Source of the DNA: Coriobacteriia bacterium
GTDB lineage: Bacteria; Actinomycetota; Coriobacteriia; Coriobacteriales; Eggerthellaceae
Length of the DNA stretch: 64,000 nucleotides
NCBI GenBank assembly: GCA_030530215.1
Contig: JAUMVJ010000001.1
Coordinates: 120,168-184,167 of the forward strand
Direction: 5' to 3'
Shown: in pieces, positions 1 through 64,000 of the stretch
How positions within the stretch are numbered: position 1 is the first letter of the stretch
Layout of the letters: each line of letters starts with the position of its first letter
The notes under the pieces: generated by a model
What the model was told of the DNA's origin: nothing
Database searches by the model: none
Seen by the model: only the letters and a program-made list of their open reading frames with translations
Program-made: the position numbers and the translations under genes

Positions 1-154
1 GAGCGGGAGCTGCTGCGGCAGCAGGGGCAGCTGCAGGTGCGGGAGCTGCCGCAACCTCGGGAGCCTTGGCCTCGTACTCGTCAAGAATCATGGCCGAGCC
101 CTGCTCGACCTCGACCTCGTAGGTCTTACCCTTAAGCGTGATTACGTACTTCAT
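1..154 (-). CDS. Biotin carboxyl carrier subunit of a decarboxylase (3' part cut by window edge)
   Basis: The first 51 residues are visible. They begin MKYVITLKGKTYEVEVEQGS and pass into an Ala/Pro-rich linker, the usual N-terminal design of stand-alone biotin carriers of the oxaloacetate and methylmalonyl-CoA decarboxylase families. The biotinylated AMKM-type motif should lie beyond the left edge and is not seen. The ATG overlaps the stop of the OadG-like gene as ATGA. A strong AAGGAGG ribosome site lies inside the end of that upstream gene, so translation is probably coupled. In these systems the carrier moves the carboxyl group from the alpha subunit to the membrane decarboxylase, which probably follows to the left. 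Confidence 0.8.
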   Translation of the reverse strand, partial: MKYVITLKGKTYEVEVEQGSAMILDEYEAKAPEVAAAPAPAAAPAAAAAPA

Positions 155-534
155 TTAACCTCCTTGATGGAGATGAACCTAAGTTCATTCAATGGTTTGC
201 CCAGCTCGTCGGCGACGATGGCCATAAGCATCGCAGCGTCGCGCGGGTCGGTGTTGTACAACTTGATATCGCCAGCGGAACCCGGTGCCAAGGGGGCAGC
301 GGGTGCAGCAGCGGCGTCTTGCGCATCTTCCGTGGCGTCGCTGGTGGCAGCCTCGGCGGCAGCTTCCTTAACGGGAGCCTCGGCCTTGGGCTTGCGCGGC
401 ACCAAGATGAAGGTAAGAAGCTTGATGAACAGGATCAGAACGGCAAGGACGCAGAAAACGATGGAGATGCCCAGCACCGAGTAGAACAGGTAGTCACCCA
501 TTCCCATGGCCATCGCGGTATTAACTCCGTTCAT
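151..534 (-). CDS. OadG-like small membrane subunit of a sodium-pumping decarboxylase
   Basis: This 127-residue protein has one N-terminal transmembrane helix (about residues 13-45). An Ala/Glu-rich hinge (about 50-85) and a small C-terminal domain ending RFISIKEVK follow. That plan is typical of OadG and of methylmalonyl-CoA decarboxylase delta subunits, which tether the carboxyltransferase to the membrane beta subunit. The start ATG overlaps the stop of the alpha-subunit gene by one base (TAATG), and its own stop overlaps the start of the biotin carrier gene. The family call rests on architecture and operon position, since OadG proteins are poorly conserved. Confidence 0.75.
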   Translation of the reverse strand: MNGVNTAMAMGMGDYLFYSVLGISIVFCVLAVLILFIKLLTFILVPRKPKAEAPVKEAAAEAATSDATEDAQDAAAAPAAPLAPGSAGDIKLYNTDPRDAAMLMAIVADELGKPLNELRFISIKEVK

Positions 535-1925
535 TACTCAACCGCCCTAATGCTGTAGGAGACGCGCTTCTCCTCCTGCTCCTGGCGAGCGGCGAAGAAT
601 GCCTCGGCAACCTGGGGGAAGGCGATGTAGGAAAGAACATCCTCCTCGCAGCGAGCACGGTCGCCCAGCTCGGCCTCGGCCTTCTCGTAGGTGTCGGTGG
701 GAAGCGTGTCGGCATAACGGCCGGTAAGGGGCTGCTCGTCGCCCAGGACCTTCTTCAGGATCTCGGGGTCGATAGGAGCAGGGGTCTTGCCGTACTCGCC
801 GCGGCAGTAGCCCTTGACCTCGTTGGAGACGTTCTTGTAACGCTCGCCCACGAGCACGTTGTTGACGGCCTGGTTGCCGACGATCTGCGAGGTGGGGGTA
901 ACCAGCGGAGGATAACCAAGGTCGGCGCGCACGCGAGGAACTTCCTTCAGGGCCTCGTCGTACTTGTCCAGCGCGTTCATCATCTTAAGCTGGGACAGCA
1001 GGTTGGAAAGCATGCCGCCGGGAACCTGATGATCAAGGCACTGGGTGTCGGTGGTAAGGGAAATGGGGTTCAGCGTGCCATCTTCGATGTAGTCGTTGCG
1101 GATGGGCTTGAAGTAATCGGCGATCTCGAACAGGAGCTTTTCGTCCAGGCCGGTGTCGAAACCGAGCTCGCGAAGCGCGATGGCCAGAGTTTCGGTTGCG
1201 GGCTGGGAAGTGCCGCCCGAGAAAGGCGAGATTGCGGTGTCGATAACGTCGACGCCGGCCTCGGCAGCCTTCAGGTAGGTCATGAAAGCGGTGCCGGTGG
1301 TGGAGTGGGTGTGAACAACCAAGGGCAGGTCCACGGAATCCTTGATAGCGGAAACGAGCTCGTAGGCGTTGGCCGGGGTCATGATGCCCGCCATATCCTT
1401 GATGCAGATGGTGGAAACGCCCATCTTCTCAAGCTCCTTGGCCATCTTCACATAAGCGTCGCGCGTGTGCACGGGGCTGGTGGTGTAGGAGATGGTGCCC
1501 GAAGCCATGGCGCCTGCTTCCAGCGCGGCCTCGATGGCGACCTTGAGATTGGTAAGGTCGTTCAAAGCGTCGAAGATACGAATGATATCGATACCGTTGC
1601 GGACGGATGCCTTAACGAAGCGGCGCACAACATCGTCGGAATAGTGCTTGTATCCCAGGATGTTCTGACCGCGCAGGAGCATCTGCAGCTTGGTATTGGG
1701 TGCGGCGGCGCGAAGCTTGCGCAGACGCTCCCAGGGATCCTCGTTCAAGTAGCGAAGGCAGACGTCGAACGTTGCGCCGCCCCAGCACTCGAGAGAATAG
1801 TAGCCCGCCTTATCAAGCTTATCCATGATTGGCGCCATCTTGTCGTAAGACAGTCTGGTTGCGATAAGGCTCTGACCGGCATCACGCAAAACCGTTTCGG
1901 TGAATCCGATCTTTTGATTGGACAT
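534..1925 (-). CDS. oadA: Oxaloacetate decarboxylase alpha / transcarboxylase 5S-type carboxyltransferase
   Basis: This 463-residue protein contains a pyruvate-carboxylase-type carboxyltransferase TIM barrel followed by the conserved PYC_OADA domain. Visible family landmarks are VLRDAGQSLIATR, ECWGGATFD, NEDPWERLR, LQMLLRGQN, the active-site region IKDMAG, the metal-binding HTHSTTG, and PGGMLSN. The usual RDAHQS reads RDAGQS here. There is no biotinyl domain at the C-terminus (it ends SYSIRAVE); a separate downstream gene supplies the carrier. I place the start at the ATG at 1925 because GGAGG lies six bases upstream; a longer reading frame to 1988 lacks this. It probably decarboxylates oxaloacetate for a sodium pump, but a transcarboxylase role cannot be excluded without the beta subunit. 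Confidence 0.85.
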   Translation of the reverse strand: MSNQKIGFTETVLRDAGQSLIATRLSYDKMAPIMDKLDKAGYYSLECWGGATFDVCLRYLNEDPWERLRKLRAAAPNTKLQMLLRGQNILGYKHYSDDVVRRFVKASVRNGIDIIRIFDALNDLTNLKVAIEAALEAGAMASGTISYTTSPVHTRDAYVKMAKELEKMGVSTICIKDMAGIMTPANAYELVSAIKDSVDLPLVVHTHSTTGTAFMTYLKAAEAGVDVIDTAISPFSGGTSQPATETLAIALRELGFDTGLDEKLLFEIADYFKPIRNDYIEDGTLNPISLTTDTQCLDHQVPGGMLSNLLSQLKMMNALDKYDEALKEVPRVRADLGYPPLVTPTSQIVGNQAVNNVLVGERYKNVSNEVKGYCRGEYGKTPAPIDPEILKKVLGDEQPLTGRYADTLPTDTYEKAEAELGDRARCEEDVLSYIAFPQVAEAFFAARQEQEEKRVSYSIRAVE

Positions 1926-2349
1926 GTGAACCTCCAATAAAATCTTATCTTGGGGCGTGAACGAACCCCCAAAAGTCTGACTTTCCAATTCTACTTGCCC
2001 ATAGCGCTATATGTAAGGAAAACGCAAAATTTAAGGCTCAAATTGAAGGAATACTCGATAAAGAGACGCTGAATTAGGCCGTTTTTGAGAGGGAACGCGT
2101 TCATGTTGCGCTAGATGCCCCCTCAACGACGAAGCCTACGATGTGAGGTGCCCAACAACGAAGGAACGAACCCAGGGGCGCCGGTTCAGCAAAACTTATG
2201 GACGATGCCTCATACGACTCCCCTATCAGGCGCCAAGGATCTATCATCGAAACACTGACGAAACATCACGGCCCCAACAGGGGGCTCACCAGATGAGGGC
2301 GCTTGCCCCATCGCAACGGCAAGACCCAAAAGCAGGCTAGGTAGGCATC
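1926..2349. other. Divergent intergenic region, no gene seen
   Basis: These 424 bases separate the decarboxylase operon, which reads left, from the deacetylase gene, which reads right, so they should hold both promoters. The part next to oadA is AT-rich. The part next to the deacetylase is GC-rich with short inverted repeats such as GGCCCC/GGGGGC near 2270-2285. Short open frames here have neither ribosome sites nor recognisable products. I see no riboswitch consensus. Confidence 0.4.
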
Positions 2350-3951
2350 ATGACCGAGCATAACGACGAGCAAGGCGCCTGGAGCGCATCGAGCAACCGC
2401 CCACGTCCGCGCATCAACATCGCGGACCCGCTTCAACCCGTGCAGCCACAGGGCGCACGCCCTGCAGCAGGCGAGCAAAGTTCACAGGCTCAGAGCGCAC
2501 GCACGCAAGCCATCCGTCAGGAAGCCACGCGTCAAGCGCAGGCCCAGGCCCAGGCTCAGGTGGCCCATCGCCAAGCAGCCAGCCAGCAGACTCCCGAGCA
2601 GCAGTCGCGAGCTGCCTACCAACAGGCGCAGGCTACTCGCGCGCAGCAGACCTACCAGCAGCAGGCCGCACGTGCGCAGGCTAGTCGCCAGCAGCAGGGT
2701 CAGGCTGCAAACGCGTACCAAACGCAGCCCCACGCTTCCTACCCGAACCAGGGCAACTCTCAAGCTGGCCCTCGTCAATACAAGCAAGCGCCAGCCCGCA
2801 AGAAACGCCGCGCACCCAAGGTGATCGCTGCCCTTGCCATCGTGCTGGTAGTGGCCGGCGCCGCCGCTGGTGGCGGTTGGTGGTGGTACAACAACCACGC
2901 AGTCGAAGTGACGCTCAACGGCAGCACGACGACCATCGAAGGAAGCCAGCGCAGCATCCAGGGCCTCATCGACGCCGGCACCGTCACCCCCACCGCTGGC
3001 AATCACCTGGCAATCGACGGCAGCGTCATCCAGCAAGGAGGGGGCAACACCGCCACCGTCAAGCTGAACAACGCCGAAACCAGCGACTTCTCTAAGTTGC
3101 TGATGGATGGCGACGACATCGAGGTAACCAACGGCACCGACACCACCGAGGAGTACACCGAGGAAACCAAGGAGACCAAGCCCGCCAAGGCAAGCGTCAA
3201 GGTCAAGGGCACGGGTGCCATCCACAAAGTGAGCGCCCCCAGCAAAGAAACGGTCAAGGTACTCACCGGCAAGGAATCCGGCAAAACGAAAACCGAGGTG
3301 GTTAAGAAGTCAAGCGGCCTTACCGTGACCAAATGCAACGCTTCCACCAGCAAAAAGGTCATTGCGCTCACCTTCGATGACGGCCCCTGGCCCACCACCA
3401 CTGACGAGATTCTTGACATCCTGGCCGAAAACGACGCCAAGGCAACCTTCTTCACCATCGGCAAACAGATTGCCAGCCATACCTCAAGCGTGAAGCGCAT
3501 GAAAGAGGCCGGCCACCAGATTTGCACGCACACCTACGACCATGCTTCGGGTTCTGGCCGCGGCGTTAACATCACCTACATGTCTGCTTCCGAGCAAAAG
3601 AAGGAAATCAAGAAGGGTTACGAGGCCATCAAGGCCGTTACCGGCGAGGATGCAAGCACCGTGGTGCGCCTGCCCGGCGGCAACGTGAACGAGGAAACCT
3701 ACAGCAACCTCTCCAACCTGATCAGCGCCGAGATCAACTGGAACGTTGACACCGAAGACTGGAGCCGCCCCGGCGTTGATGCCATCTACAACCGCATCGT
3801 CAACGCCAGCTCGGGAAACATCATCCTCATGCATGATGGCGGCGGCGACCGCTCGCAAACCGTTGCCGCGCTCAAAAAGGCACTCCCCGTCCTTAAGGAA
3901 AAGGGCTATTCCTTCGTCACCATCGACGAGCTGCTGAAGGAGAATCAGTAG
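2350..3951 (+). CDS. Membrane-anchored NodB-family polysaccharide deacetylase
   Basis: This 533-residue protein has three parts. A Gln/Ala/Arg-rich, probably disordered cytoplasmic region (1-150) ends in a KKRR stop-transfer cluster, and a single transmembrane helix spans about 157-180. An extracellular beta-rich segment (about 184-270) and a Thr/Lys/Glu linker follow. The C-terminal NodB domain starts near 335 with TFDDGP (metal-binding aspartates), HTYDH (metal-binding histidines), RLPGG, DTEDWSRPG and LMHDG, so all catalytic motifs are present. These enzymes remove acetyl groups from peptidoglycan or other cell-wall glycans, often for lysozyme resistance; the substrate here is unknown. The long Gln-rich intracellular tail is unusual for the family. 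Confidence 0.88.
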   Translation: MTEHNDEQGAWSASSNRPRPRINIADPLQPVQPQGARPAAGEQSSQAQSARTQAIRQEATRQAQAQAQAQVAHRQAASQQTPEQQSRAAYQQAQATRAQQTYQQQAARAQASRQQQGQAANAYQTQPHASYPNQGNSQAGPRQYKQAPARKKRRAPKVIAALAIVLVVAGAAAGGGWWWYNNHAVEVTLNGSTTTIEGSQRSIQGLIDAGTVTPTAGNHLAIDGSVIQQGGGNTATVKLNNAETSDFSKLLMDGDDIEVTNGTDTTEEYTEETKETKPAKASVKVKGTGAIHKVSAPSKETVKVLTGKESGKTKTEVVKKSSGLTVTKCNASTSKKVIALTFDDGPWPTTTDEILDILAENDAKATFFTIGKQIASHTSSVKRMKEAGHQICTHTYDHASGSGRGVNITYMSASEQKKEIKKGYEAIKAVTGEDASTVVRLPGGNVNEETYSNLSNLISAEINWNVDTEDWSRPGVDAIYNRIVNASSGNIILMHDGGGDRSQTVAALKKALPVLKEKGYSFVTIDELLKENQ

Positions 3952-4006
3952 CCTAACGCCGCAAGCGGCAAACCCAGCTACGAGGCTTGCCGCTTCGACC
4001 TTAGGC
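3951..4006 (+). terminator. Nested hairpin after the deacetylase gene
   Basis: GCCTAA (3951-3956) pairs with TTAGGC (4001-4006), and inside it AAGCGGCAA (3963-3971) pairs with TTGCCGCTT (3987-3995). The structure begins at the stop codon. No T-run follows, so it may slow decay or act as a weak terminator rather than a classical one. Confidence 0.45.
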
Positions 4007-4112
4007 AAGGCTTAGGCTTGGCGGCGGCGCACGGCAATCTGCCGGCAAAGCATGCCACACCGAATCCGAGGCCTTTCGAAGAACTTGTGTCTTTCATCGA
4101 ATTCAAGGCTTG

Positions 4113-4146
4113 CCGTATTCAATTAAGGCTCAATACGGTTTACAGT
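4113..4146 (+). promoter_or_regulatory. Possible operator and promoter of the aminotransferase gene
   Basis: CCGTATT (4113-4119) and AATACGG (4132-4138) form a perfect 7-bp inverted repeat with a 12-base spacer. It overlaps a weak promoter-like pair, TTCAAT (4118-4123) and TACAGT (4141-4146), 17 bases apart. The arrangement would suit a repressor site, but both elements are short. Confidence 0.3.
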
Positions 4147-4231
4147 GTTGCTTCACATAAAACCAAAACGACTTGAAGCCAGGCCGCAAAGCCGTCTTCA
4201 TTCGCTTTCAAGGAGTTCAAAGGAAGCAACA

Positions 4232-5446
4232 ATGCGCGAGTTTTCGAAGTCTTCAAAGCTAGACAACGTCCTCTACGATGTCCGCGGCCCCGTCGTCGAC
4301 GAAGCGGCCCGCATGGAGGAAGCCGGCGCACACGTGCTGAAGCTCAACATCGGCAACCCCGCCCCCTTCGGGTTCCGAACCCCCGACGAAGTGATTTACG
4401 ACATGTCGCGCCAACTCACTGAGTGCGAGGGCTACTCCAACGCAAAGGGCCTGTATTCGGCGCGCAAGGCCATCATGCAGTACTCACAGATCAAGAACAT
4501 CCCCAACGTCACCATCGAGGATGTGTACACCGGCAACGGCGTGAGCGAGCTTATCAACCTTTCCATGTCGGCTCTGTTGGACAACGGCGACGAGGTGCTT
4601 ATCCCCAGCCCCGACTACCCTTTATGGACAGCCTGCGCCACACTTGCAGGCGGGCATCCCGTTCATTACATCTGCGACGAGCAAGCCGAGTGGTACCCCG
4701 ACATCGACGACATCAAGAAGAAGATCACCGACCGCACCAAGGCCATCGTCATCATCAACCCCAACAACCCTACGGGCGCTCTGTACCCGCGCGAGGTGCT
4801 GCAGGAAATTGTGGACGTTGCGCGCGAGCATGAGCTAATCATCTTCTCGGACGAGATTTACGATCGCCTGGTGTTCGACGACGCCGAGCACGTGTCCATC
4901 GCCAGCCTGGCGCCCGACCTGTTCTGCGTTACCTTCAGCGGGCTTTCCAAGTCGCACATGATTGCGGGATACCGCATCGGCTGGATGATCTTGTCGGGCA
5001 ACAAACGCATTGCCAAAGATTACATCGAGGGCATCAACATGCTCTCCAACATGCGCCTTTGCTCCAACGTGCCCGCGCAGTCCATCGTGCAAACCGCGCT
5101 GTGGGGGCATCAGTCGGTCGAGGATTACGTGAAACCCGGCGGACGCGTGTTCAACCAGCGCGAGTTCATCTACGAGCGCCTGAATGCCATCGACGGCATA
5201 ACTTGCGTGAAGCCCAAGGCGGCCTTCTATGCCTTCCCGCGCATCGACACGAAGAAGTTCGGCATCACCAACGACGAGCAGTTTGCCCTCGACCTGCTTA
5301 GAGAAAAGAAGATTCTGCTTATCCACGGCGGCGGCTTCAACTGGCACGAGCCCGACCACTTCCGCGTGGTGTACCTGCCTCGCCGCGCCGTGCTCGGCGA
5401 GGCCATGGACAAGCTCGCCGACTTCCTGGAGCACTATCACCAGTAA
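4232..5446 (+). CDS. alaA: AlaA-like pyridoxal-phosphate aminotransferase
   Basis: This 404-residue fold-type I class I/II aminotransferase is very close in length to E. coli AlaA (405). Landmarks are LNIGNPAPFGF near the N-terminus, YSNAKGLYSAR, INPNNPTGALYPREV, SDEIYDRLVFD (the PLP-binding Asp) and FSGLSKSHMIAGYRIGW with the Schiff-base lysine. The family interconverts pyruvate plus glutamate with alanine plus 2-oxoglutarate. The start is the ATG at 4232 after AAAGGAAG; the frame stays open upstream to 4145 but without a ribosome site. It is a single-gene unit between an inverted-repeat promoter region and a strong terminator. Confidence 0.88.
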   Translation: MREFSKSSKLDNVLYDVRGPVVDEAARMEEAGAHVLKLNIGNPAPFGFRTPDEVIYDMSRQLTECEGYSNAKGLYSARKAIMQYSQIKNIPNVTIEDVYTGNGVSELINLSMSALLDNGDEVLIPSPDYPLWTACATLAGGHPVHYICDEQAEWYPDIDDIKKKITDRTKAIVIINPNNPTGALYPREVLQEIVDVAREHELIIFSDEIYDRLVFDDAEHVSIASLAPDLFCVTFSGLSKSHMIAGYRIGWMILSGNKRIAKDYIEGINMLSNMRLCSNVPAQSIVQTALWGHQSVEDYVKPGGRVFNQREFIYERLNAIDGITCVKPKAAFYAFPRIDTKKFGITNDEQFALDLLREKKILLIHGGGFNWHEPDHFRVVYLPRRAVLGEAMDKLADFLEHYHQ

Positions 5447-5474
5447 GATCGAGGCCGCTCCGGGGTCAAGACAT

Positions 5475-5507
5475 CAAAAAAGGAACCCATCAGGGTTCCT
5501 TTTTTTG
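5475..5507. terminator. Bidirectional intrinsic terminator
   Basis: AGGAACCC (5481-5488), loop ATCA, GGGTTCCT (5493-5500), followed by a T-run and preceded by an A-run. It works for the convergent aminotransferase gene (+) and the surface protein gene (-). Confidence 0.9.
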
Positions 5508-5597
5508 TAGCAAATTGGCTGCTAGCCAAAATTGAGTGCGCGCCCTTTAGCTGGTGAGTTTCCTTAGCCGGTGCGCTTCTTTACTTAGTGCGCTTCC

Positions 5598-7904
5598 TTA
5601 CTCGGCCTTACGACGGCGGGCCGCGATGGCAAGTGCAGCAGAGCCCAGGGCGGCGAAACCAAGAGCAGCAAGGCCAGCGTCGCCGGTCTCAGGGCTGGAT
5701 TTGGAGTCCGAGCTGGAGCTGTTAGAGCTGGACTCGTCAGCTTCCTCGATCTCGATAGGATCGGAAGTAGCCTCGTCGGTGCCGACCTTCTTCCAAAGAG
5801 CAACCGCTTTAACGTCATGATCGAGCACGGTCTCGGCGGAAAGCTTGTAGTCATCGGAGTAGTTGCCGTTCAGATACCAGCCAAGGAACTCATACTTGTC
5901 GATTTCCTGCCCGGCGGGCAACTCACCCACGGCCTCCCCTTCTTCAAGGCCGCGCACTTCAACGGTCTTGTCCTGGGAAACGAACTCTACATGATAGATC
6001 GCCTTAATGGTAGCGTCGCCATCTTCAACTTCCTCGTCCATCTTCTTGTAGCACTCGCGAGCGTCCGTTTCGTCACGGAAGTAAACCGTGAACTTGAACT
6101 TATCGCCCTCGTAAATGACGCTGGTGGACACTACCCAGTTAGCCTGAGCTTTAACGTTAGCGGCATCGACAACCTCGAAACGGCCATCCTCGCGCTCGAG
6201 GAAGGTTTTGCCGTCAGCAACCGCCCAAACGTTCTCCCAGTTTTCAAAGATGCCGCCGTTAATCTTGAACTTGGCAAGAGCAGTGCTGGCGTCGTTGAAG
6301 ACGCACATGCCGCCGAACTCGCCACCGTTGATAGTGATGGATCCCTGTTCCTTCAGATCCTCGATATAGAGGAACTCGTCATTCTCGCTTGAGAAAGTGC
6401 CGTCCTCGATAGTGACCTTGGCGGATCCGCTGACGTTGAGCGTTTGCTTTTCGCTCTTACCAACAAAGCCCTTGCCGATGGTCACCTTGCCCGCGCTTGC
6501 CGTAACTGCAGTGTCGACATTCTGAATGTTAAGGCCCTTAAGGGTCACATCCGCATCGGCGTCAGTCACGGAGACACCTTCCGAATCAGTGTCCTTGCCG
6601 GAAATGGTGCCGTTTTTGATCGTGAGCTTCGCAGGGCCAGCTACCGTGATAGCGGCCTTGGACCCCTTTGCGGTCAAAGTCTTGCCGTTAAAATCAAGCG
6701 TGAAGTCGCCCTTGCTCACCGTAATGCTTTCCGTCAGGTCCTTGAGGAGCTTGATCTCGCTTGCCTTGACGGAGCCATCCTCGATAGCGTCCTCCGCAGC
6801 CTGCAGGCTAGTGAACTTCTTGTCGCCTACCTGAGCAACGTAGTCAGTCCAGGCTGCAGTGAAAGTGGTTGCTTCGTACAAATTAGTAGTGAATTTGTAC
6901 TCATTGCCGCTGGAATCCTTCCAATAGTCAAACAGGCCATCATCCTTCTGAGGGTCTTTAACCTTATCCTTGACGGCGGGAGTTCCGTAGAAAACCTTCT
7001 GAATCTGAGAAGAGGGCGTTGCGCCATCTGCTTCGAAGGTCGCATCAAGCCAGGCAGCCTGAACGTCCGAGCAACAATCGCCATGAGAAGCCTTGAAATC
7101 TTTGGCTTTTTCTTCAGTCGTGAAATAAACAGGATAGCTGTAGGACGTGCCGCTAGCCGTATAGCTAAGAGCGTACTCGGCGTCATCCTTGAGCGAGCTT
7201 ATCGTCTTAACCGCGAAGCTGCCATTCGCATCGCAAATTATGCCGTAGCTGCTGGTATAGGTGCCCTCAGGGAAAGTGGAATAAGTGCCACCATAGAGAG
7301 AGAAGCAAGTGCTATCGCCGGCCGTGATGGACGAGCCCGTGAAAGTGCCGGCGTTGACTTCGAATGAGCCCTTGCTAGAGCTGCGCAAAACGCTAGCCGT
7401 GCTGGAATCAGAGGTTACAGTGAACTTTCCGCCATCTTTAATGGTAATGCGCCCGTTTTCGGCATCGATGCACTGATGGTCAACAGAGCTTGCGTTTACC
7501 CCTTTAAGCACAACGCTCGGACCGGAGCCTCCCGTGGAGTCAACGCGCACTGCCGCATTGGATGTGTTCGTCTGAACAAGAGAGCCATTCGAGATAGTGA
7601 CATCGGTATAGATGGTTCCCAGCACGCCGATGCATGAATTACCCGCATTGCTGGAAATCGTCTTGTCATTCAGATCGATCGTGACCTTTCCGGAAACGAC
7701 CTTATCGGATTTGCCAACGTTGATACCGGTGCAGTTATCGGTATCCAGCTGGTAATCGCCCGCGGCAGTGATGGAGTAAACCCCATCCTCAAGGTCGGCG
7801 TCGGTGATCTTGACGGTGTCCGCATGCGCGACGGCAGGCAAAGCCAAAAGCGCTGCCGCGAAAATCGCGGTCGCCAAAACCATAAGCCTTTTCTTAATAG
7901 CCAA
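5598..7904 (-). CDS. Sortase-anchored beta-helix surface protein
   Basis: This 768-residue secreted protein has a signal peptide ending near residue 28 (AVAHA). Beta-helix-like segments alternate short strands with NG or GN turns, including LDFNGKTLTAKGSKAAITV and LTIKNGTISGKDTDSEG. Two InlB-type repeat stretches end in AAWTDY and VALWKK. A Ser/Glu-rich spacer then leads to a C-terminal sorting signal of SPETGD, a hydrophobic stretch and RRRKAE. SPxTG in place of LPxTG is often seen in Coriobacteriia. The start is a TTG at 7904 with AAAGGGGA six bases upstream; the next ATG (residue 8) has no ribosome site and would shorten the signal peptide. Probably an adhesin or carbohydrate-interacting protein; the ligand is unknown. 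Confidence 0.8.
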   Translation of the reverse strand: MAIKKRLMVLATAIFAAALLALPAVAHADTVKITDADLEDGVYSITAAGDYQLDTDNCTGINVGKSDKVVSGKVTIDLNDKTISSNAGNSCIGVLGTIYTDVTISNGSLVQTNTSNAAVRVDSTGGSGPSVVLKGVNASSVDHQCIDAENGRITIKDGGKFTVTSDSSTASVLRSSSKGSFEVNAGTFTGSSITAGDSTCFSLYGGTYSTFPEGTYTSSYGIICDANGSFAVKTISSLKDDAEYALSYTASGTSYSYPVYFTTEEKAKDFKASHGDCCSDVQAAWLDATFEADGATPSSQIQKVFYGTPAVKDKVKDPQKDDGLFDYWKDSSGNEYKFTTNLYEATTFTAAWTDYVAQVGDKKFTSLQAAEDAIEDGSVKASEIKLLKDLTESITVSKGDFTLDFNGKTLTAKGSKAAITVAGPAKLTIKNGTISGKDTDSEGVSVTDADADVTLKGLNIQNVDTAVTASAGKVTIGKGFVGKSEKQTLNVSGSAKVTIEDGTFSSENDEFLYIEDLKEQGSITINGGEFGGMCVFNDASTALAKFKINGGIFENWENVWAVADGKTFLEREDGRFEVVDAANVKAQANWVVSTSVIYEGDKFKFTVYFRDETDARECYKKMDEEVEDGDATIKAIYHVEFVSQDKTVEVRGLEEGEAVGELPAGQEIDKYEFLGWYLNGNYSDDYKLSAETVLDHDVKAVALWKKVGTDEATSDPIEIEEADESSSNSSSSDSKSSPETGDAGLAALGFAALGSAALAIAARRRKAE

Positions 7905-8248
7905 AACTAATCCCCTTTATTTACGGGCGAAGAATGCGTGCCGCGGGTGCCTTTGCCCCACGGTGGGCATACCTTAAGCAATCACGCGCAGTCTTCGCCT
8001 AATTTATCCAGCTTTAATCTGATTCATTCTAACCTAAAGAAACGACGATTTACCCGATGTTAATCAACAAGAAGAGAAAGCAGGGAAAGGCTTTACATCT
8101 CTGCCGGAAAGGAAACGGCGGACGCGGCCCCTGGAGGGTGCCTCCTGCCGCCACCGCCACAAAAGGAACGGACCCCGAAGAGCCCTTCACTGAGGCTCGG
8201 CCATTTCATGGTAGCTGCGGACAGATTACGTTATTAAACGAACAAGCA
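7905..8248. other. Upstream region of the sortase-anchored protein gene, with repeat fragment
   Basis: No coding gene is supported. The first 140 bases are AT-rich and probably carry the promoter of the surface protein gene to the left. From about 8119 the sequence becomes GC-rich and holds a solitary copy of the left end of the 171-bp element described at 8249, followed by a small GGAGG/CCTCC hairpin. Confidence 0.4.
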
Positions 8249-8274
8249 GCGTCGGACGCGGCCCCTGGAGGGTG
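8119..8274. repeat. 22-bp exact direct repeat (8119-8140 and 8253-8274)
   Basis: The two 22-base copies are identical and read CGGACGCGGCCCCTGGAGGG followed by TG. The right copy is the left arm of the 171-bp element. The left copy has no matching right arm nearby, so it looks like a truncated element or a solo end. Confidence 0.8.
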
Positions 8275-8419
8275 TCGCTCTGAAATCCAAAAAGAGGATT
8301 CCGGAGGAATCCGCATATAAATGCTGAAGGAGTGAGCGCATGAGAAAAGGGAAGCCCGTGAGGGCTTCCCTTTTCGAACAGCGTAACGGGCGGCGCCCGC
8401 AAGGGGCCGCGTCCGACGC
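8249..8419. repeat. 171-bp palindrome-bounded intergenic element, copy A
   Basis: A perfect 18-bp inverted repeat bounds the element: left arm 8249-8266, right arm 8402-8419. Inside are GGATTCC-GGA-GGAATCC (8297-8313) and a long AAAAGGGAAGCCC hairpin (8345-8374). A second copy of exactly the same length lies at 30374-30544. The cores match, but the outer arms differ in sequence while each stays perfectly self-complementary. It sits 22 bases after the stop of the surface protein gene that ends at 8442. It could be a structured RNA, a MITE-like sequence or an elaborate terminator. Confidence 0.8.
8345..8374 (-). terminator. Intrinsic terminator inside element A
   Basis: AAAAGGGAAGCCC (8345-8357), loop GTGA, GGGCTTCCCTTTT (8362-8374). 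Read on the minus strand it ends in a T-run downstream of the surface protein gene that stops at 8442. It is symmetric enough to work both ways. Confidence 0.8.
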
Positions 8420-8441
8420 ATATGTTGCATGCCGAAAGCGG

Positions 8442-10610
8442 CTACTTAGTCTTCACGGCCTTCTTGGCGGACCAAGCGGAGTAGTAGGTCTTGCCGTTGA
8501 CGACCTTGTAGGTACGTGCCTGGACGTAGTACTTGGTCTTCTTCTTGAGCTTCTTCACCGTCTTGGCCTTGGCGGAGGCGCCCTTGGCCTTCACGGTCTT
8601 GGCGTTCGCCATGCTCTTCTTGGTGGAGTACTTCAGCTGGACGCCGGAGCGCTCGGTCTTGTTCTTTGCCCACTTGGCCTTGAAGGACTTCTTGGCTTTG
8701 GAAACCTTGAACTTCGTCACGCCCTTGGGGTTGATAACAAAGCTGGAAGTGGTCTTGCCGGTATAAATGCCCTTGGCGGCGATGGTCACCTTGTAGGTGC
8801 CGACCTTCTTGCCGCTCGCGACGGAGGCGGTGTAGTCGGTGCCGGCCTTCAAGGTCTTGCCGTTAAAAACCACGGACTTGACCGAGGGTTTCTGGGCCTT
8901 GCCGTTGTAGGTGAAGCTGGTCTTGGACAGGGTCACCTTGGCGGCGGAGATATCGGTGACTGCGGGAGTGGGTGCGGCCTCGACCTTGAGCTCGACGGAA
9001 GCTTCGCCTTGCTGGTAGTTGCTGTTTTCCTTGGCGCTCACCGTGAGGGTAGTAGTGCCCGCAGCGAAAACGGTGACCAGGCCGTTTTCGTCGACGGTCG
9101 CGACGCTCTTGTCGGAGCTGGCGTACTCGAGCGCGGCGTCGGTGCTGACCTTGGCGTCGAGCTTGAAAGCAGGGTCGCCGACGGTCTTGCTGCCGGGGTC
9201 CTTCACCTGGATGCCGGCCGCAGCCTTGGCGATCGAATAATCGCACGTCACGGAACCAGCGAAGTTGGAGTTCTCTTTTGCGGTGAGGATAATCTTGTAA
9301 TTATCGCCGGCATTGGTGGCCTTATTACCCTCCACATCCAGAGAGTCAAGGACGTTGACATCCTTCTCGCCGATCTTCAGCTCAACCGACGAAATTTCCT
9401 GAGTCTGCTCGGATCCGTTGTAGGTCAAGGCGGCGCCTAGGGTCACCTTAGCGCCATTGATGCTGAGCTGACTAATAGTGAACTCTTTAGAAACGGAACC
9501 TTTGTAGTCGTTGATGCCCTCGATCTTAGCGGCGGCAGTACCTGCATCGACGTTGGACTCATAGGAAACGGTATAGTCCTGACCTTTGGTCAAGGTCTTG
9601 TCGTCGAGGGTGACGGTGGCCTCGGGCTGCTTCTCGGCTCCATCGTAAGTGTAGGTATCAGGCTCAAGAGTTACCGTGGCGCTAGCCAGGTCGACCCTGT
9701 TGTCGACCTCCTTAACCTCGTATCCCTTGCCGGAAGCTTCAACGAAAGCCTTAGCCGCATCCTCGGAATCAAAGTAGATATCCTTGGTTTCACCTGTAAA
9801 TACAAGCTGATCCTGGTCGTTAAGCGTCACGCTCCAGCACTGCTTGGGGACTTCGCTTGAGCTGATGGCTTTGTAGCTGCCGGATTCCTTATACAGGTCA
9901 ACCCCATCGCCAAGTTTCACGCCCTTGGGGAAGTCGCTGAAAGTACCACCCTTAACAAGGATCGGCTTAGTGCCTTTCTCAAACATCGCTGTAGTGGTAT
10001 CAGACTTTACAAAATTTCCGCTATTGATGGTGAAGGACCCATTATTGTTGTAAATCAGCGAATTTGCTTTACCGGAGGTGGACACACTCACGCTGTCGAG
10101 CGTTGTGATACCTCCCACAGAATCAAAACACTCGCTTGTCTGGCTTTTCACTTCGAGGCTTTTAAAGCCATAAGTAGGAACATCTGACGAATCGAGCCTA
10201 ATGGCAGCTTTTTTGCTTTCGGCATCCTCGGCATACTCAACTTTCTGAACAATAGAGCCGAGCTTATCAGTATCGGAATCTTTGCCGTCAATCGTAATAT
10301 TACTGTTGCCGCTACCGAGCAGCCACAATGAATAACAATTCTCATTCTCATTGGTCAAAGTATGGCCATTGAGATTGATTTGAACCTTGCCAAGATTGCC
10401 GGTTACTTTAATGGCGCCAGTTACATCTTCTGTCAAATTGTATGTACCGGCCTCGGTAATGACATAGTACGAATCTGTTCCATTGAAAGTTTCCTGGTTG
10501 ATCTCTTTATTTACCCCCCCCTCTTCGGCTAGAGCAAAGCCGGGCGCCAGGCAGAACGCAGCCATCGCGGCAAACATGCCCAGCAGCAGAAGTTTCTTAA
10601 TCGATTTCAT
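8442..10610 (-). CDS. Secreted beta-helix protein with Ig-like repeats and basic C-terminal module
   Basis: This 722-residue protein has a signal peptide (MKSIKKLLLLGMFAAMAAF, cleavage near ALA-EE). A beta-helix-like region (about 30-290) is followed by several MBG/Ig-like beta domains, including YDGAEKQPEATVTLDDKTL and YNGSEQTQEISSVELKIG. A BIG2-like stretch reads GDPAFKLDAKVSTDAALEYA. The Lys-rich fibronectin-III-like C-terminus ends YYSAWSAKKAVKTK. The last about 165 residues are nearly the same as the end of the 1826-residue protein at 24880. There is no LPxTG signal, so the basic module may bind the wall non-covalently. I take the ATG at 10610, which has GGGGA seven bases upstream, over a TTG at 10637. 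Confidence 0.78.
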   Translation of the reverse strand: MKSIKKLLLLGMFAAMAAFCLAPGFALAEEGGVNKEINQETFNGTDSYYVITEAGTYNLTEDVTGAIKVTGNLGKVQINLNGHTLTNENENCYSLWLLGSGNSNITIDGKDSDTDKLGSIVQKVEYAEDAESKKAAIRLDSSDVPTYGFKSLEVKSQTSECFDSVGGITTLDSVSVSTSGKANSLIYNNNGSFTINSGNFVKSDTTTAMFEKGTKPILVKGGTFSDFPKGVKLGDGVDLYKESGSYKAISSSEVPKQCWSVTLNDQDQLVFTGETKDIYFDSEDAAKAFVEASGKGYEVKEVDNRVDLASATVTLEPDTYTYDGAEKQPEATVTLDDKTLTKGQDYTVSYESNVDAGTAAAKIEGINDYKGSVSKEFTISQLSINGAKVTLGAALTYNGSEQTQEISSVELKIGEKDVNVLDSLDVEGNKATNAGDNYKIILTAKENSNFAGSVTCDYSIAKAAAGIQVKDPGSKTVGDPAFKLDAKVSTDAALEYASSDKSVATVDENGLVTVFAAGTTTLTVSAKENSNYQQGEASVELKVEAAPTPAVTDISAAKVTLSKTSFTYNGKAQKPSVKSVVFNGKTLKAGTDYTASVASGKKVGTYKVTIAAKGIYTGKTTSSFVINPKGVTKFKVSKAKKSFKAKWAKNKTERSGVQLKYSTKKSMANAKTVKAKGASAKAKTVKKLKKKTKYYVQARTYKVVNGKTYYSAWSAKKAVKTK

Positions 10611-10842
10611 GGACCAATCCCCTTCCCTTTCAATCAAGAATCATCAGACACAAGCATTGAGCCAACGCAATTCACGCCTTATCCTTTGCCATATCAGTGG
10701 CGAAGGCTCGCAGTTAGCTTCGACAAAACCAGCAGGTCGCAGCCGTCGTGCAAAACTTTGCCTCTTAGCCTCAGAGCCTGTACCAATGAGTCATTTCAAA
10801 TTGCCTAAATTATACCTAATAGCCCACAAGACTAGTGCAAAG

Positions 10843-10870
10843 AGAAAGAACCCCGAGGGGTTCTTTCTTT
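10843..10870 (-). terminator. Intrinsic terminator
   Basis: AGAAAGAACCCC pairs with GGGGTTCTTTCT around a GA loop. A T-run follows in the plus direction and T-rich sequence in the minus direction. It lies 48 bases past the stop of the reductase gene that ends at 10918. The rest of 10611-10917 is AT-rich promoter-like sequence with no gene. Confidence 0.8.
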
Positions 10871-10917
10871 AAAAGTAATATCGAACGCAGGGTTTGCGCC
10901 CTTGTGCGGGCCTCGGC

Positions 10918-11760
10918 CTATTTGGCCAAACCGACTTCCTCAAGGTACGCGCGCAGGTCGTCGTCCCAGCTGGGAAGCTGCGCGCCGTACATCTCGAGCA
11001 TCAAGCTCTCAAGCTCAACCTTCTCGGCAGTAACAAGGTCGGTTGCGGGCTCCAGGAACTTGCCCTTATCAAAGCCGCAAATCTCCATGACCTTAGCCGC
11101 AAAGTCATAGCGGCTCACGCAGCCCTGGCTGGTGATGTGGAACACACCTGTACCGCCGTTCTGGATAAGGCGATCGAGGAACCTCACATACATTGAGACC
11201 GAAGTGGGCGACGCGAACTGGTCGGTACGCGCCTTGTACACTTTGCCCGCATTCACCGCGTCGAGGATGTCCATCAGGATGCCGCCATTGACGCTGTAGA
11301 GCCACGAAGAGCGAACAATCGCGTGCTCGGGGGTGGTGTCGCGCACCATGGTCTCGCCCGCGCGCTTGGACTTGCCGTACGCGCATTCGGGATGCGGGTT
11401 GTCGAACTCGTTGACGGGCTCGTGCAGGCGGGGCGGGAACACGTCGTCGGTGGAAACCTGAATTACCAGTGCGCCGACGGAATTAGCCGCAAGCGCGACG
11501 TTGCGCGCGCCCAAGGCGTTGGTCTCGTAGGCACGGATGCGGTTGCCCAAACCCGTGACCGAGCGGGGAATGCCCGCACAGTTGATAACCACATCGGGCT
11601 GAGCTTCCTGCGCGAACAGAACCAAGCGGTCGGGATCGCACACGGTAACCTCTTTGTCGGTGCCCACCACGTTGTAGCCAAGATCGGCGAAGCGGGTCAT
11701 GAATTCAGAACCAAGAAAGCCCTTGGACCCAGTGATCCAGATAGTCTTTTTGTCACTCAT
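10918..11760 (-). CDS. RmlD-like NAD(P)-dependent sugar-nucleotide reductase
   Basis: This 280-residue protein is an extended short-chain dehydrogenase of the RmlD type. It has the nucleotide-binding TGSKGFLG near the N-terminus, VINCAGIPRSV, VSTDDVFP and the catalytic YGKSK. RSSWLYSVNGG and a C-terminal substrate domain with FHITSQGCVSRYDFA follow. RmlD reduces dTDP-4-dehydrorhamnose. Here the other rml genes are absent nearby, so the substrate is uncertain; it could be any 4-keto sugar nucleotide. GAGG lies six bases before the ATG. The gene lies 117 bases downstream of the TRAP permease on the same strand and may be transcribed separately. Confidence 0.75.
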   Translation of the reverse strand: MSDKKTIWITGSKGFLGSEFMTRFADLGYNVVGTDKEVTVCDPDRLVLFAQEAQPDVVINCAGIPRSVTGLGNRIRAYETNALGARNVALAANSVGALVIQVSTDDVFPPRLHEPVNEFDNPHPECAYGKSKRAGETMVRDTTPEHAIVRSSWLYSVNGGILMDILDAVNAGKVYKARTDQFASPTSVSMYVRFLDRLIQNGGTGVFHITSQGCVSRYDFAAKVMEICGFDKGKFLEPATDLVTAEKVELESLMLEMYGAQLPSWDDDLRAYLEEVGLAK

Positions 11761-11877
11761 TTCAAACCTCTATCGTTTGGAAGACGAACTCGATGCGCGA
11801 CCCTACGGCAACGCATAACTTGGACGGACTGCGAAAACCATGCGGCAACGCATAAAGTCGAACGGATTGCGCTGCCC

Positions 11878-13959
11878 TTACGCCGCCTTGGCCTCGGCAC
11901 CGCCGGAACCCGCACCGTCGCCCTTGGACTTGCCGCGGAAAATCTGGAAGGCAAGAACGCAGGCAATCAAGGCAAAGCCGACGAGGTTACTGCCAACCGA
12001 GGAAATGGATGCCAGGTCAGAGATGGGAAGCATCACGCAAATGCCCGCCACGATCATGATCGCGCGCACGAGCACGTTGATGCGCCCACTGAAGTAACCG
12101 CAGATGCCCGCCGCAACACCAAACAGGCCGAACAGCGCCATAAAGATGTTGATGCCGTTAAGCCAGATGGGCAGCGGATCGCCCTGCATGATCATCGAGG
12201 GGTAGAAGGCGAAGATGAAGGGCACGATGTAGGCCGCAATGGCCAGGCGCGATGCATTGAAAGCGGTGCGCATGGCGTCGGACTTCGCGATGGCCGACGC
12301 CGCAAAGGCCGCTAGCGCAACCGGCGGCGTGATGTCCGCCAGAATACCGAAGTAGAACACGAAGAAGTGAGCGCAAACCAGCGGCACGCCGAGTTGCATA
12401 AGGATAGGCGCGCAGGTTGCGGCCATGATGCAGTAGTTTGCCGTGGTAGGAACGCCCATGCCCAGAACGATGCAGCAAAGCATGGTAAGGACAAGGCCGA
12501 TAATCAGCACGTCGCCGGAAGCCATGACGATGACGTTAATGAGCGTGGAAGCAAGACCGGTGATGGTGATGCAGCCAGCGATCATACCCGCCATGGCGCA
12601 GGCAGCGGCAACCGAGATGGAGTTCTTGGCGCCGGCGGCGAAGGCGTCGCAGCAGGTCCACAGCGCGGTCTTGGTGGATTCCACAAACACGCTTGCAAAA
12701 CTCTGACCCTCGGCGCGGCTTTCCCAGTTGGTCTGGATGAAGTGGATGTAGCCAATGACGAAGGCAGTGAAGATCGAGATAGCAGCTGACACAGCCATCG
12801 TGAAGACGTTGGCAGCAACCAGGTAAACCAGCAGCACCAGAGGAATGATGAGGTAGCAGTTAAGACCGAGCCAACTCCACTTGGGAAGAAGCTCGCGGGG
12901 GATGCCCTTCAGGCCCATCTTCTTGGCCTCAAGATGCACCGAAAAGAAGATGCCGGCGAAGAAGAGCAGCGCCGGGATGATGGCGATAGTGGCAACCTCG
13001 ATGTAGGGGATGCCCATATACTCGGCCATAAGGAAGGCCGCGGCACCCATGATGGGAGGCATGATCTGGCCGCCCGTGGACGACGCGGACTCAACGGCGC
13101 CGGCGAACTCGGGGCGGTAGCCCGTCTTCTTCATCATGGGGATGGTAACAGTACCGGTGGTAACGGTGTTGCCCACCGAGGAGCCGGAAACCATGCCGCA
13201 CAGGGCCGACGAAATAACGGAAACCTTTGCAGCGCCGCCCGAGGACCATCCAGCCAGGCGGTTGGCGAACGAGATGAAGAAGTTCGCAATGCCGGTGCGC
13301 TCAAGGAAGGCACCAAAGATGATGAACAAAACGATGTAGGTGTAGCAAACGTTGGTGGGCGTGCCCAAAACGCCGCTTGAGGTGTAGAAGAGCTTCTGCA
13401 CGACGTTGGAAACGGAGTTCACGATATCGGTGCTGCGGCCCATCTGGAACGAAAGCGCGTACACCAAGAGCGCGGTAACCACCAGCAAAATGGGCAGGCC
13501 CACGCAGCGGCGGCATAGCTCAAACACCGTGGCGATGCCGATAACGCCCAGAACAACTTCCAGCGCACCGATGCGCGTGCCCATGAGCAGAATCTCTTTG
13601 CAGTTGAGCGAGAAGTAGAAGAAGGCCGCGGCGCCCGCCAGCATGATGACGATGTCGTACCAGGGTATATGGTTGGGCTTAAGGTTGGTTTTGCGCGCGG
13701 GGTACATCAGGTAGCCGACGATGATGACGAAGGCCACGAAGCGAGCCAGGCGCGCCTCGGCCTGATCGGTCGAGAACAAGGTCATGTAGAGGCACCATAC
13801 GGAAAATACGATCATGACCGCCGTGATAATGACCTTAGGGATGCCTTCCCAGATGCGCGTGTTCGACTCTTGGTCGTACTTGCGCATGATCTCGTCGGCA
13901 TCGAGCTCGGCGTCTGCAGCCTTGACCTCGGTGGTTTCCTTAGATTTAAACAAAGCCAT
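11878..13959 (-). CDS. Fused TRAP transporter permease (DctQM-type, TAXI family)
   Basis: This 693-residue polytopic protein starts with a hydrophilic tail (1-40). Four helices correspond to the small DctQ subunit, and a large DctM-like domain of about 12-14 helices follows. Family signatures include LCRRCVGLPILLV, GMVSGSSVGNTVTTGTV, ESASSTGGQIMPPIMGAAAFL and GMGVPTTANYCIMA. Fused permeases of this length pair with TAXI binding proteins, and one is encoded 13 bases upstream. The pair imports organic acids or similar solutes using an ion gradient; the substrate cannot be read from the sequence. A ribosome site (AAGGGGG) precedes the ATG. Confidence 0.9.
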   Translation of the reverse strand: MALFKSKETTEVKAADAELDADEIMRKYDQESNTRIWEGIPKVIITAVMIVFSVWCLYMTLFSTDQAEARLARFVAFVIIVGYLMYPARKTNLKPNHIPWYDIVIMLAGAAAFFYFSLNCKEILLMGTRIGALEVVLGVIGIATVFELCRRCVGLPILLVVTALLVYALSFQMGRSTDIVNSVSNVVQKLFYTSSGVLGTPTNVCYTYIVLFIIFGAFLERTGIANFFISFANRLAGWSSGGAAKVSVISSALCGMVSGSSVGNTVTTGTVTIPMMKKTGYRPEFAGAVESASSTGGQIMPPIMGAAAFLMAEYMGIPYIEVATIAIIPALLFFAGIFFSVHLEAKKMGLKGIPRELLPKWSWLGLNCYLIIPLVLLVYLVAANVFTMAVSAAISIFTAFVIGYIHFIQTNWESRAEGQSFASVFVESTKTALWTCCDAFAAGAKNSISVAAACAMAGMIAGCITITGLASTLINVIVMASGDVLIIGLVLTMLCCIVLGMGVPTTANYCIMAATCAPILMQLGVPLVCAHFFVFYFGILADITPPVALAAFAASAIAKSDAMRTAFNASRLAIAAYIVPFIFAFYPSMIMQGDPLPIWLNGINIFMALFGLFGVAAGICGYFSGRINVLVRAIMIVAGICVMLPISDLASISSVGSNLVGFALIACVLAFQIFRGKSKGDGAGSGGAEAKAA

Positions 13960-13972
13960 GTTTCCCCCTTCC

Positions 13973-14983
13973 CTACTCGGAATCCTTGGTATTCACTTCG
14001 ATGCCCTGTTCGGCGAAGTACTTGGCAGCACCCGCATGATAGGGAACCGTAGTGATCGAGGAAGCGGTTTCAAGGTTGACCTCGGAATACTTGTCATGAG
14101 CATCAGGCTGGGCCTTGGCACCCTCGAAGATGGACTTAGTGAACTTGTAAATTGCCTCGTCAGAGACGTTGTCGTTGGCAATGACCACCGACAGAACCGC
14201 CACCGTGGTGGTGTCGGAATCAAGCCCGTAGGCATCCTTGGAAATGGTGGACTCCTGATAGTAGGGGCAAGCCTTCAGGAGCTTGGCGATATGCTCACTG
14301 TCCAGGGAGACCAAGTGCACGGGCTTTGCCGTGGAGAGGTCGGTGATGGAGGTGGTGGGAGCGCCCGCCACGACGAAGGCAGCATCGATCTTGCCGTTCT
14401 TAAGCGAGTCGGTGGAGTCGCCGAAGCTCTGATACACAGGCTTGATGTCTTTCTCGGAATCCAGGCCGTAAGCGTTCAGGATGTCGATGGCGTTGAAGTT
14501 GGTGCCGGAGCCGGCCGCGCCGACGGAAACGGTTTTGCCCTTAAGGTCGGCAACCGTCTTGATGTCGGGATTGGTGGTTACGATTTGCACCTGCTCAGGG
14601 TAAAGAGCAGCAACGACGGAGAAGTCGCTGTAGGAACCGGTCGACTCGAAGAGCTTGGAGCCCTCGTAGGCGTAGGTCTGAACGTCGGCCTGGCAGAAGG
14701 CCATGTCGGCGTCGCCGTCTTGCATCGATTGGACGTTGGCCTGCGAACCGTTGGAGGAAAGCGCGACGACGGTCGTGCCCTCCGTGTTGGTGCAGTAGTT
14801 TGCGATAACCGTGCCGAACGCGTAATAGGTGCCGGATTCGCCACCGGTCACGAACTGCAGGTTGTTGTCGATACCTTCGCCATCTTTCGTGAAGCCACCG
14901 CCACCGGCGAAACCGGCGTAACCGGCCGCGATGAGGATGACCACGTAAATGGCAGCAATGAGAGCTGTTGCCTTTTTACTCAC
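13973..14983 (-). CDS. TAXI-family TRAP transporter solute-binding protein
   Basis: This 336-residue extracytoplasmic binding protein has an uncleaved anchor or signal segment (TALIAAIYVVILIAAGYAGF). The TAXI signature region FVTGGESGTYYAFGTVIANY and MAFCQADVQTYAY, LKGKTVSVGAAGSGTNF and KIDAAFVVAGAPTTSI follow. No lipobox cysteine is present, so the N-terminal helix may hold it in the membrane. I set the start at a GTG (14983) with AAAGGGG seven bases upstream; a longer frame reaches 15085 but adds Cys/Pro-rich residues with no ribosome site. It delivers ligand to the fused permease encoded directly downstream. Confidence 0.87.
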   Translation of the reverse strand: MSKKATALIAAIYVVILIAAGYAGFAGGGGFTKDGEGIDNNLQFVTGGESGTYYAFGTVIANYCTNTEGTTVVALSSNGSQANVQSMQDGDADMAFCQADVQTYAYEGSKLFESTGSYSDFSVVAALYPEQVQIVTTNPDIKTVADLKGKTVSVGAAGSGTNFNAIDILNAYGLDSEKDIKPVYQSFGDSTDSLKNGKIDAAFVVAGAPTTSITDLSTAKPVHLVSLDSEHIAKLLKACPYYQESTISKDAYGLDSDTTTVAVLSVVIANDNVSDEAIYKFTKSIFEGAKAQPDAHDKYSEVNLETASSITTVPYHAGAAKYFAEQGIEVNTKDSE

Positions 14984-15378
14984 GCAAGTACCCCTTTCCG
15001 TTGAATCTGACGCGCACGTGCGAAAACGATCGAGCCAAGGGCTGGCGCAGACGCCTGCCTTGCAAAGCCCCGGCGGGATTGGCAAGGCAGGCGGCGCTTA
15101 GCCCAGCGCAACTTGGGTTTAAGCAAGGCCGCGAGCCACCCGAGACCAATGCTTCTTGCCCGTAAAACAAACGAGCCACCGGTCAAAGGATCGGCGGCCC
15201 CAAAGTTTGCGGTTAGCCACATTTTCGCAAAGTGTGCACGAAACAAGCGAACACGAGTTGAACAACCATCTTAATAGGCGGCGTTCAAATCAAAGCTAGT
15301 TATACAGATTTTTTCGGTGATGGGACTCTTATTTCATCGTTTGTAACAAAAGGAAGGGATTCATCGCTGCGCGAAGCC
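14984..15378 (-). other. Leader region of the TAXI-TRAP operon with a long hairpin
   Basis: No gene is supported in these 395 bases. The main structure is an 11-bp perfect stem, GCCTGCCTTGC (15053-15063) with GCAAGGCAGGC (15082-15092). It extends imperfectly outward to GCTGG (15041) and CCAGC (about 15109). It would form about 70-100 nucleotides upstream of the GTG start if transcribed. I recognise no known riboswitch. Confidence 0.45.
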
Positions 15379-16683
15379 CTAGCGCATGCGATGAAGATCA
15401 TCTTCCTCGTCGATGCGCGTGTCGCGGCGATCCTCGAGCGTCTCGTCGTCCTCGAAAATATCGTCGAGCTTGTCCTGGATGAACTCGATGAAGGCGGGCT
15501 GCTCGTCGTCACCGGCGGCTTCACGCTCCTCGCGCTCGCGTTCTTCTTCCTCGTCGTCGGACTCCATCATCTCGAAAGCAAGAGCCTGATCTTGGACGGA
15601 TTTAAGGCTCTCGACCTCGATGAACACGCGCGTGGCGTCGGGGAACTCGGCACGGATGCCCGCCTCGATGCGGTCGATGGAGCGCAAGATCTGCACCGCA
15701 GGAACGCTCGGCGAGAAGTTGGCGTCGATAGTCAAAAGCATGTCGTGGGGGCCCAAGAACATCGAGAGCACGCGTCCACAGTCGACCACGTTCTCATCGG
15801 ATTCCACGATCTCGATGACACGGCGCGTCTGCGGCTTGTTCAGGCCTTCGCCAATGAGCAGGGCCTTAGTCTGCGTAAGAAGAACGGCCGCAACCACCAT
15901 CAGCAGCACGGCAATCGCGATAGACGCCAGGGAGTCGTAGAGGGGGTTGCCCGTCACGTGGCTTGCAACGATGCCCGCGAAAGCGATAAGAAGGCCGGTT
16001 TCGGCGGCGGTGTCTTCAAGCACCACGGTGTAGAGGCTTGGATCCTTGCAATGGTCGATGAACTTCAGGGGCGACACCTTGCCGCGCGCGAGGTTGAACT
16101 GCTTAATCGCAACGGCAAGCGTAGTGCCCTCGATCACAGCCGAGATGCCCAAAATCACAAGCGACGGCAAGGGGTCGGATAGGCGCGCGTCCTCGATGTG
16201 GACAAGATGGCTCACGCCCTCGACGAGCGAGATAACGCCACCGACGGCAAAGATGAGCACCGCCACAACCAGCGTCCAGAAGTAAAGCTCCTTGCCGTAA
16301 CCGAAGGGGTGGTCTTCGTCGCTGGGCTTTTTGGATTGATGGATGCCGAAGAGCACCAGGATGCCGTTGCCGGAGTCGACGATGGAGTGAATGCCCTCCG
16401 AGATCATGGCCTGCGAGCCCGTAATAAAGGCCGCAATGAACTTGACAATGCCCACCAGTATGTTGCCGCAGATCGCGGCAATAACGGCAATGGTCGAGCT
16501 GCCCTTCTGCTGCACGGCGGCAGCGCCCCCGTCCTGCGGTGCGGGAGCATCGGGAAGATTGTCGGCCTGGGACAAAAGCCTGTTACGCACGATATCCACC
16601 CCCTCGTCTCTGGAACGCTCGCGCTTCAAGAAGCGCTTCTTGGACGTGGTGTTGTTACTCGGGGGTTGGTCGGAACCCTTCAT
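15379..16683 (-). CDS. Cation diffusion facilitator, SLC30A9-like, with acidic tail
   Basis: This 434-residue protein has six predicted helices between about residues 62 and 275. Helix 2 carries HSIVD (99-103) in the metal site, and helix 5 carries LEDTAAE (222-228). This pattern fits the SLC30A9-related branch rather than the FieF type with HxxxD in helix 5. A cytoplasmic domain follows, then a very acidic tail (about 370-434) containing runs of D and E and three short DDE-rich blocks. CDF proteins export divalent metals such as Zn, Mn or Fe by proton exchange. The start ATG at 16683 follows AAAGGA; a longer frame begins at 16809 without support. The tail's role is unknown and could be metal sensing. 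Confidence 0.82.
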   Translation of the reverse strand: MKGSDQPPSNNTTSKKRFLKRERSRDEGVDIVRNRLLSQADNLPDAPAPQDGGAAAVQQKGSSTIAVIAAICGNILVGIVKFIAAFITGSQAMISEGIHSIVDSGNGILVLFGIHQSKKPSDEDHPFGYGKELYFWTLVVAVLIFAVGGVISLVEGVSHLVHIEDARLSDPLPSLVILGISAVIEGTTLAVAIKQFNLARGKVSPLKFIDHCKDPSLYTVVLEDTAAETGLLIAFAGIVASHVTGNPLYDSLASIAIAVLLMVVAAVLLTQTKALLIGEGLNKPQTRRVIEIVESDENVVDCGRVLSMFLGPHDMLLTIDANFSPSVPAVQILRSIDRIEAGIRAEFPDATRVFIEVESLKSVQDQALAFEMMESDDEEEEREREEREAAGDDEQPAFIEFIQDKLDDIFEDDETLEDRRDTRIDEEDDLHRMR

Positions 16684-16823
16684 CGGTGCGATCCTTTCGT
16701 ACGTGCATAGAACTCGCGCGAGCAAGCGAGTAGGCAAGCCCTGCGCGATGTAAGGAATCATGATAGCAAGAACCGCGGGCAGGACGGCAAAGCTCCTGTA
16801 AATGCCCACAGTTCGCCTAAGGC

Positions 16824-19559
16824 CTAGTCTTCGTCCAGCAGATCCTCGATGAAACCGACGCGATAGTTGGCCAGCACCACGTCACCGCCATCCTGCGTGG
16901 CGTCCAAATCGACATCGGCAAGAATCTGGAAATCGCGGTCGTCCTCTTCGTCGCGGATCACCTGGCGCACATGCCACAGATGCTCTTCCTTCTCGTCCGA
17001 CTCGTCCAGGAAGAAATACGAGGTGGAGCGCGCGTCGGCATCCAGCAGAACTTCCTCATGAGCCGCAAAGTAGCCATCGATCACCTGACGCCAGCGCCTG
17101 AGCCCAAAGCCCCACTCGCCATCGAGCTCGGCCAAGGCTTCGGCGTTTCCGGCCGCAAGCAAGCGCACGCGCTGGAAGAAGGCATTGCGTACCAGAACGC
17201 TAAGGCCCCTGCGGTCGATAACCACGGCCTCAGGAGCTGAAGGCGCTGCTTCATCCATCTGGGAGCCGGCGCTCTCCCATTCGTCAACCAGGCTGGAATC
17301 GACCGTGCGCACCACGACCGAAAGCCAGGCGATGATGTCTTCCAGGCGATCGTCGCACTTGTCGAGCGGGATGGTGCGGTCGAGCACGCGATACACATCC
17401 GACAGGTAACGCAAAAGCGTGCCCTCGTTGCGCGCAATCTTATAGCTGGCAACGTAACTTTTAAAGGTTGCGCCTGTCTCTATCATCTCGCGCAGGATGC
17501 TCTTGGGCATAAGTTCGTAATCGGCCGCCCAGGGCACCGACTGGCAATACATGGCAAAGGCCTGATCCAGCTCCTCGGCCAGGGGCTTGGGATAGGTGAT
17601 TTCCTCAAGCCTATCGATGCGCTCGTCGTAATCGACGCCCTCGGCCTTCATTGCGGCCATGGCCTGCGACTTTGCCTTGCGCTCCTGCGCACGCAGAACC
17701 TGACGCGGGTTCTCGACCGTGGCCTCTGCCATCGAAATAACATCAAGCGCGTAATCGTCGGATTCAGGGTCAAGCAGCTCCAAAGCCGCCAGCAAGAAGG
17801 GCGATAAGGGCTGGTCAAGCGCAAATTCCTCGGGCATTTCAACGGTAAGGAAGTAGTCCCAAGAGCCATCTTCCAGCACCTCGTGCTCCACCACGTCGGC
17901 AGCTTCAAGCGTTGCAAGCACCTCGTTGGCGCGCGTATGCAAGACAAGCTTTTCGTCGGGGGTCTGGCTTGAAGCCTCGATGAGGCCGTCCAAGCTCGCG
18001 CGCACGTTGCCGCCGCGCTCCACCAAGTTGACCACCATGGAATTGGTGATGCGCATGCGCGGTTTCAGGGTTTCGGGACTCGCCTCAACAAGCTTCTCAA
18101 AGGCGCCCTTGTTCCAGGTCACCTTGCCCTGCGGAGCGCGCTTGAGCTTGAGCTTGCGCTGTTTTTTGAGGTCGTTGCCCGCCTTGGCGCGCATACGCGC
18201 GTTCTCGATCTCGTAATCGGGCGCCTGCACCAATACCACGCCCTCGGTGTCAAAACCCGACCTGCCGGCACGGCCAGCAATCTGGTGGAACTCGCGCGCG
18301 TTGAGCCTGCGCATACGGTGCCCGTCATACTTGATGAGCGCCGTCAGAAGCACCGTATGAATGGGAACGTTGATGCCCACGCCCAGCGTGTCGGTGCCGC
18401 AAATAACCGGAAGCAGGCCCTGCTGAGCGAGCTTTTCCACCAGCAAGCGATAACGCGGAAGCATGCCCGCGTGATGAACGCCGACGCCGCAACCAAGCAA
18501 GCGCTGCAAGGTCTTGCCGAAGGCGGTAGAGAAGCTCGTGCCCTTGCATGCTTCTTTAATGCGGGCGCGCTCTTCCTTGGTGGCAACGCCGTAGCTGGCG
18601 AGCGCCTGCGCGGAATCGAGCGCGGCATCCTGAGAGAAGTGAACGACGTAAATGGGAGCCTCGCCCTTACGCAGAGCAAGTTCGACCGTGCCCTCCATCG
18701 AGGTGTCAACATATTCGTAACTCAAAGGGATGGGGCGCTCAGCGTCGGCCACCACATCGACGGCACGCCCTGTGCGCTCCTCAAGAGCATTCGCGATTTG
18801 GGAGGTGTCGCCCAGCGTAGCGCTCATAAGAAGGAAGCGCGCGTTGGTGAGCTCGATAAGCGGCACCTGCCAAGCCCAGCCGCGATCAACATCGCCGTAA
18901 AAATGGAACTCGTCCATGACAACCGAGGCAATATCGGCCGAAGAACCCTCGCCCAAAGCGCGGTTGGCCAACACCTCGGCCGTGCAACAGATAACCGGCG
19001 CATCGGGATTAATGGAGGTGTCGCCCGTGATCATGCCGACGTTGTCGCGCCCCAGCAGATCAACCAGATTAAAGAACTTCTCGCTCACCAGGGCCTTGAT
19101 GGGCGCGGTGTAATACGAAGTGCCCGCATCGGCGCATAGATCCATGAAGTGCATACCAAGCGCAACCAAAGATTTGCCCGAACCCGTGGGGGTGCCCAGG
19201 ATCACATGATTGCCCATCGCGATGCTCATCAGAGCCTCCTCCTGATGAGGCCACACCTCGATGCCGCGGTTCTCCATCCAGCCGATGAAGGACATTAAAA
19301 GCTCATCGGGGTCGAGCGGGTTTTCCTCGCTGAAGCGGCTGTACAGATCGTCGGCCAAAAGGCCCAAGCCGCCGAAACCTTGGTAGTCGAGCTCAAAGGC
19401 GTCCGGAGAGCAGGGGTCGACGCTTTCCTGGACGGCACCCACCTTGGTGGCACCCGCCTGGGCTGCGTCCGCCGGCACAGCATCCGACCGCACGGCACCC
19501 GCCGGCACGACGGGATTAGCGCTAGCGACAGGGGCGTTCTTCTCGTTTTCCTGGGACAT
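16824..19559 (-). CDS. Mtr4/Ski2-like DExH helicase with DUF3516-type C-terminus
   Basis: This 911-residue superfamily 2 helicase has an Ala/Val-rich N-terminal tail (1-50), Walker A GTPTGSGKS (122-130) and the DEFH box (216-219). Motif III SAT (246-248), GTDTLGVGINVP and HQIAGRAGRSG follow, and then a long helical C-terminus matching the actinobacterial DUF3516 helicases. Relatives unwind RNA during decay or surveillance; whether this one acts on RNA or DNA is not established. Two starts are possible: GTG at 19583, and the ATG at 19559 with GAGG eight bases upstream. I prefer the latter. It is divergent from the cyclodeaminase gene, with about 115 bases between them. Confidence 0.85.
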   Translation of the reverse strand: MSQENEKNAPVASANPVVPAGAVRSDAVPADAAQAGATKVGAVQESVDPCSPDAFELDYQGFGGLGLLADDLYSRFSEENPLDPDELLMSFIGWMENRGIEVWPHQEEALMSIAMGNHVILGTPTGSGKSLVALGMHFMDLCADAGTSYYTAPIKALVSEKFFNLVDLLGRDNVGMITGDTSINPDAPVICCTAEVLANRALGEGSSADIASVVMDEFHFYGDVDRGWAWQVPLIELTNARFLLMSATLGDTSQIANALEERTGRAVDVVADAERPIPLSYEYVDTSMEGTVELALRKGEAPIYVVHFSQDAALDSAQALASYGVATKEERARIKEACKGTSFSTAFGKTLQRLLGCGVGVHHAGMLPRYRLLVEKLAQQGLLPVICGTDTLGVGINVPIHTVLLTALIKYDGHRMRRLNAREFHQIAGRAGRSGFDTEGVVLVQAPDYEIENARMRAKAGNDLKKQRKLKLKRAPQGKVTWNKGAFEKLVEASPETLKPRMRITNSMVVNLVERGGNVRASLDGLIEASSQTPDEKLVLHTRANEVLATLEAADVVEHEVLEDGSWDYFLTVEMPEEFALDQPLSPFLLAALELLDPESDDYALDVISMAEATVENPRQVLRAQERKAKSQAMAAMKAEGVDYDERIDRLEEITYPKPLAEELDQAFAMYCQSVPWAADYELMPKSILREMIETGATFKSYVASYKIARNEGTLLRYLSDVYRVLDRTIPLDKCDDRLEDIIAWLSVVVRTVDSSLVDEWESAGSQMDEAAPSAPEAVVIDRRGLSVLVRNAFFQRVRLLAAGNAEALAELDGEWGFGLRRWRQVIDGYFAAHEEVLLDADARSTSYFFLDESDEKEEHLWHVRQVIRDEEDDRDFQILADVDLDATQDGGDVVLANYRVGFIEDLLDED

Positions 19560-19674
19560 GGGCACAACCTCGGCTTCGTTCACGGCTTCGTTCTTTTTGC
19601 GCTCAACGGTATCATGCGCAAGCGCTTTTAGTTATTGTGGAACAACATGTTTCGATTGATTTTAAAGGAGCCTC

Positions 19675-20298
19675 ATGGCAAGCAATTACGTCGACCTTAG
19701 CTGCGCGGAGTTCACCGCACAGCTCGCCGCCAAGCAATCCGTCCCCGGCGGAGGCGGGGCTGCAGCGCTCGCTGGCGCACTTGCCGCCGCGCTCGGCGCC
19801 ATGACGGCCAACTTCACCACCGGCAAAAAGGCCTATGCACAGTATGAAGAAGACATCGTGCGTATGATCGGCGAACTCGAGGAGCTGCGCGAGAGCATGC
19901 TCGGCTACGTCGATGCGGACGCCGCCGGCTTCGCCGCCTTCATGGACGCCTGGCGTATGGACAAAGAAGACCCTGCACGCCAAGATGCCCTCGACGCTGC
20001 CACCAAGGGTTCGGCTGCCACCCCCTTCGCCATTGCGAAGGACGCGGTGCGCACGATCGAGGTTTTGGAAGAGCTTGCCGGCAAGGGCTCCAAGATGCTT
20101 CTTTCCGACACCGCCTGCGGTGCAAGCCTGGCGCGTGCCGCCCTTCAAACCGCGAGCATCAACGTGTACGCGAACACCCGCGGCGTCGATGCCGAATGGG
20201 CGCGCAGCATGGAGGCCGAGTGCGAGCAAATGGTCGCCGAGTTCCTTCCCCGCGCCGACAAGGTGTTCAACACCATCTGCGACGGCACGGGTCGCTAG
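19675..20298 (+). CDS. Cyclodeaminase/cyclohydrolase family protein (FchA-like)
   Basis: This 207-residue all-helical protein starts with the family hallmark SVPGGGGAAALAGALAAALG. It contains FTTGKKAY, ADAAGFAAFMDAW and DTACGASLARAAL. The family includes formimidoyl-THF cyclodeaminase and the bacterial methenyl-THF cyclohydrolase FchA; these act in one-carbon and histidine-degradation pathways. As a stand-alone domain of this length it is closer to FchA-type proteins. AAAGGAG precedes the ATG. It is the first gene of the plus-strand run trmB-ribU-ecf, though the products share no evident pathway. Confidence 0.82.
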   Translation: MASNYVDLSCAEFTAQLAAKQSVPGGGGAAALAGALAAALGAMTANFTTGKKAYAQYEEDIVRMIGELEELRESMLGYVDADAAGFAAFMDAWRMDKEDPARQDALDAATKGSAATPFAIAKDAVRTIEVLEELAGKGSKMLLSDTACGASLARAALQTASINVYANTRGVDAEWARSMEAECEQMVAEFLPRADKVFNTICDGTGR

Positions 20299-20307
20299 GC
20301 GAAAACC

Positions 20308-21402
20308 GTGGCGCGCGCACGCAAACCCTCCAACCTCGACGCCCAGCTTGAGCAATGGGCGGCAGCTATTGTCGACGATCCCGCAAGCTTTAAGGGGCGC
20401 TGGAAGCAAAGCTTCTTCCCCGACGCGCGTGAAGTGCGCCTTGACCTGGGCTGCGGCAAAGGAGCCTTCCTGGCTCGCAGCGCCAAGGCAAACCCCGAGG
20501 TGCTCTATATCGGCATGGACATCGATTCCACCTGCGTGGCGCGCTGCGCGAAGAAGGCGATCTTGGAGGAGCTGCCCAACATGGTGGTAGCTCGCGCCGA
20601 TGCCGCCTGTCTGCTCGAGTTCTTCGAGCCCGGCGAGCTTAGCCTCATCCATCTGAACTTCAACGCGCCCTACCCGCCCAAGAAGATGGCCGCGCGGCGC
20701 CTGACGCATATCGACCACCTAAGCCGCTACCGCACGATCCTGGGCGAAACCGGCCGCATCGAGCTGCGCACCGACAACATGCCCTACTGGAAGTGGAGCT
20801 TGGAGGAGCTGCGCATCGCCGGCTATCACATCGATTGGCGCTGCGAAGATCTTCATGGCGCAATGCGCGAGCTTGCCGAAAAAAGAGCGCGAGTCGAAGT
20901 CGCCAGGAGCGAAGACCGAAAGCAGGCCAAAACCGAAGCCTCGTCCCAGCCTTTTAACGAGCCCAGCGCCGAAGCTAAACTCCAGCTCGGCGAGGCGGCG
21001 CTCACCATTCATCATGAAAACTTCGTTCGTAGCGAGTACGACGAAAAGCTCGTCGAAAAGGGCGCCGTGGTGTACTCCCTTATCGCGCACCCCGGCCCTG
21101 CACCTGCGGAAATGGAGCAAACCACCAAACTTGGGCTCGTCGATTACCTGCCCGAAGACCTAGATACGCTTGAGCACATCCCCTACGGCATGGAAGACAC
21201 CATCTTCAACATGCGCAACCGTAAGAAGAACGCCCGCGAAGCCCAAGCACGGCGTGCATGGTGGGAGCGCAAATACAAAAGTAAGCGCAGCACAGCGGCA
21301 AAGGGAAGCAAAAGCGGCACAAAGGGCGTATCATGCAACAAGCACGAAAACGCGAGCGCGCCCCGCGCAAACGCAAACGTTTCCCCTACAGATAACAAGT
21401 AA
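20308..21402 (+). CDS. trmB: tRNA (guanine-N7)-methyltransferase with insert and C-terminal extension
   Basis: This 364-residue protein has the SAM-binding LDLGCGKGAFL (45-55), IGMDID and the TrmB-like RTDNMPYWKW. A late VRSEYDEKLVEKG resembles the family C-terminal motif. TrmB methylates G46 in the variable loop of tRNA. Three oddities stand out. The usual DPWPK-x-H-x-KRR block reads NFNAPYPPKKMAARR (117-131). A charged insert sits at about 190-240. A basic tail of about 80 residues extends the protein well past the usual 210-250 residues. It begins with GTG nine bases after the cyclodeaminase stop. The family call is firm; activity on the standard target is less sure. Confidence 0.8.
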   Translation: MARARKPSNLDAQLEQWAAAIVDDPASFKGRWKQSFFPDAREVRLDLGCGKGAFLARSAKANPEVLYIGMDIDSTCVARCAKKAILEELPNMVVARADAACLLEFFEPGELSLIHLNFNAPYPPKKMAARRLTHIDHLSRYRTILGETGRIELRTDNMPYWKWSLEELRIAGYHIDWRCEDLHGAMRELAEKRARVEVARSEDRKQAKTEASSQPFNEPSAEAKLQLGEAALTIHHENFVRSEYDEKLVEKGAVVYSLIAHPGPAPAEMEQTTKLGLVDYLPEDLDTLEHIPYGMEDTIFNMRNRKKNAREAQARRAWWERKYKSKRSTAAKGSKSGTKGVSCNKHENASAPRANANVSPTDNK

Positions 21403-21410
21403 GGAAGAAC

Positions 21411-22004
21411 ATGGCCGACAAACAGAACAAACAAGCAGCTCAGATTACCAACACGAACCGCTGGGACACCCGCCAGCTCGTGATTATGGCCCTTATGGCG
21501 GCCATCGCAACGCTTTTGTCCTTCGTCGAGATTCCCATTCTTCCAGCCGCACCCTGGCTTAAGTACGATCCTTCCTTCGTGCCCTCGATGGTCACCGGCT
21601 TTGCCTACGGGGCCGGCCCCGGCGTTGCTGTCGGCCTGGTAACCGCCATCCTGCACATCTTCATGACCGGCAACTTCTGGGGCGGCATCATGAACATCCT
21701 CGTGGTGTGCGCCTACGTGATCCCCGCTTCCCTTATCTATGTGCGCCAGCACACGTGGCGCGGCGCCGCCATCGGCCTGGTCATCGGCTCTATTTGCCAG
21801 ATCATCGTCGCCATTTTGGCAAACATCGTGATCACCCCCATCTACGCGGGCATGCCCGTTGAGTCCGTGATCGCGCTCATCATTCCCGTGCTCATCCCCT
21901 TCAACGTGCTTAAGGTGGTTTTGAACTCCGTTATCACCATCGCCGTTTACAAGGCGATCTCGAACCTGATCACCCCGAAGAAGAACCAGGTCAAGGGCCG
22001 CTAA
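21411..22004 (+). CDS. ribU: ECF transporter S component, RibU-like (riboflavin)
   Basis: This 197-residue membrane protein has five to six helices. The segment VEIPILPAAPWLKYDPSFVP is the RibU hallmark (a Pro-rich loop followed by LKYD). MALMAAIATLLSFVE in helix 1 carries the Ala-rich EcfT contact surface. The S component binds the vitamin and docks to the EcfA1-A2-T module encoded immediately downstream, so this locus makes a complete transporter. No FMN riboswitch is visible in the short upstream gap; the gene lies nine bases after trmB. If the module is shared, other S components elsewhere in the genome may also use it. Confidence 0.82.
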   Translation: MADKQNKQAAQITNTNRWDTRQLVIMALMAAIATLLSFVEIPILPAAPWLKYDPSFVPSMVTGFAYGAGPGVAVGLVTAILHIFMTGNFWGGIMNILVVCAYVIPASLIYVRQHTWRGAAIGLVIGSICQIIVAILANIVITPIYAGMPVESVIALIIPVLIPFNVLKVVLNSVITIAVYKAISNLITPKKNQVKGR

Positions 22005-22028
22005 GCGCCTTTGAGTTTGAAGGTTTCC

Positions 22029-22850
22029 ATGATCGAGTTCGACGGCGTTCGCTTCACCTACGACGGTCAGCACTTTGCCCTTGACGGGCTCGACCTTAAG
22101 GTGCCCAAAGGTGAGTTCCTGTGCATCCTGGGCAGCAACGGCTCGGGCAAGTCGACGCTTGCCAAGCACATAAACGCCCTGCTCATTCCCGACGAAGGCA
22201 CGGTCACGGTCGACGGCACCGACACGCGCGAGCAGGGTTTGAGGTATCTCATCCGCTCCACAGCAGGCATGGTGTTTCAGAACCCCGACGACCAAATAGT
22301 CGCCACCCTTGTGGAAAACGACGTTGCCTTTGGGCCCGAGAACCTAGGACTTGAGCCTGCGGAGCTGCGCGCACGCGTAACCGAGGGCTTGAAGTCCGTC
22401 GGCTTGCAGGGCTTCGAACTGCGCGAAACCAATGCCTTGTCGGGCGGGCAAAAGCAGCGCGTGGCCATCGCGGGCGTGCTTGCGATGCACCCCGAAGTGC
22501 TCATCTTCGACGAGGCCTCCGCGATGATCGACCCGCGAGGCCGCAAAGGCCTTATCAAGGTCGCACGCGCCCTGCACGAGGCAGGCATGACCATCATCAT
22601 GGTTACGCACTTCATGGAAGAAGCGGCGCTCGCCGATCGCGTCGTCGTGATGAAAGAGGGCCGCATCGTCAAATGCGGCACGCCGGCCGAGGTGCTCACC
22701 GACGCATCCGAGCTGCGCGACCTCAACCTAAGCGTCCCCTTTGCCACCGAGCTTTCCTTGAGCCTTCAAAACCAAGGGCTCAGCCTTGGCACCCACCTAA
22801 CCGAGTCCGAGCTTGAGGAGGATTTATGCAGCTTGTTTTCGAAGAGGTAA
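22029..22850 (+). CDS. ecfA1: ECF transporter ATPase A1
   Basis: This 273-residue ABC ATPase has Walker A GSNGSGKST (35-43), the Q-loop MVFQNPDDQIVA, the signature LSGGQKQRVAIAG, Walker B LIFDEASAMIDP and the switch histidine in VTHFMEE. The NPDDQIVA Q-loop is the EcfA1 hallmark. I choose the ATG at 22029, with GAAGG five bases before it, over an in-frame TTG at 22011. Its 3' end overlaps the start of ecfA2 by 25 bases, which suggests coupled translation and equal stoichiometry. Confidence 0.92.
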   Translation: MIEFDGVRFTYDGQHFALDGLDLKVPKGEFLCILGSNGSGKSTLAKHINALLIPDEGTVTVDGTDTREQGLRYLIRSTAGMVFQNPDDQIVATLVENDVAFGPENLGLEPAELRARVTEGLKSVGLQGFELRETNALSGGQKQRVAIAGVLAMHPEVLIFDEASAMIDPRGRKGLIKVARALHEAGMTIIMVTHFMEEAALADRVVVMKEGRIVKCGTPAEVLTDASELRDLNLSVPFATELSLSLQNQGLSLGTHLTESELEEDLCSLFSKR

Positions 22851-23959
22851 GTTACGCATACGCCTCCCTCACGGAAACCAAGAAGCCGAAGAAATCGCGC
22901 CGCTTCTTCGGCAAGAAAAAAGAAGAGCAAGCAGCCGCCGAAAAGCCCGCCTGGGGCAACGACCCTGCCGAAAAATACGCTCTTCATCAGGTAAGCCTTC
23001 AACTTAATGAAGGGGATTTCCTGGGAATTTGCGGGCACACGGGAAGCGGCAAATCCACCCTCATCCAGCATATGAACGGGCTTTTGACCCCTACCGAAGG
23101 GCGCGTACTCCTTGACGGGCGCGACCTTTCCAACAAGGACGCGCAAAAAGAATGCCGCGGCATGGTCGGTGTTGTTTTCCAATACCCCGAGCACCAGCTC
23201 TTCGCGCAAAGCGTCTACGACGACGTTGCCTTTGGGCCGCGCAACCTCGGCCTTAGCGAAGACGAAATAGACGCGCGCGTAAGAAAAGCCCTTGCCGATG
23301 TTCGCCTTGATTTCGATACGATAAGCCCGGTGAGCCCCTTCGAGCTTTCGGGCGGCCAGCAGCGACGCGTCGCCTTCGCCGGCGTGCTTGCGATGCAGCC
23401 CCGCATCCTGGTGCTCGACGAGCCCGCCGCCGGCCTAGACCCTGCGGCACGCTCAAGCTTCCTTTCCTTAATCAAAGAGCTGCATGAACAAGGCCTGACG
23501 GTCGTCATGGTTTCGCACAGCATGGAGGACCTGGCGCAACTTTGCAGCCGTATCATCGTGCTGAACCAGGGGCGTGTTTTCGCACAGGGCACGCCTGAAC
23601 AGGTGTTCTCCGATGCGGAAGGCCTGAAGTCCATCGGACTCGACGTGCCTGCGGCGCAACGCGTTGCCAACAAGCTGCGCGCACGCGGCATTGCCCTGCC
23701 CGGCACGCTCTACTCCTCGGCCGAGCAGCTGAGCGCCGATGTTGCCAAGCTTTACCGCGAACTCCATGGCGAAGATGCGGGCATGGACGCTGCGAATCAG
23801 ATCGCCGCGGGCAAACAGCCCCTCGCAGCCAGCCAGGCCGCTACGGGTGGCGCAGGCAAACAGCCTCTCGCAGACGGCGCGGGTGAGACCGCCCCAGGCA
23901 ACCAGGCGGAAAGCGCCAAGAATAACAGCGCAATCAATTCGAACGAAAGCCTGGCCTAG
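22826..23959 (+). CDS. ecfA2: ECF transporter ATPase A2 with insert and tail
   Basis: This 377-residue ABC ATPase has Walker A GHTGSGKST (70-78), Q-loop VFQYPEHQLFAQ (the EcfA2 hallmark), signature LSGGQQRRVAFAG, Walker B LVLDEPAAGLDP and the switch SHSMEDL. Two additions lengthen it past the usual 280-290 residues. A Lys/Arg-rich insert (about 15-48) sits between the first strands, and an Ala/Gly/Gln-rich, probably disordered tail of about 70 residues sits at the end. GAGGAGG lies five bases before the ATG, inside the end of ecfA1. Confidence 0.92.
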   Translation: MQLVFEEVSYAYASLTETKKPKKSRRFFGKKKEEQAAAEKPAWGNDPAEKYALHQVSLQLNEGDFLGICGHTGSGKSTLIQHMNGLLTPTEGRVLLDGRDLSNKDAQKECRGMVGVVFQYPEHQLFAQSVYDDVAFGPRNLGLSEDEIDARVRKALADVRLDFDTISPVSPFELSGGQQRRVAFAGVLAMQPRILVLDEPAAGLDPAARSSFLSLIKELHEQGLTVVMVSHSMEDLAQLCSRIIVLNQGRVFAQGTPEQVFSDAEGLKSIGLDVPAAQRVANKLRARGIALPGTLYSSAEQLSADVAKLYRELHGEDAGMDAANQIAAGKQPLAASQAATGGAGKQPLADGAGETAPGNQAESAKNNSAINSNESLA

Positions 23960-23960
23960 C

Positions 23961-24761
23961 ATGGGCAAGATGGTTTTCGGCCGCTACTACCCCGGGTCCA
24001 GCCTGGTGCACGACATGGATGCGCGCGCCAAGCTCAGCATCATGTTCTTCTACATGGTGGCCGTGCTCTGCTGTGCCAACCCTTACGCTCTGGGGGCCTG
24101 CGTAGCTTTCACCTTTGCCTTCTACCTTGCCGCACGAATACCTGCGCGCGTGGCCGTGGGAGCGGTGCTGCCCCTGTCCTTCATCGTCGTTTTAGCGATG
24201 CTTGCAAACTTGCTGTTCATTCAACAAGGAACGGTGTACGCCGACTGGGGCTTTTTCAAGATCACCGAAGGGGGCGTGTACCAGTGCTTTTTCATGGGCA
24301 TTCGCCTTTCGATGTTGCTGTTCGGCGCCTGCCTGGTAACGCTTACCACCACCACGCTCGACATCACCGACGCCTTTGAGGCGATTCTGAAGCCCTTCGC
24401 ACGCTTCGGCGTTCCCGCGCACGAGCTCTCAATGATCATGGGTATTGCCCTGCGCTTCCTTCCTCAGTTTATGGAGGAGCTGGCCTACACCCGCTCAGCA
24501 CAGCTCAGCCGTGGCGCGAGACTGTCGGAGGGCAGCGCTTCCGAGCGTGTTGGCGCCCTTAAAGCGCTGTTCATCCCCCTGTTTGCGAGCGTATTCCGCC
24601 ATGCCGAGACGCTTGCCGGCGCCATGGATGCCCGCTGCTACCACGGCGGACCAGGGCGCGGGCGGCTGCATCCTTTGAGCTATTCCTGGCGCGATGCCGC
24701 CGGCGTTGTCGCTTTCCTTTTGATGGTTGCCGCCATTGTGGCTTGCAATCTTGCCCTCTAG
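23961..24761 (+). CDS. ecfT: ECF transporter transmembrane component EcfT
   Basis: This 266-residue membrane protein starts YYPGSSLVHDMDARAKL, a typical EcfT opening (PG.S..H..DPR.K). Helices follow, and then a cytoplasmic region with AMDARCYHGG near the end. The two EcfT coupling motifs of the A-R-G type appear as AQLSRGARLSEG and AMDARCY. It couples ATP hydrolysis by EcfA1-A2 to substrate release by the S component. It begins one base after the ecfA2 stop. An alternative ATG three codons later (23970) is possible. Confidence 0.9.
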   Translation: MGKMVFGRYYPGSSLVHDMDARAKLSIMFFYMVAVLCCANPYALGACVAFTFAFYLAARIPARVAVGAVLPLSFIVVLAMLANLLFIQQGTVYADWGFFKITEGGVYQCFFMGIRLSMLLFGACLVTLTTTTLDITDAFEAILKPFARFGVPAHELSMIMGIALRFLPQFMEELAYTRSAQLSRGARLSEGSASERVGALKALFIPLFASVFRHAETLAGAMDARCYHGGPGRGRLHPLSYSWRDAAGVVAFLLMVAAIVACNLAL

Positions 24762-24797
24762 GCTTTGCCTTGCGCTTACATGTGCTTGCACAAGCCA
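24762..24797 (+). repeat. Fragment of the 171-bp element right end
   Basis: The bases after the ecfT stop (GGCTTTGCCTTGCGCTTACA and on to CACAAGC) match the right arm and outside flank of element copy B at 30529-30562, with only a few differences. The left part of the element is absent. Together with copy B it places related sequence on both sides of the giant surface protein gene. Confidence 0.7.
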
Positions 24798-24879
24798 AAC
24801 AGAACTCCCTTCGCGCCTGCTAAATCTCCATGCCTGCTAAAATTAGAGAATAGGCAAAAAAATACAAAGGGGCGCTCCC

Positions 24880-27800
24880 ATGATTACCTCGGCAAAACTT
24901 CGCTCTACCAGCTCTTTCGTTCTTTTAGGCGCAACGTTTTTGGCTGCCATCCTAATTAGCTGCTTTGCACTAGCCGGCGCACATCCCGCGAAAGCTTATG
25001 CCGATGATGGGGAGCTTGGACTTGTCAGCTATAAAATCGGCGATCAACCCCACTCATTCAGCAAAAACAACGTGGCGGATCTTTTTGCGTCCGCCGAAGA
25101 GTGCGCCAAGAAAAACGTCCCTATAACCATCACTGTTTACAGAGATATCGATACCAGCTCCTACGGCACCATCCAGATTCCCGCAAACAGCAACTACATC
25201 ATCGACCTTCAAGGCCACAAAATCGACCGAGGTCTTGCCAATTCGAGCCTTAGCACCTCTGACAATGGTCGCGTCATTCAGGTAAACGAAGGTGCCAGCC
25301 TCACCATCAATGGCACAAGCGGCAAGGATGCCGAAGAACAAAGCAAAACCGAACACAAAGGCAGCACCTTCACGCTTGCAACCGGCGGCAAGCTTTGGAA
25401 GTCTTCCGACGGTTCAGACGGCTCGGAGTCGATCTATGGAGCCCTTATCACAGGAGGCGCAGCTGAAGATTTCGGCGGCGGCATCGGCGCTTGCAGCAAC
25501 AGCGGCGACCTTACCATCAACAATGTGACGATCGCGGGCAACATCACTGATGATTTCGGCGGCGGCGTTGGCGTTGAAGCCTCGGGCAAGGCGGAATTCA
25601 AAAAGGTCACCATTGCCTGGAACTATTCGAGCGATTGCGGTGGCGGCCTGGGCCTCGGCGATAACTCGGGCTCTTCAAAGATGGATGAGAGCTCTTCGAT
25701 CGAATACAACAGCGCCGCCAGCAACGGCGGCGGGCTCTATCTTGATGCAGCGGCCAACAACATTCAGCTTGCAGGCAAGTCGAGCATCAAGAACAACATC
25801 GCCAAGGGCAACGGCGGCGGCGCTTACACAAGAGAAGTCAACGCCCAGATAAGCCTTAAAGAAGGCTCCGCCATCTCTTACAACAAAGCCGAAGGAAGCG
25901 GTGGCGGAATCTACTCCAACAGCACCGAAAGCGTCTTCACTCTTACCGACGGCCACATCAACAACAATGAGGCAGCCAAAGACGGCGGCGGGATCTACTC
26001 CAACGATGGCGTGGCCGTCTTCATGTACAGCAAGTCGGAGCTCAGCCACAACAAGGCCGCCAATGGCGGCGGCGCTTATGCCGACAACGGTGGCAGCTTC
26101 ATCGTTCAAGACTCTTCCGAGATCGCCTATAACCAGGCAAGCGGTGAGGGCGGAGGCATCCGCACGGCAGACAGCACCTCGATCGAGATGAAGACGTCTG
26201 CCGTCATCAAAGGCAACCAAGCGCAAAACGGTGGCGGAATTTACGCTAAATCGCCCTGGTACCTTACTGCGCAGGAAATATTTTTAGGCCTTTGGGGCGG
26301 CAGTAGCATCTGCGATAACACCGCCAGCGAAAACGGTGGCGGCGTCTGGATCAAAGACGACATACTCCAGATCAACGGAAACAACAACCCCATCGCCAAC
26401 AATAGCGCCAACGGAAACGGCGGTGGACTGCACCTTCAAAGCGTGTCGCGCGATAGCTTCATCCAAAACCTCTATGTCCAAAACAACACTGCCGAAAACG
26501 GCGGCGGCATCTGGTGCAACGCAAACCCCTCCATATACGACGTCAGCATTTCGGGCAACACAGCCTCTAAGAACGGTGGCGGTTTCTACGCCTCGGGCAT
26601 CTCTGGCCTAAGGCTCACAGGAACCTGCTATGTCCTCAAGAATTCCGCAAACGACGAGGCCGACAACCTATATCTCAACAATTCCAAGCTTGAATCCAAC
26701 TTCAGCTTCAGCGATGAGAGCGGCAAGCGCTACTTAAGCGAAAACAGCCGGATCGGAGTCAGCCTGAACAAAGAGGTATCCGGCGCCGAATTCAGCACCA
26801 GTAGCCGCCAGATTCTTAAATATCCAGCCGAAACCGTTAAGTATGTTTTCTACCCGGACAACAAAGATTTCCACGCTGGCGTGGACGACGTTATAGCCTG
26901 CCTGTATAGCGGCCCGGAAACATGGAATTGCACCGCCTACGGACCCGATTCCTCAAAAGAAGCCTTTAACAAAGACTTCAAGCAAGGAGACACCATCGAG
27001 CTGGATGCCAATAGCTCCGAATTCGCTAAAACAGGCACCGTGAAAAACAGCTTCGATGAAGAGGACACCAAGGAATACACCACCGAATATCGCCTTGATT
27101 ACTGGGAGGTCGAGGGCTCCGAAGACGCTTGGGTTGCCCAGGGGCTGGAAAAACCCTCCAAGGTTTACCCCGATAGCTCCGGCAAGGCTCAACTAACCAT
27201 GCCTGCGGGCGATATCGTTCTACGCGCCCACTACACAGCATCCCTTGCGGGGCTTTCGCTGAGCATCAAAGATACTGCCACCTGGGACGATCTTGGGAAA
27301 AGCATTTCGAATGCCTCCGTTTCATCCATCCGCCTTACCAATGCTCAGGACGAAAAACGAACCGTCACCGAAAAGGCGGCAAGCAATGGGCTGGCAAAAG
27401 TGACGTCATGCAAGTTAAGCGGAACAGATAGCTCTCCCAAAACGCTTACGTACACTGTTGAAATAGATCCCGAGATCGCCGAAGAATATGGCATGTACCT
27501 TGCTGAAGGCTCGGTCAAATTCCAGAGTTCCTTGGTTAACGCGCTCTATACAACGGTGACCGTTTCCACGAACACAACATACGAGAAGGACTCCACCGGC
27601 AAGCTTAGCAAGGTAGTTGTCACTTCGAAAATCAGGGCAATCAGCAGCCCCGTAGATTCGCTCAAGGTCCTTGTTGCCAACCTCAACGTTAATTCAAACG
27701 TTTTGTTTGGGTATTGGACCAGCAACTATAAGGCCACGGAAGATGCGGTTATAACCCCGCCTAACGAGTCTGGCATGACCTTCGTCAAATGGGATAAATC

Positions 27801-30360
27801 CACCATTCCCGAAGGAGCTACCGAAGACCCCCAGACGCACGCGCTCACGGTGCCTTCGCTAAGCGATAGCCTGGTTGGGGCCAAAGCCCTCAAGGCATAC
27901 TACGCACCGACCATTTCCAACCTTAAAATCGATATATCCACCCCACAGCCTGGAGAGGCATTCCCAAGCAAACTTAATTCCTTGATCCTCTTCAACGAAA
28001 GCTGGACTTTCGATGACTTTGCCGACACGGCAAATAAAGACATTGAAATCGCCTGGACAAAAGAAGATGGCACCGCAGCAGGCAACACGGCCGAAGGCAG
28101 CACGACCTACATCGCAAATATCACGACCAAGCTCAAAAGCAGCGATGGAACACAGTTCGATCTAAACGAGAAAAGCTTGAAGGCCAGCATTAACGGGATG
28201 GATTCCGTTGACGTTACCGTGGATAAAACAGCTGGAACCCAAAGCTTCACCTTCTCTTTCACCACCGAGGCGGACAAGCGCTTCGAGAAGATTGTGACTG
28301 ACCTTTCCGATGTAATGGTTCCTTATGCAAGCGCCAGTAAAAGCAAGCTGCCAAAGCTTATTCACTATCAACTCAAAGATGGAACCGTCAGAAACGCTAC
28401 CGCATCCTGGAAGATCGCCGAAATCCCCGAAGACACCAGCACTGATGCCTTTAGCGTCACCGGAACCTTCACCGACGACAACAACCAAGAGCATAAGGTT
28501 TCCCGAAATTTCACCATCTGCGACCTGGATGCACCGGTGGCAAGCGTTGCCTCTGGATACATTGCGGGCGAGAAAGTGATCACGCTGAAAGATGGCGACA
28601 ACTGGCTTAGCCCAGAGACCACAACCATCTACTATGGCCTTACCAACGAAATCAGCGATACCCCTGAGTACAAGGAGTACACCGGGCCTTTCACCATCAG
28701 CGACGCTTGCGTGCTTACCATCTACGCAAAAGTCAACGGTCGTGAAAGCGCCTATGCCAAATACATCTACAACGAAGGCACCAACCATTCCATCACGACA
28801 AACGCTCAGGATGAGCAAGGACAAGAAGTAAGCCCCGATACCGGGCAAGACTCGCTTATCAGCGCAGTTGACGAAGAGGGCAACAGCATTAGCGAATACG
28901 TTTCCGGACGAATTGTTAATCTGGTGGCCCTTAACACCACTGATCTTGTTTTTGACAGCTGGCAAAGCAGCAACGACGACGTTGAGTTCTCCGATAAGAA
29001 CAGCGCAAGCACTTCCTTCAAAATGCCTGATGAGGCAGTGAGCATCACCGCCAAATACCGTTCAAGCGAAAAGCATAGCCTCGTTTCCGAAAATGCAAGT
29101 TTCTTGGATGCCAGCGGAAACCAGATCACTTCGGCTAAAAAGGGCGAAACGGTCACCGTTAAGGCGAACTCCGCCTCCGCACCTGTTGGCAACTACGCTT
29201 TCGACCACTGGGAGCTTGTTTCCGACGACGATGGAAGTGGCGGAGAATCCAGCGAAACCATCGAATTCAAGGATGCAAGCAGCGCCACGACCACCTTCAC
29301 TATGATCGATGCCGATGTGAAGATTGCGGCAATTTACTCGCCAGCCTACACGGTAAGCTTCGATTCAACGGGAGGAAGCACTGTTGACTCGCAAAACGTG
29401 AAGAAGGGCGAGCTTGCTGCGAAACCCGATACCGACCCAGTACGTGATGGCTATGTATTTGCCGGCTGGTACGAAGACGAAGAATGTAGCGAAGCCTTTG
29501 ATTTTGAAAACACCAAGGTCAAAAACGATATCTGCCTATATGCAAAGTGGGATATCTCGATAGCCAACGCAGAAATCGAGTTGGGTAATAGCCTGGTGTA
29601 CACCGGCGAAGAGCAGGAACAGACCATCAAATCCGTTAAGGTCACTCTTGATGGCGCGCAACACGAGGTGCCGCTTGGCTGCTTGACGATCGAGGGGAAT
29701 AAAGCAACCAAGGTGGGCAGCTATACGATGACCATCTCGGCCAATAAGAACAGCGGCTACGCAGGCAGCATCAGTTGCAAGTACGCGATTTCTAAAGCGC
29801 CTGAACCCGAGCCTGAGCCAGATCAAAAGCCGACAGAAGGCATCGACATCTCTAACGCAAAGATCACGCTTTCAAAGACCGCTCTTGCTTATACCGGCAA
29901 AACACAAAAGCCCACCCTTAAATCCGTTGTGGTAAGCGGAAAAGCGCTGAAAGACGGCAAGGACTTTACTGCCAAAATCGAGGCAGGCAAAAAAGTTGGA
30001 ACCTACCAGGTGGCAATCACCGCAAATGGTGGCACGTACAAAGGCAAGGCAAGCACTACCTATACCATTAAACCGAAGAAGGTAAGCGGCTTTAAGCTCT
30101 CCAAGGCGAAGAAAGCCTTTAAGGCCAAATGGACAAAGAACAAGACCGAGCGCTCCGGCGTTCAGATTCGCTACTCCACTAAAAAGTCCATGAAAAAAGC
30201 CGTGACGACGCAGGCCAAGGGCGCCTCCGCCAAGGCCAAGACGGTGAAGAAGCTCAAGAAGAAGACAAAGTACTACGTACAGGTACGCAGCTATAAGGTC
30301 GTCAACGGCAAAACCTACTACTCCAGCTGGTCTACCAAGAAGGCTGTAAAGACTAATTAG
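24880..30360 (+). CDS. Giant secreted beta-helix surface protein (1826 residues)
   Basis: A signal peptide (cleavage near AKAYA, about residue 41) is followed by a right-handed beta-helix built of 14 turns with a GGG motif, roughly one per 26 residues, such as NNEAAKDGGGIYSN (about 200-575). These resemble polymorphic outer membrane protein repeats. After that come beta-sandwich and InlB-like repeats, including FDHWELV..FTMIDADVKIAAIY and YTVSFDSTGG..GYVFAGWYED (about 1490-1555). A chitobiase C-terminal-like segment lies near 1220-1300. One MBG-type domain and the basic fibronectin-III-like end (SGFKLSKAKKAFKAKWTKNK to the C-terminus) are shared with the protein at 8442. No LPxTG is present. 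Probably a large adhesin. AAAGGGG precedes the ATG. Confidence 0.82.
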   Translation: MITSAKLRSTSSFVLLGATFLAAILISCFALAGAHPAKAYADDGELGLVSYKIGDQPHSFSKNNVADLFASAEECAKKNVPITITVYRDIDTSSYGTIQIPANSNYIIDLQGHKIDRGLANSSLSTSDNGRVIQVNEGASLTINGTSGKDAEEQSKTEHKGSTFTLATGGKLWKSSDGSDGSESIYGALITGGAAEDFGGGIGACSNSGDLTINNVTIAGNITDDFGGGVGVEASGKAEFKKVTIAWNYSSDCGGGLGLGDNSGSSKMDESSSIEYNSAASNGGGLYLDAAANNIQLAGKSSIKNNIAKGNGGGAYTREVNAQISLKEGSAISYNKAEGSGGGIYSNSTESVFTLTDGHINNNEAAKDGGGIYSNDGVAVFMYSKSELSHNKAANGGGAYADNGGSFIVQDSSEIAYNQASGEGGGIRTADSTSIEMKTSAVIKGNQAQNGGGIYAKSPWYLTAQEIFLGLWGGSSICDNTASENGGGVWIKDDILQINGNNNPIANNSANGNGGGLHLQSVSRDSFIQNLYVQNNTAENGGGIWCNANPSIYDVSISGNTASKNGGGFYASGISGLRLTGTCYVLKNSANDEADNLYLNNSKLESNFSFSDESGKRYLSENSRIGVSLNKEVSGAEFSTSSRQILKYPAETVKYVFYPDNKDFHAGVDDVIACLYSGPETWNCTAYGPDSSKEAFNKDFKQGDTIELDANSSEFAKTGTVKNSFDEEDTKEYTTEYRLDYWEVEGSEDAWVAQGLEKPSKVYPDSSGKAQLTMPAGDIVLRAHYTASLAGLSLSIKDTATWDDLGKSISNASVSSIRLTNAQDEKRTVTEKAASNGLAKVTSCKLSGTDSSPKTLTYTVEIDPEIAEEYGMYLAEGSVKFQSSLVNALYTTVTVSTNTTYEKDSTGKLSKVVVTSKIRAISSPVDSLKVLVANLNVNSNVLFGYWTSNYKATEDAVITPPNESGMTFVKWDKSTIPEGATEDPQTHALTVPSLSDSLVGAKALKAYYAPTISNLKIDISTPQPGEAFPSKLNSLILFNESWTFDDFADTANKDIEIAWTKEDGTAAGNTAEGSTTYIANITTKLKSSDGTQFDLNEKSLKASINGMDSVDVTVDKTAGTQSFTFSFTTEADKRFEKIVTDLSDVMVPYASASKSKLPKLIHYQLKDGTVRNATASWKIAEIPEDTSTDAFSVTGTFTDDNNQEHKVSRNFTICDLDAPVASVASGYIAGEKVITLKDGDNWLSPETTTIYYGLTNEISDTPEYKEYTGPFTISDACVLTIYAKVNGRESAYAKYIYNEGTNHSITTNAQDEQGQEVSPDTGQDSLISAVDEEGNSISEYVSGRIVNLVALNTTDLVFDSWQSSNDDVEFSDKNSASTSFKMPDEAVSITAKYRSSEKHSLVSENASFLDASGNQITSAKKGETVTVKANSASAPVGNYAFDHWELVSDDDGSGGESSETIEFKDASSATTTFTMIDADVKIAAIYSPAYTVSFDSTGGSTVDSQNVKKGELAAKPDTDPVRDGYVFAGWYEDEECSEAFDFENTKVKNDICLYAKWDISIANAEIELGNSLVYTGEEQEQTIKSVKVTLDGAQHEVPLGCLTIEGNKATKVGSYTMTISANKNSGYAGSISCKYAISKAPEPEPEPDQKPTEGIDISNAKITLSKTALAYTGKTQKPTLKSVVVSGKALKDGKDFTAKIEAGKKVGTYQVAITANGGTYKGKASTTYTIKPKKVSGFKLSKAKKAFKAKWTKNKTERSGVQIRYSTKKSMKKAVTTQAKGASAKAKTVKKLKKKTKYYVQVRSYKVVNGKTYYSSWSTKKAVKTN

Positions 30361-30373
30361 CCCTGCAAAATAA

Positions 30374-30544
30374 AGCGCAAGGCAAAGCCCCGAAGGATTC
30401 GCTCTGAAAGCCATAAAGAGGATTTCGAAGAAATCCGCATCCTAAAGCTGAAGCAGTGAGCGCATGAGAAAAGGGAAGCCCGTACAGGCTTCCCTTTTCG
30501 AATGGCGGAACAGGCGACACCCGAAGCGGGCTTTGCCTTGCGCT
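30374..30544. repeat. 171-bp palindrome-bounded intergenic element, copy B
   Basis: Left arm 30374-30390 (AGCGCAAGGCAAAGCCC) pairs perfectly with right arm 30528-30544. Inside are GGATTTC-GAA-GAAATCC and the AAAAGGGAAGCC hairpin (30469-30498). Length and core match copy A at 8249-8419. The outer stems differ at about half of their positions, yet each is fully complementary. It lies between two convergent genes, 13 bases after the giant surface gene stop and 27 bases from the flavoprotein gene stop. Confidence 0.82.
30469..30498. terminator. Bidirectional terminator inside element B
   Basis: AAAAGGGAAGCC (30469-30480), loop CGTACA, GGCTTCCCTTTT (30487-30498). It is well placed to stop transcription from the convergent surface protein gene (+) and the glutamate synthase operon (-). 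Confidence 0.82.
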
Positions 30545-30571
30545 AATATGTGCTTCACAAGCTTACTGGTG

Positions 30572-31945
30572 CTACTGTTCCTCGTGCCAAGGGTAAAACT
30601 CTCCCCTGCCCTTGCGGTCGAGCTCGTGGGGGTAGCCCACGTGCATCCTGAACCACTGCATGTCAGGGTTGGCAAACGAAAGGTTGCCAGGCGCGCCATC
30701 GAAAAGTTCCTCGTCCAGCGAAGACAGAGGGATCTTCTTGTCGATGATGAAGGTGTAGATTCCGGCAGCCTCGGGGCAGTTCATAAGGATGAAGCCGTAC
30801 AGACGATCGTCCTTGATCACGAACTTGCGATAGCTGTCGCCGTCGGCAATCACGCGCTCCTCAAAGCCAAGGTCGGGCTTGGGGCGCACGATGCCGGCCG
30901 TAAGAAGCGAAACCTCGCCGAAGAAATTAGTCGCATTAACAGCAAAATTGCCAGGGAATACGCCCTCGCTTGAGCTGCCGGCCATCTGAGCGCCGGCGAT
31001 CCTGCCCTGGCGCACCGCATTGGGCCACAAAGCCAGAGGCTTATCGGTGCCGTCGAGGGTGTTGGTGGTTTGCGTAACGTCGCCTGCGGCGAACACGTCG
31101 GGCAGACTCGTCTTCATCTGACGATCGACCACCAGACCGCGGCATTCCTCAGCACCGGCGGCAACCGCGATGAAGCTGTTGGGTCGAACGCCAATAGCCA
31201 CAACGACGAAATCGACGTCGAGCTCGGTACCATCAGTCATATAGGCATGCGTGATGGCGCCGTCAACGACATCGAAGCGCTCAGCCGTGGCACCAGGACG
31301 GCAGATGATCCGAGGCGCAACCAGCTTGGTGAGCAGCGCGCCTGCCTCGAGGTCAAGAACGCCGTCCAGAATGGGGAAGCTTCGCTTGTATACCACAACC
31401 TCGTCGGCATGGAAGGAAAGCGCCTCGGCTGCCTTCATGCCAATCAAGCCACCGCCAAGAACCATGACGCGGCTCTTGCGCCCTTCGGCGTGCGCTGCCG
31501 CCGTGGCTGCATCAACCATGGAACCAGCCTGTTTAGCCTGGTCAAGCGTAATGAAGTTGACCGCGTTCTTCGCGCCGGCAAGGCCGGGGATGTCGACCTG
31601 GCTCGGGGTAGAGCCCGTGGCAACCAAAAGCTTGCCGTAGCCGATTTTCTCCTCGTTCACCAGCTCGACCTCGTGAGCCTCAGCGTCAATGGCCATGGCT
31701 CCAAACCCAGGCCCGAAAAGGGTATCGATATTGTTGTCCGCATAGAAGGATGCGGGGCGCAGCCACATGTTTTCCTCGGCGATCTTGCCCTCAAGCACGT
31801 AGGAAATCAAGGGGGTGCCGTAGGCCGCGTAGGGCTCGGGCGAAAGCATCAGGATGCTGCCCACATCGCCGGCGTCGCGGATAGCCTCGGCAGCCGAGAT
31901 GCCCGCAGCGGAATTTCCAAGGATGACGTAATCGTAAGATTTCAT
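30572..31945 (-). CDS. FAD/NAD(P)-dependent oxidoreductase of the split glutamate synthase operon
   Basis: This 457-residue pyridine-nucleotide disulfide oxidoreductase-like flavoprotein has an FAD site in YVILGNSAAGISAAEA near the N-terminus. YAAYGTPLISYVL, LLVATGSTP, a second Rossmann motif VLGGGLIGMKAAEAL and FAAGDVTQ follow. No redox-active CxxxxC is present, which sets it apart from glutathione-reductase types and closer to NADH:rubredoxin or nitrite-reductase-type flavoproteins. It is the last gene of the operon, ten bases after the GXGXG subunit, with AGGAGG before the ATG. It probably passes electrons from NAD(P)H through the ferredoxin-like subunit to the synthase; that direction is inferred from context. 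Confidence 0.8.
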   Translation of the reverse strand: MKSYDYVILGNSAAGISAAEAIRDAGDVGSILMLSPEPYAAYGTPLISYVLEGKIAEENMWLRPASFYADNNIDTLFGPGFGAMAIDAEAHEVELVNEEKIGYGKLLVATGSTPSQVDIPGLAGAKNAVNFITLDQAKQAGSMVDAATAAAHAEGRKSRVMVLGGGLIGMKAAEALSFHADEVVVYKRSFPILDGVLDLEAGALLTKLVAPRIICRPGATAERFDVVDGAITHAYMTDGTELDVDFVVVAIGVRPNSFIAVAAGAEECRGLVVDRQMKTSLPDVFAAGDVTQTTNTLDGTDKPLALWPNAVRQGRIAGAQMAGSSSEGVFPGNFAVNATNFFGEVSLLTAGIVRPKPDLGFEERVIADGDSYRKFVIKDDRLYGFILMNCPEAAGIYTFIIDKKIPLSSLDEELFDGAPGNLSFANPDMQWFRMHVGYPHELDRKGRGEFYPWHEEQ

Positions 31946-31955
31946 TTACGACCTC

Positions 31956-32687
31956 CTAGTTCGTGTACATCGCCGCGTAGGGCTTTGCCGAAATGGGACG
32001 CAGGCACCAGAAGCCGTCACCGGAATCGTCGACGGGGGCTCCCAGCTCCTCGGCGAAGTGCTTGTTGTACTCCGCCAGAAGTGCATGGATAACCGCCTTG
32101 TCCTCGGGACCGGCTTCCTTTTGCATAAGGCCAGGAAGAACCTGGTGATCTTTGAGCTTGTTCTTCAGGTAAACGACGCCGCCGTGCATACCTGTTGCCA
32201 AGTACTCGCCGGCTGTTCCCATAAGAAGGATCACGCCGCCGGCCAGGTACTCGCCCAAAAAGTTGCCCGCGTTGCCGCCAACGACGACGCAGGGGCACTT
32301 GCTTTCGTACTGCTTCATGTGGATGCCAACGCGCCAGCCGCAATCGTCGCGGATGAAAATGGCACCGCCGCGCATCGCGTAACCGGCGGCATCGCCGCAG
32401 CGGCCGTGAACGATGATCTTGCCATCGTTCATGGTGTTGCCGATCTGATCCTGGGCGTTGCCAAAGACCTCGATCGTGCCGCCGTCCATGTAACAAGCCA
32501 TGTCGTTACCGGGGGTTCCGTTGACGAGCAGATTCTTGCCCTTGGGAAGGGCGCTGCCCAGATAGCGCTGTGCGAACACCTCGTTGAGTTCAACGGTATC
32601 GGAAACCTCAAGAGCAGCGTTCACGCGCTCATTGGCGGGGCGGAAATGCTCGGTTCCCAGAGTGAGGGAGGTTTTGCTTGCAATCAT
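31956..32687 (-). CDS. Glutamate synthase GXGXG-domain subunit (GltB3-like)
   Basis: This 243-residue protein consists of a right-handed beta-helix built from repeated G-x-x-G-x-x-x-G turns, as in GTPGNDMACYMDGGTIEVFG, GKIIVHGRCGDAAGYAMRGG and GGNAGNFLGEYLAGGVILLM. It is the stand-alone equivalent of the C-terminal GXGXG domain of GltB. That domain is structural and supports the ammonia tunnel between glutaminase and FMN sites. GAGG precedes the ATG. The gene lies two bases after the Fe-S subunit. Confidence 0.87.
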   Translation of the reverse strand: MIASKTSLTLGTEHFRPANERVNAALEVSDTVELNEVFAQRYLGSALPKGKNLLVNGTPGNDMACYMDGGTIEVFGNAQDQIGNTMNDGKIIVHGRCGDAAGYAMRGGAIFIRDDCGWRVGIHMKQYESKCPCVVVGGNAGNFLGEYLAGGVILLMGTAGEYLATGMHGGVVYLKNKLKDHQVLPGLMQKEAGPEDKAVIHALLAEYNKHFAEELGAPVDDSGDGFWCLRPISAKPYAAMYTN

Positions 32688-32689
32688 GA

Positions 32690-33133
32690 CTATGCCTCGC
32701 TCTCAACGTAAACCAAGGCGCGATTGGGGCAGGCCGCAACGCAGCTTGGCTTGCCTGGCTGACCCGCGCAGGCGCCGCACAAATCGCACTTGATGGCGGT
32801 GCCTTCAATATGAACTGCGCCGAAGGGGCAGCTCACGACGCAAGTTCCGCAGCCAACGCACTTCTTCGCGTCGACGAATACCACGCCGGTTTCGGGGTCG
32901 CGCTGCATTGCGCCCGCGATGCAACCCTCAACGCACAAAGGCTTGGCGCACTGGCGGCAGTTCGATGCGAAGGAGAAGTCGTTGTCGCCCTCGACCTTGA
33001 TGCGAGGGCCTGCGCACTTCTCGTATTTGAATGCCTTGACGGGGTTCTTCGATTTGGAATGAGCCGTTTTGCAGGCCACCTCGCAGCGACCGCAGTTGAT
33101 GCACAGCTCGGGAATGGGGTAAATCCTCTTCAT
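32690..33133 (-). CDS. 4Fe-4S ferredoxin-like subunit of glutamate synthase
   Basis: This 147-residue protein has several cysteine clusters: CINCGRCEVAC, NCRQCAKPLCVEGC, CVGCGTCVVSC and CDLCGACAGQPGKPSCVAAC. They could hold up to four [4Fe-4S] clusters, in the style of HycB/DmsB-type electron carriers. It probably relays electrons between the flavoprotein and the FMN subunit. A GTG at 33142 overlaps the preceding stop codon. I prefer the ATG at 33133, with AGGAG ten bases upstream, because the GTG sits too close to that ribosome site. Confidence 0.85.
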   Translation of the reverse strand: MKRIYPIPELCINCGRCEVACKTAHSKSKNPVKAFKYEKCAGPRIKVEGDNDFSFASNCRQCAKPLCVEGCIAGAMQRDPETGVVFVDAKKCVGCGTCVVSCPFGAVHIEGTAIKCDLCGACAGQPGKPSCVAACPNRALVYVESEA

Positions 33134-33138
33134 CGTTA

Positions 33139-34644
33139 TCACTCTCCTGCATGCTGCACGCCGAGGATCTCAAGCTCCTTTTCGCGCAATCCGATGCCGC
33201 GGAGCATAAGCCTGTTGCCGCGAAGCGAATCGATGGAGTTGATTCCCATGCCGCCCATGATTTCCTGGATCTCGTGGTTCCAAGCCGTGATCAAGTTGAT
33301 CACACGCTCGGCGCCGATCTCGGGGTTGAGGCGCTTGGTAAGGTCGGGGCGCTGCGTTGCAATGCCCCAGTTGCACTTGCCCGAAGAGCAGGCCTGGCAC
33401 TGATGACAGCCGAAGGCGATGATGGCCGCAGATGCGACGTAGGTGGCGTCGGCGCCCAGGGCGATAGCCTTCACGACATCGGCAGCGTGACGGATGGAGC
33501 CCGCCGCGACAACCGACACCGTCGAGCGGATACCCTCGTCGCGCAGACGCTGGTCGATGGCAGCCAGCGCAAGCTCCAGCGGGATGCCCACGTTGTCGCG
33601 CGTGCGAATGGGGGCTGCGCCGGTGCCGCCGCGGAAGCCGTCGACGACGATGATGTCGGCGCCAGCGCGTGCGCAGCCGGAAGCAATGGCGGCAACGTTG
33701 TGAACCGCCGCGATCTTCACCGCGATGGGCTTGCTGTAGCGCGTAGCTTCTTTAAGCGAGAAGATGAGCTGGCGCAAGTCCTCGATGGAGTAGATATCGT
33801 GATGCGGAGCGGGGCTGATGGCGTCCGTCCCTTCAGGGATCATACGGGTGCGCGAAACCTCGGCGTTGATCTTGGCACCAGGCAGGTGGCCACCGATGCC
33901 GGGCTTGGCGCCCTGGCCGATCTTGATCTCGATGCAGGAACCGGCGTTGAGGTAATGCGGGTCGACGCCGAAACGGCCGGATGCAACCTGAGTGATGCAG
34001 TTGTCGCCAAACTGCTCGAGGTCGCGATGCAGGCCGCCCTCGCCCGTGTTGAAGTAGGTGCCCAGCTCGCGCGCGGCGATGGCGAGCGACTTCTGAGCGT
34101 TGAGCGAGATGGAGCCGAAGGACATGGCCGAGAACATCACAGGCACGTCGAGTTTCAGCTGCGGGGGCATCTTGGTTTCAACCGTCTTGGTTTTCTCGTT
34201 GACCTTGATAACGGTCGGACGGCTGCCCAGGAACACGCGCGTCTCCATGGGCTCGCGCAGCGGGTCGATGGAGGGGTTGGTTACCTGGGAGGCGTTAAGA
34301 AGGAGCTGGTCGAAGTAGATGGGATACGGCTTGGGGTTGCCCATGGAGCCAAGGCGCACCGAACCGGTTTGCGACTGCTTGGCAATTTCTTGCTGGGCTT
34401 CCAAGTTCCAGTTGTTGGTGCCGTTGTCGACCTGTGGCCAATCGGTGATCGAAAGCGCGCCCGTGGGGCACATGATCACGCAACGCTGGCAGTTAACGCA
34501 GGCCTTGTGATCTTCGAAGCACTTGCCAAGCTCGGTATCGACATCATGAACCTCGTTGGCGCACTGGCGCTCGCAAACGCCGCACTGAATGCACAGCTCT
34601 TCGTCACGAACGACCTTGTAACGGGGCAAAGTGTAGTCCAACAT
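33139..34644 (-). CDS. Glutamate synthase FMN/Fe-S catalytic subunit (archaeal-type)
   Basis: This 501-residue protein has an N-terminal dicluster ferredoxin segment (CIQCGVCERQC and CVNCQRCVIMC, about 18-58). The FMN-binding TIM barrel of glutamate synthases follows, with FSAMSFGSIS, NTGEGGLHRDL, KPGIGGHLPGAKI, GTDAISPAPHHDIYSIEDL, VDGFRGGTGAAPI and a 3Fe-4S-type CHQCQACSSGKCNWGIATQ. It makes glutamate from 2-oxoglutarate and the ammonia released by the glutaminase subunit. Splitting GltB into separate polypeptides with an added ferredoxin domain is the archaeal-type layout, also known in some anaerobic bacteria. Confidence 0.92.
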   Translation of the reverse strand: MLDYTLPRYKVVRDEELCIQCGVCERQCANEVHDVDTELGKCFEDHKACVNCQRCVIMCPTGALSITDWPQVDNGTNNWNLEAQQEIAKQSQTGSVRLGSMGNPKPYPIYFDQLLLNASQVTNPSIDPLREPMETRVFLGSRPTVIKVNEKTKTVETKMPPQLKLDVPVMFSAMSFGSISLNAQKSLAIAARELGTYFNTGEGGLHRDLEQFGDNCITQVASGRFGVDPHYLNAGSCIEIKIGQGAKPGIGGHLPGAKINAEVSRTRMIPEGTDAISPAPHHDIYSIEDLRQLIFSLKEATRYSKPIAVKIAAVHNVAAIASGCARAGADIIVVDGFRGGTGAAPIRTRDNVGIPLELALAAIDQRLRDEGIRSTVSVVAAGSIRHAADVVKAIALGADATYVASAAIIAFGCHQCQACSSGKCNWGIATQRPDLTKRLNPEIGAERVINLITAWNHEIQEIMGGMGINSIDSLRGNRLMLRGIGLREKELEILGVQHAGE

Positions 34645-34647
34645 CGG

Positions 34648-35844
34648 CTAAACACCCCTTTGATAGGTACGGGTTGCGCCGACTTCGGTGATGCCGGCGC
34701 CGGGAACTTCAACAACAGGCGTGTTGACGCCGGCTTCTTCGCGTTTGCGCTCGGCAACCTCGTTCAACTGAACGACGAAGGGCACGCCGCCCTCGACGGA
34801 GCGCATGTTCTCAGCATCGGGGCAGATGATCTCGATTGCCGCCTGCTCGGAAGCCAGGTACACCATGTCGCCCTTTTCGGCCACCATCAAAGCGCGCAGC
34901 TTCAGGCGGTCGTTAAGCGCAAGCAGGCCTTCCTCGGAGCCAAGAATGACCGAGAAGGGGCCATTGATGAGCGCGCTGGAGTACACCGTGCGCAGGGCGC
35001 TTTCGTAAGCGGCCAGGCCGGGCTCCATGCGGTCGATATCCTCCCAAGAAGGAGCGGTCATGATGTGCGCGGCGGTTTCGGCGGAAAGGCCGTGACGACG
35101 AATAAGAAGGTCGAACAGGTAGGTGATGACCTCGGTGTCGGTTTGCAGATCACAGTTGTAGCCGAACTGCTCGACGTAACGACGGTTGGCGTCGTAGGAC
35201 GAAATCTCGCCGTTGTGCACGATCGACCAGTTGAGCAGCGTGAAGGGATGAGCGCCGCCCCACCAACCGGGGGTGTTGGTTGGGAAGCGGTTGTGCGCCG
35301 TCCACAGCCACGCCTTGTAATCCTGAATGCGGTAGAACTCGCCGATTTCCTCGGGGTAGCCAACGCCCTTGAAGGCGCCCATGTTCTTACCGGAGCTGGC
35401 AACGAAGGCTCCGTCGATATGCGAGTTGATGTAGAAGACGCGCTGCATGGTGTACTCGGCCTCGTCAAGCTCGCTTTCGGCAAGCTTGATGGGATGCGGC
35501 ACCATGAAGTAGCGCCAGATGTGTGGCGGGTTTTGAATGGTTCGGACGTAATCGGTGGGGATCTTCTCCTGCTTCTCGATTAGGAACCACTCGTCCAAGT
35601 AGGCCTCGGCCATAAGGCGGGCATCCTTGGTTTCATACAGCATATGGAACGCGAACAAATCTTTGTAATCGGGGTAAATGCCGTAGGCCGCAAAGCCGCC
35701 GCCCAAGCCGTTACCACGGTCATGCATCAAAGAAATGGACTTCAGCACATCGGTGCCATCGTGCCTGGCCCCGCTGCGATCCATGATGCCCGAAATGGCG
35801 CATCCGGCAGGAATCCGGACGTCACCCTCACGAAGAAGGGTCAT
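34648..35844 (-). CDS. Glutamate synthase class II glutamine amidotransferase subunit
   Basis: This 398-residue Ntn-type amidotransferase is the first gene of the operon. The likely nucleophile is Cys15 in PAGCAISGIMDRSG. It would have to be exposed by removing a 14-residue propeptide, as in GltB. Other family features are NNGEISSYDANRRYVE and AHNRFPTNTPGWWGG, TDTEVITYLFDLL and INGPFSVILGSEEG. It hydrolyses glutamine and channels ammonia to the FMN subunit. The next gene begins three bases after its stop. Confidence 0.88.
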   Translation of the reverse strand: MTLLREGDVRIPAGCAISGIMDRSGARHDGTDVLKSISLMHDRGNGLGGGFAAYGIYPDYKDLFAFHMLYETKDARLMAEAYLDEWFLIEKQEKIPTDYVRTIQNPPHIWRYFMVPHPIKLAESELDEAEYTMQRVFYINSHIDGAFVASSGKNMGAFKGVGYPEEIGEFYRIQDYKAWLWTAHNRFPTNTPGWWGGAHPFTLLNWSIVHNGEISSYDANRRYVEQFGYNCDLQTDTEVITYLFDLLIRRHGLSAETAAHIMTAPSWEDIDRMEPGLAAYESALRTVYSSALINGPFSVILGSEEGLLALNDRLKLRALMVAEKGDMVYLASEQAAIEIICPDAENMRSVEGGVPFVVQLNEVAERKREEAGVNTPVVEVPGAGITEVGATRTYQRGV

Positions 35845-35916
35845 TTCGTACCTCTTTCATCTACCTAGGGGGCAGCTTCCCTGCAGTAAAGCCACTACCC
35901 CAAATTTGGATATTCC

Positions 35917-35970
35917 ATAGTATGAAACCATTGTTTCGGCACCGTGTATCTAATGTTTCAAGAATGTTAC
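35917..35970 (-). promoter_or_regulatory. GlnR-like double box and promoter of the glutamate synthase operon
   Basis: Read on the minus strand from 35970 to 35933, the order is GTAAC-N6-GAAAC-N6-TACAC-N6-GAAAC with exact 6-base gaps. This is the a1-b1-a2-b2 layout described for GlnR boxes of actinomycetes (gTnAC-N6-GaAAC, repeated). Only the a2 half-site is weak. A -10-like TACTAT (35922-35917) follows without a good -35 (ACGGTG at 35945-35940), as expected for an activated promoter, and the box centre would lie near -40. The glnR gene is not in the window, so binding is inferred. Confidence 0.6.
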
Positions 35971-36055
35971 TCGGCGCGAACGGCATGAATGCCCGCAGAA
36001 CGCGGGGCGCCTGGGCTGAAGGCGGCGCTGCAGTTACAGGACGGGCGTCTTGGGA

Positions 36056-37482
36056 TTACATGCCAAGGATCATGACGCCCCACTTCTGCAGAACGGGCAG
36101 CCAGCCCATGACCAGCACAACCACAATCAGCAACGGCAGCACATAACTTATATAGGCGCGAACCACGCGACCGCCGGGGAACTTCAGACCCTGGCCAGCA
36201 TCCGCCTCGGCCAGGAACTTATCAAAGCCCCAGCCCTTCTTACGGGTGCAGAACAAGAGATAGCACAAGCCACCGATGGGAAGCAGGTTGTTGGAGACGA
36301 CGAAATCCTCGAAGGTCTGGATGTCGCCAATGCCGGGCACAACGACGTCGGACCACACGTTGAAGCCTAGCAAACAAGGAAGACTCAGCACGAAGATGGC
36401 CACGCCGTTGACGGCGACCGCGCGACGGCGTTCCCATCTCCAGCTGTCCATGGTAAATGCCATGATGGCCTCGAACACCGCGATGACGGTAGAGAGCGCA
36501 GCGAAGGTCATGAACAAGAAGAACAAGGTGCACCACAGCTGACCGAAGGGCATCATCTCAAAAACCGAGGGCAAGGTAATGAACACCAGAGAGGGGCCAC
36601 TACCAGGCTCAACGCCGAAAGCAAAGCAAGCAGGGAAGATAATGAGGCCAGCCATGATGGCAACGAAGGTGTCGATCAAGCACACGCGCAGGGTCTCGCC
36701 AGGCAAACTACGGTCTTTGTCGATGTAGGAGCCAAAAATCATCATGGCACCAATACCGATGCTCAAGGTGAAGAAGGCCTGACCCATAGCCGCATACACG
36801 GCTTCCCACAGGTCGCCGATGCCGTTGCCGACGAGCGCTGAGAAGTCGGGGATCAGGTAGAAGGCCAAGCCGGCGCTAGCGCCCGGAAGCGTGACGGCGC
36901 GCACGGCCAGGATAAGGATGATGATGAAAAGCAGCTCATCATCGCCTTGGAGATGCGCTCAACTCCGTTTTTCAAGCCCGCACTGGTGCATGCCAGGCCG
37001 ATGATGACGACAAGCGCCATGTAAACCAGCTGCTCGCCGGGGTTGGCCAGCATGTTGGTGAACACGGTGCCCACCTCTTCAGCGCTCATGCCGACGAAGA
37101 GGCCCTGGGCGCTCTTAACCGTGAAGGCAAGCATCCAGCCAGCGACGGTCGTGTAGAACATCATCAGGATGTAGGTACCCGCGAAGTTGAGCCACTTCAG
37201 CCGATGCCACTTGCTGCCTTCAGGCTCCAAAACCTCGAAAGCGCGGCCGGCACCCTTTTGGGAGGCGCGGCCGATGGTGAACTCCATCACCAGGATGGGC
37301 AGCGCAAACAAAGCCAAAAACACCAGGTACATGATGATGAAGGCGGCACCGCCGTACTCGCCCGTGATGTAGGGAAAACGCCAAACGTTGCCCAAGCCGA
37401 CCGCGCATCCGGCGCTGATCAGCAGAAAGCCCATGCGCGAACTGAAGCGCTCACGCGGCTGAGTTTCGGAACCTTTAGACAT
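36056..37482 (-). pseudogene. NSS-family sodium:neurotransmitter (amino acid) symporter, frameshifted
   Basis: Two frames together give a full NSS transporter of about 475 residues. The N-terminal part (from the ATG at 37482) has the family signature AGCAVGLGNVWRFPYITGEYGG and runs to GVERISKAMM. The remainder (TLPGASAGLAFYLIPDFS to GVMILGM) is in another frame from about 36935. In between, the new frame reads ELLFIIILILAVR, which continues the expected helix. A single-base loss near 36934-36944 explains this (ATGATG-AGC where ATGAT-x-GAG is needed). If real, the gene is dead; a sequencing error is the main alternative. Members import amino acids with sodium. The ribosome site GAAAGG precedes the ATG. 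Confidence 0.8.
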
Positions 37483-37496
37483 AGGGGACCTTTCTT

Positions 37497-37534
37497 CAAA
37501 AAAAGCGCGCACCGAGCCTATGCCCGATGCGCGC
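37497..37534 (-). terminator. Intrinsic terminator of pheST
   Basis: On the minus strand, GCGCGCA and TGCGCGC pair around a 16-base loop and are followed by seven Ts. It lies just past the pheT stop, with its T-run only a few bases before the ribosome site of the NSS gene. Read-through would therefore be the only way for pheST transcripts to reach that gene. Confidence 0.85.
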
Positions 37535-37548
37535 ACGTTGGCGAATGC

Positions 37549-39987
37549 TTAGCCGCGGATCTCGGCACCGGTGGCCTTGGCCACCTTGGTGAGCAGCTTG
37601 GTGTGCTGCTTTTCCACTTCCTCTGCGGTAAGCGTACGGTCGGCGGCGCGATACTCGAGCGCGAAGGCCATGGACTTCTTGCCCACGCCAACGCGCAGCG
37701 GGTCGCGGTAGACGTCGAAGAGCTTCACGGAATCAAGGAGCTTGCCGCCGGCCGAGCTGATGACCTGCATCATGCGCTCAGCGGTGACATCCTCGGAAAC
37801 CACGAAGGCCTGGTCAATAGTGACTGCGGGGTACACGGGAACGTCCACGTAGGGGCGCGAAAGCTGGCTTGCCTTGATGAGCGCGTCGATGTCGAGTTCA
37901 AAGGCCACAACGGGCGCCTCGGCATCGAAGGCCTGAACGGCCAAAGGATGAATCTCGCCCACCCAGCCAAGGATCGAGCCGCCCGCAAGCACCTGCGCCG
38001 CACGGCCGGGCTGCAAGAAGGGAGCGTCCTCGGCGTCGAGCGCCTTGTAGCGAACCTTCTGGATGCACAGCTCGCGCACGAGGTTTTCCACCACGCCCTT
38101 GCCGTCGAAGAAGTCGAACTCGGCAGGCTTGTGGTTCCAAGTGGCGTTGCCCATAGTGCCCGCCAAAACGCCGGCGAGCTTCTGCTTCTCGCGAGGCTGG
38201 GGCTTGCCCTCGGCGCCGAAGAACACGGTGCCGGTTTCGTAGAGCTGAATATCCTTCACGCCGCGTGCCTGGTTATGAGCAACCGAGCGCAAAAGACCAG
38301 GAATGATGGTTTGGCGCATGACGGACTGATCGGTCGTCATGGGGTTCAGAAGTTCCACGGGGATGCCCAGACCCTCGGAAGGCATCCGCAAACGCTCGAG
38401 GTCGGAGGGGTCGGCAAACGAGTAGGTCATAGTCTCGTTCATGCCGCAGGCGCGCAGCGTGTCGTTGATCTTGTCCATCTTGACCTGGGCTTCAGTGCGC
38501 GTGCCCAAGCGGCCGCGGCCACCAGGAAGCGTTGCCGGGATGCGATCCATACCGTAAAGGCGCAGCACTTCCTCGTACAGGTCGATCTCGCGCTCAAGGT
38601 CGGGGCGGTTGGTGGGGGCCACGACCTTCAACACGTCGGCATCGGCGGTAGCGGAAACCTCGCAACCTAGGCGCTCAAGAATGTCTTGCATCTCATCTGC
38701 GGGAATCGGGGCGCCGAGCATGCCCTGGCAACGCTTGACGCGAAGCTCAAGCTCAACGGGCTCGGACTTCTTGCCGTACACGTCGATGACGCCGGGGCAA
38801 ACCGAGCCGCCGGAAACCTCGGCCATCAAGGCAGCTGCGTAAGCAGAGAAGTCGGCGCAGGTGTTGTCGTCGACGCCGCGCTCGTAGCGCAGCGAGGATT
38901 CGCTGATCAGGCCCAGGTTGCGGCTGGTACGGCTAGTGCGGCCGCACTCGAAGGTGGCCGACTCAAGCAGGATGGTGGTGGTGCCCTCGGTTACCTCGGA
39001 ATCGAATCCGCCCATGACGCCTGCAAGCGCAACGGCTTTATCGGGTGTAGCGATGACCGTCATGTCCGAGGTAAGCGCGCGCTCCTCCTCGTCCAAGGTC
39101 ACCAGCTTCTCACCGTCGGCAGCGGCGCGAACGACCACGTTAGCCTTGCCCGAGCCGTCGACGAGCTTGTCGTAGTCGAAGGCATGCAGGGGCTGGCCGA
39201 GCAGGAACAGAATGTAGTTGGTAACGTCGACGATGTTGTTGATGGAACGTGCGCCGGCCGCCTGCACGCGCTCAGCGAGCCACTCAGGCGAAGGGCCAAC
39301 CTTGACGTTCTTGATCACGCGCGCCGTGTAACGCGGGCAGCGCTCGGCGTCTTCAACCGTGACGGTGGCCAGCTCGTCGACCGCAGGAAGCGATTCGTCA
39401 ACCACAAGCTCGCGCTCGGGATACTTGACGGGGACGCGGTACATCGCGCCGACCTCGCGTGCCATGCCCGCCATCGAAAGGCAATCGGGGCGGTTAGGGG
39501 TAATCTCCAGATCAAGGATGGTGTCGGAGAGTTTCAAGTAATCGGCGATGGGCGTGCCGATGGGCGCATCGTCGGACAAAATCCAAATGCCCTCGTGATC
39601 GGCGCCCATGCCCAGCTCGCGCTTGGAGCAGCACATGCCGCAAGAGGCAACGCCGCGCAGCTTGGACTTCTTGATCTTGAAGCCCTCGGGCATGACGGTG
39701 CCGATGGTGGCAACGGGCGTCTTGATGCCCAGCTTCATGTTGGGCGCGCCGCACACGATCTGCAGAGGCTCGTCGGCGCCCACGTCGACCATGGTCACGT
39801 GCATGTGATCGGAATCGGGGTGGGGCTCGCAGGCCACCACGTGACCCACAACGACACCCGCCAGATTGTCGCCCGTGCGCTCAACGCCCTCGACGCCGGT
39901 ACCGGTGAGGTCGAACTTGTCGCACATGGCCTTGATATCGGTTGGAAGCTCAACGTAATCGCTGAGCCACTTCAAAGAAACTAGCAT
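37549..39987 (-). CDS. pheT: Phenylalanine-tRNA ligase beta subunit
   Basis: This 812-residue protein has the normal PheT layout. The N-terminal domain (LVSLKWLSDYVELP) is followed by an EMAP-like tRNA-binding domain (VVACEPHPDSDHMHVTMVDV and IVCGAPN, about 45-150) and B3/B4 with editing residues (QPLHAFDYDKL). The B5 domain, catalytic-like core (ELLNPMTTDQSVMRQTIIPG) and C-terminal FDX-ACB anticodon-binding domain (YPAVTIDQAFVV to the end) complete it. With PheS it forms the alpha2-beta2 enzyme that charges tRNA-Phe. It lies 12 bases downstream of pheS under the T-box. Confidence 0.96.
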   Translation of the reverse strand: MLVSLKWLSDYVELPTDIKAMCDKFDLTGTGVEGVERTGDNLAGVVVGHVVACEPHPDSDHMHVTMVDVGADEPLQIVCGAPNMKLGIKTPVATIGTVMPEGFKIKKSKLRGVASCGMCCSKRELGMGADHEGIWILSDDAPIGTPIADYLKLSDTILDLEITPNRPDCLSMAGMAREVGAMYRVPVKYPERELVVDESLPAVDELATVTVEDAERCPRYTARVIKNVKVGPSPEWLAERVQAAGARSINNIVDVTNYILFLLGQPLHAFDYDKLVDGSGKANVVVRAAADGEKLVTLDEEERALTSDMTVIATPDKAVALAGVMGGFDSEVTEGTTTILLESATFECGRTSRTSRNLGLISESSLRYERGVDDNTCADFSAYAAALMAEVSGGSVCPGVIDVYGKKSEPVELELRVKRCQGMLGAPIPADEMQDILERLGCEVSATADADVLKVVAPTNRPDLEREIDLYEEVLRLYGMDRIPATLPGGRGRLGTRTEAQVKMDKINDTLRACGMNETMTYSFADPSDLERLRMPSEGLGIPVELLNPMTTDQSVMRQTIIPGLLRSVAHNQARGVKDIQLYETGTVFFGAEGKPQPREKQKLAGVLAGTMGNATWNHKPAEFDFFDGKGVVENLVRELCIQKVRYKALDAEDAPFLQPGRAAQVLAGGSILGWVGEIHPLAVQAFDAEAPVVAFELDIDALIKASQLSRPYVDVPVYPAVTIDQAFVVSEDVTAERMMQVISSAGGKLLDSVKLFDVYRDPLRVGVGKKSMAFALEYRAADRTLTAEEVEKQHTKLLTKVAKATGAEIRG

Positions 39988-39999
39988 TTCAGACCCTCC

Positions 40000-41082
40000 C
40001 TAGAACTGACGCAAGAAACGCATATCGCCTTCAAGAAGCATGCGCAGGTCGGGGACGTTGTATTTCAAGCAGGCAACGCGCTCGATGCCGACACCGAACG
40101 CAAAGCCGGAGTACTCCTCGGGGTCGATGCCCGACATCTCCAAAACGTTGGGGTCGACCATGCCGCAGCCCAGGATCTCGATCCAGCCGGTGCCCTTGCA
40201 CATGCGGCACTTCTCGCCATCGTGCAAATGGCCCGTGCCGCCGCACACGCCGCAGCTCACGTCAGCCTCGGCAGAAGGCTCGGTGAAGGGGAAGTAGTGT
40301 GCGCGGAAACGCGTCTTGCGCTCGGGGCCGAAAATCTGCTTGCAGAAGTAGTCGAGCGTGCCCTTCAGGTCGCCGAAGGTGATGTTCTTATCGATGACCA
40401 AGCCTTCACACTGATGGAACTGAGGCAGGTGGCTTGGGTCGGCCACGTCGCGGCGATACACCTTACCGGGAGCGATGATGTAAATGGGCAGCTCGCGATC
40501 CTCCATGGCATGCACCTGGACGCCGGAAGTCTGCGTGCGCAGCAGCACAGCGGACTCGCCCTTAACCGCGGTCTCGGCGCCGGTGTTGTCTTTAACATAG
40601 AAGGTGTCGGCCAGGCCGCGGGAGGGATGATCCTCGGGGGCGTTCAGGGCCGTGAAGTTGTACCAATCGGTCTCGACTTCGGGGCCGGTGAGCACGGTGT
40701 AGCCCAGGCCCAGGAAGAGTTCAGAGATCTCGTCCGAGATGGCGTTGATAAGATGGCGCGTGCCAACCTGCTGGGAGCGGCCGGGCAAGGTCACGTCAAC
40801 AGCGCTTGCGGCAATGCGCGCTTCCATCTCGCGCGCAGAAAGCTCGGCCTTCTTGGCCTCGAGCGCGGCTTCGATCTCGTTGCGCGCCAGGTTAACCGAC
40901 TTGCCGATCTGCGCGCGATGCTCCTTTGCCACCTGGCCCATTGAGCGCAGGTAACCGGTCAAACTGCCAGCCTTGCCCACGACCTCGACGCGGATAGCCT
41001 CGAGCTCCTTGGAATCGCCGATGGCGCCGATGCGCTCAAGCGTTTCCTTGTGGAGGGCTGTGATGTCATCGATGATTGCCAT
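40000..41082 (-). CDS. pheS: Phenylalanine-tRNA ligase alpha subunit
   Basis: This 360-residue class II synthetase subunit has an N-terminal coiled-coil arm (1-90) and GTRHLINAISDEISELFLGLG. Motif 2 features are TQTSGVQVHAM, GKVYRRDVADPSHLPQFHQCEG and FPFTEPSAEADV. It ends GFAFGVGIERVACLKYNVPDLR (motif 3). A small Cys-rich insert, CGVCGGTGHLHDGEKCRMCKG, may hold zinc; similar inserts occur in other bacterial PheS. The usual GMVHPN reads GMVDPN. The ATG at 41082 has both AAAGG and GGAGG upstream, the latter almost touching it. Confidence 0.95.
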   Translation of the reverse strand: MAIIDDITALHKETLERIGAIGDSKELEAIRVEVVGKAGSLTGYLRSMGQVAKEHRAQIGKSVNLARNEIEAALEAKKAELSAREMEARIAASAVDVTLPGRSQQVGTRHLINAISDEISELFLGLGYTVLTGPEVETDWYNFTALNAPEDHPSRGLADTFYVKDNTGAETAVKGESAVLLRTQTSGVQVHAMEDRELPIYIIAPGKVYRRDVADPSHLPQFHQCEGLVIDKNITFGDLKGTLDYFCKQIFGPERKTRFRAHYFPFTEPSAEADVSCGVCGGTGHLHDGEKCRMCKGTGWIEILGCGMVDPNVLEMSGIDPEEYSGFAFGVGIERVACLKYNVPDLRMLLEGDMRFLRQF

Positions 41083-41097
41083 TCCTCCATACCTTTC

Positions 41098-41433
41098 CGA
41101 ATAAAAAAGAGTCCCTCTTGTCCTTTACGCAAGGACGAGAGGGACTCCCGTGGTACCACCTTGTTTGACGCGAGCTTCATAAACTGGAGCTGCGCCCACT
41201 CATTGGGCCCGATAACGGAGGCCGCCCGGCTTACCTACTGGCTTTTGAGCTTACCTGTGGGTGCCCCGGCAGGTAGGCGCGAAAGCGTTCAGTTCGCTGC
41301 TGATGAAGTGAATTGCGCATCTGCGATCTAGGCCCTTTCAGCAAACGGGCCCTCTCTGGGAAATCGCCCACGACGCGCACTGTCTTCGTCGTCGCATAAG
41401 CATCGCCAACAAGCGATGCGGAAAAGAAGTATA
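41098..41433 (-). promoter_or_regulatory. T-box riboswitch of pheST
   Basis: Read on the minus strand, the leader starts after a -10-like TATACT (41433-41428) and runs about 330 bases to a terminator. The T-box core GGTGGTACCACGGGAGTCC (rc of about 41142-41160) can pair in an antiterminator. The alternative is a strong hairpin, AGAGTCCCTCTTGTCC with GGACGAGAGGGACTC, followed by a T-run. Stem I sequence includes a TTC triplet in GCAATTCACTTC, a plausible Phe specifier. Uncharged tRNA-Phe would bind and allow transcription of pheS and pheT. Confidence 0.9.
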
Positions 41434-41703
41434 GCCCTTTTCGTCCAACAGTGCATAGCTCAAAGTTTGCGCACGTGGCAAACGGCGGGATAGACAACCG
41501 AAATGAACCCGAAGCAAAAAAGCCCGCAAAGACGGCACTTGCCGCCTAAGCGAGCTTCGAAAATTGGCAATGGGGAGGGTTGGCGACGCGCGACCGCGGC
41601 GCTTGGGCTGGGCCGAAACGCCCTATCCAACCTCCCAGGTGCGGCGTCTTCCCGAATTAGGTGCCCTCCCGAGCGAAACGCCCCAAACGCGAGCGCTTGG
41701 CAC

Positions 41704-42084
41704 TTAGTGGTGCTGCTTCTGTCCGTACATGATCATGTGGGAGACGTTGAAGAGTTTGCCGTCGGACAGACGATACTGCTTGACCTCCCACTGGCGGATA
41801 CGGCCGCCCAAAGAAAGTGGCTCGGCGATGGTCTCGACGGTGTCGCCCTCGAACACGGGAAGCAAGTGCTTGCTCGAAACCTCGACGCCCAGCCAATGCA
41901 CTTCGTTTGCATCGGAATGGTCGGTGTTCACCTGGCTTGCGGCATGCTCGGCAAGCGCAGCGCTGATGCCGCCGTGCAAAACCCCGTGAGGCTGCAGCAT
42001 ATCCTCGGTGACCTTGGTATGCATAACGTAGCGCTCGGGTGTGCTCTCAAGCACTTCGATTCCCAAAAGATCAACAAAAGCCAT
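41704..42084 (-). CDS. PaaI/MenI-like hotdog thioesterase
   Basis: This 126-residue single hotdog domain has the family helix motif GVLHGGISAALAEHAAS, in which HGG and the following Glu form the active site. LGVEVSSKHLLPVFEGDTV and the final strand FNVSHMIMYG follow. Relatives hydrolyse aryl- or 1,4-dihydroxy-2-naphthoyl-CoA, the latter in menaquinone synthesis. Menaquinone is expected in this group, but nothing nearby confirms the role. It lies 86 bases after hisI on the same strand and may not belong to the his operon. The 270 bases to its left hold a possible terminator (T-run near 41516-41521) and no gene. Confidence 0.78.
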   Translation of the reverse strand: MAFVDLLGIEVLESTPERYVMHTKVTEDMLQPHGVLHGGISAALAEHAASQVNTDHSDANEVHWLGVEVSSKHLLPVFEGDTVETIAEPLSLGGRIRQWEVKQYRLSDGKLFNVSHMIMYGQKQHH

Positions 42085-42170
42085 TCGTACATCCTTTCAT
42101 ATGATGCACCGCACGGGCGCATCGTTTGCTCGACGTCGCTTAGGTTTAGCGCATCGCTTGGCGCCAGGAG

Positions 42171-42518
42171 CTAATCCAACTTAAAGCTGCGGTAGAAGCA
42201 CGTGCGCTGACCGGTATGGCACGCGGGACCTGCGGGAACAACACGCGCAAGCAGACAGTCGGCGTCGCAATCGTAGGAAAGCGACACGAGCTTCTGCGTG
42301 TTGCCCGACTCCTCGCCTTTGTGCCAAAACTTACCGCGACTGCGGCTCCAAAACCAAGTGGTCCGCTGCTCCAAGGTGCGGCGCAGCGATTCTTCGTTCA
42401 TCCAGGCCATCATCAAGACGTCGCCCGTAGCGTCGTCCTGCACGATGCAAGGAATAAGCCCAGCTTCGTTGAAAGCGAGCTCATTAACGGAAAGATCGTC
42501 AACTTCGGAAACTGCCAT
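42171..42518 (-). CDS. hisI: Phosphoribosyl-AMP cyclohydrolase
   Basis: This 115-residue protein has the conserved [36 protein letters not shown] and [10 protein letters not shown]. The latter carries the metal-binding DxDxD-type residues and cysteines, and [10 protein letters not shown] comes near the end. It opens the purine ring in the third step of histidine synthesis. The HisE pyrophosphatase domain, often fused to HisI, is absent. It begins three bases after the stop of the small unknown gene and closes the hisBHAF-x-I block. Confidence 0.95.
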
Positions 42519-42521
42519 ACG

Positions 42522-42776
42522 CTAGCGCCTAAAGAATCCGGAAATCTTGCCAATGATGCCGTTGCCCTCAGCCGCCTTGGCGATGGCGCTTTTCTGCGTG
42601 CGCGTGCGCGCCTGCGACTGCTCCAAACGCTGTGCGGTTAGATGGGCATCCTCGCCCATGGCCTGCGCGCTTTGCCTGCGGCTGTAATAGGTGCTGGTGT
42701 TCTGACGGCGCTTGCCGCCGCGCGTGAAACCGGCGTCACCCGGCTGCAGGCGCTTTTCCTGCTCGTTATGCTCCAT
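42522..42776 (-). CDS. Small basic protein of unknown function in the his operon
   Basis: This 84-residue protein lies between hisF and hisI in the same orientation. A strong ribosome site (GGGAGGGC four bases before ATG) and tight spacing (three bases to hisI) support that it is translated. It is hydrophilic and rich in Gln, Arg and Ala, with TRGGKRRQNTSTYYSRRQSA in the middle and an amphipathic end (GIIGKISGFFRR). There is no signal peptide or cysteine. It does not look like HisE, which would be the missing activity here. I do not recognise the family. Confidence 0.65.
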   Translation of the reverse strand: MEHNEQEKRLQPGDAGFTRGGKRRQNTSTYYSRRQSAQAMGEDAHLTAQRLEQSQARTRTQKSAIAKAAEGNGIIGKISGFFRR

Positions 42777-42837
42777 GATGCCCTCCCATCAGCAAGGCCG
42801 GATAAAAGCTACCCCTTATTATGCAGCATTTACGAAG

Positions 42838-43602
42838 CTAGAGGCGAACGGGGATCCCCTGCGCCGCCATGTATTCTTTGACTTCACGAACGGTGAGCTC
42901 GCCGAAATGGAAGACGCTTGCCGCCAAAACCGCGTCGGCTTCGCCCTCGATAATGCCCTCGGCGAAGTGCTCGAGCTTGCCCACGCCGCCCGAAGCGATA
43001 ACGGGGATGTCGACTGCGCGGGCAACCGCACGGGTAAGAGCCAGGTCAAAGCCATCTTTAGAACCATCGCAGTCCATGGAGGTAAGAAGGATCTCGCCAG
43101 CGCCGCGCTTGGCGGCCTCTGCGGCCCACTCGACCGCATCGATGCCGGTGTCCTTGCGGCCACCGTGGATGTAGGCCGTCCATTTGTTGGGGTTGCCGGG
43201 CACGCGCTTGGCGTCGATGGCCACCAGAACCGCCTGGCTACCGAAAGCGCGGGCGCCCGCCGTGATAAGGGACGGATCGGCAATGGCGGCCGAATTCAGG
43301 CTCACCTTATCGGCGCCGGCGGCGATCATCGTGCGCATGTCGGCCAGCTCGCGAAAGCCACCACCCACCGCATAGGGAATGTGAACCTCGGCAGAAGCGC
43401 GTGAGGCCATATCAATGGTTGTCTTGCGACCCTCATGCGTTGCCGTGATGTCAAGAAACACCACCTCATCGGCACCCTGGCGGTCGTACTCCGCCGCAAG
43501 CTCAACGGGGTCGCCCGCGTCGCGCAGGTTGACGAAGTTCACGCCTTTCACGACGCGACCGTTCTTCACATCCAAACAAGGAATGACACGCTTGGTAAGC
43601 AC
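42838..43602 (-). CDS. hisF: Imidazole glycerol phosphate synthase, cyclase subunit
   Basis: This 254-residue TIM barrel starts [19 protein letters not shown] with the catalytic Asp11. [45 protein letters not shown] (the second catalytic Asp) and [13 protein letters not shown] follow. With HisH it converts PRFAR and ammonia to IGP and AICAR. The start is a GTG (43602) with AGGAAG five bases upstream. A 147-base gap rich in short hairpins separates it from hisA, so a partial internal stop or promoter is possible. Confidence 0.95.
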
Positions 43603-43749
43603 GATTTCTTCCTTTCCTTACGTAGTAAGCAGTGGTTGCCGGCAGCAGCCGGGCGAGAGCGCAAGCCTGCAGTTGCAAAGGGCGAGCGTTCGGCGCCGGG
43701 CGCTCAGTGCCCGCGGGCAAGCCAAGGGCAACAACGAAACAGCCTTGAC

Positions 43750-44493
43750 CTAACGAGCCGCCTCGGCCTTTTTGATGGCGGCTATCCCCTCTTCAACGGT
43801 GAATGCGCCCTCGTAGATGGCGCGACCCGTAATGGCGCCGTCGATGTTGGCACCAGTGGCCACCAGATTGCGCAAGTCGTCCAAGCTGGCCAAGCCACCG
43901 GAAGCGGTGATCTTGACGCCGGGGCACTTGCGCGCCATGGCGGCGTAGGCCTCGGCGTCGATGCCGGTTTGCATGCCGTCACGCGCGATGTCGGTGTAAA
44001 CCAGATTGGTGATGCCCATGTAGGCGAGCTCGGCGATGAGCTGCTCGGCGGGCACGCCGTCGGCGGTATCGAGCCAGCCTTCGGTGGCCACGATTCCGTC
44101 CTTGGCATCGATGCCCGCAACGATGAGCTCGCCATACTTGGCGGCCGCCTGCTCGGCGAAGCTGCGATCCTTCACCAGGGCCGAACCCAAAACCACACGC
44201 CGCACGCCTGCCTCGACGTAGCGCTCGATGGCGCCCATGGAGCGAATGCCGCCGCCCACTTCGATCTCAGCGTCCAAGCCGGAAATCATGGACTTGATGA
44301 GCTCCATGTTGGTGGGGGCACCGTCGCGCGCGCCATCCAAGTCGACGATGTGGATGCGCTCGGCGCCAGCATCGGCGAAGGCGCGGGCTTGGGCAACCGC
44401 ATCCTCGTTGTACACCGTCACCTGGTTGTAGTCGCCTTTCTTCAGGCGCACCGCCTTGCCGTCAAGGATGTCGATGGCGGGTACCAAAATCAT
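43750..44493 (-). CDS. hisA: ProFAR isomerase
   Basis: This 247-residue TIM barrel has the N-terminal VPAIDILDGKAVRLKKGDY with the catalytic Asp. IHIVDLDGARDG, IEVGGGIRSMGAIERY, VYTDIARDGMQTGID and ITASGGLASLDDL follow. It catalyses the Amadori rearrangement of ProFAR in histidine synthesis. Some actinobacteria use a dual HisA/TrpF (PriA); I cannot tell the two apart here without the trp locus. The ATG overlaps the hisH stop as ATGA. Confidence 0.93.
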   Translation of the reverse strand: MILVPAIDILDGKAVRLKKGDYNQVTVYNEDAVAQARAFADAGAERIHIVDLDGARDGAPTNMELIKSMISGLDAEIEVGGGIRSMGAIERYVEAGVRRVVLGSALVKDRSFAEQAAAKYGELIVAGIDAKDGIVATEGWLDTADGVPAEQLIAELAYMGITNLVYTDIARDGMQTGIDAEAYAAMARKCPGVKITASGGLASLDDLRNLVATGANIDGAITGRAIYEGAFTVEEGIAAIKKAEAAR

Positions 44494-45158
44494 GCGCGGC
44501 CTCCTTGTGCATACTGTTCAACCAGCTCGCCGAAGTTGGCGAAGAGCTTCATGCCCAGGGCGGAGGATTTCTCCGGGTGGAACTGGGTGGCAAAAACGTT
44601 GCCATGCCTAATCGAGCTGACGAAGCGCTGAGCGTGCTCGGTCGTTGCGGCTACGTCGGCTGCGTCCGTTGGCTCGCCGATGTAGGAATGGGTGAAATAA
44701 AAATAGGAATCGTTGGGGATGCCTTTGAACAGAGGGTTGCTTTCCTCGACGTGCACCGAATTCCAGCCAACGTGCGGCACCTTGAGTTTGCGGCCGTCCT
44801 CGGTGTGCGAAGGCATGCGGACAACCTGGCCGGGAACAAGGCCTAAGCCCTCCATCCATTCGCCCTCGGGGCAACCCTCGTCGCCGCGCTCGTAGCAAAG
44901 CTGCAGGCCCAAGCAAATCCCCAGGAAGGGGGCACCTTCTGCCACGCGCTTCTTGATGGCTTCGGCTTGACCGCTTTCGTTTAAGAAGCTCATGGCATCG
45001 GCGAAAGAGCCGACGCCGGGAAGCAAAAGCCCATCCGCCTGAAGGACGTCTTCGGCCTTATCGCTGATGAACGCATCGAAACCGCAATCAACGAGCCCGC
45101 GATGGACGCTTGCCAGATTGCCGCGGCGGTAATCGATGACGCAAATGCGGGCCGCCAT
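44490..45158 (-). CDS. hisH: Imidazole glycerol phosphate synthase, glutaminase subunit
   Basis: This 222-residue class I glutamine amidotransferase has LLLPGVGSFADAM, the nucleophile elbow PFLGICLGLQLCYERG, and VPHVGWNSVHVEE. The His-x-Glu part of the triad is in ATQFHPEKSSALG. It supplies ammonia to HisF. Both ends overlap neighbours (TAATG with hisB, ATGA with hisA), typical of a tightly coupled his operon. Confidence 0.95.
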   Translation of the reverse strand: MAARICVIDYRRGNLASVHRGLVDCGFDAFISDKAEDVLQADGLLLPGVGSFADAMSFLNESGQAEAIKKRVAEGAPFLGICLGLQLCYERGDEGCPEGEWMEGLGLVPGQVVRMPSHTEDGRKLKVPHVGWNSVHVEESNPLFKGIPNDSYFYFTHSYIGEPTDAADVAATTEHAQRFVSSIRHGNVFATQFHPEKSSALGMKLFANFGELVEQYAQGGRA

Positions 45159-45748
45159 TAAAGCGCCCCTTTGGTGCTGGGGACAACGTCGGCAATGCGC
45201 GGATCGATGGCCACCGCTTCTTTAAGGGCGCGCGTAACGGCCTTGAAGCTGGCCTCCAAAACATGGTGGGAGTTAACGCCTGCGATCTGGCGCACATGCA
45301 GGGTTATGTCGGCATTGCTTGCAAGCGCGATGAAGAACTCCTGACCCAGTTCGGTGTCAAAGTTGCCCACCTGCTCGGCCAGGATGTTGAGGCTCGCGAA
45401 GCAGCCGCCGCGGCCGCTGAAATCAACAGCCGCCAGGATAAGGGTCTCGTCCATGGGCAGCAGTCTAGAACCGTAGCGCACGATGCCCTTTTTGTCGCCG
45501 ATTGCCTGCTTGATCGCCTGGCCAAGGACGATGCCGCAATCCTCCACGGTGTGATGAGCGTCGACCTCGATGTCGCCCCTGCAATGAAGCGTCAGGTCGA
45601 ACAGGCCATGACGCCCGAAAGCATCGAGCATATGGTCGAAGAAGGGCACGCCGGTGTCGATATCGGTGACGCCGGTTCCATCCAAATCGATTTTGACCTG
45701 GATGTCCGTTTCCTTGGTTTTGCGGCTTATCTCAGCAACGCGGTTCAT
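45158..45748 (-). CDS. hisB: Imidazoleglycerol-phosphate dehydratase (monofunctional)
   Basis: This 196-residue protein has both metal-binding motifs of the family, VPFFDHMLDAFGRHG and DAHHTVEDCGIVLGQA. The repeats later in the chain are GVNSHHVLEASFKAV and ALASNADITLHV. It lacks the N-terminal phosphatase domain of enterobacterial HisB, so histidinol-phosphate phosphatase must come from elsewhere. The ATG at 45748 has AAGG upstream; a TTG five codons earlier is less likely. It leads the hisB-H-A-F-x-I block. Upstream lies a block of tandem repeats rather than a clear promoter. Confidence 0.94.
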   Translation of the reverse strand: MNRVAEISRKTKETDIQVKIDLDGTGVTDIDTGVPFFDHMLDAFGRHGLFDLTLHCRGDIEVDAHHTVEDCGIVLGQAIKQAIGDKKGIVRYGSRLLPMDETLILAAVDFSGRGGCFASLNILAEQVGNFDTELGQEFFIALASNADITLHVRQIAGVNSHHVLEASFKAVTRALKEAVAIDPRIADVVPSTKGAL

Positions 45749-45825
45749 AACCTTACCTTTCAAACAAACTGTCCGACACCTGGGCTAAGCGAAGGCGCCG
45801 ATGGAGTGCGCGCAATTTGGGATCC

Positions 45826-46020
45826 CCTTGATGCGTGCGCGTTTGATGCAGGCTCATGCCTGGGGTGCCCTTGGTGCATGAACGTGCATCTTGGAGCTTT
45901 CCCTTGATGCTGCATGCGCCCCGGGGTGGCCCTTGATGCACGAACATGCGCCCCGGGATGGCCCTTGGTGCACGCGTATGCATCTTAGGATTTCCCCTCG
46001 ATGCGTGAGCATGCAAATCA
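45826..46020. repeat. Degenerate ~32-bp tandem repeats between hisB and fba
   Basis: Six imperfect units begin with CCTTG/CCTCG at 45826, 45869, 45902, 45931, 45963 and 45996, giving spacings of 43, 33, 29, 32 and 33 bases. Each unit holds a small inverted repeat of the form GCAYG-NN-CRTGC, for example TGCATGAACGTGCA and GCGTGAGCATGC. The rest of 45749-46244 shows no supported gene. The block lies in the shared upstream region of two divergent genes, so repeated regulator sites are one reading. Confidence 0.65.
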
Positions 46021-46244
46021 ACGTGCATGCGCTGCGCCACTCGCATAGGTGCCCATTATGGCACGCCGTCAACGCTTTAGCGCGCTCGAGTGGTTTCGAG
46101 GCCATTAAATGATTCCGTACGGAAAACCCTAAGCAAAGACGGTGAAAAATCCGTGCAAGCTTAAGCTATGGCAAGTACGAAACGCCCCGATGCTGGTAAA
46201 CTGGCAGGTAATTATTGGCAACCGCAGCAGAACCGAGGTCTTTT

Positions 46245-47114
46245 ATGCTCGTCAGCGCAACCGCAATGCTTCAGGCCGCCGAAAAGGGCCATTACGCTAT
46301 TCCCGCGTTCAACACCAACAATCTTGAATGGACCAAGTCCATCCTTACCGCAGCTGAGGAAACCCAGTCCCCCGTCATCATCGAGTGCTCCGCAGGCGCC
46401 GCAAAATGGATGACCGGCTATAAGGTGGTCGCAACCCAGGTTGCCACCATGGTCGAAACCATGAACATCACCGTACCCGTTGCCCTGCACCTCGACCACG
46501 GTACCTACGAGGATTGCTTCAAGGCCATCGAGGCGGGCTTCACCTCCATCATGTACGACGGATCGCACGACGATTTCGAAACCAACCTTGCACGCACCAA
46601 GGAACTGGTGGCCCTGGCTCATGGCAAGGGCATCTCTATTGAGGCCGAGGTTGGCGGCATCGGCGGCACCGAAGATGGCGTCACTTCCAACGGCGAGCTG
46701 GCCGACCCCGAGCAGTGCAAGATCATCGCCGATACGGGCATCGACTTCCTGGCCTGCGGCATCGGCAACATCCACGGCTTGTACCCCGAGAACTGGGCCG
46801 GCCTTTCCTTCGATCGCCTGTCCGAAATCAAGGCGCTCGTTGGCGACCTGCCCCTGGTTCTGCACGGCGGCACCGGCATCCCCCAGGATCAGGTTGCAAA
46901 GGCCATCAGCATGGGCGTCTCCAAGATCAACGTCAACACCGACCTGCAGGTCGTCTTCACCAAGGCCGTGCGCGAGTACATCGAGGCCGGCAAGGACAAG
47001 GAAGGCAAGGGTTACGACCCTCGCAAGGTTCTGAAGCCCGGCACCGAGGCCGTCGTCGCCCGCGCCAAGGAACTGCTTGAGCAGTTCGGCTGCACCGGCA
47101 AAGGCTGGAATTAG
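46245..47114 (+). CDS. fba: Class II fructose-bisphosphate (or tagatose-bisphosphate) aldolase
   Basis: This 289-residue zinc-dependent aldolase has AIPAFNTNNLEW, the catalytic and zinc residues in HLDHGTYEDC and EAEVGGIGGTEDG. GIGNIHGLY and HGGTGIPQDQVAKAISMGVSKINVNTDLQ (phosphate and zinc binding) follow. It cleaves fructose 1,6-bisphosphate to triose phosphates in glycolysis or runs in reverse for gluconeogenesis. The tagatose-bisphosphate enzyme is a close relative and not excluded. The ATG at 46245 has GAGG six bases upstream. It is a single gene with its own terminator. Confidence 0.9.
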   Translation: MLVSATAMLQAAEKGHYAIPAFNTNNLEWTKSILTAAEETQSPVIIECSAGAAKWMTGYKVVATQVATMVETMNITVPVALHLDHGTYEDCFKAIEAGFTSIMYDGSHDDFETNLARTKELVALAHGKGISIEAEVGGIGGTEDGVTSNGELADPEQCKIIADTGIDFLACGIGNIHGLYPENWAGLSFDRLSEIKALVGDLPLVLHGGTGIPQDQVAKAISMGVSKINVNTDLQVVFTKAVREYIEAGKDKEGKGYDPRKVLKPGTEAVVARAKELLEQFGCTGKGWN

Positions 47115-47300
47115 CACCAAGGGGGCTCGCAGGCGGACGGCCGGCAAACGCGCGGACCGGCCAAGCACGTGGGCGCGCTGACTTGAGGTAGGGGTCGTGC
47201 GCGAGTCATGCGGACCCGCAGGCGCGCCAGCCCGAGCACTTGAGGGCTCGAGGCAAGCTTGCAACCCACCGCCAGCCCAAGGCTGAAAGCAAAGAGAAGC

Positions 47301-47330
47301 AAAGGCACCGGAAAATTCCGGTGCCTTTCT
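47301..47330 (+). terminator. Intrinsic terminator of fba
   Basis: AAAGGCACCGGAA (47301-47313) pairs with TTCCGGTGCCTTT across AA and is followed by TCTTTAG. It lies about 190 bases past the stop. The same GCACCGG/CCGGTGC core occurs in the terminator at 49292. Confidence 0.85.
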
Positions 47331-47340
47331 TTAGTTAGGC

Positions 47341-47987
47341 GATGATTGACTTTGGCGGGGCCTGGGATTTGAAGCGCGGCGTGCTGCGGGCGGGCAGTTT
47401 GGTGGCCACAAGCCCAAGTGGCGAGCAAGATGAGAGCCAGCGCACCCGTGCTGCACCCCATCCTCCCATGCATCGTCCTCTGATGCCAGATTTCAAATAT
47501 TCCCTGGATGGCTGCCAGCTCATGCGACCATCTTCTAGCCACCAGAAAGTCAGATCTCAAAATAAGGCCCTCGTTGGTCAAAACCTCTACCCCGGGGTAG
47601 CAGTTCTTACCATTCGGGTCATTTTTCAGGCCTGACCGCTATCCTGTTTACATGCGTAACATCAAAAGCCCAGGTCAGCGCGTTTCGCTAACTAACATAA
47701 GTTCTAACCAGGGCCCCGATTGCCCTTCAATTTACCCCCGGAAGGGACTTTTGACCAAAAAGGTGCGATTTCAGAGATTTGGCGTCCCTTAGAACGCGTT
47801 TTTGACCAGCTTCACGATGCGCTCGCCACAAAATGGCCCACCACGACGAAGCGAAGCAACCCTCTTAAGGCCGATTACCCTCGCCGCATTCTGACGCCGT
47901 CAAAATCACCTATGACCTCAAAGTCCTTGCCTTTTTCGAGAGAGAGAGAGAGAGAGTAAACGGAAGGCAAACATGAAAGGAGACAGG
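47341..47987. other. Lower-GC accessory gap, no gene seen
   Basis: No open frame here has both a ribosome site and a recognisable product. Visible features are a perfect 14-bp palindrome CTACCCCGGGGTAG (47587-47600) and three TTTTGACCA-like motifs (near 47573 on the minus strand, 47751 and 47795). A GA dinucleotide run lies at the right end. The palindrome and repeated motifs may be regulator sites for the lipoprotein gene. The stretch looks like eroded or acquired sequence. Confidence 0.4.
47938..47956 (+). repeat. GA dinucleotide repeat upstream of a lipoprotein gene
   Basis: Nineteen bases of uninterrupted GA, nine and a half units, end 31 bases before the chosen ATG at 47988. Runs of this kind can change length by slippage and alter promoter or leader function. 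Confidence 0.85.
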
Positions 47988-49160
47988 ATGAAGTCAGCAA
48001 TTATTCGTATTGCCACCATCGCGGTAACGGCGTGTCTAGCCATCACCCTGTTCGGATGCGGGAACTCCGCCCAATCAACTCAGACAAAACTGAGCCAAGA
48101 GGTCAACTACGGCCAAGCTTCTTTACACATTCCGGATGACGCAAAGACCTACGAGGGAACAACAAGCGGTTCGGGCTTATCTGTCGCAAAGAGCATTAAG
48201 ACTGTTGAGTGTGACGACGGAACCAGAGCAACCATCTATGTGTCGACGGATGACCTAAGCGATCTTTACAGCGCTGACGAGGAAGCCAGCAAAGAGCAAG
48301 CACTTGAAATCATAGCCTCGGATGCAACCTGGGGCACCCCTTCAGTCGAGTCTAATGAGCACCTCAAAAAAATCATCGTTCCAATGAGTGGATTCAGCAT
48401 CAGCAATGACGGCGAAGCAATCACGGCAAAGGGCTATCGAATCATTCTCTGCCAATTTAACCAGAGCTACATTGTCGATATTTACGCTTCAAGCGATTCA
48501 TACGAGAATGCCAAAGCAACAGTTGAGGCGATAAAGGACAATGCCTCCACCGATACTTCTCTAGAAACGCTCTCGCTCAAAACCATGGAATCCATCAAGG
48601 CAACTTATAGCGGAAGCACCAAAGAGGGGGCCACTATTGACTCAGATTCCGACATTGATGTAACCGGCATTTACGATGACGGGTCAACTGAAGAAATCGA
48701 TTCTTGGGAGATCGAATCACCCAAGACCTTAAAAGCGGGCAAAACTGTCAAAGTGAAAATCACCTACAACGGGCTTAGCACCACTCTCACCGTTAAATGC
48801 ACCAGCAAAACTAAAGCCCAGAAAAAGGCCGAATATAAGCAAAAATGCAAATCAGTGGGATATAAAAGCGTTGCTCGCAATCCGGAAAAATACGAAGGCG
48901 ATAAAATTAAAATTTCAGGCAAGGTCCTCCAAGTCTCTGAGGGGGACTACGGCATAAACACCCTCCGAGTGGCTACGTCAGGAGGCTACGAAAATGTCTA
49001 CCTTGTCTCCTACGATTCGAGCGATCTGAGCCAGAACATCATTGAAGACGATCAGGTAACCATCTGGGGCGAATGCACTGGAACAACTTCGTACACTACG
49101 GTGATGGGCGCAAGCCTCACGATCCCCTCTATGGATGCGAAGTACTTCTCGATTTCATAA
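47988..49160 (+). CDS. Lipoprotein with Ig-like and tRNA_anti-like (OB-fold) domains
   Basis: This 390-residue protein has a lipoprotein signal peptide (MKSAIIRIATIAVTACLAIT, lipobox LFGC near residue 24). An unrecognised alpha/beta domain covers about 35-190. A bacterial Ig-like segment (LKAGKTVKVKITYNGLSTTLTVK, about 205-270) and a C-terminal OB-like domain (NPEKYEGDKIKISGKVLQV to the end) follow. The last two occur in many Gram-positive lipoproteins of unknown role. The gene is clearly lower in GC than its neighbours, which suggests transfer. AAAGGAG precedes the ATG at 47988; another ATG at 47973 also has a ribosome site (GGAAGG), so five extra residues are possible. Confidence 0.78.
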   Translation: MKSAIIRIATIAVTACLAITLFGCGNSAQSTQTKLSQEVNYGQASLHIPDDAKTYEGTTSGSGLSVAKSIKTVECDDGTRATIYVSTDDLSDLYSADEEASKEQALEIIASDATWGTPSVESNEHLKKIIVPMSGFSISNDGEAITAKGYRIILCQFNQSYIVDIYASSDSYENAKATVEAIKDNASTDTSLETLSLKTMESIKATYSGSTKEGATIDSDSDIDVTGIYDDGSTEEIDSWEIESPKTLKAGKTVKVKITYNGLSTTLTVKCTSKTKAQKKAEYKQKCKSVGYKSVARNPEKYEGDKIKISGKVLQVSEGDYGINTLRVATSGGYENVYLVSYDSSDLSQNIIEDDQVTIWGECTGTTSYTTVMGASLTIPSMDAKYFSIS

Positions 49161-49204
49161 ACGAAACGAATCCATAGCCGCTCAAAACAATCGGAGGCCT
49201 TGAG

Positions 49205-49239
49205 GAAGGAGCAGGACTGCACCTGCTCCTTCTTGTTTT
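49205..49239 (+). terminator. Intrinsic terminator of the lipoprotein gene
   Basis: GAAGGAGCAGG (49205-49215) pairs with CCTGCTCCTTC (49222-49232) and is followed by TTGTTTT. Confidence 0.88.
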
Positions 49240-49291
49240 ATGATGCCCATCATAAAATATTTGCGCAGTTCGAAGGAACAAACTTGCAAAG

Positions 49292-49321
49292 AAAAGCACC
49301 GGGATCATTCCGGTGCTTTTT
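49292..49321. terminator. Second, bidirectional terminator before hisC
   Basis: AAAAGCACCGG (49292-49302) pairs with CCGGTGCTTTT (49310-49320), with T- and A-runs on both sides. It probably serves the his block that ends at 49550, though it is about 230 bases past that stop. The remaining bases to 49549 are GC-rich with no gene seen. Confidence 0.8.
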
Positions 49322-49549
49322 CATATTAAAGAATGGATGACGACCTGACACCCTGCCCGACGATAGCGTCCTCCTGAACGCGAGGCGATATGCGTCGATA
49401 CTCAGATCTCCAATGCGCGGCCCGGCAGAACGCGTCACCAGCCGCAAGGCAACAGCTCGCCACGACGGCAGCACACCCGGCAGCGACGCCCCTTGATAAC
49501 GCAGCACAGTAGCAACGCGCCCTGTCGACGCACCGTGCGGAAGCGACGG

Positions 49550-50644
49550 CTATTTTACGATCTCCCGAAGCGCGGCAAGAAGTTCTTGGTTTTCAGCGGC
49601 GGTGCCTACGGTTAGGCGCAGGCAGTTCTCCAGACCCTTGGAGTGGCTGAAGTCACGCACAAGGATGCCGCGTTCGTACAGGGCTTCCCATACTTTGTCG
49701 GCACCAGGAATACGCACCAAAATAAAGTTGGCACAGGAATCGTAGGCCTCCACGCCAGGCAGCGCCCGCAGCGCTTCCAATATCAGGGCACGCTCGCTCT
49801 TGATCGCCTGGATTCCGGGCACGAAAGCGTCGCTGTGGCGCACCACAGCACGCCCAACCAACTGGGAAATAGCGTCGACCGAATAAGGCTGGCGCACCTT
49901 AATGAATTCGGTGATAACACTCGGCTGAGCCAAGATGTAGCCCAGGCGAACTCCCGCGCAACTGTAGGCCTTAGAGAAAGTGCGCAGCACCAGCAGGTTC
50001 TCATGCTCGGCAATCAAATGCGCCAGGCTCCCTTCGGCGAACTCGATGTAAGCCTCGTCGAGCATCACCAGCGCATCGGTTGCAGCAAGCAAGCGCTGCA
50101 TAAAGCCCTCGGATACCGCATCGCCCGTTGGGTTGTTGGGACTCGTAATAACCACCTGGTCAATATCGCCCTGCGCAACGCGCGCAATCACGGCTTCCTC
50201 GTCAATCGAGTAGTCCGCGCAACGTGGCACCTCAACCACACGCGTGCCCGTGAGCTCGGAATTGGCTGCGTACACGCTGAAAGTGGGCACTACGTTCAAA
50301 AGCGTGCGCCCTGGACCGCCCCACGCCAGCGAGAAATCAAACAGCAGCTCGTCACCGGCATTGCCCACCAGCACGTTCTCACGACTGAAGCGCACATCCA
50401 CACCAGCAGCCTCGAAGGCCTTGTTCTCACGCTCGGCGATCAAATCGCGCAACTCGTTTGCCAAAGGATCGGGGTAGCGGTTGAAGGCAAAGCCCTTCAA
50501 GCCCGCGAGAATCTCTTCCTCAACAACCGCAGGCACGGAATTGGGGTTCTCGTTGGCGGAAAGAAGAACGCGCGCAGGCAGGTACTTGGGGTCGTAAGGG
50601 ATGATGCCGTCAAGGGCATCCTGCGATTTCCTGACCTTGCCCAT
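49550..50644 (-). CDS. hisC: Histidinol-phosphate aminotransferase
   Basis: This 364-residue PLP enzyme of fold type I has LSANENPNSVPAVV, FNRYPDPLANELR, VITSPNNPTGDAV, MLDEAYIEFAEG and the Schiff-base region RTFSKAYSCAGVRLGY. It ends with LVRDFSHSKGLENCLRLTVGT. It transaminates imidazole-acetol phosphate using glutamate. It overlaps the hisD stop as TAATG and is the last gene of the hisZG-D-C block. Confidence 0.95.
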   Translation of the reverse strand: MGKVRKSQDALDGIIPYDPKYLPARVLLSANENPNSVPAVVEEEILAGLKGFAFNRYPDPLANELRDLIAERENKAFEAAGVDVRFSRENVLVGNAGDELLFDFSLAWGGPGRTLLNVVPTFSVYAANSELTGTRVVEVPRCADYSIDEEAVIARVAQGDIDQVVITSPNNPTGDAVSEGFMQRLLAATDALVMLDEAYIEFAEGSLAHLIAEHENLLVLRTFSKAYSCAGVRLGYILAQPSVITEFIKVRQPYSVDAISQLVGRAVVRHSDAFVPGIQAIKSERALILEALRALPGVEAYDSCANFILVRIPGADKVWEALYERGILVRDFSHSKGLENCLRLTVGTAAENQELLAALREIVK

Positions 50645-51963
50645 TAGTCCTCCAAAGCGCTCGCGCCGCCCTGCTCAAGCATGCTGCGACGCAGGCGAAC
50701 GGACTCCGCGTGCGCCCACAGACCCTCATGGTCGGCGATGGTCACAATGGCAGACGCATCGTTCAAAAGGGATGCCGGGCTGTACTGAATGATCGAGCTC
50801 TTCTTCACGAACTCGTCGGTGGAAAGCGGGCTGGAGAAACGCGCAGTGCCGCCGGTGGGCAACGTGTGGTTGGGGCCGGCAACGTAATCGCCCACGGCCT
50901 CGGGGGTCCACTCGCCCATGAAGATAGCGCCGGCATGGCGAATCTGACCCAAGAGCTCGGAAGGGTTGGAAACGTGCATCTCCAAGTGCTCGGGGGCGAT
51001 AACGTTGACCACTTCCATGCCGCTGGCCAGATCGGGACACACCACGATCAAGCCCTTGTTCTCCAAGGAAGAAGAGGTGATCTCGGCGCGGGTGGAGCGC
51101 TTCAGGTGCTCGGCGATGGCAGCCTCGACTGCATCGGCGTACTCGTCGCTGAAAGTGACCAGATAGCAGCTTGCCAGCGGGTCATGCTCAGCCTGCGCCA
51201 TCAGGTCGATGGCGACCATCTCGGGCAGCGCGGATTCGTCGGCGACCACGCACACCTCTGAGGGGCCGGCGATCATATCGATGCCGCAATCGCCCATAAC
51301 GAGCTTCTTGGCGGCAGCAACGAATGCGTTGCCGGGGCCGGTAATCTTGTCGACCTTGGTAATGCTCTCGGTGCCATAGGCAAGCGCAGCGATGGCCTGC
51401 GCGCCACCGACGGAGTAGACCTCAGTCACGCCGGCAAGTTTGCAGGCGGCGATGATGGCAGAATCAAGCGAACCGTCCTTGGTGGGAGGCGTCACGCACA
51501 CGATGCGTTTCACGCCAGCGACGGAAGCGGGAATAGCATTCATCAAAACGGAAGAAGGATAGAGCGCGCGGCCGCCGGGCACGTACACGCCGACGGAATC
51601 CAAAGGCTGAACCTTGGCGCCGACCATGGCACCATCAGGGCGAACGTTGATCCAAGACTGCTGCTTTTGACGCTCATGGAAATCACGAATCTGCGCCGCG
51701 GCCTTCTCGAGCGCGCGCTCGACCACAGGATCAACCTTCTCAAGCGCAGCCTGGATAACCTCGTCGGACACGCGGAAATTCTCGATCTCGACACCGTCGA
51801 AGCGGCTCGTATACTCGCGCAACGCCTCGTCGCCGCGCTTGCGCACATCCTCAACGATATTAGTTGCAGCGATCATGGCCTCGGCGTTGAAGGCACCCGT
51901 GCGGTTGAGCAGGGATTCCTCGAATACTTGGCCCTTTTCAAGATCGATACGACGTATGGTCAT
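50644..51963 (-). CDS. hisD: Histidinol dehydrogenase
   Basis: This 439-residue protein has VGVYVPGGRALYPSSVLM, VGGAQAIAALAYGT, DKITGPGNAFVAAAKKLV, GIDMIAGPSEV and the zinc/catalytic stretch DLMAQAEHDP. GPNHTLPTGGTARFSSPL and the late EGLWAHAESVRLR follow. It oxidises histidinol to histidine in two NAD-dependent steps. It starts two bases after the stop of the hisZG fusion. Confidence 0.96.
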   Translation of the reverse strand: MTIRRIDLEKGQVFEESLLNRTGAFNAEAMIAATNIVEDVRKRGDEALREYTSRFDGVEIENFRVSDEVIQAALEKVDPVVERALEKAAAQIRDFHERQKQQSWINVRPDGAMVGAKVQPLDSVGVYVPGGRALYPSSVLMNAIPASVAGVKRIVCVTPPTKDGSLDSAIIAACKLAGVTEVYSVGGAQAIAALAYGTESITKVDKITGPGNAFVAAAKKLVMGDCGIDMIAGPSEVCVVADESALPEMVAIDLMAQAEHDPLASCYLVTFSDEYADAVEAAIAEHLKRSTRAEITSSSLENKGLIVVCPDLASGMEVVNVIAPEHLEMHVSNPSELLGQIRHAGAIFMGEWTPEAVGDYVAGPNHTLPTGGTARFSSPLSTDEFVKKSSIIQYSPASLLNDASAIVTIADHEGLWAHAESVRLRRSMLEQGGASALED

Positions 51964-51965
51964 CT

Positions 51966-53588
51966 TTAGTCCTCCTTGACGTTAGCGGAAAGAGCGTCGG
52001 CAAGCTCGCCGACGCGGGGGTTGGTTCGGAATGCGCAGGGGTTGGCGAAGAAGCGCGCAGTGGACGCAAGCACGTCTTCCACAACCACCAGGTTGTTTTC
52101 GCGCAATGTGGTGCCGGTGGCAGTGATGTCGACGATGCGCTCCGCCATGCCGGTGATCGGGCCAAGTTCGATATTGCCGTGCAGCTGCACGATCTCGACC
52201 TGCATGCCAACCTTGCCGAAGTGAGCGCGCGTGATATTAGGGTACTTGGTGGCAATGCGAATGGAGCCAAGCTCGCTGTAGCGGCGCTCGACGCGCTCGG
52301 TCGACCCAGCCTGCTCGGCCACGACGAAGCGGCAACCGCCAAACTTCAGGTCAACCAGCTCAACCACATCGTGGTTTGCCTCGACCAGTGAGTCCTCACC
52401 GCAGATGCCGCAGTCGGCGGCGCCCGTTGCCACGAACACAGGCGCGTCGGTCGGGCGCACGATAATATATTCCACGTCGCCGCTGGTCATCATCAAAGTT
52501 CGCCCAGAATCAATGAGGCCCGAAACATCCAGGCCAGCGTCCTTCAAGCAGGCCACGGCATCTTCGTTAAGCGAACCCTTGGGAACGGCGACGCGCAAAG
52601 GATGCGTGGCATGATGCTGCTCGACGGAATAAGCCTCCATCACCTCCTCAAGGTAGAAGGCGAAACCCGCAGAGGGAACCGTGCCCGCGCCGTAGCTGGC
52701 TAGCAGGTTGTCGTAGCGGCCGCCAGCGCCCAAAGGCGAGCCCAAGCCGGGCGCATAGGCCTCGAACACGATGCCCGTGTAGTAATCGAACGAGCTCATA
52801 ACGCTGAAATCGATGTTCACCTGGCCGCTGAAATTCTTGTTCGCCTCGAGCGCATCGACGATGGCCTCAAGCTCATCCAAGCCCTCGGTGGCACCCAGGG
52901 GAATAAGAAGATCGCGCACCTTGGCAAGCGATTCCTTGCCACCGCGCAAGCGGGGAAGCGCCCCGATGGCGGATGCCACAGCAGGCATAGCGTCCCCTTC
53001 GGCCACCAGCTTGGCCAGGTCGACGAAGTTGGACTCATGGTAGGCCTGCATAACCTTGCGCTGCCACTCGTCCGAGCCGCCCGACTTGGAAAGAAGATCG
53101 CGCAAGACGCGCGCCGAGCCGAGCGCGATGGTGTAATTAGTAAGGTTACAGGCCTCAAGGCATTGAGCGAAAAGGCTCAGCACCTCGATATCGGCCTGAA
53201 CGCCCGATGCGCCGATGAACTCGATGCCGAGCTGCGAAACCTCGCGCTTCTCAGCCTCGGCGGTGTCGGCGCGAAAGACACGCTGGGCATAGCGCAGGCG
53301 CAAAGGCTCATCAAAGGAATCGACGCGCGTTGCGCACATGCGCGCCACCTGCATGGTAACGTCGGGGCGCATCGCCAGCAGATCACCGTAGGAATCGAAG
53401 AACTTAAAGGGGCTGTTGGGCACATGGCCGCCAGCCTTCATCACGTCCAAGACCTCGAGCGTTGGGGTCTCGATGGGGCGATACCTTTTTGCGTCGAGCA
53501 GGGCGCGCACCTTGGAGGTCAGCTCCTCGCGGACCTTGGCCTCGGCCCCCATGATGTCACGAAAACCAATCGGAGTGACGTAGTTCAT
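51966..53588 (-). CDS. hisZG: Fused HisZ-HisG: ATP phosphoribosyltransferase regulatory and catalytic subunits
   Basis: This is a single 540-residue polypeptide. Residues 1-320 are HisZ, a class II HisRS-like paralogue (TPIGFRDIMGAEAKVREEL, MRPDVTMQVARM, RVFRADTAEAEKREVSQLG, DYYTGIVFEAYAPG, GAGGRYDNLLASYG). After a short linker (SVEQHHATHP, 321-330), residues 331-540 are short-form HisG. It has LRVAVPKGSLNEDA, GICGEDSLVE, KYPNITRAHF and the HisG signature LGPITGMAERIVDITATGTT. Short HisG normally needs separate HisZ for activity and histidine feedback; here they are fused in that order with no stop between. The ATG at 53588 begins the first conserved residues; the frame extends upstream without homology. 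Confidence 0.9.
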   Translation of the reverse strand: MNYVTPIGFRDIMGAEAKVREELTSKVRALLDAKRYRPIETPTLEVLDVMKAGGHVPNSPFKFFDSYGDLLAMRPDVTMQVARMCATRVDSFDEPLRLRYAQRVFRADTAEAEKREVSQLGIEFIGASGVQADIEVLSLFAQCLEACNLTNYTIALGSARVLRDLLSKSGGSDEWQRKVMQAYHESNFVDLAKLVAEGDAMPAVASAIGALPRLRGGKESLAKVRDLLIPLGATEGLDELEAIVDALEANKNFSGQVNIDFSVMSSFDYYTGIVFEAYAPGLGSPLGAGGRYDNLLASYGAGTVPSAGFAFYLEEVMEAYSVEQHHATHPLRVAVPKGSLNEDAVACLKDAGLDVSGLIDSGRTLMMTSGDVEYIIVRPTDAPVFVATGAADCGICGEDSLVEANHDVVELVDLKFGGCRFVVAEQAGSTERVERRYSELGSIRIATKYPNITRAHFGKVGMQVEIVQLHGNIELGPITGMAERIVDITATGTTLRENNLVVVEDVLASTARFFANPCAFRTNPRVGELADALSANVKED

Positions 53589-54225
53589 CGTTCTCTTTCT
53601 TCCCGGTTCGCCCCAGCCTTCAAGCCGATAAAGGTAAAGAAGGCGGCGAAATTTATGTAACTTACCAATCCTAGACCAATGGGGTCGGCTCAACCAGCAA
53701 TCCGCACCTTTTGCACAAGGAAGACGGGCATCCGGCGACGAGTGCGGCGGGACGACGACTTTGGCTTGGCGGCGCAGGCGGCTTGGCGCGATGGCTCGGC
53801 TCAACAACAAGCGAGGAGTCGATCCGACGCGATGCGGCTCGACAGAGCAGCTCGGTGCAATGGCGAGTACGACATGGCGCGATGCGGCTCGGTTCGACGC
53901 CGCAGCGTGCGATGGCAGGCTCGGCTCGATCGGTCTAGGTCTTTTGCGTTAGCCACTTTAGCACAGTAGAGTGCTAAAGCAACACTAAAGCGAGATTTCC
54001 TTGAAAAAGTTTACGCAACCGCGCCGACCGATCCGGCTCTTCCCCATTCCAAACCGCGCCGAACCCGATGCCGACATGCACGCCTTTGCGTACGCCCTAG
54101 CCGCCTCCTTCTTGCCAGGCTCGCAAGCCCGAATCAAGAAAGCGGCACACGCAAGGAGCACTCTCTGCCTGCGATTTCGGCGTATAATGGAAACAAATTT
54201 CTAAACGACGATAGAGGGGGTTCTC
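53589..54225. other. Divergent hisZG/usp intergenic region with repeats and a palindrome
   Basis: No gene is supported. The stretch 53755-53945 is GC-rich and internally repetitive: CGCGATGCGGCTCG occurs at 53829 and 53878, with close variants such as CGCGATGGCTCGGCTC. A perfect 9-bp inverted repeat, CTTTAGCAC (53956-53964) and GTGCTAAAG (53971-53979), follows, with a further partial half-site (ACACTAAAG) just after. It resembles an operator. It is close to but not CIRCE, whose spacer is longer. Confidence 0.5.
54183..54188 (+). promoter_or_regulatory. Likely -10 box of the universal stress protein gene
   Basis: A consensus TATAAT lies 37 bases before the ATG. The -35 region about 17 bases upstream is poor, so regulation by an activator or another sigma factor is possible. 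Confidence 0.5.
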
Positions 54226-54690
54226 ATGTCGCTCACCAACATCCTTGTTCCTTTTGACGACTCCACCCATGCTTGCAACGCGCTCAAGCGCGCAATCGAG
54301 CTCTGCGAAGGCAAGCCCAACGCCGAAATCCACGTTGTCGAGGTTGCCGCTCCCCCGCAAGACCTGCTCCGCAGCTCCATGAGCGCAAAGCGCAACAACG
54401 CCGACGAGCAGGAAGAGTTTGCTGAAGAGCTTGAGCAGCGCAACGAAAACGAAGATGATCAGCTTGCCACCCGCATCCAGGAAATCACGAAGGAATTCCA
54501 GGGCAAGCTCACCGTCGAGGTTATTTACGGCGTCTACACCGTCGACACCATCCTTGACGCAGCCGATCGCTACAACTGCACGATGATCGCCATGGGCTCC
54601 CGCGGCCTGGGCGCCCTGCGCGGCATGATCGGCTCGGTAAGCTTCGCCGTTCTGCGTTCCTCCCAGATTCCTGTGCTCATCGTCAAATAG
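54226..54690 (+). CDS. Universal stress protein (UspA family)
   Basis: This 154-residue single-domain protein begins LTNILVPFDDSTHACNALKRA and ends with the family nucleotide-binding region MGSRGLGALRGMIGSVSFAV followed by PVLIVK. The glycine spacing approximates the ATP-binding G-2x-G-9x-G(S) type. The middle (about 45-85) is a highly charged helix with many Glu, Asn and Arg. Members help survival under starvation or redox stress by unknown routes. AGAGGGGG lies five bases before the ATG. Single gene with its own promoter and terminator. Confidence 0.88.
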   Translation: MSLTNILVPFDDSTHACNALKRAIELCEGKPNAEIHVVEVAAPPQDLLRSSMSAKRNNADEQEEFAEELEQRNENEDDQLATRIQEITKEFQGKLTVEVIYGVYTVDTILDAADRYNCTMIAMGSRGLGALRGMIGSVSFAVLRSSQIPVLIVK

Positions 54691-54713
54691 CACGCGAACA
54701 CACATCCAAAAAC

Positions 54714-54753
54714 AAAGAAGGAAGAGTCCTTTTCGGGCTCTTCCTTCTTTTTT
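54714..54753. terminator. Bidirectional terminator between usp and recQ
   Basis: AAAGAAGGAAGAG (54714-54726) pairs with CTCTTCCTTCTTT (54738-54750), followed by Ts on both strands. It serves the convergent usp (+) and recQ (-) genes. Confidence 0.9.
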
Positions 54754-54778
54754 GCGAATTTAAGTGGGGTGCGGCAAG

Positions 54779-56707
54779 TTAGCAGTTGATCTCGGCGAGG
54801 AAATCCTTGCCGTAGCGCTCGAGCTTCTTCTGGCCCACGCCGGACACCTCGAGCATCTGGCCCGCGTTCTTGGGGCGACGCTGAGCTAGACTGCGCAGCG
54901 TGGCATCGCTGAACACCACATAGGGCGGCACGCCCGCCTCGGCTGCCAAGCTCTTACGCAAGTCGCGCAGGCGCTCAAACAGCTCGGCATCCATTTCGTC
55001 CAAGCCAATAGCGCCCTTCAGCTTGCCCTTGCTGCCCATGCCGGCGAACTTGGGTGTACGGTCGGGGCGTGCCACCACGTGCGCCCGCATGCGCAAGGAA
55101 AAATCTGGGCTTGCCACCTCGCGAAAACGCGGGCCAAAACCCACCAGCGGGAAACGCCCCTCGGTGATAAGCAGGTAATCGCCGCAGGCCAAAAGCTCGA
55201 TGACTTCTTTAAGCAAGGAAGCCGGAACGTCAAGTGTGTTGTAGGTTGCGCATTTGTCCAGCTCGAAGCGACGGATGTTGTCGTTCTTGGCACCACGTAG
55301 CACATCCACCACCACGCCCTTGCCATAGCGCCCGCGCAACTCCTGCACGCAACGCATAACAGCACGCGCCTCCTGCGTGACGTCCACAGCGTCAACATCG
55401 CCCTCGCAATTGGAGCAATTGTCGCAGGAACGCGGCTGCCCTCCGGCATCGCCAGCATCACCGGCATTGCCGGCGTTACCGGCATCGCCGGCCGCCAGCC
55501 CTAAGACGCTGCCGGCATCTTCGCCGAAGTAGGACAAAATATGTGCACGAAGGCATTCGGTGGTAAGGCAGTAGCCGATCATCGCGCCAAGCAGCCTACG
55601 GCGGCTGGCGCGCACAAGCTCGGTTCCCTCTGCGCTCAAGCGCTCGTTCTCGGTTTCCTGTTCGATGAAGAAACGACAGGTGCCGATATCTTTATCGTTC
55701 CACAAAAGAACGCACTCGGAAGGCTCGCCGTCGCGACCGGCACGCCCCGCCTCCTGGTAGTAGGCCTCAATCGAACCCGGCATATTGTGATGGATGACGT
55801 AGCGCACATTCGACTTGTCTATACCCATGCCGAAGGCGTTGGTGGCCACAAGCACCGCAAGCTCGTCGTTGACGAAGTCGGCCTGGGCTTGGGAGCGCTC
55901 AGCCATAGGCAAGCCCGCATGGTAGCGGCCTGCACGCAAGTCCGCATCAAGCAAAATCTGATGCACGCGCTCGACTTCCTTGCGCGTAGAACAGTAGACG
56001 ATACCACTTTGGCTCTTATGCTTGCGCACGTAATCGAGCACGAACTGCGCCTTTTTCTTTTGGGTGGCCTGGGAAACGGCGAAATGCAGGTTGGGGCGGT
56101 CGAAGCCCGTAACCACGACCTCGGGATCGCGCAATCCAAGCAAGCGCACGATGTCGTCGCGCACCTGCTCGGTGGCCGTTGCGGTGAAGGCGGCGAGCAC
56201 CGGGCGGCGCTTCAGCTGAGCGATGAACTCCCCCACTGCCAGGTAGGCCGGGCGAAAATCCTGCCCCCATTGCGACACGCAATGCGCCTCGTCCACAGCG
56301 ATAAGCGGGACCTGTGCATGCTCGAAGAAGTCAAGGATGCGCGGGTCGAAGAGCCTCTCGGGCGCGATGTAGAGCAGATCGCACTCGCCGCGCGAGGCGC
56401 GATAGAGCACCTGCCCCTGCTGGCTCGGCGTAAGCGACGAGTTTATGAAGTCGGCGCGCACCCCCGCATCAACAAGGGCGCGTACTTGGTCGCCCATAAG
56501 CGACACCAGGGGCGACACAACCACGGCGCAGCCCGGCAGCATAATGCCTGGCACCTGGTAGCAAAGCGACTTACCCGCGCCCGTAGGCATGACGCCCAAG
56601 CAGTCACGCCCTTCTAGGATGGCCTTAACCAAAGGCTCCTGACCAGGGCGAAAGGCGTCATACCCAAAATATTGGCGCAGTACAGTCGCGGCATCCGACA
56701 GCTCCAA
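54779..56707 (-). CDS. recQ: RecQ ATP-dependent DNA helicase
   Basis: This 642-residue protein has FRPGQEPLVKAIL, Walker A PTGAGKSLCYQ, DEAHCVSQWGQDFRPAY, TATATEQVR, GMGIDKSNVRYVIH and QEAGRAGRDG. A RecQ-C zinc module and winged helix follow, and a C-terminal HRDC domain (LRKSLAAEAGVPPYVVFSD) ends the protein. The zinc module contains an unusual low-complexity insert (about residues 401-424, built of GDAG/GNAG units) between LSYFGED and CDNCSNC. The start is a TTG (56707) with AGGAG six bases upstream. RecQ unwinds recombination intermediates and stalled forks. Confidence 0.93.
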   Translation of the reverse strand: MELSDAATVLRQYFGYDAFRPGQEPLVKAILEGRDCLGVMPTGAGKSLCYQVPGIMLPGCAVVVSPLVSLMGDQVRALVDAGVRADFINSSLTPSQQGQVLYRASRGECDLLYIAPERLFDPRILDFFEHAQVPLIAVDEAHCVSQWGQDFRPAYLAVGEFIAQLKRRPVLAAFTATATEQVRDDIVRLLGLRDPEVVVTGFDRPNLHFAVSQATQKKKAQFVLDYVRKHKSQSGIVYCSTRKEVERVHQILLDADLRAGRYHAGLPMAERSQAQADFVNDELAVLVATNAFGMGIDKSNVRYVIHHNMPGSIEAYYQEAGRAGRDGEPSECVLLWNDKDIGTCRFFIEQETENERLSAEGTELVRASRRRLLGAMIGYCLTTECLRAHILSYFGEDAGSVLGLAAGDAGNAGNAGDAGDAGGQPRSCDNCSNCEGDVDAVDVTQEARAVMRCVQELRGRYGKGVVVDVLRGAKNDNIRRFELDKCATYNTLDVPASLLKEVIELLACGDYLLITEGRFPLVGFGPRFREVASPDFSLRMRAHVVARPDRTPKFAGMGSKGKLKGAIGLDEMDAELFERLRDLRKSLAAEAGVPPYVVFSDATLRSLAQRRPKNAGQMLEVSGVGQKKLERYGKDFLAEINC

Positions 56708-56719
56708 GCCGCTCTCCTC

Positions 56720-58306
56720 TTAGGAATTGAGCTTCTTGGCCAAGGTCTGATTGATGAGCTTGGGGTTGCCCTGACCCTTCATTTCCTTCATGCATTGGCC
56801 GACGAAGAAGCCGATGATCTTGGTGTTGCCACCCTTGTAGGAAGCAACCTCGTCGGGGTTGGCAGCAATGACGGCGTCGACCACGGCCTCGATGGCGCCC
56901 GTGTCGGACACCTGCTTCATGCCGCGCTCTTCGACGATGGCGGAAGGATCCTTGCCCTCCTCCATAACGGCTGCGAAAACCTCTTTGCCCTGCTTGGAGC
57001 TGATGGCATCCTCAGCCAAAAGCTTGACCAGCTCGACCGCGCGTGCAGGCGTGAAGGGGCACTCGTCCAGCGAAACATCGTTGGCGTTAAGGTAGGCGTA
57101 CAAATCGTTGATAACCAGGTTTGCCAGGGGCTTTGCGAGTTTGGCCGTAGCACCCTGGGCCATGCAATCCTCGAAGAACTTCGCGGTTTCGCGATGATCA
57201 ACCAGATGACGCGCATCGTAAGACGAAAGCCCGAAGTCGGCGGCAAAGCGCTTGGCCTTTTGGTCGGGCAGCTCGGGCAGCTTGGCGCGCACGCCCTCGA
57301 TCCACTCATCGGACAGGTCGTAAGGAGCCAGGTCGGGCTCGGGGAACAGACGATAGTCGTCGGCGGTCTCTTTCACGCGCATGACGATGGTGCGCTTTTT
57401 GGAAGGGTCCCAGTGACGGGTTTCCTGATAGATGATGCCGCCCTCTTCCAGGACCTCGGCCTGACGACAAATCTCGTAGGCCAAGCCGTCGTGCAGGTTC
57501 TTGAAGGAGTTCATGTTCTTAAGCTCGGTCTTGGTGCCCAAGCCCTTTTGGCCGCGGCGGCGCAGCGAAACGTTGCCGTCGCAACGCAGCGAACCTTCTT
57601 CCATCGAGCAGTCGGAGATGCCGATGGCCAGATAGATCTGACGAAGCTTCTGCATGAACAGACGCGCTTCCTCGGGGGTACGCAGGTCGGGCTGGGTAAC
57701 CAGCTCGATCAAAGGCGTGCCGGCACGGTTGTAGTCGACCAACGAATGAGTGGCGCCCGCGATGCGACCTTCGCCACCTCCGACGTGAATCATCTTGCCA
57801 GCGTCTTCCTCCATGTGGATACGCTCGATGCCCACGTGGGCCACGTAGCCGTCCTCGGTGACGGTCACGTTCTCGGCGGTAGAGCCCGCCTCGCCCGAAT
57901 CACCCACAGCGATGCCGCCCAAATCGATGCGCTCGTTGGCGGCCTTGCCGTCGACGTCCAGGTCAAGATGTCCGCGCATGCAGAAGGCCACGGGGCCCTG
58001 CGTGGTTTGGAAGTTCTTGGCCATGTCGGGGTACATGTAATTCTTGCGGTAGAACATCGAGTGCTTCTCGATGTCGCAGTTAGTGGCCAGGCCCGCCAAG
58101 ACGATGCTCTCAATAGCAGCCTTGTTGGGAACAGGCAGCGCGCCGGGCAGACCTAAGCACACCGGGCAGGTGTGAGTATTGGGATCGGCGCCGAACTCGA
58201 GCTTGCAGCCGCAGAACATCTTGGTGTTCAGGGTAGTCAGCTCGGCGTGGACCTCAAGGCCAATGACGGCCTCCCAGTCTTTCAGGACTTCTTCAAGCTT
58301 CTTCAT
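56720..58306 (-). CDS. gatB: Aspartyl/glutamyl-tRNA amidotransferase subunit B
   Basis: This 528-residue protein has the GatB hallmarks WEAVIGLEVHAEL, TKMFCGCKLEFGADPNTHTCPVC (zinc cysteines), LGLPGALPVPN and YPDMAKNFQTTQ. DYNRAGTPLIELVT, SDCSMEEGSLRCDGNVSLR and ETRHWDPSKKRTIVMR follow, and the helical tail and YqeY-like domain end the protein. With GatA and GatC it converts Glu-tRNA-Gln or Asp-tRNA-Asn to the amidated forms. It starts two bases after the gatA stop; the ribosome site is weak, so coupling is likely. Confidence 0.96.
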   Translation of the reverse strand: MKKLEEVLKDWEAVIGLEVHAELTTLNTKMFCGCKLEFGADPNTHTCPVCLGLPGALPVPNKAAIESIVLAGLATNCDIEKHSMFYRKNYMYPDMAKNFQTTQGPVAFCMRGHLDLDVDGKAANERIDLGGIAVGDSGEAGSTAENVTVTEDGYVAHVGIERIHMEEDAGKMIHVGGGEGRIAGATHSLVDYNRAGTPLIELVTQPDLRTPEEARLFMQKLRQIYLAIGISDCSMEEGSLRCDGNVSLRRRGQKGLGTKTELKNMNSFKNLHDGLAYEICRQAEVLEEGGIIYQETRHWDPSKKRTIVMRVKETADDYRLFPEPDLAPYDLSDEWIEGVRAKLPELPDQKAKRFAADFGLSSYDARHLVDHRETAKFFEDCMAQGATAKLAKPLANLVINDLYAYLNANDVSLDECPFTPARAVELVKLLAEDAISSKQGKEVFAAVMEEGKDPSAIVEERGMKQVSDTGAIEAVVDAVIAANPDEVASYKGGNTKIIGFFVGQCMKEMKGQGNPKLINQTLAKKLNS

Positions 58307-58308
58307 GC

Positions 58309-59799
58309 TTACTCACCAAGCTTTCCATCAGCGAAGGCGGGGGCAACGGGTGCCGCGCCGTAAACGGATTCGAGCGCCGCGGCCACGCGCAGCATGTTCT
58401 CGTCCTTGAAGGGCGGGGCGATCAGCTGAGTGCCCACGGGCATGCCCGTTTCGGCTCCCAAGCCGATGGGCATCGACATACCGCCGTTACCGGCGATGTT
58501 GATGCTGATGGTGTACATATCGGACAGGTACATCTCGGCGGGTTCCGAAATCTCGCCGAACTTGAAGGCCGTGCGGGGCGCGGCGGGCGCGATGATGCAG
58601 GAAACCTTTTCGAAGGCCTCGGTGTAATCCTTGGTGATGAGGGTGCGAACCTGCTGCGCGGGATAGTAGTACTTGTCGTACACGCCGCTGGAGAGCAAAT
58701 AGCTGCCAAGCATGATGCGGCGGCGTGCCTCGGCGCCGAAGCCCTTGGAGCGGCTTGCCTCGTACTGACCGCCTAGGTCTTTATGACCAGGATCGCAGTA
58801 GCCGTAGCGCACCGAGTCGAAGCGGGCAAGATTGCTGAAGGCCTCGCAGGGGCCAAGCACGTAATAAGCGGAGATGGCAGCATGCGCGTTGGGCAGCTCA
58901 ACCTCAACGATCTCGGCGCCCATTTCCTCGAGTTTGGCGATAGCCTCGGCGACCTTGGCCTTAACCTCGGGCTGCAGACCCTCGGCCTCCATGAACTCGC
59001 GGACGACGCCGATACGCATGCCCTTCACGCCTTCACCCAGATTGGCAAGGAAGTCGGTGGTTACGTCCTGACTGGTGCAGTCGAGCACGTCGCGGCCAGC
59101 AAGAGCGTTCATGGCCAAGGCGGCGTCGCGCACGTTACGCGCGAAGGGGCCCACCTGATCGAGCGAGGAGCCAAAGGCAACCACACCGTAGCGGGAGACC
59201 GTGCCGTAAGTGGGCTTGATGCCCACAACACCGCAAAAACTTGCAGGCTGGCGGATAGAGCCGCCGGTGTCGGACCCAAGCGAGATGGTGCACTGACCAG
59301 CAGCAACGGCAGCAGCGGAACCACCAGAGGAGCCGCCGGGAACGCGACCCAAATCCCACGGATTGCTGGTGCAACCGAACGCGGAAGTCTCGGTGGAAGA
59401 ACCGAAGGCGAATTCATCCATATTGGTTTTGCCCAGGGGGATACCGCCGGCATCGATGATGCGCGCTACGCAGGTTGCGGTATAAGGGCTCACGTAATTT
59501 TCAAGCATGCGCGAGGAACAGGTGGTGTGCGTGCCCTCGAGGTTCATGTTGTCCTTGAAGGCAACAGGAACGCCTGCAAGGGGGCCTGCAGCCAGCAGGT
59601 TGCCGGAAGCAACCGCAGCGTCCACCCTATCGGCGGCGCGCAGCGCAAGGTCGCGGGTTATCTCAAGGAAGGCGTGTACCTTCTCGTCGCTTGCCTCAAC
59701 GCGCGCAAGCGAGGCCTCGGCGACCTCGCGGGCGCTGAATTCCTTGTTGGTAAGCCCAGTCTGGATGGAAGAGACGTCCATGGAACCGAAAGTCGTCAT
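58309..59799 (-). CDS. gatA: Aspartyl/glutamyl-tRNA amidotransferase subunit A
   Basis: This 496-residue amidase-signature protein has the catalytic Lys in GVPVAFKDNMNLEGTHTTCSS, and the serine pair in GRVPGGSSGGSAAAVAAGQC and LGSDTGGSIRQPASFCG. GIKPTYGTVSRYG and LGSYLLSSGVYDKYYYPA follow. It releases ammonia from glutamine for GatB. The ATG overlaps the gatC stop as TAATG. Confidence 0.97.
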   Translation of the reverse strand: MTTFGSMDVSSIQTGLTNKEFSAREVAEASLARVEASDEKVHAFLEITRDLALRAADRVDAAVASGNLLAAGPLAGVPVAFKDNMNLEGTHTTCSSRMLENYVSPYTATCVARIIDAGGIPLGKTNMDEFAFGSSTETSAFGCTSNPWDLGRVPGGSSGGSAAAVAAGQCTISLGSDTGGSIRQPASFCGVVGIKPTYGTVSRYGVVAFGSSLDQVGPFARNVRDAALAMNALAGRDVLDCTSQDVTTDFLANLGEGVKGMRIGVVREFMEAEGLQPEVKAKVAEAIAKLEEMGAEIVEVELPNAHAAISAYYVLGPCEAFSNLARFDSVRYGYCDPGHKDLGGQYEASRSKGFGAEARRRIMLGSYLLSSGVYDKYYYPAQQVRTLITKDYTEAFEKVSCIIAPAAPRTAFKFGEISEPAEMYLSDMYTISINIAGNGGMSMPIGLGAETGMPVGTQLIAPPFKDENMLRVAAALESVYGAAPVAPAFADGKLGE

Positions 59800-60110
59800 T
59801 AGCGATCACCGCCTTCACCCAAGATGGAGGGAATGAGGAACTGGCCGTCCTGCTGCTTGGGGGCGTTTGACAGAGCCACTTCCTGGCTGAAGCCTTCCAC
59901 TTCCACATCCTCGCGCATCACGTTGGACAAATCGCCGATGGGATGAAAAGTAGGCTCGACCCCTTCGAGGTCGTACTCGGTAATGGGCTTTAGGGTATCG
60001 ATGACGTTGTTCAGGTCGACCGTCATCTGGGCGACCTCGTCATCGTTCAGCCCGATGCGTGCGTACTCGGCAATGCCGCGCACGTCGGACTCGGTAACGT
60101 GTTGAGTCAT
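59799..60110 (-). CDS. gatC: Aspartyl/glutamyl-tRNA amidotransferase subunit C
   Basis: This 103-residue protein has the usual GatC layout: an N-terminal helix pair (VRGIAEYARIGLNDDEVAQMTVDLNNVID), LKPITEYDLEGVEPTFHPI, NVMREDVE and a flexible C-terminal belt ending FLIPSILG. It stabilises the GatA-GatB interface. The ATG at 60110 has AAGGA seven bases upstream; the frame continues to 60164 without support. First gene of gatCAB. Confidence 0.93.
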   Translation of the reverse strand: MTQHVTESDVRGIAEYARIGLNDDEVAQMTVDLNNVIDTLKPITEYDLEGVEPTFHPIGDLSNVMREDVEVEGFSQEVALSNAPKQQDGQFLIPSILGEGGDR

Positions 60111-60198
60111 ATGCTGTTCCTTCTTAAAAGCGCTTGGCCCTGCATGCAAACGATGCGCCCGCAAACAAGGCTGAAAGAATACCTGCCCATGATAACAA

Positions 60199-60228
60199 AG
60201 AGGGGAAGCGCTTTTCGGCCTCCCCGCT
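60199..60228 (-). terminator. Possible terminator downstream of pntB
   Basis: On the minus strand a GGGGAGGC...GCTTCCCC hairpin is followed by TCTTTGTT. It lies between pntB and gatC (gap 60111-60394). The same gap contains CGACACCCGAAGC, a short match to the right part of element B. No gene is seen there. Confidence 0.5.
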
Positions 60229-60394
60229 TTGCTTCATGCAGTATTTACTTGGAGCCTTCGGCGACCTTGCCCCGAAAGGCACGACACCCGAAGCCGGGTA
60301 CCGACGCACTGGCGCCTCAGGCGCGCAAGCCGTCGCGGCCCACAATCAAGGCGTGCTCGAACCTGCGTCCTGCCGCACACCACCGACCGCGCAG

Positions 60395-61852
60395 CTAGAG
60401 CGCAGCGTTGATAGCGTCGACGCTCGCCTTGGCGTCTGCCAAAAGCATCTTAGTGTTCTTGTTGAAGAAGAGCGGGTTCTGTACGCCCGCATAGCCGGCG
60501 TTGCCCATGGAGCGCTTGAACACGATGACCTCATGCGCCTCCCAAACATGAAGGACAGGCATGCCTGCGATGGGTGAATCGGCCTCAGAGGCGCTCGGGT
60601 TCACGGTGTCGTTGGCCCCGATAACCAGCACGGTGTCCACATCGGCGAAGTCGTCGTTTATCTCGTCCATCTCATAGACGCAATCGTAGGGAACGTTGGC
60701 CTCGGCCAAAAGCACGTTCATGTGGCCAGGCATGCGGCCGGCCACGGGGTGAATGCCAAACTTCACGTCAACGCCCATCGCCATCAGGCGCTTCGTCAAA
60801 TCGGCAACGGGGAACTGCGCCTGAGCCACCGCCATGCCGTAACCGGGCGTGATGACGACGCGCTTAGAGCGCTTGAGCAGCTCGGCCACTTCCTCAGCGG
60901 TGGTCTCGGTGTAGTCGCCGTAGTCTTTATCTTCAGCCGGCGCCGAGGAGGACCCGTTGCCGAAGCCGCCCAGGATAACCGACACGAAGGAACGGTTCAT
61001 GCCTTGGCACATGATGTAGGAAAGGTAGGCGCCCGAGGAGCCTACGAGCGCACCCGTGATGATGAGCAAGTCGTTGCCAAGGGTGAAGCCGTCCATCGCT
61101 GCCGCCCAACCCGAGTACGAGTTGAGCATCGAAACCACAACAGGCATGTCGCCGCCGCCGATGGCGAGCACCAAATGCGCGCCCAGCACCAGCGAAATGA
61201 CGGTAAGGATGGCCAAAGGAACAAGCCCCGCCTCGACGCTGCGGGTCGTGATGAACCAAGCGATCAGGGCGATGCTTGCCACGAGCATGGCCAGGTTGAT
61301 GAGGTTACGGCCGGGAAGCGTGAGCGGCTTGCCCGAAATCTTTCCCGACAATTTAAGGTAGGCAACGATCGAACCCGTGAAGGTAACCGCACCGATAAAC
61401 ACGGCAAGCCCAACCTCGCCCATATGGAAGACCGAAGAAGCACCCTCGGCGCCGGGGTTGGCGAAGAAGGAGTTGTAGCCCACCAGCACAGCCGACAGGC
61501 CAACGAAAGAATGCAGCTTGGCCACCAGCTCGGGCATCTCGGTCATCTGAACTTTGACCGCGTGCCACACGCCTATCGCGGCACCGATTGCCATGGCAAA
61601 GACGACGAGCACGATGGCAAGGACAGCAGCGCGCTCGTCGTTGGCCACCGACACGACGATCACCGAAGCCAAGGCGACGACCATGCCGCAAATACCCAGG
61701 CAGTTCCCCAGTTGCGCGGTTTTCTGCTTGGACAGGTTGGCCAAGGCCAGGATGAACAACAGCGCCGCCAGCAGGTAGGCCAGCTGCTCAACATGACCCA
61801 GGAAATCAAGCGCGCCGGCGCTTACGTTGAAACTCGTTTGCAGCAAATCCAT
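60395..61852 (-). CDS. pntB: NAD(P) transhydrogenase beta subunit
   Basis: This 485-residue protein has an N-terminal membrane domain of about nine helices (about 20-285) and a C-terminal NADP(H)-binding dIII domain. The dIII domain has [59 protein letters not shown], and [19 protein letters not shown] near the end. With PntA it uses the proton gradient to drive hydride transfer from NADH to NADP. Its ATG overlaps the pntA stop as TAATG. Confidence 0.96.
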
Positions 61853-63420
61853 TAATCCTCAGAGCTCCTACGGAACATTCCCAGCATGCGATGCGTAACC
61901 AAAAAACCGCCGAAGATGTTAATGGAGGCCAGAAGCGCGGCAACAAAGGCGACGGCGGCAATAACGGGACTGTCCGAGCCGATCTGGGTAAGGGAGCCGA
62001 CGATGATAATGCCCGAAATCGCGTTGGTGACCGACATCAAGGGCGTGTGGAGCGCATGCGTCACATTGGTGATGACGTAGAAGCCAACCACGCACGCGAG
62101 CTCGAAAACGATGAAGTGGCTGGTCATCTCGGCGGGGGCGGCCAAAATGAGCGCGGCGCCCAACAGCGCGGCCAGCGCCTTCCACCAATGGCGAGCGAAA
62201 GCGGACTTCTTCTTGGGGGCGAGCTTGTCGGAATCGGCGTTGGTGCTTGGCTCTTGAGCCTTCGCCGTCGGGGCGGCCCCTTGCTTAGGCGCGGCCGAGA
62301 CCTTCACCGCCGGGGGCGGCCAACACACCTGGCCATCGAGTACGGCCGTGACGCCGCGCACAACCTCGTCGTTCTGGTCGTAGACGGGCTCGCCGTTCTT
62401 TTCAGGGGTCACCAGCTTGAAGAAGTTAACGATGTTCTGGCCGTAAAGCTGCGAGGCCTGGCCGGGCAAACGGCTGGGCAAATCGGTGTAACCGATGATC
62501 GTGACGCCGTTTTCGGTGGTGATGACTTTGCCCGCCTGCGTGAGCGCGCAGTTGCCGCCCTTTTCGTTGGCGCCCATGTCAACGATTACCGAGCCGGGGC
62601 GCATGCCCGCAACCGCTTCGGCGTCCAAGAGCAAAGGCGGCTGCTTGCCGGGGATTTGAGCGGTGGTGATGACGATATCGACCTCGGCAGCCTGCTCGGC
62701 ATAAACCTTGTTCGCAAGTTTAGCCTGATCGGCAGTCATTTCCTTGGCGTAGCCATCTTCGGAGTGCTGCACAACGGGAATGGGCACGAACTCCGCGTTA
62801 AGAGATTCAACCTGATCGGCCACCTCGGGGCGCACATCCGTCGCGCGAACGATGGCGCCCATCGATTTGGCCGTGCCGATGGCGGCCAGACCCGCAACGC
62901 CAACGCCTATGACATAGAGCTTGGCGGGAGCGATCTTGCCCGCTGCCGTCACCTGTCCGCCGAACAGACGACCAAAATGCGCGGCAGCCTCAACGACTGC
63001 GCGATAGCCGCCCACGTTCGCCATGGAAGAACGGACGTCGAGCGACTGGGCACGCGAGATACGAGGAACCATATCCATCGCAAGAGCAGTGACGCCCTGC
63101 TCGGCCAAGCGCTCAATGATCGCTGAATTCGCGCTCGGGTTAAGGCGGCTCACCAAGGTGGCGCCTGCCTTCATCTGCGCAATCTGCTGCCCGGTTGGCG
63201 TGTCCAAGGCGGTGACGATATCGGACGCCCAGACCTCCTCACCCGAAACCACTTCGGCATCTGCGCGCACATAGTGCTCGTCAGGGTAGTTGGCAGCCGC
63301 TCCCGCACCAGATTCAACGCACACGCTGAACCCAAGCCCTATGAGCTTTTCAACCGTGTCGGGCGTGGCTGCGACGAGCGTTTTCACGCCCTGCCATTCT
63401 TTAGGAACGCCAATCTTCAT
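61852..63420 (-). CDS. pntA: NAD(P) transhydrogenase alpha subunit (single-chain form)
   Basis: This 522-residue protein joins the NAD(H)-binding dI domain to the dII membrane part. Key dI features are [37 protein letters not shown], the Rossmann [31 protein letters not shown] and [16 protein letters not shown]. An Ala/Pro/Lys linker (about 380-415) precedes three to four C-terminal helices. This is the single-chain E. coli-like arrangement; many other bacteria encode alpha1 and alpha2 separately. GAGGGG precedes the ATG. Confidence 0.95.
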
Positions 63421-63471
63421 GGCCCCTCTTTCCTGCTGCCGTAGGTAAATCCATTCAGGTTTATCGACGCT

Positions 63472-63491
63472 TGTTTAATTTAATTAAAACA
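63472..63491 (-). promoter_or_regulatory. AT-rich palindrome upstream of pntAB
   Basis: TGTTTAATTTAATTAAAACA is a near-perfect 20-bp palindrome in otherwise GC-rich sequence, 51 bases before the pntA ATG. Its position and symmetry fit an operator for a dimeric regulator. I do not recognise the regulator. Confidence 0.5.
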
Positions 63492-63671
63492 ACAGAGTAA
63501 CGAGCATGACGTGACATACCGGGCAAATTCGAAAAACAGTGGCAAATGGACGAAAGAACCCGTTCGGCTGAAAAGGGCCTAACGGGCCTGAGCGTCAGCA
63601 AGAATGCAAGCCTCTAAGCAGGGCAAAAGCGCTACCAAATAGGTTTTTGCGCGCTGATAAGCGGAAAGACT

Positions 63672-64000
63672 CTAGCGCACGATGGGATTGATTGCGCGCG
63701 TGATGGCGTCGGCGATTTCAAGCGCCAGATCGCCACGATTGTTCCAGACGATCACCTTGCCACGAGCGCCGTCCGCAGTGATTTCGGAGAACTGGACGAT
63801 CGGAGCTTTTTCCACCTTAGCCAAGGAAGCCACCGCGCTCCCAGCGGCAACGGCTATCTCGTTGGCCAGCTCATTCAAATCGCGATCGTTGGCCACAATG
63901 AAGGACACCTGCGATTTTTCCAATGGCGCGGTAACGACGATGGTACTGGTGGAGGCGTTGGAGTTCGGCACGAACACGACCTCGCCCGTACGGTTGATAA
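63672..64000 (-). CDS. Unrecognised protein, 5' part cut by window edge
   Basis: A 108-residue C-terminal part is visible and the frame stays open to the right edge. It begins INRTGEVVFVPNSNASTSTI and ends ITRAINPIVR. The composition is that of a compact alpha/beta domain with alternating strands (STIVVTAPL, SQVSFIVAND, GKVIVWNNRG) and two helices; no cysteines or membrane segments appear. A GTG at 63977 could start it, but nothing supports that over an upstream start. It has typical codon use for the region. I do not recognise the family. Confidence 0.55.
   Translation of the reverse strand, partial: INRTGEVVFVPNSNASTSTIVVTAPLEKSQVSFIVANDRDLNELANEIAVAAGSAVASLAKVEKAPIVQFSEITADGARGKVIVWNNRGDLALEIADAITRAINPIVR

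Follow-up and report, generated by a model that had tools for sequence, protein, structure and literature searches.

The split glutamate synthase operon and its double box

On the minus strand of the window (the whole stretch of 64,000 nucleotides that was analysed), five co-directional genes form an operon for a glutamate synthase of the split type together with its partners in electron transfer. It is preceded by a predicted promoter and by four short half-sites on the same strand. From the upstream side, the features are as follows:

35966–35970, minus strand: half-site a1, GTAAC; full match to GTNAC
35955–35959, minus strand: half-site b1, exact GAAAC; position kept in relatives
35944–35948, minus strand: half-site a2, TACAC; weak, AC core kept (relatives: A at position 4 in 12/14, C at position 5 in 13/14)
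35933–35937, minus strand: half-site b2, GAAAC; adjoins the promoter core, GAAAC in 12/14 relatives
35917–35922, minus strand: predicted −10 element TACTAT, 10 nt after b2
35850–35855, minus strand: predicted ribosome-binding site AGAGGT of the first gene; block common to the sister species G002
34648–35844, minus strand: 398-aa subunit of the split glutamate synthase, a class-II glutamine amidotransferase (PF00310/PF13522)
33139–34644, minus strand: 501-aa subunit of the split glutamate synthase, combining FMN synthase and ferredoxin domains (PF01645, E 1.8e-138)
32690–33142, minus strand: 4Fe-4S dicluster protein, 150 aa (PF13247)
31956–32687, minus strand: GXGXG-domain subunit of glutamate synthase, 243 aa (PF01493)
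30572–31945, minus strand: 457-aa FAD/NAD(P)-dependent oxidoreductase, encoded at the end of the operon (PF07992)

Read on the minus strand, the upstream side of the operon is GTAAC-attctt-GAAAC-attaga-TACAC-ggtgcc-GAAAC-aatggtttca-TACTAT. All three spacers of this double box (35933–35970) are exactly 6 nt long, the half-sites are 11-bp-phased, and 16 of the 18 specified letters of GTNAC-N6-GAAAC-N6-GTNAC-N6-GAAAC are matched, both misses falling in a2. The GlnR double-box consensus of Streptomyces coelicolor is given as gTnAc-n6-GaAAc-n6-GtnAC-n6-GAAAc (Tiffert 2008, as cited in PMC10704036), and all four half-sites here have A as their fourth letter, which that source quotes as irreplaceable (Wang 2015, as cited in PMC10704036). 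The double box is the sole match in the window at three or fewer mismatches (0.03 expected from shuffles), and a pattern search of the 1.47 Mb assembly, a metagenome-assembled genome (MAG; G000) of 63.6% completeness, yielded two consensus sites, of which it is one. An Rfam scan of the 64-kb window returned no RNA element.

At a spacer of 17 nt from the −10 element, the −35 position (35940–35945) reads ACGGTG and agrees with TTGACA in one of six letters. Assuming that transcription starts about 7 nt past the −10 element, the double box extends from about −60 to −23 and is centred at about −41, with b2 (about −27 to −23) near the −10 element. The sequence-only reading, whose range of 35917–35970 comprises the double box plus the −10 element, had described four half-sites in the order a1-b1-a2-b2 with exact 6-base spacing, centred near −40 of a promoter with a poor −35 and located in front of a nitrogen-assimilation operon. 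The minus-strand letters and their consensus match, the calculated centre, the −35 hexamer, and the Pfam matches of the five genes agree with each part of this description.

Two neighbours of the operon deserve mention. Upstream, an SNF-type sodium-dependent transporter (36056–37536, minus strand) is broken into two overlapping frames (36853–37536 and 36056–36904), which is a frameshift or an assembly error. Beyond the last gene, positions 24880–30360 of the plus strand encode a secreted repeat protein of 1826 aa with beta-helix-like and InlB-type repeats, likely a surface protein.

Conservation in relatives and sites at other nitrogen genes

The upstream regions of 20 gltB orthologues reach a summed consensus score of 266, compared with 207.6 (sd 3.9) for dinucleotide shuffles, which ignore shared ancestry, and the 6/6 spacing was the best of 49 tried. 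Among 14 Eggerthellaceae gltB promoters, 12 have a −10 element of the form TANNNT exactly 10 nt behind b2, and the A at position 4 is kept in 13/14 (b2), 13/14 (b1), 12/14 (a2), and 10/14 (a1) cases. In these promoters the half-sites carry 1.30 bits of information versus 0.39 in the spacers, a figure inflated by the partial selection of half-sites by best score. In the sister species the protein is 97% identical, yet upstream of the gene the alignment is confined to the core formed by a2, b2, and the −10 element and to the ribosome-binding site. Thus, conservation of the half-sites in relatives, on which the sequence-only reading had made its claim depend, was found in both spacing and distance to the promoter. 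No box precedes the three most distant orthologues (52–55% protein identity), and the regulator described below was not found in two of the genomes carrying them (G018 and G041). Outside the Eggerthellaceae, the box signal drops towards background at both gltB and amtB.

The same code recurs at further genes of nitrogen assimilation. Upstream of amtB, 21 regions from relatives score 298 against 218.7 (sd 4.1) for shuffles, again ignoring shared ancestry, with the 6/6 spacing once more the best of 49. Here most boxes are on the opposite strand to amtB and fall between this gene and a divergent GNAT gene; glnK follows amtB in most genomes of relatives. In most relatives, glnA is preceded by a single box, GTAAC-N6-GAAAC-N9-TATAAT, which was the best of 77 geometries. 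Of the further genes at which the sequence-only reading had proposed to look for the box, amtB-glnK and glnA-glnR have it in relatives. In the MAG itself, glnA has only the imperfect box GAAAT-N6-GAAAC before TATAAT, and searches for amtB and glnK/PII gave no match, so that for these two genes the comparison covers relatives. Since relatives possess both of the latter genes, we attribute their absence to the incompleteness of the assembly.

Genome-wide searches point to the same genes. With the Streptomyces consensus, 13 sites were retrieved from 59 genomes (control: 3), 11 of which precede amtB (8) or glutamate synthase (3: in the MAG, in the sister species, and in G054, where gltB is full-length); one more precedes an ATP-grasp gene, and the last is unassigned. 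The single box with TATAAT yielded 12 sites (control: 8), a total hardly above the control, so that their location alone is telling: eight precede glnA, one gdhA, and one the citrate synthase gene. The perfect motif GTNAC-N6-GAAAC-N9-TATAAT occurs three times in the 59 genomes, always before glnA. In G029, an amtB box matching 15/18 letters (L128) occurs in a genome that gave no GlnR match, which reflects either an incomplete assembly or a divergent regulator.

A GlnR homologue encoded behind glnA

With the Pfam cut-off applied, four proteins of the MAG have an OmpR-type winged helix. One of them, encoded at G000:C8:28173–28847, begins 17 nt behind glnA and is the GlnR homologue whose absence would have spoken against the sequence-only reading. 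At this locus (L066), the neighbouring open reading frames encode a glycosyltransferase-like protein and the products of glnA and polA, and no histidine kinase partner is among them. Pfam detects the winged helix (PF00486) and no recognisable receiver in the protein, and the AlphaFold model (mean pLDDT 89.7) predicts a receiver-like alpha/beta domain followed by the winged helix. Its top three sequence matches in the PDB are 8hig, 8hih, and 8hml, labelled by Foldseek as GlnR of Saccharopolyspora erythraea (8hig, 8hml) and Mycobacterium tuberculosis (8hih). The modelled DNA-binding domain superposes on 8hig with an rmsd of 1.3 Å at 46% identity, and the recognition helices are near-identical (SRTVDVHVRRVRAKLG versus TRTVDVHVRRLRAKLG in known GlnR). 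Conversely, a search with the PDB GlnR fragments among the OmpR proteins of the MAG retrieved the glnA-linked protein as best match. Comparison of full-length folds was discarded as an identity test: MtrA, PrrA, and GlnR rank alike (pTM 0.57), and because the orientation of the domains is uncertain, the match of the DNA-binding domain alone is telling. NCBIfam offered no model naming the regulator, its best matches (PhoB, MtrA) lying far below the cut-off. In a phylogenetic tree, 48 coriobacterial sequences and seven actinomycete GlnR group together, apart from 10 canonical regulators (support 95/88); with few outgroups and long branches, this is moderate evidence that they share descent.

A GlnR match was obtained in 49 of 59 related genomes, the named carriers including Gordonibacter, Adlercreutzia, Slackia, Olsenella, and Collinsella. 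Of 41 loci inspected, 37 have a co-directional glnA immediately before glnR, separated from it by no more than 113 nt. The phosphorylation pocket of the receiver is degenerate, as in known GlnR, in which Asp-50 is retained for dimerisation; in coriobacterial sequences, the position of the phosphorylated Asp is occupied by Glu in 30/40 and by Asp in 7/40. Since the pocket is lacking and Asp is so often replaced, control through phosphorylation of the acceptor residue appears unlikely. Two residues past this position an Arg is often found, resembling the D50/R52 pair described for GlnR (PMC10704036).

Proposed nitrogen control and its alternatives

Taken together, the double box at 35933–35970 is very probably a GlnR operator, through which the organism's own orphan OmpR-type GlnR would activate the glutamate synthase operon when nitrogen becomes scarce, along with amtB-glnK and glnA-glnR. 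The published transcription activation complex, in which four head-to-tail DNA-binding domains occupy four half-sites according to PMC10704036, serves as the model. On this basis, two head-to-tail GlnR dimers would bind a1-b1 and a2-b2 between about −60 and −23, replace the missing −35 contact, and recruit RNA polymerase under nitrogen shortage. GlnR may likewise activate amtB-glnK and its own glnA-glnR operon.

That GlnR binds but represses, or acts both ways instead of as a simple activator, is unlikely, although not without arguments in its favour: GlnR represses some of its targets, such as gdhA in Saccharopolyspora (PMC10704036), b2 is close to the −10 element, and most amtB boxes are on the strand opposite to amtB, near the divergent GNAT gene. 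The gltB promoter, however, lacks a usable −35, as expected for dependence on an activator, amtB-glnK and glnA are described in the literature as positively controlled by GlnR, and GlnR-controlled GOGAT genes rise at low ammonium.

A different OmpR-family regulator of the genome, of the PhoB/RegX3 or MtrA type, whose boxes also are direct repeats, is very unlikely to be what binds the 11-bp-phased repeat. Pho boxes, too, repeat every 11 bp, and two of the three further OmpR-type regulators in the genome have RegX3-like similarity, but the letters of the box fit the GlnR consensus, across whole genomes the same motif is concentrated at the genes of amtB, glnA, and glutamate synthase rather than at phosphate genes, and the GlnR candidate is the one favoured by the PDB fragments. 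Scarcely credible is a chance resemblance or a different element, for example the inverted repeat GAAACaatgGTTTC that overlaps the promoter. This repeat is present in the MAG (35924–35937), yet the shuffles leave little room for a fortuitous box in the window, and GAAAC-N4-GTTTC is not retained in relatives, whereas the phased half-sites are kept. Such conservation has already refuted chance and the inverted repeat as the main explanation.

Compared with the GlnR double boxes of S. coelicolor, the predicted operator shares the half-site letters, the a-b-a-b order, the 6-nt spacers, the coding-strand orientation at gltB, and the targets amtB, glnA, and glnK. It differs in belonging to another class of bacteria and in its weakened a2; moreover, coriobacterial b-sites are better kept than a-sites, the amtB box is mostly inverted, and most relatives have a single box at glnA. 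The placement of glnR behind glnA and the Glu in the receiver of most members also set the Coriobacteriia apart from Streptomyces and, with glnA and glnR in one apparent operon, from the GlnR of the three PDB structures. In S. erythraea, gltBD is a direct target of GlnR (Yao 2014, as cited in PMC10704036); glutamate synthase is the predicted target here as well, in the form of a split five-gene enzyme, while the relative G054 has the box before a full-length gltB. A regulator named GlnR is also encoded together with glnA in the glnRA operon of Bacillota, but it is of the MerR type (PMC9249791) and thus unrelated to the OmpR-type protein, has another operator, and precedes glnA instead of following it. 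The position of glnR in an apparent glnA operon and the frequent loss of the phospho-acceptor Asp hint at control of GlnR by direct contact with glutamine synthetase, as a convergent counterpart of the Bacillota circuit; we regard this idea as a long shot, which if true would tell to which signal an orphan GlnR responds. In any case, the glnA-glnR pairing and the Glu-for-Asp change bear on that question.

A GlnR switch is ordinary in kind and apparently undescribed in Coriobacteriia. No paper on GlnR in Coriobacteria, Eggerthella, or Collinsella was found in the open-access literature searched, in line with the earlier remark that this reach of GlnR is little described, and earlier notice elsewhere is possible. 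With the proposed operator, the nitrogen regulon of GlnR would reach into a class that includes common gut bacteria, providing a directly testable regulon for a group in which we found no account of nitrogen control; the circuit would then predate the split of the Coriobacteriia from other Actinomycetota or have been transferred between them.

Some further sites are of interest. The box with TATAAT before the genes of glutamate dehydrogenase (L281, G039:C11:41490) and citrate synthase (L270, G045:C172:1752) suggests a wider carbon/nitrogen regulon. At several Eggerthellaceae amtB loci (L123, L126, L137, L138, and others), a near-perfect double box points towards the GNAT acetyltransferase gene, whose start is sometimes about 26 nt away; acetylation of GlnR has been reported in Streptomyces. 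The other consensus site of the MAG (L067 1501–1538; G000:C6:98267–98304), with GAAAC-N6-GTCAC-N6-GAAAC intact, is situated between a serine dehydratase gene and a circularly permuted ATP-grasp gene, and GlnR-like half-sites also precede this ATP-grasp gene in some relatives (L261, L267, L268).
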